From IMG/VR virus record IMGVR_UViG_3300047546_000716, positions 1-28,353 of that record: 28,353 nucleotides of DNA, one strand, 5' to 3'. The first letter of the stretch is position 1. Each line of letters starts with the position of its first letter. Below, piece by piece: positions 1-28,353 of this stretch. The notes beneath the pieces are model-generated. The model worked only from the letters and a program-made list of their open reading frames with translations, was not told where the DNA came from and did not search any database. Source of the stretch: a virus. The position numbers were made by a program, and so were the translations under genes.

Positions 1-1468
1 ACCACCAGATTTCGTTGTAACCCTCGTTGGAACCGCCAAACACTTGGAAGCCTTGCTGGAGGTTGATGTCGTCGTAGATGTACTGGCGCACGGAACAGGG
101 CAGAGTCTCCACCCGGCCAGAGTACATGTAGAACTTGTCCGTGCCCATCCAGTAAGTGATGTTGTTCACCGTGACTGCGGCGTTGGGACCGATGATGGAG
201 AGGTTGGCACCCATGATCTGGAACGACCAGACATAAGGCGCACCGACAAACTGCATGGAGTAAATGGACGTGTCCGTCCAGATCAAAATCTCTTGGCGGG
301 TCTGCAAGGCCGTGATGATCTCAGAGCCTTGGCTCAGTCGGTATGAGCCTGCCTGATTGGTGATGGCCGGAGTCCATGTGCTGTAGGATTCTTGATCTGC
401 CCATCGCACCAGCATCGGGTCGAGAACAGTGCTGGCATATACACCAGTGGGGTCGTTACAGCCAAACGCGATTGTGAAACGCGAGGCATCAGACACCAAC
501 ACGTAATTGACCATCGACGGGCAGGTGGAGTCGATAGATACCGTGGTTGTGCCCGAACCGGTGGCATAGTTCTTTTGCGTGATGGAGCCGCCAGCCACAA
601 TCACTTGGCCTCGGTCGTATAGGGTGGGCGACGGGTTAACCGCCCAGAAGTTCAGTGCGCCGCCACGGGCGTTGAAGATCAGGTTCTCACCAAAGGCGCT
701 CTGGCTCCACAGACGCAGGTTTACACCCACACCGGTGGCGGCAGACAAACCCCAGCCAGTGCTGGCAAAACCCGTGGTTACACCACCCCAGCCACCAGCA
801 CCCCACCCAGCGGCGGTCGTGTAAACGTCACTACCCGTCACAATTTGAAAGGCAAAGGTTCCCGCTCCAGTGGTGCCAGCCGATGTGGCGCCAGACGCCA
901 CAGTGATTGTGAATGTGTTGGACGACGGAACAGACACCACCCGAAACTCTTTGTTTAAAGCAGAAGCCGGGATACCGTTGACCGCAGAAGCCACGCCTGA
1001 GATGGTCACAAAATCCCCTGCCTGCGCTCCATGAGCGGTGACATTACAAGTTACCGTGGTGGAGCCATTGGTCGTAGTAAACGCGTTAGAGGCTATCGTC
1101 GGGCTGTAGCGCACGGGCGTAATGTCGTAGAAGTTGCCACCCGTTGAATCCTGAATGTAGTATTTCAGGTTGGTGCCAACCCCCAAGAGATTGAAGCCTG
1201 CGAGGTTCAGCCAGTTATACAGGGCACGGCATGTACCCCAAAAAGACCCCGTGGCCGGTGCAACCGCAGTGGATGTACCGCTTGCGGCAAAAGTGTTGGT
1301 AGGTGATGTTGCGTATTGCGAGCCAGCATCCTTGACCCAGCCGCCAATCTTCTCAGGATAGCCCGAGCGAAACCGCACCTTGTCGGATTCAAACCAGCCA
1401 CCTTCGTTGGCGAGCGTGGTGCCTTCGCGGTTTACACCGGGGCGGAATTGCAATTTTTGGAGCGGCAC
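1..1468 (-). CDS. Large virion structural protein, DNA-stabilisation/tail-hub type (3' part missing)
   Basis: This frame is open from a GTG at 1468 to the left edge of the window, giving 489 codons with no stop, so the C-terminus lies outside. The GTG has a good ribosome site (AAGGAG, 8 nt upstream), and no ATG start gives the same N-terminus. The protein starts VPLQKLQFRPGVNREGT and continues with a segment rich in charged and aromatic residues (WFESDKVRFRSGYPEKIGGW). Thr/Ser/Gly-rich beta-type sequence follows, and near residue 450 a stretch containing ITYWMGTDKFYMYSG. This N-terminus resembles a large virion protein common in short-tailed environmental phages, often compared with packaged-DNA stabilisation or tail-tube proteins. 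That comparison is from memory, and the role is inferred. It is the last late gene visible, just downstream of the endolysin. Confidence 0.8.
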   Translation of the reverse strand, partial: MPLQKLQFRPGVNREGTTLANEGGWFESDKVRFRSGYPEKIGGWVKDAGSQYATSPTNTFAASGTSTAVAPATGSFWGTCRALYNWLNLAGFNLLGVGTNLKYYIQDSTGGNFYDITPVRYSPTIASNAFTTTNGSTTVTCNVTAHGAQAGDFVTISGVASAVNGIPASALNKEFRVVSVPSSNTFTITVASGATSAGTTGAGTFAFQIVTGSDVYTTAAGWGAGGWGGVTTGFASTGWGLSAATGVGVNLRLWSQSAFGENLIFNARGGALNFWAVNPSPTLYDRGQVIVAGGSITQKNYATGSGTTTVSIDSTCPSMVNYVLVSDASRFTIAFGCNDPTGVYASTVLDPMLVRWADQESYSTWTPAITNQAGSYRLSQGSEIITALQTRQEILIWTDTSIYSMQFVGAPYVWSFQIMGANLSIIGPNAAVTVNNITYWMGTDKFYMYSGRVETLPCSVRQYIYDDINLQQGFQVFGGSNEGYNEIWW

Positions 1469-1481
1469 GGCTGAATCTCCT

Positions 1482-1991
1482 TCAGGCTAGATTTTCGCCT
1501 TGTTCTCGGACTTCGGCAACCCGTCGGCTCCACCCTTTGCCAAAGGTTGCAAAAGTGGGCAGGGCCTCCAAGAAAGCCTGCCGTTGATCACAGAATTTGG
1601 TGACCAACTCTTTGGGGTCTGCGGCCATGACGGCCTGAAGTGTTCCGGGGCCAATCTTTCCATCGTCAGCAACCCCTACGGCTCTTTGGAGAAATTTAGA
1701 AGCACGTCCAACGCCAGAATTAACAGCACAATCAAAAACGCACAAGTCCACGCCGGAAGGCAAATCATCGCCTTTAACGGCATCCCAATAGCGTTTCTTG
1801 TACAGCGGAGCAACCACATCAGGCGTGAGTCCGCGCATGGTTTGTTCATCGACTTCATGTCCGACATACTCCTCCCACACACGTTTTGTAACACCTAAGT
1901 TCGTCATTCCGCCGGGGTCGTCTTTGTGGTTGACGTACCCACCTTCGTGTTTCAACAGGGCTTTCAGGGCGTCGTCAAAGTTCTCTTTCAT
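1482..1991 (-). CDS. Endolysin, GH108-family N-acetylmuramidase
   Basis: This 169-residue protein should cut the glycan strands of host peptidoglycan at the end of infection. The N-terminal part carries the family signature HEGGYVNHKDDPGGMTNLGV (residues 15-34), and Glu16 in the EGGY motif is the expected catalytic acid. The second half (about residues 95-165), with VADDGKIGPGTLQAV, matches the peptidoglycan-binding domain that usually follows it. Length is normal for the family. No signal peptide is seen, so release should depend on a holin. The gene overlaps the stop of the upstream 3TM holin by 4 nt, which suggests translational coupling within a lysis cassette. Confidence 0.93.
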   Translation of the reverse strand: MKENFDDALKALLKHEGGYVNHKDDPGGMTNLGVTKRVWEEYVGHEVDEQTMRGLTPDVVAPLYKKRYWDAVKGDDLPSGVDLCVFDCAVNSGVGRASKFLQRAVGVADDGKIGPGTLQAVMAADPKELVTKFCDQRQAFLEALPTFATFGKGWSRRVAEVREQGENLA

Positions 1992-2398
1992 TTTCTGTTC
2001 CTGATTTCAGTGATTTTTTCAAGACTGCGGGAGCCAAAGTAGGCGCCAAAGACCAGCATCCCCCAGTTGCCCAAAAGCGTGACATAAGACTCGTTGGCGT
2101 TGTACCCAAACGCGCTCATCATTGCAAACAAAAAATAACCAGTAAAGATCGCAATCAGGCTCATTGGGCGGATGTTTTTGGACAACCAACTGTCGCTAGA
2201 CATGTCGGCCTTCCACCGTTCGGACACATTGTTCTGCTCGGTCTTGTACTCTTCAAGGTTGATGTTGAGTTCGCCCAGTTTCCCGTCGGACTCGATCTTC
2301 TTCAGTTCAGCAAGAGCCTTGGCCTTGGCCTCCTCATTTGGGAGTACCTTGTCCAGAATCTTGCTCCCGACTTCCATCAGTGCTGGCAGGGGGATCAT
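1988..2398 (-). CDS. Holin, GTA/3TM-holin-like
   Basis: This 136-residue protein has a charged, helical N-terminal half (residues 20-70) and two clear membrane segments (about 79-98 and 105-122), ending in a basic tail. This is the arrangement of the GTA-type '3TM' holin family, in which the third hydrophobic element is weak. It is expected to form inner-membrane lesions that release the endolysin encoded immediately downstream with a 4-nt overlap. The start at 2398 has a strong ribosome site (GAAGGAG, 8 nt upstream). The first 65 nt overlap the upstream membrane-protein gene in another frame, which is unusually long for this compact genome. Confidence 0.85.
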   Translation of the reverse strand: MIPLPALMEVGSKILDKVLPNEEAKAKALAELKKIESDGKLGELNINLEEYKTEQNNVSERWKADMSSDSWLSKNIRPMSLIAIFTGYFLFAMMSAFGYNANESYVTLLGNWGMLVFGAYFGSRSLEKITEIRNRK

Positions 2399-2663
2399 CG
2401 GTCGGCTCCTTCTTCAACATCTCTTGCACAACATCCTTGCCTTTGATGGCCAGCAAGGTTCCCAGACTGCCCAAGATGTACTTGGACATGTCACTCAACA
2501 GGTAAAAAAACTGCTTGTCTGCGGGGGCGATCCCGTTCATGGGTTGCGGGACAAAGACGATGGAAAACATCGACAAGCCCACCATGACCAGCACGGTGGT
2601 GCAGAAAGTGAAGGCGATCATGAACTTGATCTTGGCCTCAATAGACTCGTTGTCCCATTTCAT
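2334..2663 (-). CDS. Small membrane protein of the lysis region
   Basis: This 109-residue protein begins MKWDNESIEAKIKF. It has a strong membrane segment at about residues 13-38 and a shorter hydrophobic one at about 60-74, then a hydrophilic Asp/Ser/Gln-rich tail. I do not recognise a named family. Its position between a lipoprotein gene and the holin, and its two-segment topology, make a second holin, an antiholin or a lysis regulator plausible. The 3' end overlaps the holin gene by 65 nt, so its hydrophilic tail is encoded over the holin's N-terminus. The start overlaps the upstream stop by 4 nt. Confidence 0.75.
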   Translation of the reverse strand: MKWDNESIEAKIKFMIAFTFCTTVLVMVGLSMFSIVFVPQPMNGIAPADKQFFYLLSDMSKYILGSLGTLLAIKGKDVVQEMLKKEPTDDPPASTDGSREQDSGQGTPK

Positions 2664-2845
2664 CTCTGGTCACCTTTCATCTCTTCGGGCTTGAGCAACT
2701 GATCAGGACACTCTTGGGTGATGGCGCAGATGGGGCGTTTGCAGTCCTCACGCTCCCAGTTCTTGGGGTTCATGCACGGGTAGCGGTAATACTCAGGGGC
2801 ATCACAGCCTACCAGCAGAACAACCAGAATCAGCGCCCTCATCAT
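2660..2845 (-). CDS. Small lipoprotein, candidate outer-membrane spanin subunit
   Basis: This 61-residue protein has a short signal peptide ending in a lipobox (L11-V12-G13-C14), so Cys14 should be lipidated. The mature part is about 48 residues, with four more cysteines and several prolines. In lysis cassettes a small lipoprotein of this kind often serves as the outer-membrane spanin. The neighbouring 162-residue protein has one C-terminal membrane segment, whereas classical inner spanins have an N-terminal one, so pairing is uncertain. The gene overlaps both neighbours by 4 nt. The lipoprotein call is well supported by sequence; the spanin role is inference. Confidence 0.72.
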   Translation of the reverse strand: MMRALILVVLLVGCDAPEYYRYPCMNPKNWEREDCKRPICAITQECPDQLLKPEEMKGDQR

Positions 2846-3330
2846 TTGTCCTTTGCAAACATAATGCCTTGGATCACCAGCCAGATCAACGGGGGCACAA
2901 GCAACACAACCAGCACGATCCCAATGATCAGGTTCACCATCTCAGCCATCTTCTTGGCCTTCTTGATCGCCGCATCTCTGGCTCGGCGTTGGGCTTCCCT
3001 TTGCGCCTGCTCACCCTCTTGCACTCGTTTTTGGATGTTCTCCCAGATGTCTGCGTGACCGGTCTGAAAGAAGATCATCTTCAACTGATCCTCAAACTGC
3101 TTCTGGCTCAACAACTCCATCTCGATCTGGATGGCCTGCGCCAGTGACGACCCGCCCTTTTTCTTTGCCTCCTCCAGCGCCTTTACGGTTTCTTGTTTGG
3201 CACCAAAGTATTGGCCCAACATGGGGCCAAGTGACGATACATCATTGACAGTCTTTTGGGCCTGCTTGATGACCTGCACCGTCTTTTGGACGGTGGCAAA
3301 CGCCGTCATGGCGATGGTGATTGGGTCCAT
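2842..3330 (-). CDS. Coiled-coil protein with C-terminal membrane anchor
   Basis: This 162-residue protein begins MDPITIAMTAFATVQ. The N-terminal third has few charges and several Ala/Val/Gln. Residues about 55-132 are strongly charged and helical (RVQEGEQAQREAQRRARD), likely a coiled coil. Residues about 133-157 form one long hydrophobic membrane segment, followed by a short basic end. I do not recognise the family. The tail-anchored topology and its place before the lipoprotein and holin genes suggest a lysis-associated membrane protein, possibly a partner of the lipoprotein. A virion-internal membrane-interacting protein is the alternative. Confidence 0.7.
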   Translation of the reverse strand: MDPITIAMTAFATVQKTVQVIKQAQKTVNDVSSLGPMLGQYFGAKQETVKALEEAKKKGGSSLAQAIQIEMELLSQKQFEDQLKMIFFQTGHADIWENIQKRVQEGEQAQREAQRRARDAAIKKAKKMAEMVNLIIGIVLVVLLVPPLIWLVIQGIMFAKDK

Positions 3331-3349
3331 GATTCAAAGGGATTTCCTG

Positions 3350-3631
3350 TCAGTATTTGCCCTCGGCAAAGACATTCACAAACACCGTGCCGTCTTCTAA
3401 AGCCTCGATCTCGTGCCATTCGTTCGCCACAAGATTCACGGGTTGAGTGTTTTTGGTCATTACCAACTCTTTTCCCTCTTTCCGCACAACACACGACCCA
3501 GCATGACACATGGTCAGATGCGAATAGACGTGCTGATGGCGAGGTAAACCCTCCCCCCTGCCAGCGTGATACACGTTGACTGTTGCTCCGTCGTAGGTAA
3601 CGGAGTGTCGTGGGTTTATTTGGGTTGTCAC
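3350..3631 (-). CDS. Cupin-fold protein
   Basis: This 93-residue protein matches a single small cupin (double-stranded beta-helix) domain. Metal ligands are visible as H32-x-H34 with H38 close by, inside GLPRHQHVYSHLTMCHAG, and a second motif carries H73 in NEWHEI. The canonical Glu of cupin motif 1 is not obvious; His38 sits near its place. The substrate cannot be told from sequence, and an iron or other metal-dependent reaction or a sugar-binding role are both possible. The gene overlaps the upstream 88-residue gene by 4 nt, at the end of the fibre block, so it may act on a fibre or on its receptor. Confidence 0.78.
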   Translation of the reverse strand: MTTQINPRHSVTYDGATVNVYHAGRGEGLPRHQHVYSHLTMCHAGSCVVRKEGKELVMTKNTQPVNLVANEWHEIEALEDGTVFVNVFAEGKY

Positions 3632-3894
3632 AGCGTTTGTGCGCCAGTTGTAGAGGGCTGATCGGCACTTGGTTCAGGCTCAGGGGGCTTGGGTGGCTCA
3701 ACAAACTGGCTGTTTATGTAAGACCAACCGATGCCGCACATAGACCATTCGCCAGACAGAACACCGTCTCCCGGAATATCAACCATCCCATAGCCTTCTG
3801 GTGGTGTGTACTGCGCCGTATCTGCATCAAACCAGATCACATTGTCAATATATCCGTCACTCAAACGATAAATTGCCCAATCAGTTAAAGCCAT
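3628..3894 (-). CDS. Unknown fibre-region protein with proline-rich tail
   Basis: This 88-residue protein begins MALTDWAIYRLSDGYIDNVIWFD. The first 60 residues are aromatic and rich in short beta-type stretches, and a Pro/Glu-rich tail follows (PPKPPEPEPSADQ). The pattern resembles small fibre-assembly or fibre-tip accessory proteins found beside phage fibres, but I cannot name a family. It sits directly after the glycine-rich adhesin and is coupled to the cupin by a 4-nt overlap. The ribosome site AAGGAGAACAAA precedes the ATG. Confidence 0.68.
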   Translation of the reverse strand: MALTDWAIYRLSDGYIDNVIWFDADTAQYTPPEGYGMVDIPGDGVLSGEWSMCGIGWSYINSQFVEPPKPPEPEPSADQPSTTGAQTL

Positions 3895-3904
3895 TTTGTT
3901 CTCC

Positions 3905-4660
3905 TTAAAAAGCGGTGATGATCACTCGGCCAGCGCCGCCGTTACCACCGCTTTGATTGGCAACCGTCGAAGACCCGCCACCACCAGCGGGTTGAGTGCC
4001 CGCCCCTGAGGCGCCAAGTCCACCAGCGCCGCCATAAACGCTCGTTCCTGCGCTTCCGGTTCTTGCGCCGCCACCCCCGCCAAAAATAGCGTTGCCGCCG
4101 GTAGCCTCGCCACAACCGAGGCCACCGCCGCCGGGACCGCCAGCCCACTGAGGTAGCGAACTGAAGAAGCCCCCACCCGAGGTGGCAGTAAAAACAACTA
4201 CCGGTGGCCTCGCAGTGCCCGGTGCCCCCGGTGGCGCACCGCCGTCACCGTTACCACTCGCTGTGCCTCCTTTACCTCCAATGGCTTGTACTGTCGAAAC
4301 GCCCATGTAAGTGGTATTCAGAGGAACGGACGATGTCCCGCCGTCCCCGCCAACTGCGGGAGTGGTTGATCCAGTTCCTCCGGCACCTACGGTTATAGAC
4401 ACACTAGCGTTCAAATAGGAAAGGGGGCAAACCATCTCGTTATAGCCGCCACCGCCACCCGGGCCAGCGCCAGCGCCACCGCCAACTCTACCACCACCGC
4501 CACCGCCAGCCCAAACCTGGATGCGGGCCATCGAATATCCGGTGGGTTTAGTCCATGTGCCAGACGAGTTGAAGGTCTGCAAGTTGGGTGCCTGATACGC
4601 AGTGGTTTGTACCGTGCTGTCGTTAAAAGTGATGGAAGTTCCACTTGTCGTGATTGCCAT
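3905..4660 (-). CDS. Glycine-rich tail adhesin/receptor-recognition protein
   Basis: In this 251-residue protein a short N-terminal segment (MAITTSGTSITFNDSTVQTT), of the kind used for attachment or trimerisation, leads into a beta region with GTWTKPTGYSMARIQVWAGG. From about residue 50 onward it is dominated by polyglycine runs separated by short beta turns. This is characteristic of phage glycine-rich domains, the polyglycine-sandwich fold of adhesins at fibre tips. It ends GGAGRVIITAF. Such proteins bind the host receptor and vary quickly. Base composition is skewed by the glycine codons (GGN), but strand and context match its neighbours. Confidence 0.8.
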   Translation of the reverse strand: MAITTSGTSITFNDSTVQTTAYQAPNLQTFNSSGTWTKPTGYSMARIQVWAGGGGGGRVGGGAGAGPGGGGGYNEMVCPLSYLNASVSITVGAGGTGSTTPAVGGDGGTSSVPLNTTYMGVSTVQAIGGKGGTASGNGDGGAPPGAPGTARPPVVVFTATSGGGFFSSLPQWAGGPGGGGLGCGEATGGNAIFGGGGGARTGSAGTSVYGGAGGLGASGAGTQPAGGGGSSTVANQSGGNGGAGRVIITAF

Positions 4661-4670
4661 TTCTTACTCC

Positions 4671-5813
4671 TTATGGTGTTCCGCCAGCGGTGATGTCGCT
4701 GAGAGTGGTGAAAACGCCAGACGAATCCATTGACGCAATTGTCGTTCCGCCGTATTTAAAGATCAACTTGCCGCCGGACTCTTGTATGGTGAAGTTGGAA
4801 GTCACCAAATTTGTGGCGTTTGTTGCGTTCGTTGCGTTCGTTGCATTTGTGGCGTTCGTTGCATTTTGAACTGCGGTGGCGCCAATTACAGACACCACTT
4901 GAGCCGCTGAAGCCGCAGTAAATGCGCTGGTGCCGTTGCCGTATGCTAAACCCGTCAGAGTTGCCACACCAGAACCACCGTTTGCCACAGGAAGGGTTCC
5001 CGTCACTTGGCTTGTCAGGCTCACGTTGGACAGCGTGCCGCCCAGAGTCAAACTGCCAGAAGACGTTACAGTGCCAGTAAGGGTGATGCCATTCACCGTG
5101 CCAGTGCCAGACACCGATGTAACTGTGCCGCCCGGGTTGGACGAATTGATGGTGATGCTACCAGCCGCATTGGTGATGCTGATGTTGGTACCCGCAGTCA
5201 GCGTGGTTCTGGTAAAGCCTGTCCCGTTACCAATATCCAGAGCGCCGTTGGCCGGAGTAGAGGTTAGCCCCGTGCCGCCGTTTGCAATCGGCAGAGTTCC
5301 GGTTACACCAGTCGTCAAAGGTAAGGAAGTGCAATTGGTCAAATTACCCGATGTGGGGGTACCAAGCACTGGGGTGGTCATGGTGGGAGATGTAAACGTC
5401 GGTGACACCATGTAATTGGTGGCAATCACAATGTCCGTGCCGTTGCAGACCAGAAGAATCTTTGCCGCCGCCGGGACGCTCACACCTGTTTGACCGCTGA
5501 CTTTGACGGTAACCGCGCCGGTCGAGTTGTTGTAAATGAAGTACAACTTTTTGTTAGCGGGAACCAGCAGGTTGGTGTTGGTGCCCCCGGTGCCAGTCAA
5601 CTCAATGAACATGTTACGGGCAACGCCCGTCAGACCGTTGGGGATCGTGATGGTCGTATCCGTGCCGGTGGCGACAGCCTGAGTGACATACCCAGAGATG
5701 GCCTGTTCAACCAGAGTCCCAAGGTTGGTGTTGGTGGTTGAACCCCAAGTACCGGCCTGATCGCCGGTGCCAATCAGTTCAAGTGCAAGATTTGTAGAGT
5801 AAGTGCTTGACAT
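4671..5813 (-). CDS. Tail fibre protein with NAT tandem repeats
   Basis: This 380-residue protein begins MSSTYSTNLALELIGTGDQAGTWG, a conserved phage fibre N-terminus. Ser/Thr/Gly/Asn-rich beta sequence follows, including the LPIANGGTGLTS and LPVANGGSGVATLT motifs seen in many trimeric fibres. Near the C-terminus (about residues 316-333) six consecutive Asn-Ala-Thr units are encoded by six 9-bp tandem repeats. The protein ends in a short beta segment. It is probably a trimeric side fibre or spike involved in host binding. The next gene downstream is the glycine-rich adhesin, 10 nt away, so the two may form one fibre. Confidence 0.82.
   Translation of the reverse strand: MSSTYSTNLALELIGTGDQAGTWGSTTNTNLGTLVEQAISGYVTQAVATGTDTTITIPNGLTGVARNMFIELTGTGGTNTNLLVPANKKLYFIYNNSTGAVTVKVSGQTGVSVPAAAKILLVCNGTDIVIATNYMVSPTFTSPTMTTPVLGTPTSGNLTNCTSLPLTTGVTGTLPIANGGTGLTSTPANGALDIGNGTGFTRTTLTAGTNISITNAAGSITINSSNPGGTVTSVSGTGTVNGITLTGTVTSSGSLTLGGTLSNVSLTSQVTGTLPVANGGSGVATLTGLAYGNGTSAFTAASAAQVVSVIGATAVQNATNATNATNATNATNATNLVTSNFTIQESGGKLIFKYGGTTIASMDSSGVFTTLSDITAGGTP
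4813..4866 (-). repeat. Six 9-bp tandem repeats (Asn-Ala-Thr codons)
   Basis: Six consecutive 9-bp units on the plus strand (GTTGCGTTC with a few substitutions such as GTGGCGTTC and GTTGCATTT) encode (Asn-Ala-Thr)x6 in the fibre gene on the minus strand. The units are in frame, so gain or loss of a unit would change fibre length without breaking the reading frame. Confidence 0.9.
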
Positions 5814-5822
5814 GTTTGTTCC

Positions 5823-6725
5823 TTACTGGCCGTCGTTGATCACCGTCCAACCGGGGTTTTGAGCATCGTTGACCACCTGCCAATTTGGCGTTTGGGGGTC
5901 GCTGGCAATTTGCCAGTTTGCCACTTCTGCGTTTTGAATCTTCAACCATCCCGATATGGTTGGATTGTCCAACAAGGTGGCGTTTTCTGCAATTGAGGCC
6001 AAGAACGATGCTTGTGCCGTCCGAACGTCGTTTGAAGTTAGCGCCTCAGAAATGGCCACGGCAAAGCCAGCGGTAATTGCCCGTGCATCAGCAGAATTCA
6101 AATTTTCAGTGACGGTTGCGGTAAAGACCTGAATGATGGTTTCAAGGTCAGCCAACGTCGTGGCTTCTGTGATGGCGGCGGCAAACTGCGCAGAAATGCT
6201 GGGGGCGTCAGCAAAAGTACTGTTTTCTGACACCGATTGGGCAAATTGAGCAGTCACAGTCCGCACATCGTTTAGACTGGAGTTTTCCGTTATCGTCTGC
6301 CCAAAAGCGTACGCCTGCGTGCTTGAGTCCGCCAGCGTTTGATCTTCCGTCAACGACTGCAAAAATGCAGAGTAAACCTCGTATGTATCCGCTGGGTTGG
6401 AGTTCTCTGTTCGGGACACCGCAAATTGAGCCGCAATCGTCGGAGTATCCGCCGGGTTTGAGTTTTCGCTGATTGATTGCAAGAAGGCTGACTGTTGGGT
6501 GCTGGAATCCCCTGCCGTCAAAGTCTCCGTCACCGAACCAAAGAACAGCGCGGCCAAAGAGTTGTCGTCGTTAGACGTGATCGGCTCAGTGATCGACTGC
6601 AAAAAAGCATACAACTGACTGCTGGCATCTGCCGAATTGACATTCTCAGAAATGGAGAAGGCAAAGAGGTTCGCCGCTTGCGATGCAAACGGTGTCTGGG
6701 CAAATGATCCAGCGCCAAACAGCAT
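5823..6725 (-). CDS. Virion/fibre-region protein of twelve 20-residue repeats
   Basis: In this 300-residue protein a 20-residue N-terminal segment ([20 protein letters not shown]) is followed by exactly twelve repeats of 20 residues (residues 21-260), with no insertion or deletion between them. Each fits F-x2-[STA]-[IVLR]-[STA]-E-x5-D, for example FLQSISENSNPADTPTIAAQ. The last 40 residues contain three shorter repeats of about 11 residues built on N/G-W-Q/T-[IV]-x-[SN]-D. I do not recognise a named family. Regular acidic beta-solenoid-like repeats and the position between an oxygenase and a fibre suggest a fibre shaft or cell-surface-binding component. The start overlaps the oxygenase stop by one base (TAATG). 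Confidence 0.8.
   Translation of the reverse strand: MLFGAGSFAQTPFASQAANLFAFSISENVNSADASSQLYAFLQSITEPITSNDDNSLAALFFGSVTETLTAGDSSTQQSAFLQSISENSNPADTPTIAAQFAVSRTENSNPADTYEVYSAFLQSLTEDQTLADSSTQAYAFGQTITENSSLNDVRTVTAQFAQSVSENSTFADAPSISAQFAAAITEATTLADLETIIQVFTATVTENLNSADARAITAGFAVAISEALTSNDVRTAQASFLASIAENATLLDNPTISGWLKIQNAEVANWQIASDPQTPNWQVVNDAQNPGWTVINDGQ
5946..6665 (-). repeat. Twelve tandem 60-bp coding repeats
   Basis: The coding DNA for residues 21-260 of the repeat protein has a strict 60-bp period. Units have diverged in sequence while keeping length and key residues (Phe at position 1, Glu at 7, Asp at 13 of each unit). The pattern suggests old duplication under structural constraint rather than recent expansion. 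Confidence 0.85.
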
Positions 6726-7264
6726 TACCTGAACCTCGGGCCACTAAACCACATGGTGGCGGAATACCGGGTGCCGCTCAGAATTGGCGTCACTCGATGC
6801 TCAAGAATCGCCGGAAAGGCAATCATGGTGCCTTTTTTGAGTTGAGCGTTGTAGTCGTTGTAAAGGCGAACCTCAAAGTCGCCGCCTTCAAATTCATCGT
6901 TCAACAGGCACACGACCGTGATTTTGCGGTCTTCCGGCTTGCCGCACAGGGTGAACGTGTCGGTGTGCCATGTGTAATGGTGACCCGGATTGTATTCAGC
7001 AAACTGCACCCGCTCAGACCCTGTGACATGGTAGTCCCACTTGCAGGTCTTGTTGGCCTCCATTGCAAACCGCTCAAAGATACCTTCCAACCAGTACCCG
7101 GCTTCGGCAAAATGCACCTTGGTCTTGCGGGTTCCGTTGTTGGTTTGCGCTCCATCAACACCCATCGTGGCTTCTGCGGTTTCTTTGACATGCAGTTCGC
7201 TGACAACGCGATCACACATCTCGTCACCAAGTTGACCCATGTACCAAATTGGGAGGTGGCTCAT
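6725..7264 (-). CDS. 2OG-Fe(II) oxygenase, prolyl-4-hydroxylase-like
   Basis: This 179-residue protein is predicted to couple oxidative decarboxylation of 2-oxoglutarate to hydroxylation of a target. The iron-binding triad is visible as H100-x-D102 (in [10 protein letters not shown]) and H156 (in ILEHRVTPI), with R166 ten residues after the distal His, in the 2OG-binding position. The core [13 protein letters not shown] matches the family. The start overlaps the last 4 nt of the collagen-like fibre gene, so the two are probably translated together. The stop overlaps the repeat-protein start. Its substrate is unknown; residues in the adjacent Gly-Pro-Thr fibre are an attractive but unproven target. 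Confidence 0.9.
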
Positions 7265-9651
7265 TCTTTATCCTTTAATTTGGCTTCCAAAGCCAAAACC
7301 CGTTGAGCCAGTTTAACGCAGGCCACCAGCGCGGCGTTGCCATAAGCCACAGCCAACAGATTGGTCGCCGGATTTTTGATCACAGCCTCTGACAGAAACT
7401 TTTGAAGTCCTTGCGCGGACACACCAACCTGCGTTTCGTTGATGTCAATGCGATCAAAAATACCGTGTTTCAACCCAGAGAGTTGCTCAAGGAAGTTGTC
7501 TGGCAGATCACGCCAGTTCATCTTCAAAGACTCATCCGAGTTGGCAATAAATGAGCCGCCGCAGGTCAGGTTTGTTCCGTTGAAAGTCAAGTTGGCGGAA
7601 CCTGCCGCAGAACCAAGGTTGTTGTAGATCACCTGAGTGTTTGAGCCAGCCACTGGGCCGGGAGCACCTGTTGGGCCAGTCGGCCCTGTTGGGCCGGGAG
7701 CACCTGTCGGGCCGCTAGGCCCTGTAGGCCCTGTAGGGCCGGTTGGTCCCGTTGCGCCGGTAGGGCCGTTTGGAATGCCAAAGTTAAACGTTGCGGCGGA
7801 TGAAGTTCCACTGTTGGTCACCGTTGCAGGCGATCCAGCGGCAAGCGTAGTGGTTGTCCCAACGGCAATCGTGGCCGCCGCACCAGATGGCCCTGTTGGG
7901 CCGGGACTGCCAGTAGGCCCTGTTGGTCCCGTGGGTCCAGTGGGGCCGGTTGGACCTGTCGGTCCGGTGGTAGCAGACCAAACAAACGCAGTCCCGTTCC
8001 AGCCAAGATACGTGCTGGATACCGTCGGCGCAGTAATAAAGGTGGTTGCCCCAGCGCCAGATTGAACGTGGATTTGGTTGGCCGCTCCACCAGCAATATT
8101 GGTTGCGGTTGTTGCGCTTGTTGCAGTTGAGGCGTTACCACTCAAGGTGGCAGTAATCGTGCCTGCACTGAAGTTTCCAGAGGCGTCACGCGCAACGATG
8201 GTCGATGCTGTGTTGGCATTGGTGGCGTTTGACGTCACCGTAAAGGTGGAAGCGCCGGATTGGTTGGCGGTGAATGTGGCAGAACCGGATAGGCCCGTAC
8301 CAGACACACCCATCGTCAAAGTGCCGTTGTTGACAGTGGTAGGAGTTGTCCAACTTGGAGCGGCGGCTCCGTTAGAAGTTAAAACTTGACCTGATGTGCC
8401 AGCGGCCAGTTGAACCGTTGTACCTGCCGCCGATTGATACGGAACTGTTCCAGCGGAACCACCTGCAAGGTTGGTTGCCGTTGTTGCCGTTGTCGCATTA
8501 CCAGACAGACTGGCTGTAATGGTGCCTGCGCTAAAGTTACCCGAAGCATCCCGAGCCACAATGGCACTTGCGGTATTTGCACTGGTTGCTGTGGTGGCTG
8601 AGTTGGGGATGCTGGTCGATGCCGTCATCGCCCCCGTGCCGTTGCCGTACACATACCCGGTCAGGGTTGTGGCTCCCGTACCACCAGCCGCCACAGGCAA
8701 AGTACCAGCCACAAGCGCAGATGCGCTGGTCGAGTACAAAGCGTTGTTTGCACCAGTGAAGGTGGTCAACCCGGTACCGCCGTAAGCGGATGTAATCGTG
8801 CCACCGTTCCAAGTACCACCCGTAACAACGGTGGAACCCATGTTAAGAGCATTGGTGCCCCAAGTGACTGCTTCAGGCAGAAAGCCGTGAACATCCCATG
8901 TGCCCGCTACCGTGCCATTAGCAAGCAAAACCAATTCTGCCGCACCACCAGAAGTGATTGTGCCAATTGAACCGGAGGCGTAATCTTGTAAGGTCAGCGT
9001 ACCGGTCGCATTGTTGTTAAACACAAACGCCACACCGGTGGTTAGCGTGGTGGCATCCGGCATTTTGAATGTCTGTCCGCCGGTCCCAACAAGGGTCTGT
9101 GAGTAACTAGATGCCGCAGTAAGCGTTGTGGTACCAGCCGCCGCAGTCGTGTCTGTGTTGGATTGATTTAAACGATTGACCGCAACGTTTTGGTTGGCGT
9201 CTCGCAACATGACGGAGTTTGCGCCCGAAGATGTCGTGACTCCCGTACCACCGTAGGCGACCCCCACAGTCGTGCCCTGCCAAGTGCCAGAGGCAATTGT
9301 TCCCAGAGGCGTGACGTTGCCGCTTGCGTCAAGGTTGACCGACCTGCTTGCGGGGTAAACGCAAAACACGGACGAACTGTTGCCCGCAAAGTTAATTTTG
9401 GCGGTGGTTCCAGACGAGTTGGAATAGACCGTGTCGCGGCTTAGAGTGTTGGGTGCGCCGGATGTGACGGTGCCAAGCCCAATCTCCCAAACCTGAGCGG
9501 TTTGATCGTAGATGGCATAGAACGTCGTGTTTCCGGAGCCAATCCCCGAAACGAACGACTGATAGCCGGACACCGCCCCGGCTAGGGACAGTGTACCAAC
9601 ACCACTTGTCGTGGTCGTTTCTTGAACACGATCTGCGACAACGAGGGCCAT
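7261..9651 (-). CDS. Collagen-like tail fibre with C-terminal S74 self-cleaving chaperone
   Basis: This 796-residue protein has an N-terminal attachment-type domain ([20 protein letters not shown], residues 1 to about 110) of a kind seen in many phage fibres. A long Ser/Thr/Ala-rich beta region follows, containing two related copies of a segment with [17 protein letters not shown]. Two collagen-like tracts of Gly-Pro-Thr triplets lie at about residues 563-590 and 629-669. The C-terminus is a peptidase S74/intramolecular chaperone domain. Ser705 and Lys710 in SDESLK give the expected Ser-Lys pair, and GVSAQGLQ and a final helical coiled coil follow. The domain should assist trimerisation and then cut itself off before Ser705. 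The gene overlaps the oxygenase by 4 nt. Confidence 0.93.
7645..7767 (-). repeat. Collagen-like Gly-Pro-Thr repeat tract 2
   Basis: This tract encodes about 41 residues of Gly-X-Y triplets (mostly GPT, with GAT, GPS and GAP variants) in the fibre gene. The DNA is a degenerate 9-bp repeat, so slippage or recombination with the first tract is possible. Confidence 0.88.
7882..7965 (-). repeat. Collagen-like Gly-Pro-Thr repeat tract 1
   Basis: This tract encodes 28 residues of Gly-X-Y triplets (GPT repeated, with GSP and GPS near the end), starting right after WSATT. About 38 non-collagen residues separate it from the second tract. Confidence 0.88.
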
Positions 9652-9661
9652 TTAGGACTCC

Positions 9662-10267
9662 TCAAGAGGTTGCGGTCGTGCTGTAGGTAACGCTGACGGT
9701 GTCCCCTGCGGTCGTGACTTTGGCGGTACTGAAAGCCCCTGCGCTATACAGGGTACCAGCAGTGCTACTCTGGGTGCTGACTGCGCCAGAGCCGGTCACC
9801 AAGAAACAGCCGCCAACCGTACCGCCGCCACCGGTGATGGTGTAGGTGATAGCCGAAGCGGACTTGGTAGTCACGTTGGAGGGGGTGGTGCCGCTCGAAG
9901 TGGCCGATGTAAACGAAGCCGTACCGCGCACAGCCGAACCACCAACCGTATAAGCGGTGAACTCAGTCCAACCCGAGTGACTTGCCATCGTGTCGGAAGC
10001 GGCGAAGGTGGGCGACGCGCCAGAGATTAGACCGAGGAACGGGCCAACTGTGGTGTAGGCTGAACCAGACAACAAAGTGTCCAGCATCAACTGTTTGCCA
10101 ACAGCCACAACCAAATTGGGAAACTCTTCTTCCCACTTGATGTTGCCATCTTTATCGCGGCACACCACATGGTAGTAGCCTTCAACACCCACGGTCTCCG
10201 ACATGACGGGACGGGTCTGCATGGTGACTTCAGCATGGTCGCCAAAGTTGGAAATTTCTTGAGTCAT
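9662..10267 (-). CDS. Conserved phage structural protein (tail/fibre base)
   Basis: This 201-residue protein begins MTQEISNFGDHAEVTM. The first 85 residues contain a charged segment (VVCRDKDGNIKWEEEFPNLVV) typical of a recurrent phage structural family, and the rest is Ser/Thr/Gly-rich beta sequence with TYTITGGGGTVGGCFLV. No enzymatic motif is seen. It lies between the connector genes and the large fibre and has good spacing and a ribosome site. It is probably a minor tail or fibre-attachment protein; the family is recognised only by general resemblance. Confidence 0.72.
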   Translation of the reverse strand: MTQEISNFGDHAEVTMQTRPVMSETVGVEGYYHVVCRDKDGNIKWEEEFPNLVVAVGKQLMLDTLLSGSAYTTVGPFLGLISGASPTFAASDTMASHSGWTEFTAYTVGGSAVRGTASFTSATSSGTTPSNVTTKSASAITYTITGGGGTVGGCFLVTGSGAVSTQSSTAGTLYSAGAFSTAKVTTAGDTVSVTYSTTATS

Positions 10268-10276
10268 GTTGGCTCC

Positions 10277-10699
10277 TTATACAAGTCGAATGAGTGCCGA
10301 TGTGCTGGTGTTGGCTGGCATCTGCACGGTGAAAGACACAGTTGAAGTTTTGTCGGAACCAAAGTCCAACACGCATACCGCCCCGTTGTCACCGGGCGTG
10401 TAGATCAATGCACCACGGGCTGTGATTGCTCCAGTCCACGCGGGGGCAGAAAAGTTGATGTAGGTCGTGCTCCCGCTGGAAGTCACTTCACTGGCAATCG
10501 ACGCAGTCACAACCTGCCCACCAGCAACATAGTTGCCGCCAGATGCCTCGCCCGTGGTTGTGTAGGCCGTTGTGGTCGAGTCAAGTGTGGCCGTGTTGGT
10601 GTACAACGCCAAATAGAACGTGTCCGAGGCAAAGTTGATCGTGCCGTTGGCCAGACCAGAACGCAGGGTGTTGCACGAATAGTTGCCTGTAAAAGCCAT
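10277..10699 (-). CDS. Conserved phage structural protein
   Basis: This 140-residue protein begins MAFTGNYSCNTLRSGLANGT. It contains FYLALYTNTATLDSTTTAYT and GEASGGNYVAGGQVV, a beta-rich pattern found repeatedly in small virion proteins near phage tail genes. It ends in a beta segment with PANTSTSALIRLV. No catalytic motif is seen. The ATG at 10699 overlaps the upstream stop as TGATG, which decides the start over the TTG codon immediately before it. A role as a tail or baseplate component is inferred from position. Confidence 0.72.
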   Translation of the reverse strand: MAFTGNYSCNTLRSGLANGTINFASDTFYLALYTNTATLDSTTTAYTTTGEASGGNYVAGGQVVTASIASEVTSSGSTTYINFSAPAWTGAITARGALIYTPGDNGAVCVLDFGSDKTSTVSFTVQMPANTSTSALIRLV

Positions 10700-11424
10700 C
10701 AAGCCACCCCGTTATTCTGAGGCAACGGCGCCGCACGGAACTGGCCACTGCGGTACGCATCACTGCGCTCCAGACCGTCACCCAGACGCTTGGCAAGGCC
10801 GAGGGCTTCCATGTACTTGGAGTTGTACAACTGAATCATGTCGGCCTCACCCTTCATGAAGGTGTAGGCTTCAACCAGCGAGCCGTACAGCAACACAGAA
10901 TCAAAGTTGTCACCCAACCACGTACGCCCGTCTGCCGCCACAGTGATCGACTCGGGGTAGTAGTAATAGTGCAACTCAACGTTGTACGAGGAATCAGGTG
11001 TTGGCCCGACAATAAAAGTCAATTCATCGGTGATGGTTGCGCCATTAATCGTGGGACCAAACAAAGCGTAATATTTAGGGATGCCCGTATCTGTTGTTGG
11101 ATTGGGATACGCCTGACGAATGAAGTTAACGTCCTTGTTCAACAAGTACTCGTAGTTGCCTGATCCGTCAATCACTGCCAACGAATACACAGACAAAAAA
11201 TCATCTGGCGCAGACAAGTACTTGTTGCCGGACGTTAGGTTGCCCGTCACATTCTTACGAATCGACGGGAACTGCACCGAGTTGTAGATGCGCTGTTCAG
11301 CCTGCTGAATGAAAGTGTTTAACTGCGTCGTGGCCGACACAGCACTCCCACTGGCAAGGTAGGTATCCGGAAATTGGTTTTCCGTGTACGACTGAATGGC
11401 CGCAATCAACTCGTTGTAGGTCAT
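10699..11424 (-). CDS. Phage adaptor (head-tail connector) protein
   Basis: This 241-residue protein begins MTYNELIAAIQSYTENQFPD. The first helices (to about residue 60, LNTFIQQAEQRIYNSVQFPSIR) match the helical core of adaptor proteins that dock onto the portal. A beta insertion follows, then LHYYYYPESIT, and a C-terminal helical part (VLLYGSLVEAYTFMKGEAD) typical of the same family. It should form part of the ring joining the portal to the tail. It overlaps the neighbours on both sides by a few bases. Confidence 0.82.
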   Translation of the reverse strand: MTYNELIAAIQSYTENQFPDTYLASGSAVSATTQLNTFIQQAEQRIYNSVQFPSIRKNVTGNLTSGNKYLSAPDDFLSVYSLAVIDGSGNYEYLLNKDVNFIRQAYPNPTTDTGIPKYYALFGPTINGATITDELTFIVGPTPDSSYNVELHYYYYPESITVAADGRTWLGDNFDSVLLYGSLVEAYTFMKGEADMIQLYNSKYMEALGLAKRLGDGLERSDAYRSGQFRAAPLPQNNGVA

Positions 11425-11627
11425 GCCATCGGGCCTCTCGCCATCACGCCTTTAGTGGCCGCGCCAGTGCCACGAATCTTGATGCCGCTGGTTTTCACAC
11501 CGGGATAGTCGGCGCTACGAGCGTTGGCAACGGACGTCTGCGAATCGCGCATGAACTTGTCGTTGTTTGCCTTGCCCGCCTCTTCCATGGGCTGATACTT
11601 GGGGTCTTTGTATTTGGTGGTAGCCAT
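11421..11627 (-). CDS. Small basic protein of unknown function
   Basis: This 68-residue protein begins MATTKYKDPKYQPMEEAGKA. The frame is open 30 codons further upstream, but the ATG at 11627 has a strong ribosome site (GGAGG, 5 nt upstream) and the upstream part overlaps the neighbouring gene. The protein is hydrophilic with many Lys, Ala and Gly, and ends with GIKIRGTGAATKGVMARG. I do not recognise a family. It is one of several small basic proteins placed among the connector genes. Confidence 0.68.
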   Translation of the reverse strand: MATTKYKDPKYQPMEEAGKANNDKFMRDSQTSVANARSADYPGVKTSGIKIRGTGAATKGVMARGPMA

Positions 11628-11628
11628 G

Positions 11629-11823
11629 TCAACCTCCACGACGGCCAGTAGATTTTTGGTTGGCAATCTTGGCCAGATTGCGGCCCATCTTGAGCATGTC
11701 GGCGTTGGTTTTGCCACCAGCGCGCAATTTCGTCACAGGTTTGCCCGGGTGCATGCGTTTTTCGTGCTTGTGCACTGCCGCCGCAACCATCTTTTTGTCC
11801 TGTGCCAAGTCTTTCTTGTCCAT
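11629..11823 (-). CDS. Small lysine-rich protein of unknown function
   Basis: This 64-residue protein begins MDKKDLAQDKKMVAAAVHKHEKRMH. It is very basic (many Lys and His, plus Arg at the end) and probably helical in the first half. A good ribosome site (AAGGAG) precedes the ATG. One base separates it from the next gene downstream. No family is recognised; nucleic-acid binding or a structural role inside the head are possibilities from charge only. Confidence 0.7.
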   Translation of the reverse strand: MDKKDLAQDKKMVAAAVHKHEKRMHPGKPVTKLRAGGKTNADMLKMGRNLAKIANQKSTGRRGG

Positions 11824-11833
11824 GTCCGACTCC

Positions 11834-12262
11834 TTATGTCGTTGATACCGATACTGTACCCAAATTTACCGTAATCACCAAGTTGTTTGGGGTGAGTGCG
11901 GCATCGAAAAAACTGGACCCGCCAACCGGGTTCCAGCCCCATTGAAAAATCCGGCTACCGCCGGTTTCTGTACCTGTTTGGTTAGGGCCCGGCCCTGACG
12001 TGTTTGAAATCTGCAACCCGCTTGTGCCGCCCAACAGATACGTGATGTCAGGCCGAGGATTGCGCACACCTTGTGGGTCGTCCACAGGGTACATACCCAA
12101 TTGAAGTTGCGGATGATCTGGGTCCCAACAGGCGGTGCACACCAGCATGTTGACGTTTTTGGTCTTGAGCGTGTAGGTCTTCAGTTCTTTCAACTTGAAC
12201 CGAAAATTGCACCGATCGCACTGGGCGATCGAGTACTTGCCTGACGCAAACCGGTTGGGCAT
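11834..12262 (-). CDS. Zinc-ribbon-type phage protein
   Basis: This 142-residue protein begins MPNRFASGKYSIAQCDRCNF. Two Cys-x2-Cys pairs (C15/C18 and C42/C45) can bind one zinc ion, and WDPDHPQLQ follows the second pair. The rest is Gly/Ser/Thr-rich and ends in beta strands (NNLVITVNLGTVSVST). The start at 12262 shares ATGA with the stop of the upstream gene; the frame stays open upstream, but that part is a shadow of the neighbour. It is a recurring small protein in connector regions of related phages from my general knowledge. A role in head completion is inferred. Confidence 0.78.
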   Translation of the reverse strand: MPNRFASGKYSIAQCDRCNFRFKLKELKTYTLKTKNVNMLVCTACWDPDHPQLQLGMYPVDDPQGVRNPRPDITYLLGGTSGLQISNTSGPGPNQTGTETGGSRIFQWGWNPVGGSSFFDAALTPNNLVITVNLGTVSVSTT

Positions 12263-13206
12263 CAGAAACTCCCAGCAATGTACTGGCGACGCGGCACAAA
12301 GCGCACAGCCGCCTTCTCGTGGTCTTCCTGAGACGCCAAGTCCCAAGCCTCGTCGTACTGTTGTTTGAGCACCGGCAGTCGATCCATCGCCCCGGGCACC
12401 TTCAAAGACATGTAATAGGCCAACCCCGCCACCATGCAGGGGATGAAACGGAAGGGCACGTCCATGACGTTCACGCCACCGCCCGCATCCTCGACCCGGC
12501 GCATGCGCCAGTAAACAAACTGGTAGTACGGACTGGCCGTGGTGCCGATGTTGGGGGTCGGCCACACCGTGATTCGGGGGATATTGTTGACATAAACAGC
12601 AGTACCGACGGCGGGCGAGGTCTGACTAGTGCCATTTTGCGCACGAAACACCCCGCCAACCGTGGTGCCATCCACGATCCAGCCGTAGTAGATGGTCTCG
12701 GTGCCTATGTTTAAATATCCAGTAGTGGGCAAACCTACAGTACTGGATAAAGTCACAGTCTGTGCCCCAGTATCCGCGCTCTGATAAGTGAAGCCGGTGG
12801 GGGAAATCTGCCCGTCAAGGCGCTGAATCCAAACCTGAATGGGTCGGGCTTGATTCAATTTGTTGGGGATCGTGGCGTAGGTAGAAACACTAATACGCGT
12901 GATGGTCAGGTCTGCCTGCGTGGCTTGCTGGTTGGCTTGCGTGCGGATGACGTGTTCCAACAAGTCCACGGTGTCGTTGGGCAGGGGGTAGGTATTCAAA
13001 CCTTGAATCAGGTTGATCGTGCCCTGCTCAAACGTCCACATGTTGACGCCACGGTTGGCCCAATCTGCGAACATCAGGTTCATCGACCGGCGGGCAGTCT
13101 TCAGATCGTAGCCCGTGCGCATCTCTGAGCCGACGCGCTCAAACGCTTCCTCAACGATCTCGGTCAGATCGAGGTTAAATGCAGAGGTGCCGGAAGTGTT
13201 TGCCAT
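12262..13206 (-). CDS. Head-tail connector/tail-tube-type structural protein
   Basis: This 314-residue protein begins MANTSGTSAFNLDLTEIVEEAFERVG. The N-terminal helices (to about residue 60, with SMNLMFADWANRGVNMWT) resemble the portal-docking part of adaptor and tail-tubular proteins. The middle (about 100-220) is beta-rich, and the C-terminal part is helical again (FRFIPCMVAGLAYYMSLKVPG). An upstream GTG/ATG frame exists, but the ATG at 13206 lies one base after the previous stop. Its place next to the adaptor gene supports a connector role; the exact component is uncertain. Confidence 0.78.
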   Translation of the reverse strand: MANTSGTSAFNLDLTEIVEEAFERVGSEMRTGYDLKTARRSMNLMFADWANRGVNMWTFEQGTINLIQGLNTYPLPNDTVDLLEHVIRTQANQQATQADLTITRISVSTYATIPNKLNQARPIQVWIQRLDGQISPTGFTYQSADTGAQTVTLSSTVGLPTTGYLNIGTETIYYGWIVDGTTVGGVFRAQNGTSQTSPAVGTAVYVNNIPRITVWPTPNIGTTASPYYQFVYWRMRRVEDAGGGVNVMDVPFRFIPCMVAGLAYYMSLKVPGAMDRLPVLKQQYDEAWDLASQEDHEKAAVRFVPRRQYIAGSF

Positions 13207-13207
13207 G

Positions 13208-13618
13208 TCAGTCTTTCTTTGCGGTGACCACGTCATCGCCCTTGCGAACGGTGACTTTTTCGCCTTCCACATCCACACGCATGGGCAGTTCAGTCCGATC
13301 CAGTTTGTCCAACTTGTCGATCAACTGTCGCATGATCTCAAACTCAGGCTTTTCTTGCTTGGGATTAGCCCCGGCAATACCGTTGAGCATACTAATCAAG
13401 GCAGTCAATGCCGCACCCAGCAAACCCATTACGGCGGCAATTTTGTCAGAGTCCAACGCCAAGGACGCCAGCACCCCAATCACAACAATAAACGTGATGT
13501 AGAAAAGACCCTGCTTTCCAATAGCCTTTCCCGCCACTTCTTTGGCGGTCGAGTCTGCTTCAAGCCGGTTCAGTTCGGCTTTGGCTTTGGCTTTGAAAAG
13601 TTTGAGGTCTTCTTCCAT
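13208..13618 (-). CDS. Two-pass membrane protein of unknown function
   Basis: This 136-residue protein has a charged helical N-terminus (to about residue 35), two hydrophobic segments close together (about 38-58 and 62-82), and a charged C-terminal half rich in Lys, Asp and Glu. The topology is holin-like, but it is far from the endolysin and inside the virion gene block. A structural or membrane-interacting role is equally possible. No family is recognised. Confidence 0.7.
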   Translation of the reverse strand: MEEDLKLFKAKAKAELNRLEADSTAKEVAGKAIGKQGLFYITFIVVIGVLASLALDSDKIAAVMGLLGAALTALISMLNGIAGANPKQEKPEFEIMRQLIDKLDKLDRTELPMRVDVEGEKVTVRKGDDVVTAKKD

Positions 13619-13619
13619 C

Positions 13620-13889
13620 TCACTTCATCTTCTTTAGGGTCTGGGCAAGCCGAGCACGTTGGCCCATTTTTCCGGGGGCTTTTGCGGCGGCGGCAAGTTT
13701 TTTCGCGGGGATCGGTTTCCCTTCTTTCGCGCCAAGTGCTGACCTTAACGCGCCGGGTTTTTTGATCGCCTTCTGAATCCATTTATCGCTCTTGACTGCG
13801 CCACCCTTTTTGAGAACGCCACGCCCTTTGAGGACGTCCGCTTGGGTGACTTCGCCGTCTTTGTTTAGATCAGGAAATTTGCTTGCCAT
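13620..13889 (-). CDS. Small basic protein with an EF-hand/dockerin-like calcium loop
   Basis: This 89-residue protein has a complete 12-residue EF-hand-type loop in residues 7-18 (DLNKDGEVTQAD), with acidic or amide ligands at positions 1, 3, 5 and 12 and Gly at 6. The remainder is strongly basic (DKWIQKAIKKPGALRSALGA, then many Lys/Ala). It ends LAQTLKKMK, a pattern I associate with small conserved phage proteins of unknown function. A calcium-dependent role in capsid or DNA organisation is possible but not shown. The start shares a base with the upstream stop. Confidence 0.75.
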   Translation of the reverse strand: MASKFPDLNKDGEVTQADVLKGRGVLKKGGAVKSDKWIQKAIKKPGALRSALGAKEGKPIPAKKLAAAAKAPGKMGQRARLAQTLKKMK

Positions 13890-14122
13890 TATCGGTACCT
13901 CGCTGTTTTCTGGGCAATCTTTTTGGGTTGTGCAACAAACTGTTTGCCCGCCTTCTTCCCAGCCCTTTTGGCTTTGGTCGTGGCGGCGTACTCGGCAGGC
14001 GACAGGGCTTTGATGGCCGCTTCAGGCAAATACCGCTCACCCGTCTTGGAAGACGGTTTGCCAGACTTGGTGCGCCACTTCTGTGCCGTCCAGTCCTTGA
14101 GCGATTGCTGAGGGTTCTTCAT
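13889..14122 (-). CDS. Small basic protein of unknown function
   Basis: This 77-residue protein begins MKNPQQSLKDWTAQKWRTKS. The N-terminal part holds a Trp/Lys motif (DWTAQKWRTKSGKPSSKTG) followed by ERYLPEAAIKALSPAEYAAT, and the C-terminus is Lys/Ala-rich. The TGERYLP and KW-R-TKSGK pattern recalls a small conserved domain of unknown function in viruses, but I cannot name it with certainty. It overlaps both neighbours by 1-4 nt in the run of small basic genes. Confidence 0.72.
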   Translation of the reverse strand: MKNPQQSLKDWTAQKWRTKSGKPSSKTGERYLPEAAIKALSPAEYAATTKAKRAGKKAGKQFVAQPKKIAQKTARYR

Positions 14123-14403
14123 TTATACCCGCCGCCCTTGGCCTTGTATTGCTTGGCCAGCAACTGCGCTTTTCTGGCGCTCCATTGCCCTGCCGCAGTG
14201 CCCTGCACCGCCCGAGACTTGATCGACTCAAACAGCGACTTACGCATCCCCGGCTTGGTGTAAACACCAGCCTGATTGACCTTAGACTTTACCTTTCCGC
14301 CCTCGGCGTACTGAGTAAAGTCGGTGTCGTCACGGCGGGCTTTTTTGACCCCGCCCGGCATTTTGCTGGGCAGAATGGCCCCCATGCCACGGCTGGGCCT
14401 CAT
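14119..14403 (-). CDS. Conserved small basic phage protein
   Basis: This 94-residue protein begins MRPSRGMGAILPSKMPGGVK. Distinct segments are GVYTKPGMRKSLFESIKSRA and the C-terminal QWSARKAQLLAKQYKAKGGG. I associate this pair with a widespread small phage protein of unknown function. It is strongly basic and has no membrane segment. Its neighbours are similar small basic genes joined by overlaps, so they probably act together in virion assembly or DNA packaging; this is inference. Confidence 0.75.
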   Translation of the reverse strand: MRPSRGMGAILPSKMPGGVKKARRDDTDFTQYAEGGKVKSKVNQAGVYTKPGMRKSLFESIKSRAVQGTAAGQWSARKAQLLAKQYKAKGGGYK

Positions 14404-14404
14404 T

Positions 14405-14743
14405 TCAGCACTTCCCGCCGTAGTTCATTTTCTTGGTCATGCCGCCCTTTTTCATGCCCAGCGGCTTGGAGCCAGCCATGCTGATCTGCTTGCCCTTGGT
14501 CTTGCCTTTGGCCTGCACCGCGTGCTCGCCGTGGGGCTTGTTGCCACCCGACTTGACAGCGCCCATTTTAGAAGCGGACATGCCGCCACCAGCCATTTTT
14601 TTCATCGCTTTCATACCAGACTCCTTGTCCGCTTTAACAAACTCTTTTCCCACAGACTGTGGGACGCCTGCTTTCTTGGCAAACGCTGGGTTGTTGGCCA
14701 CCGCCGCCATGAAATTGTGTTGTTTCTTACTCGTGCTCGGCAT
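14405..14743 (-). CDS. Conserved small Lys/Gly-rich phage protein
   Basis: This 112-residue protein starts MPSTSKKQHNFMAAVANNPA, followed by GVPQSVGKEFVKADKESG. This N-terminal pattern recurs in many phage genomes. The rest is Lys/Gly/Met-rich and probably disordered, ending MTKKMNYGGKC. No enzyme motif is seen. The role is unknown; its place between capsid and connector genes suggests a minor virion or assembly protein. Its start overlaps the upstream membrane-protein gene by 17 nt. Confidence 0.74.
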   Translation of the reverse strand: MPSTSKKQHNFMAAVANNPAFAKKAGVPQSVGKEFVKADKESGMKAMKKMAGGGMSASKMGAVKSGGNKPHGEHAVQAKGKTKGKQISMAGSKPLGMKKGGMTKKMNYGGKC

Positions 14744-14930
14744 CTTTCTTCTTTCGTCGGATCAATTCCGCAAAAGGTTTGCCAGAGACCATCTCAGCAA
14801 TACGCATGAGCGTCCAAACAGCACCAATAAGACCAAAGATGGGGGTAAGCACGTTCAAAAATGAAGAGATAGCCGCAACAGCGGCCATGATGTCAAGCGT
14901 GTGCTTTACCGTATCTTGATGTTGACCCAT
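14727..14930 (-). CDS. Small holin-like membrane protein
   Basis: This 67-residue protein begins MGQHQDTVKHTLDIMAAVAA. One long or two short hydrophobic segments (about residues 12-45, with SFLNVLTPIFGLIGAVWTLM) are followed by a basic and acidic tail (RRKKKDAEHE). The ATG at 14930 lies just after the stop of the previous gene; an upstream start in the same frame would overlap that gene. Size and charge pattern fit a class II-type holin, but it is outside the lysis cassette. An alternative is a small virion membrane protein. Confidence 0.68.
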   Translation of the reverse strand: MGQHQDTVKHTLDIMAAVAAISSFLNVLTPIFGLIGAVWTLMRIAEMVSGKPFAELIRRKKKDAEHE

Positions 14931-14931
14931 G

Positions 14932-15255
14932 TCACACCATCCGTCCTTTGGTTTTGCCCTTAGTGGCACAGCCGTCAGCGGCTTTTACGTACCCACCGTC
15001 AGCGCAGTTCCAAGCCCGAAGGCTCTTGTTGATCCGACTGTTGGGGTCGTTGGCCGTTTTGGCAGAGGTCAACTTCTCTTTCATCCCCTTCATGCGGGCA
15101 CAGAAAGAGTCGCGGCGTGCTCCGCCCTCGGGTTGGGGCCGTTTCAGCCCCGGTTTGCCCGGATTCGCGGCGTTGTAAGAGGCTCGGCCCTTGGCGTTCA
15201 AGCCGCCACTTGGGTTCTTGCCTTCTTTGCGTTGCCATGCTGGGGTCTTAGCCAT
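14932..15255 (-). CDS. Conserved small basic phage protein (DUF6321-like)
   Basis: This 107-residue protein has highly recognisable segments: TPAWQRKEGKNPSGGLNAKG, SFCARMKGMKEKLTSAKTAN and DPNSRINKSLRAWNC. They match a conserved small phage/viral protein family that I believe is DUF6321; the name is from memory. The function is unknown. It is rich in Lys, Arg and Gly with four Cys. It overlaps the upstream gene by 8 nt. As the first of the small basic genes after the capsid decoration genes, it is probably made in amount with virion proteins. Confidence 0.78.
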   Translation of the reverse strand: MAKTPAWQRKEGKNPSGGLNAKGRASYNAANPGKPGLKRPQPEGGARRDSFCARMKGMKEKLTSAKTANDPNSRINKSLRAWNCADGGYVKAADGCATKGKTKGRMV

Positions 15256-15547
15256 ACCACACCATCACTGAGGTCACGTTGGTGAGATCGACGTAAATGT
15301 CTGTTGAGAACAACACGCCTTCACCCGGAAGAATCAGGTAATCGGTGTTGGTGGACGAAGCCAGCGTGTTGACAGTCATTTTGGTGGAACCGCTGGCACC
15401 ACCGTCTTTGAACACAACACTACCCGCACTGGCGGTTGGCACAATCAGAAGTGCCTTCACACGCGAGCGCGCGATGCTGTCTCCGGCTTGGTTCAACAAC
15501 TGACCGTCAGTCGTTCGCGGCTGACTCGCAAGGACGTCAGTTTGCAT
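15248..15547 (-). CDS. Small beta-rich virion protein
   Basis: This 99-residue protein begins MQTDVLASQPRTTDGQLLNQ. A short polar N-terminus leads into alternating beta segments (VKALLIVPTASAGSVVFKDG, then GEGVLFSTDIYVDLTNVTSV). The fold looks like a small single-domain virion decoration or head protein. It lies between the 133-residue beta-rich protein and the small basic genes. I recognise the pattern from other phages but no named family. Confidence 0.72.
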   Translation of the reverse strand: MQTDVLASQPRTTDGQLLNQAGDSIARSRVKALLIVPTASAGSVVFKDGGASGSTKMTVNTLASSTNTDYLILPGEGVLFSTDIYVDLTNVTSVMVWYG

Positions 15548-15559
15548 GACTGCCTCCTA

Positions 15560-15961
15560 TTAGGCGATGGTGACGCCGCGAGAACCGATGATGGCCCAAC
15601 CAGCCGAGGTGTAAACCAGTGTGGCGGTGTCGCCCACAGCGGTAAAGGTGATGGTCGAAAAACCAATCTTGGTGGTTGGGGTCAAAACAGCAGAACCGCC
15701 ATCCACAGCATGCGCAATCACTTTGATCTCACCGAGCGTGCCATCAGCCAAAGTCAGGGCTTGAGCCGCGCCAGTGGTGGTCAGGTTGGTGTACGCGTTG
15801 GTAATGTCAACTGCGCCAGCGCCAGAGAGGGACTGCGTGCCCAGAACAACGCCGGTGTCAAAAGTAGAGTTGACGGTGACTGCACCGGTGGTGCTGTTGA
15901 CAGTAATGGATTGGAAGCCGTTTTGCGACCGAACCGGGCCGCTGAATGTGGTGTTTGCCAT
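15560..15961 (-). CDS. Beta-rich virion protein, capsid-decoration-like
   Basis: This 133-residue protein begins MANTTFSGPVRSQNGFQSIT. It is nearly all beta-type sequence rich in Thr, Gly, Ala and Val (AVDITNAYTNLTTTGAAQAL, TFTAVGDTATLVYTSAGWAI) and ends GSRGVTIA. The N-terminal 'FSGPVRSQNGF' segment recurs in phage virion proteins near capsid genes. A head decoration or fibre-base role is likely from position. It is the first gene after the terminator that closes the oxygenase cassette, so it may have its own promoter. Confidence 0.74.
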   Translation of the reverse strand: MANTTFSGPVRSQNGFQSITVNSTTGAVTVNSTFDTGVVLGTQSLSGAGAVDITNAYTNLTTTGAAQALTLADGTLGEIKVIAHAVDGGSAVLTPTTKIGFSTITFTAVGDTATLVYTSAGWAIIGSRGVTIA

Positions 15962-16066
15962 GTTCTTTCCTCACATGCGAGAAATGTTTGGGTGTTCTGT
16001 CTGCATGTCGTCAGCCGGGACTGTCAGAACACCGGGAACCCCGGAATGAAGTCAATATACAGCAAA
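15962..16066 (-). other. Intergenic region with hairpin and weak promoter candidate
   Basis: This gap follows the terminator of the oxygenase cassette. It holds a 9-bp inverted repeat (GGTGTTCTG at 15991-15999 and CAGAACACC at 16025-16033) and a small CCGGG/CCCGG hairpin (16032-16044). On the minus strand TATATT, a good -10 match, lies near 16054-16059, with only a partial -35 (TTG) 17 nt before it, inside the terminator. A promoter for the downstream virion genes is plausible but weakly supported. Confidence 0.4.
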
Positions 16067-16092
16067 AGAAAAGGGGGCGCAAGGCCCTTTTT
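16067..16092 (-). terminator. Rho-independent terminator after oxygenase gene (copy 1)
   Basis: On the minus strand AAAAGGG pairs with CCCTTTT around the loop and is followed by a T-rich run. It touches the oxygenase stop codon. A 19-nt stretch (16069-16087) is identical to the terminator on the other side of the gene. Confidence 0.82.
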
Positions 16093-16651
16093 AAAGGTAG
16101 TGTAGCCACCCAGTCACAACGTACTTTTCTTGGGTTGGTGAAGCAATCCCTCGGTGGGTGTGCGTCCAATCAGCGGGCCAAATTAGAGTCAATCCTTTAC
16201 GGGGCTGAATTTTTAATTTTTGTAAATCAAATTCTGTTTCGCCTGCATCTGTTACGTCGTTTAAATACGTCATAAACACCAAATGACGAGAAGCGGCCTG
16301 TATCGTTTTTGCGTTTGTGCGCTCTGTGTGCCACTCAAAATACCCGCCGCCGGGGGCATATTTTTGAATTTGTGGGTAAGTGTATAACCCAAAAGGGCTA
16401 TACATATTGCATTGTGGGTATTTTTGAATGTACTGGTCTATTACTTTTTGTAACTGGACCATGTACCTTAAACCAACATCACCAGTAATATAGGATTCTT
16501 CTGAGTCTTTTATGGTTTTATCAACAACCCCAACCCCATCTCGCACGGCTTCGCCAATGTGTTTTTCTGGATTGGCCTGATGCAGTTGTATAAGGTCATC
16601 ACAAACCGAAATATCTTCCAAGTAACTTTGCAGAATAAAAGATTCAGACAT
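16091..16651 (-). CDS. 2OG-Fe(II) oxygenase (HxE...H, phage type)
   Basis: This 186-residue protein is a predicted iron- and 2-oxoglutarate-dependent hydroxylase. Ligands are visible as H108-x-E110 (in GGYFEWHTERT) and H166 (in DWTHTHRGIA), with K176 ten residues later in the 2OG-binding place; prolyl 4-hydroxylases likewise use Lys there. TYLNDVTDAGETEF and LIWPADWTHTHRG are signature segments of a phage oxygenase group. The first ligand pair is HxE rather than HxD, which I believe is normal in this group. The gene is visibly more AT-rich than its neighbours and is enclosed by near-identical terminators, suggesting acquisition as a separate cassette. Ribosome site TAGGAG precedes the ATG. 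The substrate is unknown. Confidence 0.9.
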   Translation of the reverse strand: MSESFILQSYLEDISVCDDLIQLHQANPEKHIGEAVRDGVGVVDKTIKDSEESYITGDVGLRYMVQLQKVIDQYIQKYPQCNMYSPFGLYTYPQIQKYAPGGGYFEWHTERTNAKTIQAASRHLVFMTYLNDVTDAGETEFDLQKLKIQPRKGLTLIWPADWTHTHRGIASPTQEKYVVTGWLHYL

Positions 16652-16662
16652 GAGGGTCTCCT

Positions 16663-16689
16663 ATAAAAAAGGGGGCGCAAGGCCCCCTT
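16663..16689 (-). terminator. Rho-independent terminator after major capsid gene (copy 2)
   Basis: On the minus strand AAGGGGGC pairs with GCCCCCTT (8 bp) around a 5-nt loop and is followed by six T. It lies 21 nt after the capsid stop and directly before the oxygenase ribosome site, so oxygenase expression must depend on read-through. It shares 19 identical bases (16667-16685) with the terminator after the oxygenase. Confidence 0.9.
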
Positions 16690-16709
16690 CTCCGTAGGTC
16701 AAACCCTTA

Positions 16710-17642
16710 TCAAGACGATCCGGAAGAACCCCAGATGCCCAGAGGATCAGACCAGCCGAACGAATAACGCTCGCGGGCCTTGTAGCGGACGTTGCCGGTG
16801 TCGAAGTCGCCGTCCATCGAGTTAGCCAGAGGCATACGCTCGAAGTGCTTCAGACCGTTGGGTACATCGGTGGTCAGGAACCACGCGTTGGTGTCGGTCA
16901 AGAAGTGGTTGACGGTATAGCCTTCGGGGATCGCACCCATCTGCTTCAACGCGTTGATGTCGTTGTCAGCAGTTTGCACACGCAGTTCAGTGTCAAGCAG
17001 ACGCTTGGCAACGAACATCAGGCTGGGAGGAATCACCAGTTTGCGAGGCTTGGCGGCGATCAGCAGACCACGTTCATCGGTCCACGCGGCGATCTGGATC
17101 ACAGCGTTTTCCAAAGCGGTTTCGTTCAGATCAACACCAGTGGTGGGGCTGTTGTAGTTCACACCGCCAGAGACCAGCGGGTGACCCACACGGGTACCAC
17201 CAGAGTTGTTACCAAACAGCGACACACCGTCGCCACCAGCGTAAGCGCCATTGAAGCCGTTGTTCAGAACAGCGGCGGCTTTGACTTGCTTGGTGTACGA
17301 CATGGCACGGGCCAGAGCCTTGGTGTAACGAGCAGACAGGCTGTCGTACAGGTTGTCTTCGATCGCCTCTTCGGTGATCGAGAAACCCAAAGCGATGGTC
17401 TCGTGGGTGTAACGGGCGGTGAACGCCTCTTGCGCGTTGTCGTAAGCGATGGCAGAGCCTTCGTTCTTGACAGGCGCGGCGCTGAAGCCAGCCAGTTTGG
17501 TTTCTTCTTCGAAACTACGCTCCGATTTCTCGGTCTCGTAGATTTCCTTGTGCTCTTCGCCGTAACGGGCGTACTCCATGCCAAACAGAGCGTTCAGGCC
17601 GGGGAGCAACTCTTTGAGTAGTTGTGCGCGTGAAATAGCCAT
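16710..17642 (-). CDS. Major capsid protein (HK97-fold, Mu gpT-like)
   Basis: This 310-residue protein begins MAISRAQLLKELLPGLNALF. The sequence follows the pattern of Mu gpT-like major head proteins: an N-terminal helical segment, then EAFTARYTHETIALGFSITE (E-loop/A-domain side), RAMSYTKQVKAAAVLNNGFN, and a C-terminal ERYSFGWSDPLGIWGSSG. Length is typical. It forms the icosahedral shell. Context supports this: upstream are scaffold and portal, and a strong terminator follows. Its ribosome site (AAGGAG, 9 nt before ATG) is strong, as expected for the most abundant virion protein. Confidence 0.92.
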   Translation of the reverse strand: MAISRAQLLKELLPGLNALFGMEYARYGEEHKEIYETEKSERSFEEETKLAGFSAAPVKNEGSAIAYDNAQEAFTARYTHETIALGFSITEEAIEDNLYDSLSARYTKALARAMSYTKQVKAAAVLNNGFNGAYAGGDGVSLFGNNSGGTRVGHPLVSGGVNYNSPTTGVDLNETALENAVIQIAAWTDERGLLIAAKPRKLVIPPSLMFVAKRLLDTELRVQTADNDINALKQMGAIPEGYTVNHFLTDTNAWFLTTDVPNGLKHFERMPLANSMDGDFDTGNVRYKARERYSFGWSDPLGIWGSSGSS

Positions 17643-17655
17643 TTTGAGTTACTCC

Positions 17656-18282
17656 TTACAGACCAACAGCGTTGGTATAGGTGTGATAGCCGGGGTTGAT
17701 CTTCACGTAGACGTCGGTGTAAGCGTCGCCCACAACCGAGAAGCCTTGCACGTTCGGGAACCCGACAACACGGAACGCGGCAGTGGTAGTGACCGCCGAG
17801 GAACCAGCCACGATGGAAGCCGTGGAGTTGCCAGTGGAGGTGCTACCAGTCGCCACAGCGCCAGTAGAGAAGAACACGTTTGCACCCACAGCGGCTTGCG
17901 TAACAGAGCCAGCGGACTGGACCTGAAACACCACGTTGGGGTCGTCAACAACCGACGCCTGAATGACGCCAGTCGTACCCGTGGGGTAGTACTGCGAGAA
18001 GATCAACTGCCCTTGGGCGTTGTAGTACGAGCAACCAACAAACACACCCACGATACCGGTATTAGCGGTGCCGGTGGGGAATCCATTGGTGGTCGCATCA
18101 GCGCCAGTGGCGGTTGCCACAGCCAAGTATCCGCTGGCATTCACATACACGGGCGAGCCGTTGTAAATGTTCGCGGCAGTACCTGCGGGGTCGATGAGAT
18201 AAGTACGGGTTGCGCCCGCATAGGGGGTGCCACCCAACTGGTTGACGGGCCGTAGCCCGTACGGGGATGCTACTGATGCCAT
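17656..18282 (-). CDS. Virion structural protein, head-decoration-like
   Basis: This 208-residue protein begins MASVASPYGLRPVNQLGGTP. This N-terminus (ASPYGLRPVN) recurs in phage proteins encoded beside major capsid genes. The body is beta-rich with many Ala, Thr, Gly and Val, and near the C-terminus there is YTDVYVKINPGYHTYTNAVG. It is encoded 13 nt upstream of the capsid gene in the same transcript. A role as a capsid decoration or stabilising protein is inferred from position and composition. Confidence 0.78.
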   Translation of the reverse strand: MASVASPYGLRPVNQLGGTPYAGATRTYLIDPAGTAANIYNGSPVYVNASGYLAVATATGADATTNGFPTGTANTGIVGVFVGCSYYNAQGQLIFSQYYPTGTTGVIQASVVDDPNVVFQVQSAGSVTQAAVGANVFFSTGAVATGSTSTGNSTASIVAGSSAVTTTAAFRVVGFPNVQGFSVVGDAYTDVYVKINPGYHTYTNAVGL

Positions 18283-18297
18283 TTATGGCCTCCTTGT

Positions 18298-18756
18298 TTA
18301 CTTTGAACCTGAACCAAAGCCCCCGCCGCGCGTCGTGGACGATTTCTTGTCCGAGAACAGCGGCATGCGCGGGTCATTGTTTCGCAGAAAGTGGTTGTCC
18401 ACTGAGTCCATCTGTCCCTGCGCTTGGTTGTTGTAATAGTCTTGACGAGCGCGGTATTTCTCAACAGGCATCTTGCAGAGCATGAGGCCGCCGATTTCCA
18501 CGTTGCCGGTCTTGTCATTACCCAACAGCATCAGTTCCGGATGGTCTTCTGCCTTCACCGGCTCCCAGCCTTCGCGCATCTTGCGAGACACGTTGGTCGG
18601 GTCGGCCTGTCCCAGAATGTGAGTGGCTACCCAGTGGTAGACCCATCCCGGCTCAGGTGTCGGATCAGGCAGGTTGCTCGGCGGCACATAGACTGCACGA
18701 GCGGATTTTTCGCGTGACTTCAAATCACGGGGGGTACGATCTTGGGTTTCAACCAT
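18298..18756 (-). CDS. Conserved phage protein of unknown function
   Basis: This 152-residue protein begins MVETQDRTPRDLKSREKSAR. Recognisable segments are PGWVYHWVATHILGQADPTN, SRKMREGWEPVKAEDHPELM and LMLCKMPVEKYRARQDYYNN, and it ends in a Gly/Ser-rich tail. The combination is common in environmental phages next to the scaffold gene, but I know no function. It overlaps the scaffold gene by 8 nt. An assembly role with the scaffold is a reasonable inference. Confidence 0.76.
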   Translation of the reverse strand: MVETQDRTPRDLKSREKSARAVYVPPSNLPDPTPEPGWVYHWVATHILGQADPTNVSRKMREGWEPVKAEDHPELMLLGNDKTGNVEIGGLMLCKMPVEKYRARQDYYNNQAQGQMDSVDNHFLRNNDPRMPLFSDKKSSTTRGGGFGSGSK

Positions 18757-19723
18757 TTTGGGCCTCCAGTTTCAAAATTTCCTTCACATACATTTGTGGA
18801 TCAAGGTTGTACTTTTTTATTAACGCCGCTTGAGACGGTGTCAGTTCAACCTTCCTCTTGCCAGTCGATCGACTGGCCGGAGCCACAACGGATGCTGGTT
18901 TTTTAGCCGGAGTCCCTTGAGACCGTGGCTTGTCGTCCTCGCCCCCAAAAACTTCAGGGAACTTAGACTTCACGCGAGCGTCAATCTGCTCGAAATATTC
19001 ATCAGAGCGGGGATCAACCCCGTTGGCGACTAGTTTTTGATGCAGTCCTAGCGCAAAACTGGTGACTTCTTCGAACCCCGAAGCCCCGAACCACTGGTTT
19101 CTTGCCTGCCAGCGCAGTGTTTTTTCGTCCGGACGGGCCTGTTGAGGCTCTTGATAGCGAGTTTGTACCTCTTCTTCACGGTCTTGTAAAGGGGGTGGTG
19201 CAAAATTTTTCGCATTTTTTACTTCCCAAGTGGCTTCAGCCAACGCTTCTTGGGCGGAAATGATGGCATCCGTGTCGTAAGCCTCTTGCGCGGCTTTCAA
19301 ATCACGGCGGGCTTTCTCCAGTTTGGCCTCGGCGGCTTGGTTCGCCATGGTCTTGTACTGCTCGGTGCCCGTCTGCACGTATTGTTTGAGCCGTTTGTTC
19401 TCCTCCAGCATGGCCAACAACAGGCGTTCTTGCTCGGCTTTCTCCCGGGCAAGGGCCTCTTTGGCGCGGCGCTCATCGTGCCGAGCGTGAGTGAGTTCTT
19501 TCAGGCGTTTCTTGACGCCCTCGGTATAGGTGTCCAGTTCTTCGTCGGTCGGATCACTGACCTCACGATCGAGGGGCCTGCGACCTCGGTCTTTTTCCGG
19601 GGTGTCGTCAACAATCTCGATCTCAAGATCGTCGTCTTCGCTTTGCACCTTGATCTCGACGTCCTGATCTTGGTTCTTGTCTTCTGCCCCATCAATTTCG
19701 TCGGGGAATTTAAACTCTGCCAT
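18749..19723 (-). CDS. Scaffolding protein
   Basis: This 324-residue protein begins MAEFKFPDEIDGAEDKNQDQ. The N-terminal 90 residues are very acidic, residues about 90-190 form a long charged helix/coiled coil (REKAEQERLLLAMLEENKRL), and the C-terminal part is basic (SRSTGKRKVELTPSQAALIK). It has no enzymatic motif. This acidic-helical-basic pattern and the place between portal and capsid genes are typical of internal scaffolds that guide procapsid assembly. The frame extends upstream, but the ATG at 19723 has a strong ribosome site (AGGAG, 6 nt before), so the longer form is rejected. Confidence 0.84.
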   Translation of the reverse strand: MAEFKFPDEIDGAEDKNQDQDVEIKVQSEDDDLEIEIVDDTPEKDRGRRPLDREVSDPTDEELDTYTEGVKKRLKELTHARHDERRAKEALAREKAEQERLLLAMLEENKRLKQYVQTGTEQYKTMANQAAEAKLEKARRDLKAAQEAYDTDAIISAQEALAEATWEVKNAKNFAPPPLQDREEEVQTRYQEPQQARPDEKTLRWQARNQWFGASGFEEVTSFALGLHQKLVANGVDPRSDEYFEQIDARVKSKFPEVFGGEDDKPRSQGTPAKKPASVVAPASRSTGKRKVELTPSQAALIKKYNLDPQMYVKEILKLEAQNG

Positions 19724-19734
19724 GGTTGCTCCTT

Positions 19735-20169
19735 TCAAGCGCGTGTGATGCCACGCGGGTCTTGCACGACTGCGTCCACCTGATCGTCGTTGATCAGACG
19801 GAACTCTTTGCCAAAAATCTTGAAGCGGGTACCGGAGTACGTTCGCACCAAGACAAAGTCGCCCTCTTGACACCAAGCGCCGTTGGGGAACTTGGCTTGG
19901 TCTTTGTAGGCGTCGGGGCCAACTTTCAGAACGAACAACACGGTGGTCGCGTGTTCTTCCTGTTTCATGAAGGACGTGGGTTTGACCAAGTCCAAGTCGG
20001 TGCCATCGAGTTTCTCGGAAACATCGGGGACAACACAGAGCAGTTTCCAACCGGTCGGGTCGGGCAGACTCGTCGCCTTTTCTTCAGGCGTTGCGTTCTG
20101 TTCCGGCTCGTCTTTGGGCTGGATCGTTGGTGGCAGGCTAATGCCCGGGGGCAGAAGAATTTCACTCAT
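19735..20169 (-). CDS. GroES-like co-chaperonin
   Basis: This 144-residue protein has a proline-rich N-terminus (about 35 residues) followed by a GroES-type beta domain. Visible segments are GWKLLCVVPDVSEKLDGTDL, ATTVLFVLKVGPDAYKDQAK, WCQEGDFVLVRTYSGTRFKI and FRLINDDQVDAVVQDP; the last matches the C-terminal strand that ends GroES. The mobile-loop region carries VKPTSFMKQEEHATT. Phage co-chaperonins replace host GroES on GroEL to fold capsid proteins, and this gene lies between portal and scaffold. Whether it works with host GroEL is not shown. Confidence 0.82.
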   Translation of the reverse strand: MSEILLPPGISLPPTIQPKDEPEQNATPEEKATSLPDPTGWKLLCVVPDVSEKLDGTDLDLVKPTSFMKQEEHATTVLFVLKVGPDAYKDQAKFPNGAWCQEGDFVLVRTYSGTRFKIFGKEFRLINDDQVDAVVQDPRGITRA

Positions 20170-20356
20170 CTGATTTCTCTACTTTCTCGGCAAGGTCGAG
20201 GAGGTGACGCTCTGCAATGGCTAGACCTTGAATGACACCGCAGAGTTTTTGGTATTCGTCAAATGTGCGACATTGACCACCCGCCAAATCATCGGCGTAG
20301 TTGTTCATGTCGGTGCGTATCTTCTCGCGCAGTACGCGTGCGAATTCTTGGATCAT
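20162..20356 (-). CDS. Small helical protein of unknown function
   Basis: This 64-residue protein begins MIQEFARVLREKIRTDMNNY. It is predicted fully helical, with a possible amphipathic pattern in HLLDLAEKVEKSDE. It overlaps the portal stop by 4 nt and the GroES-like gene by 8 nt, so it is translationally coupled to both. Similar small genes occur directly after phage portals. The function is unknown. Confidence 0.72.
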   Translation of the reverse strand: MIQEFARVLREKIRTDMNNYADDLAGGQCRTFDEYQKLCGVIQGLAIAERHLLDLAEKVEKSDE

Positions 20357-22800
20357 TTAGTTGGCTTCTCCTTTGGTTTGTTGCGCATCTGCGCAACGGT
20401 TTTGAGCGCGTCAAGGTCTCGTGCCTTGTCCGCTTTGCGCTGGTCCGCAAGAATGGTTGCGGCGGTGCGTTGTTTCTCGGCCTCCAGTTTGGCCAAGTCG
20501 GTGGCGGCATCTTGCTTCAACTTCTGCTGTGCCAACTGGATGTCGGCTTGCGCCTTCATTGCCTTGGTCTGAGCCTCTTGCTGACGGATGGCCAACTCTT
20601 GTTGTTGCATCTGCAAGACCGGGTCTTGGGCCTGTTGCTGGGCCTGTTGCTGGGCGGCTTGCGCTTGGTTCTGCATCAGCACTTGGTTGGCCGCCTGTGC
20701 CATCATGGCCGAGAGTTGGAGTTCTATCTGAGGCGGCAGTTTCTCGTCCTCAGGCGGCAGGGGCATGCCCAGTTGTTGCTCGATCTTCTGACGGTAGGCG
20801 AACCCAACGTGCTCTGCAATGTGGGCCATCATGGCCGCTTGAATCTGGGGAGCGCGGGGGTTCTGGCCAATCAACTGTGCGATCAGGGGGTCCTGAACCG
20901 CCGACATGTGCACGCGAATATGCGCCTCGTGGTCTTGGTACATGAACGCTTTGACCGGCTCGCCCTTGAGCACAGCCATGTTCTCGGAGACCGGATCGCG
21001 GGGTTTCTGGTCCTCGGGCAGAGGCACCAACTCGGCGGCATTCTTGATGCCCAAGACCTCAAGCATGCCCCTGTGCAGTTTGGGCAAGTCGTAGATGTCT
21101 GGCGCCATCTGGGCCATCTGGATCACGGCTTGGTACTGCACCACACGCTGGCTCATGGTGGCCGCGTTGGGGTCGCTCACGGGGATGATCTCGACGTGGC
21201 TGTAGTCCGACTTCTTGGCTTTGCGAGGCGCGTCAACCGGTTCGTAGTCGTAATCGTCGTCCGTGTAGTCACGGATCAGCCCAGCCAAGAGTTTGAGTTC
21301 TTGCTTGAACGAGAAGTGCAAACGAGCGGAGACAGCCGTCATCACTTTTAACTGCCGCTCCAAGAGAGCCAGCGTGGTGCCCACCGGTGCCTGTGCAGAC
21401 ATGTCGCTGACCTTCATGTCAGCCGTTGCGGCAAACCTGCGACCTTCATCGACGATCTGATTCATCAAGCCCGCCAGCACTTGGCTGGGCTCTTTGTACG
21501 GCAGGGGCAAAATGTTGTCGCGCAACGCGCCCGAGCCGATGTCTACGTCTCGGAATTCTCCCGGGGCAATCGGAGTGTCATCACCCTTAATCCGAAGGCC
21601 ACGCGATTTAAGACCTCCGGGGAGGTTAGATAAAGTTCCTGCGTCCACCAGTTGACGCATAATGCTCGTGGCGCTCTTGGCGTAGCCTCCGATGAGGTGG
21701 AAGAGTCCGAAGCCATACGCCCCAAAGCCGGGGATGTACTGGTAGTGGACGAAGTGCTGTCGCTTGAGACGAAGAGTGTCTTCTGCCTTCCAGTTCCGCC
21801 GAAGCCCGAGCACATCGTTTGATCCCTTTATCAACGTCATCACATACGGCAAGGTGATGCCCAGCGGCTCGCCGTCCTCGCCCGTCTCCGTATATTCGTC
21901 GCTTCGGACCACCAAGTCAACATGGCTCTCGTACAGGGTGTAACGATCGTCGTCGTTGGCCGAGAACCCCGTCTCTTTGTCCTTGGCTTGCTGGATGTCT
22001 GTTCTGGACTTGTCGGGGTCTGGCAACTCGATGTCGCGGTAGAACCCTGCTTGCTGGAGTTTGATGATCTCGCTCTTGGTTTTGCGCAAGACGTGGGTCA
22101 CACGGTAGCAGGTGTCAAGGTCGGTCGCGCCGTACGGGAGAATGATGTCCTCGGCTGGGATGAACATGGAGACTTGGCGCCCAAGGTTGGGGTCGTAGTA
22201 GACCTTCTTGAACGCTGAACCCGTGGCGGGGAGGCTCCACAGCATGCGTTCGTGCTCAGGGCGGAACTCGCGCATGACCTCGGTCAACTCGTAGTTCATG
22301 TCGTCTTGCACACGGCTGGCCGCTTCATCTTTCTCAGGCGTTTGCTTGCCCAAGATTTTTGTCTTCACAGGCCCTTGTGCGGGGAAGGTCTCGGTGATGG
22401 ACTCTGACTGGAAGCGAACAACGGCTTCTGTGATCATGGGGTGGAACACGCCACACGCGCCGTCCCACGGCTCAGTGCGTTCCTCGTACTGGAGGCCCAA
22501 CAGTTTTAGACCTTGGACATACGCCTTCTCCCACTCGGTACGAGAGCCAAGGTCAGTCGTGATGTCTTGCGCCAACTCACCGGCAAGGGTTGACAGTTCA
22601 CCTTCGTCCATGTCCTCGGCCAAGTTGCGATCGAACCCCTCTTCGTCTTCTGAGGGCGTTATGGTCAACTCCATGCCACCCATCTCGATGCTCACTTGTT
22701 CGGGGTCAACGATCTCAATCTCGATCGGCTCCTCGTCTTGTGCGAGGTTCTCGATGCCTGCGGGTGCGGTGTAGAGACCCTTGTCAATGTTCGTGGCCAT
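20353..22800 (-). CDS. Portal protein
   Basis: This 815-residue protein begins MATNIDKGLYTAPAGIENLA. The acidic N-terminal part (to about 90) is followed by the portal core: WEKAYVQGLKLLGLQYEERT, then EPWDGACGVFHPMITEAVVR, then SLPATGSAFKKVYYDPNLGR. It also has FHLIGGYAKSATSIMRQLVD and ALLERQLKVMTAVSARLHFS, all typical of large portals from podovirus-like phages. From about 690 to 800 it is Gln/Ala-rich and helical (repeated Q and A around VLQMQQQELAIRQQEAQTKA), fitting a long barrel or coiled coil pointing into the head. It forms the dodecameric DNA entry vertex and binds the terminase encoded next to it. Confidence 0.92.
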   Translation of the reverse strand: MATNIDKGLYTAPAGIENLAQDEEPIEIEIVDPEQVSIEMGGMELTITPSEDEEGFDRNLAEDMDEGELSTLAGELAQDITTDLGSRTEWEKAYVQGLKLLGLQYEERTEPWDGACGVFHPMITEAVVRFQSESITETFPAQGPVKTKILGKQTPEKDEAASRVQDDMNYELTEVMREFRPEHERMLWSLPATGSAFKKVYYDPNLGRQVSMFIPAEDIILPYGATDLDTCYRVTHVLRKTKSEIIKLQQAGFYRDIELPDPDKSRTDIQQAKDKETGFSANDDDRYTLYESHVDLVVRSDEYTETGEDGEPLGITLPYVMTLIKGSNDVLGLRRNWKAEDTLRLKRQHFVHYQYIPGFGAYGFGLFHLIGGYAKSATSIMRQLVDAGTLSNLPGGLKSRGLRIKGDDTPIAPGEFRDVDIGSGALRDNILPLPYKEPSQVLAGLMNQIVDEGRRFAATADMKVSDMSAQAPVGTTLALLERQLKVMTAVSARLHFSFKQELKLLAGLIRDYTDDDYDYEPVDAPRKAKKSDYSHVEIIPVSDPNAATMSQRVVQYQAVIQMAQMAPDIYDLPKLHRGMLEVLGIKNAAELVPLPEDQKPRDPVSENMAVLKGEPVKAFMYQDHEAHIRVHMSAVQDPLIAQLIGQNPRAPQIQAAMMAHIAEHVGFAYRQKIEQQLGMPLPPEDEKLPPQIELQLSAMMAQAANQVLMQNQAQAAQQQAQQQAQDPVLQMQQQELAIRQQEAQTKAMKAQADIQLAQQKLKQDAATDLAKLEAEKQRTAATILADQRKADKARDLDALKTVAQMRNKPKEKPTK

Positions 22801-22809
22801 TTTCTGTCC

Positions 22810-24345
22810 TTAATAGTATGCGTGGGTTTTGCGTCGGAAGAACCTCGGCTCTTCAGGCTCATCTGAATCAAGCCTAATAAAACCGCCCTGCCGAAACCGC
22901 ATCAGCGCCTGAGATGTCGTATCCACGAAGTCATCGTTCTCGCCGTTGGGGAAAGACGCCACTTCCTCGATCACCTCCCGCGCCCAGCGGGTGTCAGGTG
23001 CCCAGACCATGCCAGAGGCAAAAAGGTCCGCCACCGCGTTCAATCTTACTATCTTGTCGTTGCCACGGCTAGGGTTTGTTTCCTGAACCGGGATGCCCAT
23101 GTTGCGTAACTCTTGAATCAAGGGCGCACCAGCGGCTTTCTTTTCCACGATGAACGCATCGGGTTGCCACTCTTTGTAGTGCTTCAAGGCCACCGCCTTG
23201 AGTTCCGGGAACGCCATGCGGTCTTTGAACGCATCCAAGAGTATCACCTGCGCCTTGTCGTTTTCTTCCTCGTTGTAGAACACGCCCCACGTGGTGCACG
23301 CACTATAGTCGGCGGTGGTCTTGGCCTCGAAGGCCGTATCCCATGACTGGATGATGTACTCGCAGGTGGGGGGTTCATCCCCGGGCCAGATGCGCCAAGC
23401 GTTGCGCGAGACGATCGCCGCGTTGTTGGAGACGGGATTTTGCATGTACTGAGCGTTCCAGTACTGAGGGTCGATCGCCGCCTTCTTCTGCTTCAAGGCC
23501 TCAAGCGGCCACTGCTCTGGCCAGAGGCTTTTCTCGTTATCGGTGCCCTCGTTCAGAATGGCGGGCAACTCCACCACCTCCCACGGATCAGCGTCGGGGT
23601 TCTTGGTCTGGTAGTCCAGCAATCGCCCGGTCAAGTCCAACCTCCCCCACCGGGTCATGATGATAATGATCGCACCGCCCGGCATCAGACGTTGCAATGG
23701 GCCTGTCTGGAACCAACTCCAAGCAGTGTCGAACGCCAGACGAGAGTTGGCCTTTACATCTTGTTCGGAGTGGGGGTCATCAATGACAAAGAGGTCAGCA
23801 CCCCGGCCAGCCAGAGCACCGCCCACACCAGCCGCGTAATACTGGCCACCAGCACTGGTCGACCACTTGCCAGCCGCTTTCTGATCATCTGCCACTTGGG
23901 TTTGGGGAAAGAGGGACTTGTAATCATCGTCGTCAATCAGGTTTCGCACCCGTCGGCCAAAGTCTTCAGACAGACCTGCCGTGTGGGTACCCATGATAAT
24001 TTTCTTATTAGGGAAATTACCTAGGAAGTAGGCTGGGAACAGGTAAGACGAGAACTCGGACTTACCCATACGAGGGGCGATGTTGATGATCAGGCGCTTG
24101 AGTTCGCCGTTGATCACCCGTGTGAACAATTTGGCCAGTTTCCTGTGGTGCGGCCCCACCTTGAAGCCCGGGTACACCGCCTTGGCAAACTCGATCATGT
24201 CGGTTCTGGCGGCATTTTTCTTGACGTGCTCTTCCTTGTTGTCGAGCATCTGCAAGTATTCCAACTTCTCCTCGGCGGTCATCTTGCCGAGGTTCATGAA
24301 CAAGGCTTTGGCCTGCTCAGGCGTCAGTGGCGGGTTGGTCGTCAT
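22810..24345 (-). CDS. terL: Terminase large subunit
   Basis: This 511-residue protein is the packaging motor ATPase and nuclease. Counting from the ATG at 24345, a Walker-A-type loop is seen at residues 90-97 (APRMGKSE), Walker B at 185-191 (LFVIDDP) and a coupling motif MTRWG at about 230. The C-terminal RNase-H-like nuclease starts with the metal-binding Asp336 in IQSWDTAFE, and FIVEKKAAG and DDFVDTTSQAL supply later acidic residues. An in-frame GTG at 24363 would add six residues; neither start has a strong ribosome site. The 5' end overlaps the terS 3' end by 29 nt. It ends FFRRKTHAYY. Confidence 0.94.
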   Translation of the reverse strand: MTTNPPLTPEQAKALFMNLGKMTAEEKLEYLQMLDNKEEHVKKNAARTDMIEFAKAVYPGFKVGPHHRKLAKLFTRVINGELKRLIINIAPRMGKSEFSSYLFPAYFLGNFPNKKIIMGTHTAGLSEDFGRRVRNLIDDDDYKSLFPQTQVADDQKAAGKWSTSAGGQYYAAGVGGALAGRGADLFVIDDPHSEQDVKANSRLAFDTAWSWFQTGPLQRLMPGGAIIIIMTRWGRLDLTGRLLDYQTKNPDADPWEVVELPAILNEGTDNEKSLWPEQWPLEALKQKKAAIDPQYWNAQYMQNPVSNNAAIVSRNAWRIWPGDEPPTCEYIIQSWDTAFEAKTTADYSACTTWGVFYNEEENDKAQVILLDAFKDRMAFPELKAVALKHYKEWQPDAFIVEKKAAGAPLIQELRNMGIPVQETNPSRGNDKIVRLNAVADLFASGMVWAPDTRWAREVIEEVASFPNGENDDFVDTTSQALMRFRQGGFIRLDSDEPEEPRFFRRKTHAYY

Positions 24346-24964
24346 TGTCGTTACCAGCGACACGTTCGTCTAACGTGGCGTTATTTTGGGTTTTTTGCGA
24401 CACATCTTCCACGTCGATTGGCTCGGCATCCTCGATGTCCATGAACTTGGCCAACTTTTCTTTGAGTTTGCGGTCGATCTCGTCCTCGGTCATGTCTGTT
24501 TTTTTAATTTCCACTTTTTCCGTAAACAGCCCCACCTCGGTCACTTTGCCGAGCAAAGCGAGTGCTTTCAAGCGGATGTTGGCGTTGGTGTGCTCGCATT
24601 CTTCGAGCAGTTTGGCGACCGTGTAGCCCCTGATCTCCTTGGCCTGCTGTACAAATTCCCAGTCATAGGCGGTGAGCATCCCGACCAAGTGGCGCACAGC
24701 CTCAGGGGTTTTGAGTTGTATCAGTTTTTCTCTGGTGTCTTCGTCTGGGGTGGCGGTGGTCAAGGCGCCGAAGGCTTGACGTGCGGCTTTTTGTTCGATC
24801 TCGCTGATTATTTTTTCTGTAGGCGCGGAGCCAAGGGCTTCTAAAAAATCTGCGGTGGAGACTTGAGCGTCAATGACTTGCGCAGGGCTGTGTTTTTCCA
24901 CAGGCACTGGCCCCTCGCCAGCGGGGGCGATCTCGGGGTCAAAGTCCAACAAGTGATCAAGCAT
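24317..24964 (-). CDS. terS: Terminase small subunit (putative)
   Basis: From ATG 24964 (MLDHLLDFDPEIAPAGEGPV) the protein has 215 residues. Charged helices dominate (SEIEQKAARQAFGALTTATP, VRHLVGMLTAYDWEFVQQAK, RLKALALLGKVTEVGLFTEK), with an acidic C-terminus; helical oligomers of this kind recognise DNA and regulate TerL. Position directly upstream of terL with a 29-nt overlap supports the call. Start choice is uncertain. A TTG at 25045 would add 27 residues and follows AGGAGAAAGCAAA on this strand. However, that region overlaps the predicted plus-strand RNA, and a minus-strand promoter candidate (TTGCCT, 18 nt, TACACT) lies inside it. I therefore prefer the ATG, although it lacks a clear ribosome site. 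Confidence 0.78.
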   Translation of the reverse strand: MLDHLLDFDPEIAPAGEGPVPVEKHSPAQVIDAQVSTADFLEALGSAPTEKIISEIEQKAARQAFGALTTATPDEDTREKLIQLKTPEAVRHLVGMLTAYDWEFVQQAKEIRGYTVAKLLEECEHTNANIRLKALALLGKVTEVGLFTEKVEIKKTDMTEDEIDRKLKEKLAKFMDIEDAEPIDVEDVSQKTQNNATLDERVAGNDNDDQPATDA

Positions 24965-24985
24965 GTGCGGATTTGGGGCGGCCCC

Positions 24986-25014
24986 TTGCTTACCGAATGG
25001 CCGCAGTGTACACT
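24986..25014 (+). promoter_or_regulatory. Candidate sigma70-type promoter for the small RNA
   Basis: TTGCTT (24986-24991) and TACACT (25009-25014) are separated by 17 nt on the plus strand. The -10 lies in a perfect 12-bp palindrome (CAGTGTACACTG, 25004-25015), so the mirror-image TACACT can also serve the minus strand toward terS. The -35 is weak (3 of 6 consensus bases). Transcription would start near 25021. Confidence 0.45.
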
Positions 25015-25020
25015 GGAGTT

Positions 25021-25106
25021 GAGCAGGTAGGCAAGCAGTTGCCAATTTGCTTTCTCCTCAGGACTCCCTCCTGTTAACCCCCGGCAGAAATGTCGGGGGT
25101 TTTTTT
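25021..25106 (+). ncRNA. Predicted antisense small RNA (about 86 nt) targeting three ribosome-binding sites
   Basis: The predicted RNA has three hairpins in a row: GGCAA/TTGCC (25030-25034, 25039-25043), CAGGA/TCCTG (25059-25063, 25069-25073) and a terminator with 8-10 bp stem and U-run (25076-25106). Between the first two lies a single-stranded stretch ATTTGCTTTCTCCT (25045-25058). It is the exact reverse complement of AGGAGAAAGCAAAT, the ribosome-site leader that precedes the plus-strand genes starting at 27668, 27952 and 28041 (sites 27656-27669, 27940-27953, 28029-28042). Pairing would cover the Shine-Dalgarno and the start codon. Promoter-like boxes lie just upstream. I see no protein gene in it. 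Function and expression are inferred; the competing reading is that the minus strand carries a ribosome site for a TTG start of terS. Confidence 0.62.
25076..25106 (+). terminator. Strong rho-independent terminator on the plus strand
   Basis: AACCCCCG (25076-25083) pairs with CGGGGGTT (25094-25101), with C85-G92 and a G-U pair able to extend the stem, followed by T through 25106. The minus strand lacks a T-run after the hairpin, so it works rightward only. No plus-strand protein gene lies to its left, which makes the predicted small RNA its natural client. Confidence 0.88.
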
Positions 25107-25491
25107 GTTTGTGCCGCTTACGATTATGCGGCGTCTGTGTTGATGCGCAGAGGGGTGTAGGGGCACCCGTGGCCCAGACCGATTAAAGGCAGTCTAACAT
25201 TAGACACAAGGTTTTTCCAAATTTTTTAAAAAATTTTTGCGCGGGGTCAAAATTTTGGGTAGGGGGTAGGTTTGAGTAGTTAGGTATTACAAAAGTGCTG
25301 GGAGCGGGTGGGAAACAGTGTTCACGTCACGACAGGGTCTGGTCAGTCAAACAGGGTGGTGGGGGTATGGTGGGGTTCGGCTAGGCAAACGGCATCGCTC
25401 GGGCTACGCCTGAAAAGGGGATTCGCACAATTGAGTTTGTCGGTGGGGCAGTTCTCGCCGACATGTTCATCAACCAACAGGAGAAACTTCC
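25107..25491. other. Control region between late and plus-strand modules
   Basis: No convincing gene is seen in these 385 bases. It holds a 14-nt near-palindrome GTCTAACATTAGAC (25192-25205) and an 18-bp perfect A/T palindrome AAATTTTTTAAAAAATTT (25219-25236). Several G-rich stretches lie around 25240-25380. A hairpin GTCGGTG/CGCCGAC (25439-25445, 25456-25462) sits upstream of the ribosome site of the first plus-strand gene. A promoter for the plus-strand module must lie here or be supplied from outside, but I find no pair of boxes that stands out. An origin of replication is possible at the A/T tract. Confidence 0.5.
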
Positions 25492-25929
25492 ATGAACACC
25501 AAACTTCAAACCGCACTCACCGCCTACGCCGCCTTTCTCAAGGCAGGCACATCGTATGGCACGGCTATGCAAGCCCTTGCAAAATCCCTCGGTGGCACAC
25601 CCTGTGCCACGACCCTCGCCGAGTTCGCCAAACTACACGCCGAGAAATACAAGTGCAACTTCACATGGGACGGCAAGGGTCGTGCCGTGTTCTTTGACGG
25701 CGATGAATCCACACGGAAAAGCCGCAACAACGCCGCCCGTATGTCGTGGCAACGCAATGTGATGGTCTGGTTCACGCCTGAGAAGCCCACGGCGCCCCAA
25801 GCGCCCACGGCGAGCGCCCGAGTGAGCAAAGCACATCGTGATTTGGCGATGGATTTTCTGTCGCACTTCGAGGGCAAAGACCTCGCCGAGCAAATCCGCA
25901 AAGCCAAGGCGTTGCTCAACGCCCTGTGA
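25492..25929 (+). CDS. Unknown protein, first gene of the plus-strand module
   Basis: This 145-residue protein begins MNTKLQTALTAYAAFLKAGT. The N-terminal half is helical with some aromatic residues (KYKCNFTWDGKGRAVFFDGD), followed by a Pro/Ala-rich linker (PEKPTAPQAPTASARV) and a C-terminal helix (KDLAEQIRKAKALLNAL). No family is recognised. The ATG is preceded by CAGGAGAAA. A copy of the 19-nt palindrome (25592-25610) lies inside the gene and encodes part of GGTPCATT, so the repeat was either inserted in frame or the gene grew around it. Confidence 0.72.
   Translation: MNTKLQTALTAYAAFLKAGTSYGTAMQALAKSLGGTPCATTLAEFAKLHAEKYKCNFTWDGKGRAVFFDGDESTRKSRNNAARMSWQRNVMVWFTPEKPTAPQAPTASARVSKAHRDLAMDFLSHFEGKDLAEQIRKAKALLNAL
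25592..25610. repeat. 19-nt palindrome, copy 1 (inside a gene)
   Basis: GTGGCACACCCTGTGCCAC: 8-bp arms GTGGCACA/TGTGCCAC around a 3-nt centre. The same arms occur at 25934 and 26411; only the last base of the centre differs (C, G, A). Confidence 0.9.
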
Positions 25930-25933
25930 TTCG

Positions 25934-25952
25934 GTGGCACACCGTGTGCCAC
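25934..25952. repeat. 19-nt palindrome, copy 2 (intergenic, followed by T-run)
   Basis: GTGGCACACCGTGTGCCAC, five bases after the stop of the 145-residue gene. Six T follow at 25957-25962, so this copy could act as a rho-independent terminator on the plus strand. Confidence 0.9.
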
Positions 25953-26035
25953 GCAGTTTTTTCTCAAGCGGCACAGGCGTGGGGTCTGGCCGCTGTTCCA
26001 TCCCTTGTCCAACGCAATTTTTTCAGGAGTCCGTC

Positions 26036-26185
26036 ATGTCCAAACTCATCAACGCCTACCGCAAACTACCCTCACCCGCCAACCGCAAACGCCTGCAAGA
26101 CTACCTCAACAAACACACGATGGCAGTCTGCCTCGCCTCACCTGACGAGATCGCCTTTCTCAAAATCCACGAGTTCAAAATCTAA
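26036..26185 (+). CDS. Small unknown protein (49 residues)
   Basis: This protein begins MSKLINAYRKLPSPANRKRL. The frame is open further upstream, but the ATG at 26036 has a ribosome site (CAGGAG, 6 nt upstream) and the upstream part covers intergenic DNA with the palindrome. It is basic in the first half and ends EIAFLKIHEFKI. No family is recognised. It is followed 10 nt later by a similar small gene that also begins MSK. Confidence 0.66.
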   Translation: MSKLINAYRKLPSPANRKRLQDYLNKHTMAVCLASPDEIAFLKIHEFKI

Positions 26186-26195
26186 GGAGCCCATC

Positions 26196-26405
26196 ATGTC
26201 CAAGCGCACCCACAACCCCAACCAATCCGAACTGTTCGCCAACTACGGCGATGCCATCAAAGCCCACCACCTCAAACGCCTGCGTGAACTGCGTGACGAG
26301 TTCGCCGAGCGTGCCAAGGCAAGCGAACACAAGCGGCGGGTATTGGAAAACACCCGCAAAGCGGAAGACTGGGACGCCATCAAGCGAGCCTGCAACCGCC
26401 TCTGA
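26196..26405 (+). CDS. Small charged helical protein (69 residues)
   Basis: This protein begins MSKRTHNPNQSELFANYGDA. The rest is a highly charged helix (LRELRDEFAERAKASEHKRR) ending in DAIKRACNRL, probably a coiled coil. The ATG at 26196 has AAGGAG 7 nt upstream; the longer open frame upstream is not used. No family is recognised. The third copy of the 19-nt palindrome begins 5 nt after its stop. Confidence 0.68.
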   Translation: MSKRTHNPNQSELFANYGDAIKAHHLKRLRELRDEFAERAKASEHKRRVLENTRKAEDWDAIKRACNRL

Positions 26406-26410
26406 AACCC

Positions 26411-26429
26411 GTGGCACACCATGTGCCAC
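26411..26429. repeat. 19-nt palindrome, copy 3 (intergenic)
   Basis: GTGGCACACCATGTGCCAC, five bases after the stop of the 69-residue gene and with no T-run after it, so termination alone does not explain the family of three. Confidence 0.9.
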
Positions 26430-26460
26430 CAGAATGTCGCTAAAAGCGTGGAAAATGACA

Positions 26461-26500
26461 GTTCCGAAACTTTAATGCCCGCTTTAAAATTTTGGCGGGC
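26461..26500. repeat. 40-bp inverted repeat, left arm
   Basis: The first 18 bases (GTTCCGAAACTTTAATGC) match the reverse complement of 26729-26746 exactly, and the next 22 match 26707-26728 at 17 positions, giving 35 of 40. It forms the left edge of an AT-rich segment. Confidence 0.88.
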
Positions 26501-26507
26501 AATTTTT
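26476..26507 (+). terminator. Terminator-like hairpin inside the left inverted repeat
   Basis: TGCCCGC pairs with GCGGGCA (7 bp, AT-rich 12-nt loop) and is followed by ATTTTT. It would end plus-strand transcription of the small genes before the AT-rich segment. The right arm has lost perfect pairing of this stem. Confidence 0.7.
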
Positions 26508-26706
26508 CCTTTAAAATCAATGAGGTTACAGAATGTCTGGCAATGTATCTATCTCTAGAAATACTTTATATATTAGGAAACTAATTTTTATATGTGGGGC
26601 TGGGGTATACATACATATAAAAATAAAGATGAGTGGATATATATCTGGAAAATACATAGACCCTCTGCCACAAACCCTGCAAACCCTTGATTTCACAGGC
26701 GATAGT
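26501..26706. other. AT-rich segment between inverted repeats
   Basis: These 206 bases are very rich in A and T, unlike the surrounding genes, with stretches such as TTTATATATTAGG (26566-26578) and ACATACATATAAAAATAAA. Several -10-like sequences exist on both strands, none with a convincing -35. An 85-codon open frame (26533-26790) runs through it but looks non-coding. Confidence 0.6.
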
Positions 26707-26746
26707 GCCAGCCAAAATTTCCAAGCACGCATTAAAGTTTCGGAAC
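26707..26746. repeat. 40-bp inverted repeat, right arm
   Basis: Reverse complement of 26461-26500 with 35 of 40 identical positions; the outer 18 bases are identical. The promoter of the 260-residue gene starts a few bases outside it. Confidence 0.88.
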
Positions 26747-26751
26747 GACTC

Positions 26752-26760
26752 TGCTACAAT
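26752..26760 (+). promoter_or_regulatory. Extended -10 promoter candidate (TGCTACAAT)
   Basis: TG-C-TACAAT matches the extended -10 pattern. The -35 position 17 nt upstream (26732-26737, TTAAAG) is poor and lies inside the right inverted repeat. Transcription would start about 16 nt before the ribosome site AAGGAG of the gene at 26783. Confidence 0.5.
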
Positions 26761-26782
26761 GATAATTTTAAGGAGTTAAATT

Positions 26783-27565
26783 ATGCATGACGACATCAAA
26801 CCCGCATGGTTGACGATGAAAACCCAGCAACTGCAACGCCACTTGCGCTCGCTCAAATACCCTGACCCCTTCATCGCCAACATCATGACCCGTGTGCGGT
26901 GGCTCAAGAACGAGGCACGCAAGGCACGCATCAAGACGACTGTGACCCATCGGATGTGGGACGATGTGCTCAAGCCCGCACGCACCGAGGTCGGCAATGT
27001 CCGCACCATGAAAACGCAGACGAAGAAAGCCTTGGACGCATCGTTCATGGACGAGGGGTTGCAAGCAAAGTTTAATGCGTTAACTTTATACGAGAGCGTG
27101 CTCGTGACCATCATCGAGCGGTTACGCAAGGTGCAGATGTCGGGTGACCATTCACCCCAGAAGTTTGCCGAGGCGTTGCGTGAGGCAGGCAAGATGCCCA
27201 CCGATGGGGACGGCACGCATTGGACGCACTATGTCAAGCCCAAGGACAGGCGCATGGTGGAGATCGCCTTTGACAGGGCACCCCTGCCCAAGCGAGGCAA
27301 GACCAAGCGTCCGTTCGAGGTCAAGATTTCAGTCGAGCAACACGACAGGCTGTATGCCGACATGGTCAAGCGCATCAACAGCGAGATCGCCAACGCCGAG
27401 CAAGAGTACGAGATGGTGCGCCATCAAGAGGACAGGGACAGGCTCAACAACCTGATTCAAGACCTGCATCGGGCATCGTTTAACCTGAGTCAACTGTCCC
27501 TGACTGACCCCATCCCCGCCCATTGGCGTGGGCTGTTGAACATCGGGGTGAACTTCGATGTGTAA
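26783..27565 (+). CDS. Unknown highly charged protein (260 residues)
   Basis: This protein begins MHDDIKPAWLTMKTQQLQRH. It is rich in Lys, Arg, Glu and Asp, mainly helical, with segments VRWLKNEARKARIKTTVTHR, SEIANAEQEYEMVRHQEDRD and a final PIPAHWRGLLNIGVNFDV. I see no catalytic motif, membrane segment or known DNA-binding domain. The ATG has AAGGAG 9 nt upstream and its own promoter candidate. It is the largest gene in the plus-strand module; a nucleic-acid-related or host-takeover role is only a guess from charge. Confidence 0.78.
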   Translation: MHDDIKPAWLTMKTQQLQRHLRSLKYPDPFIANIMTRVRWLKNEARKARIKTTVTHRMWDDVLKPARTEVGNVRTMKTQTKKALDASFMDEGLQAKFNALTLYESVLVTIIERLRKVQMSGDHSPQKFAEALREAGKMPTDGDGTHWTHYVKPKDRRMVEIAFDRAPLPKRGKTKRPFEVKISVEQHDRLYADMVKRINSEIANAEQEYEMVRHQEDRDRLNNLIQDLHRASFNLSQLSLTDPIPAHWRGLLNIGVNFDV

Positions 27566-27585
27566 AGAATGTATGGGCGTGGCGA

Positions 27586-27645
27586 TGCCGACCACCACGC
27601 CGATACTGGCGAGATAGAAGTTCTATCTCACACATTTGGTCGGCA
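27586..27645 (+). promoter_or_regulatory. Candidate structured RNA leader (three-way junction)
   Basis: An outer stem of 9 bp (TGCCGACCA 27586-27594 with TGGTCGGCA 27637-27645) encloses two inner elements: CGCC/GGCG (27598-27601, 27608-27611) and a perfect palindrome GAGATAGAAGTTCTATCTC (27611-27629). It sits 10 nt before the first copy of the AAGGAGAAAGCAAATG leader. It could be a cis-regulatory leader, a processing site or a protein-binding operator (the 19-nt palindrome). Confidence 0.5.
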
Positions 27646-27654
27646 CTTGTAACG

Positions 27655-27670
27655 AAGGAGAAAGCAAATG
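27655..27670 (+). promoter_or_regulatory. Conserved ribosome-site leader, copy 1
   Basis: AAGGAGAAAGCAAATG, ending in the start codon of the 88-residue gene. 27656-27669 is perfectly complementary to 25045-25058 of the predicted small RNA. Confidence 0.85.
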
Positions 27671-27934
27671 AAAGAGATATTTTTTGTGGAAGTAACCGAC
27701 ACCTATGGGGGTGAGGCGAACTACTCATGGGTGCATCGGTTCAAGGTGCACGCAAGCACACCACGGGGTGCGATGAGAAAGGTCGAGCGACACATGCCCT
27801 ATGCGGGTGGCGTCAAGAAAGACTTGGATACAGGCGACATGCAGAGGTGGGTGTGGCGCACCGCCTGTGTTTGTGCGTTCGTCGAGGGCTACACAGACCA
27901 AGCCGAACACATGATGCGTGTTGAGTCCATTTAA
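27668..27934 (+). CDS. Small unknown protein (88 residues)
   Basis: This protein begins MKEIFFVEVTDTYGGEANYS. A beta-type N-terminal half (FFVEVTDTYGG, WVHRFKVHA) leads to STPRGAMRKVERHMPYAGG and a C-terminal part with RWVWRTACVCAFVEGYTDQA. The layout resembles small phage proteins of unknown function. It is the first of four closely spaced genes; its leader carries the strongest predicted small-RNA target together with the structured element upstream. Confidence 0.74.
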   Translation: MKEIFFVEVTDTYGGEANYSWVHRFKVHASTPRGAMRKVERHMPYAGGVKKDLDTGDMQRWVWRTACVCAFVEGYTDQAEHMMRVESI

Positions 27935-27938
27935 CCAC

Positions 27939-27954
27939 AAGGAGAAAGCAAATG
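27939..27954 (+). promoter_or_regulatory. Conserved ribosome-site leader, copy 2
   Basis: AAGGAGAAAGCAAATG, ending in the start codon of the 30-residue membrane peptide; 27940-27953 is complementary to the predicted small RNA. Confidence 0.85.
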
Positions 27955-28044
27955 GAGTATGTGATTTTTATTGTGGGCTACATCGTAGTCTTTGCGTTGG
28001 CCTCATGGGGCATGTTGAAACTAACTGAAGGAGAAAGCAAATGA
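27952..28044 (+). CDS. 30-residue single-pass membrane peptide
   Basis: The peptide MEYVIFIVGYIVVFALASWG followed by MLKLTEGESK has one hydrophobic helix (residues 3-23) and a short charged C-terminus. It has the strong conserved leader upstream and an ATGA overlap with the next gene, which supports translation despite its size. Its last codons (Glu-Gly-Glu-Ser-Lys) are encoded by the third copy of the leader. The function is unknown; such peptides can affect host membrane proteins. Confidence 0.66.
   Translation: MEYVIFIVGYIVVFALASWGMLKLTEGESK
28028..28043 (+). promoter_or_regulatory. Conserved ribosome-site leader, copy 3
   Basis: AAGGAGAAAGCAAATG, overlapping the end of the 30-residue gene and ending in the start codon at 28041; 28029-28042 is complementary to the predicted small RNA. 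The leader is kept although it also encodes amino acids. Confidence 0.85.
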
Positions 28045-28232
28045 GATTTGCGTTTGTACCAAAAGCCCAATACAAGATTGGGCAAATCATCACCGTGCAT
28101 GGCAAGCGTGCAGAGGTAGTCAGTTACGCCCACACAGGGCGCAACATCGAGGTCGCCATGCTTGAGGGCAAGCCTCAGCGTGTGGTGTGCATCTGCACAG
28201 ACAAACAACCCATCGAAGGAGTAACAAAATGA
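28041..28232 (+). CDS. Small beta-rich protein (63 residues)
   Basis: This protein begins MRFAFVPKAQYKIGQIITVH. It alternates basic residues with beta stretches (KRAEVVSYAHTGRNIEVAML, QRVVCICTDKQ), suggesting a small barrel such as an SH3-like fold, but no family is recognised. It overlaps the peptide before and the gene after by 4 nt (ATGA each), so the group is translationally coupled. Confidence 0.7.
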   Translation: MRFAFVPKAQYKIGQIITVHGKRAEVVSYAHTGRNIEVAMLEGKPQRVVCICTDKQPIEGVTK

Positions 28233-28353
28233 AGTTTGTGCATCACAACACAGGGGAGTGGGAACGCCCCAACGATTGGTCAACGGCACGGCGGTATCCA
28301 TCGGATGCCTGTGTGCGTGAATACGATTCCATCGCAGAGATTGACAACGCATT
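28229..28353 (+). CDS. Unknown protein, N-terminal part only
   Basis: This protein begins MKFVHHNTGEWERPNDWSTA and is open to the right edge (41 codons seen). Its leader (AAGGAGTAACAAAATG) is a diverged form of the conserved one and would pair only partly with the predicted small RNA. No family can be recognised from this fragment. Confidence 0.65.
   Translation, partial: MKFVHHNTGEWERPNDWSTARRYPSDACVREYDSIAEIDNA

Follow-up and report, generated by a model that had tools for sequence, protein, structure and literature searches.

The window, by which we mean the whole 28,353 nt stretch of viral DNA analysed, contains a putative terS on the minus strand and, upstream of it and on the opposite strand, a predicted small RNA gene of about 85 nt, the two genes lying back to back. 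Three short leaders predicted to be targets of the RNA lie further to the right. The features referred to below are:

24317–24964, minus strand: putative terS, its conserved start being ATG 24964 rather than TTG 25045
24986–25014, plus strand: sigma-70-type promoter of the sRNA, TTGCTT (24986–24991), a 17 nt spacer and TACACT (25009–25014)
25005–25014: palindromic −10, AGTGTACACT, a perfect palindrome by sequence
25022–25106, plus strand: predicted sRNA gene body, about 85 nt, delimited with covariance model R1
25022–25051, plus strand: hairpin 1, pairing 25022–25028 with 25045–25051, with an inner stem of 25030–25034 with 25039–25043
25045–25058, plus strand: seed, ATTTGCTTTCTCCT, from its exact complementarity to the leaders and the fold
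25052–25058, plus strand: anti-Shine-Dalgarno core UUCUCCU, unpaired in the single-sequence fold
25059–25073, plus strand: hairpin 2 (CAGGA/TCCTG), the stems of which vary yet still pair in relatives
25076–25106, plus strand: intrinsic terminator, a hairpin at 25076–25101 followed by U7
27656–27670, plus strand: predicted target, leader and start codon of a gene at 27668–27934, computed duplex −20.5 kcal/mol
27940–27954, plus strand: predicted target from the duplex computation, leader and start codon of a 30-codon gene at 27952–28044
28029–28043, plus strand: predicted target from the duplex computation, leader and start codon of a gene at 28041–28232

Many related viral contigs, representing a freshwater phage family, were recovered by scans with the terminase proteins, and after copies >93 % identical had been removed they supplied 64 non-redundant sRNA homologues upstream of terS. 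All share one layout on the strand corresponding to the plus strand of the window, in which the promoter is followed by the 5′ hairpin, GCUU(U)CUCCU, a second hairpin that differs in sequence from copy to copy, and the terminator. Model R1, which was built from phage RNAs only, finds at most one match per terminase locus, in the same place and on the same strand every time. The match at 25009–25106, the sole one in the window, scores 84.2 bits (E 1.3e-16), the window sequence itself being among the rows from which the model was built.

Both the promoter-like pair and the terminator (25076–25101 plus T7) reported in the first-pass annotation are where they had been placed. The −10 is almost invariant among the relatives and a TTG with 17 nt spacing stands ahead of it in 60 of the 64, with transcription predicted to start at about 25021–25022. 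A generic promoter scan omits this promoter because its −35 agrees with the consensus in the TTG only. The palindromic −10 points to the sRNA and terS being read from promoters placed back to back, and is probably common to the sRNA promoter and the divergent promoter into terS; on the terS strand a −10-like hexamer is found in 57/64 relatives, most of which have TTG or TGC 17–18 nt further upstream. The putative terS product matched no PHROGs or Pfam family, though the gene adjoins that for a clear terminase large subunit.

A leader copy in the opposite orientation will look antisense by definition, and hence we asked first whether the conserved stretch is merely the ribosome-binding site of a minus-strand terS starting at TTG 25045, the match to the early leaders then reflecting one common leader in opposite orientation. 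In the window, an ORF of 242 codons does open at this TTG with AGGAG 8 nt ahead, but among the relatives a start codon opening a frame of at least 90 codons follows the leader copy in only 3 of 64 and no start codon is present in 24 of 64, while the relatives have in common an M-(L/F)-(D/E)-H-L start of terS at the downstream ATG. The hairpins and terminator also covary. A TTG start of terS was thus rejected for the family, and this explanation of the conservation, which the first-pass annotation had itself raised against its own reading, fails in the relatives and is very improbable.

The 14 nt seed had been described as lying free between two hairpins. This holds for UUCUCCU (25052–25058), but not for the 5′ half of the seed (25045–25051), which in single-sequence folds pairs with the 5′ end of the RNA (25022–25028). 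Compensatory changes, proposed earlier as a check, were found in the stems. The arms of hairpin 1 pair better with each other than with arms exchanged among phages (p 0.0002), and hairpin 2 occurs with more than 40 different stems among 61 relatives, pairing being kept. The seed arm of the hairpin 1 stem hardly varies while its partner arm varies through wobble pairs, a pattern that a further pairing partner of the seed would account for. In the model-fitted alignment of 71 sequences, which is biased towards the model's own stems, both sides change in 20 of 25 pairs and the covariation score is 0.419, compared with 0.165±0.009 when shuffled and no more than 0.100 when slid; a MAFFT alignment made with no structure fitting gave a result in the same direction (0.271 versus 0.172). 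RNAalifold recovered 3 terminator pairs only from the raw MAFFT alignment because the hairpin lengths vary, and the structure for R1 was set by hand in place of this result. The inner stem of hairpin 1 partly coincides with a probable −35 for the divergent terS promoter, and its conservation is therefore not evidence for RNA structure alone.

The block adjoins the terminase genes and its −10 is palindromic, raising the question of whether it functions as DNA, in packaging (cos/pac) or as an operator, or simply terminates transcription between divergent operons, any RNA made from it having no targets. However, neither compensatory stem changes, nor an almost invariant anti-Shine-Dalgarno stretch between variable hairpins, nor the fit of seed to leader described below are expected of a DNA element, and we regard this possibility as slight in the extreme. 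Comparison of the sequences leaves us in little doubt that the locus is a real, long-maintained phage sRNA gene. It has its own promoter and intrinsic terminator and no conserved ORF, as do trans-acting anti-RBS sRNAs.

The RNA is present in 97 of the 101 in-group rows sampled from the terminase tree. The four rows lacking it, a status assigned by covariance-model matches, sit in a small nested group in which the inner forks are moderately supported, and this nesting suggests that the RNA was lost in the subclade. The nested group (L252, L263, L264 and L269–L276) has TACACC instead of TACACT as the −10, and keeps terS and the terS promoter region. In marine, cyanobacterial and lake phages with 44–54 % terminase identity, no RNA was found in the stretches read, and the leader motif was absent from the two of their genomes that were counted. 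The right-hand 4 kb of the window (24300–28353) had no blastn match among 50,697 phage records, and a scan of bacterial genomes found three distant terminase relatives only and identified no host.

AGGAGAAAGCAAAT, which occurs at 27656, 27940 and 28029, is in each case the exact reverse complement of the seed ATTTGCTTTCTCCT, confirming the 14 nt complementarity noticed in the first-pass annotation. Matches to the seed complement with three or fewer mismatches number 9 in the window versus 2.0 expected, a number reached in none of 100 shuffles, and the leader at 27656 is among the three best duplex sites in the window. When the window and the records of 44 relatives were examined together, the commonest spacer following AGGAG was AAAGCAA (75/909, the next reaching 22). 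With simple gene calling, this motif and its short form precede about 57 gene families, which include a DEAD/SNF2-type helicase, a Gp157/Mu Gam-like protein and NinX. Among AGGAG leaders, AGGAGAA(A)GC makes up 130/635 (20.5 %) on the early strand, taken as that opposite to terL, versus 16/290 (5.5 %) on the late strand (odds ratio 4.4, p 8e-10), and most of the late-strand leaders carry another continuation, one that is not complementary to the seed. The claim that several early genes carry the leader is therefore borne out well beyond the original three.

Loss of the leader in phages lacking the RNA was not seen (p 0.68). The RNA-minus subclade retains AGGAGAA(A)GC leaders on its early strand, so the motif does not vanish together with the RNA, and this counts against a connection between RNA and leaders.

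Seed and leaders were also compared phage by phage, with CUCCU held fixed and AGGAG leaders only counted, and were found to fit each other, in line with a check that the first-pass reading had proposed. On its own leaders a phage's own seed gave −10.80 kcal/mol versus −9.22±0.13 for permuted seeds, and 64 leaders were strong with the own seed versus 5 with permuted seeds. Own seeds likewise beat seeds swapped between phages (p 0.0046, 0.0014 and 0/5000); the phages are not independent data points, and after thinning to 15 dissimilar genomes the advantage was retained (p 0.018, 0.006 and 0.004). The complementarity to several ribosome-binding sites thus goes beyond the Shine-Dalgarno core, as in trans-acting anti-RBS sRNAs. 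Whether the seed has GCUUU or GCUU agreed only weakly with the length of the leader (p 0.046 by gene, 0.17 by family). The sRNA interpretation overall is thus supported by the compensatory stems, the early-gene leaders and the fit within each phage, and on these sequence comparisons the sRNA probably acts on the leaders of early genes.

No Rfam family reached its cut-off on the phage RNA. The best sub-threshold match was to RF02278, the Betaproteobacteria toxic small RNA (29.8 bits, E 1e-4 in a 121-base search, below the 50-bit gathering cut-off); none of 14 relatives exceeded this cut-off, and in 8 of the 14 the best RF02278 match falls on the sRNA element. When R1 was run on 398 genomes, the top two matches were RF02278 members, and it found 18 of the 20 RF02278 loci of one bacterial family at the right place, with promoter and 5′ part included. 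Of 61 genomes from that family, 52 carry RF02278. Its members include the double-hairpin RNAs ncS03/05/27/62 of Burkholderia cenocepacia and bdhR1, and the Burkholderia RNAs contain segments that complement ribosome-binding sites, and they influence growth, inhibiting it on overexpression (PMC5688073, PMC4603805).

In both the phage and the bacterial RNAs, a promoter −10 and a 5′ extension lie upstream of an unpaired CU-rich anti-RBS stretch, which is followed by a hairpin and then a terminator hairpin. They differ in location, RF02278 being on the bacterial chromosome and the phage RNA on a phage genome, and in the seed, which is UUGUCUCCUCC in the bacteria but UUGCUU(U)CUCCU in the phages; the form that characterizes RF02278, UGUCUCCUCC, is replaced in the phage RNAs by GCUU(U)CUCCU. 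In 15 RF02278-bearing genomes, the counts are about 920 for AGGAGACA..ATG, with which the bacterial seed is complementary, versus about 180 for AGGAGAA(N)GC..ATG; in the phages they are 9 versus 189. Hence, the bacterial and the phage seed each match the leader that predominates in the respective genomes. We consider it reasonably likely that the phage RNA is related to RF02278. Judged from the sequences, common descent is likely, and convergence on promoter, anti-Shine-Dalgarno stretch and terminator is possible.

The toxicity of RF02278 RNAs, and the ability of the UUCUCCU core to pair with many ribosome-binding sites, could also be read to mean that a genuine RNA is made which acts chiefly on host mRNAs, as a copied host growth-inhibiting RNA that damps host translation or metabolism. 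However, the phage seed differs from the one that fits the leader preferred in RF02278-bearing genomes and instead fits the phage-favoured leader, and own seeds fit the phage leaders. Host mRNAs as the main target are therefore unlikely.

The explanation that we favour as a whole, and hold to be probable, is a phage anti-RBS sRNA that represses early genes. Most likely it is related to the toxic, double-hairpin anti-RBS sRNAs of betaproteobacteria and has been re-tuned in the phage that carries it. An RNA of ~85 nt would be transcribed rightwards from the sigma-70-type promoter, placed back to back with the terS promoter. Its unpaired UUCUCCU would pair first with AGGAGAA in early mRNA leaders, and the duplex would then lengthen through GCAA(A)UG, opening the 5′ hairpin. 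With start codon and ribosome-binding site covered by the extended duplex, a set of early genes would no longer be translated, and the late genes would be spared. Repression is proposed by analogy with the relatives S17 and NcS27, which work via ribosome-binding sites (PMC11722255, PMC5688073), and any role of Hfq would likewise be conjectural. That early genes are shut off when late transcription starts is a guess; the back-to-back arrangement with the terS promoter is compatible with such timing, but a sigma-70-type promoter could also fire early. More tentatively, and with the balance slightly against it, the phage lineage may have taken over the host's global anti-RBS sRNA, which co-evolved with a dedicated early-gene leader motif to give an RNA-coded early regulon shut down via the divergent promoter beside the late operon.

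S17 of Bordetella pertussis is also a short anti-RBS sRNA; without it 92 genes rise, 70 of which have RBS-proximal complementarity, and direct repression has been demonstrated using reporters (PMC11722255). Unlike the phage RNA, S17 is host-encoded, processed by RNase E from a 190 nt form and Hfq-dependent, and it regulates the virulence mode (PMC11722255). NmsR of Neisseria similarly has unpaired CU-rich stretches complementary to the ribosome-binding sites of several genes, but is present in tandem chromosomal copies and has TCA-cycle targets (PMC5688073). Among antisense RNAs encoded by phages and having phage mRNAs as partners, sar (P22) and c4 (P1/P7) block translation initiation; these and OOP (lambda) have one described target each and no leader common to many early genes, and the phage sRNAs listed in a recent review are mostly from temperate phages or prophages, with single or host targets (PMC12197685). 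The clade described here appears to keep a dedicated sRNA, related in its form to a regulator of the host, together with a common target motif on many early genes. If this is correct, it would be an example of a phage controlling a gene set through RNA pairing, and of a seed and its leaders being re-tuned jointly.

Some relatives have an extra nested hairpin (e.g. TTGGCC...GGCCAA) inserted within hairpin 1, leaving the outer stem undisturbed (L298:6825–6965, L296:13019–13160, L230:4869–5001 and L076:1420–1550). In several relatives the interval separating the sRNA from the first early gene contains a conserved noncoding block, TATTACAAAAGTGCTGGGAGCGGGTGGGAAACAGTGTTC ... GGTGGGGGTATGGTGGGG (25285–25385 in the window), which is perhaps an origin, a pac/cos site or an early promoter region.
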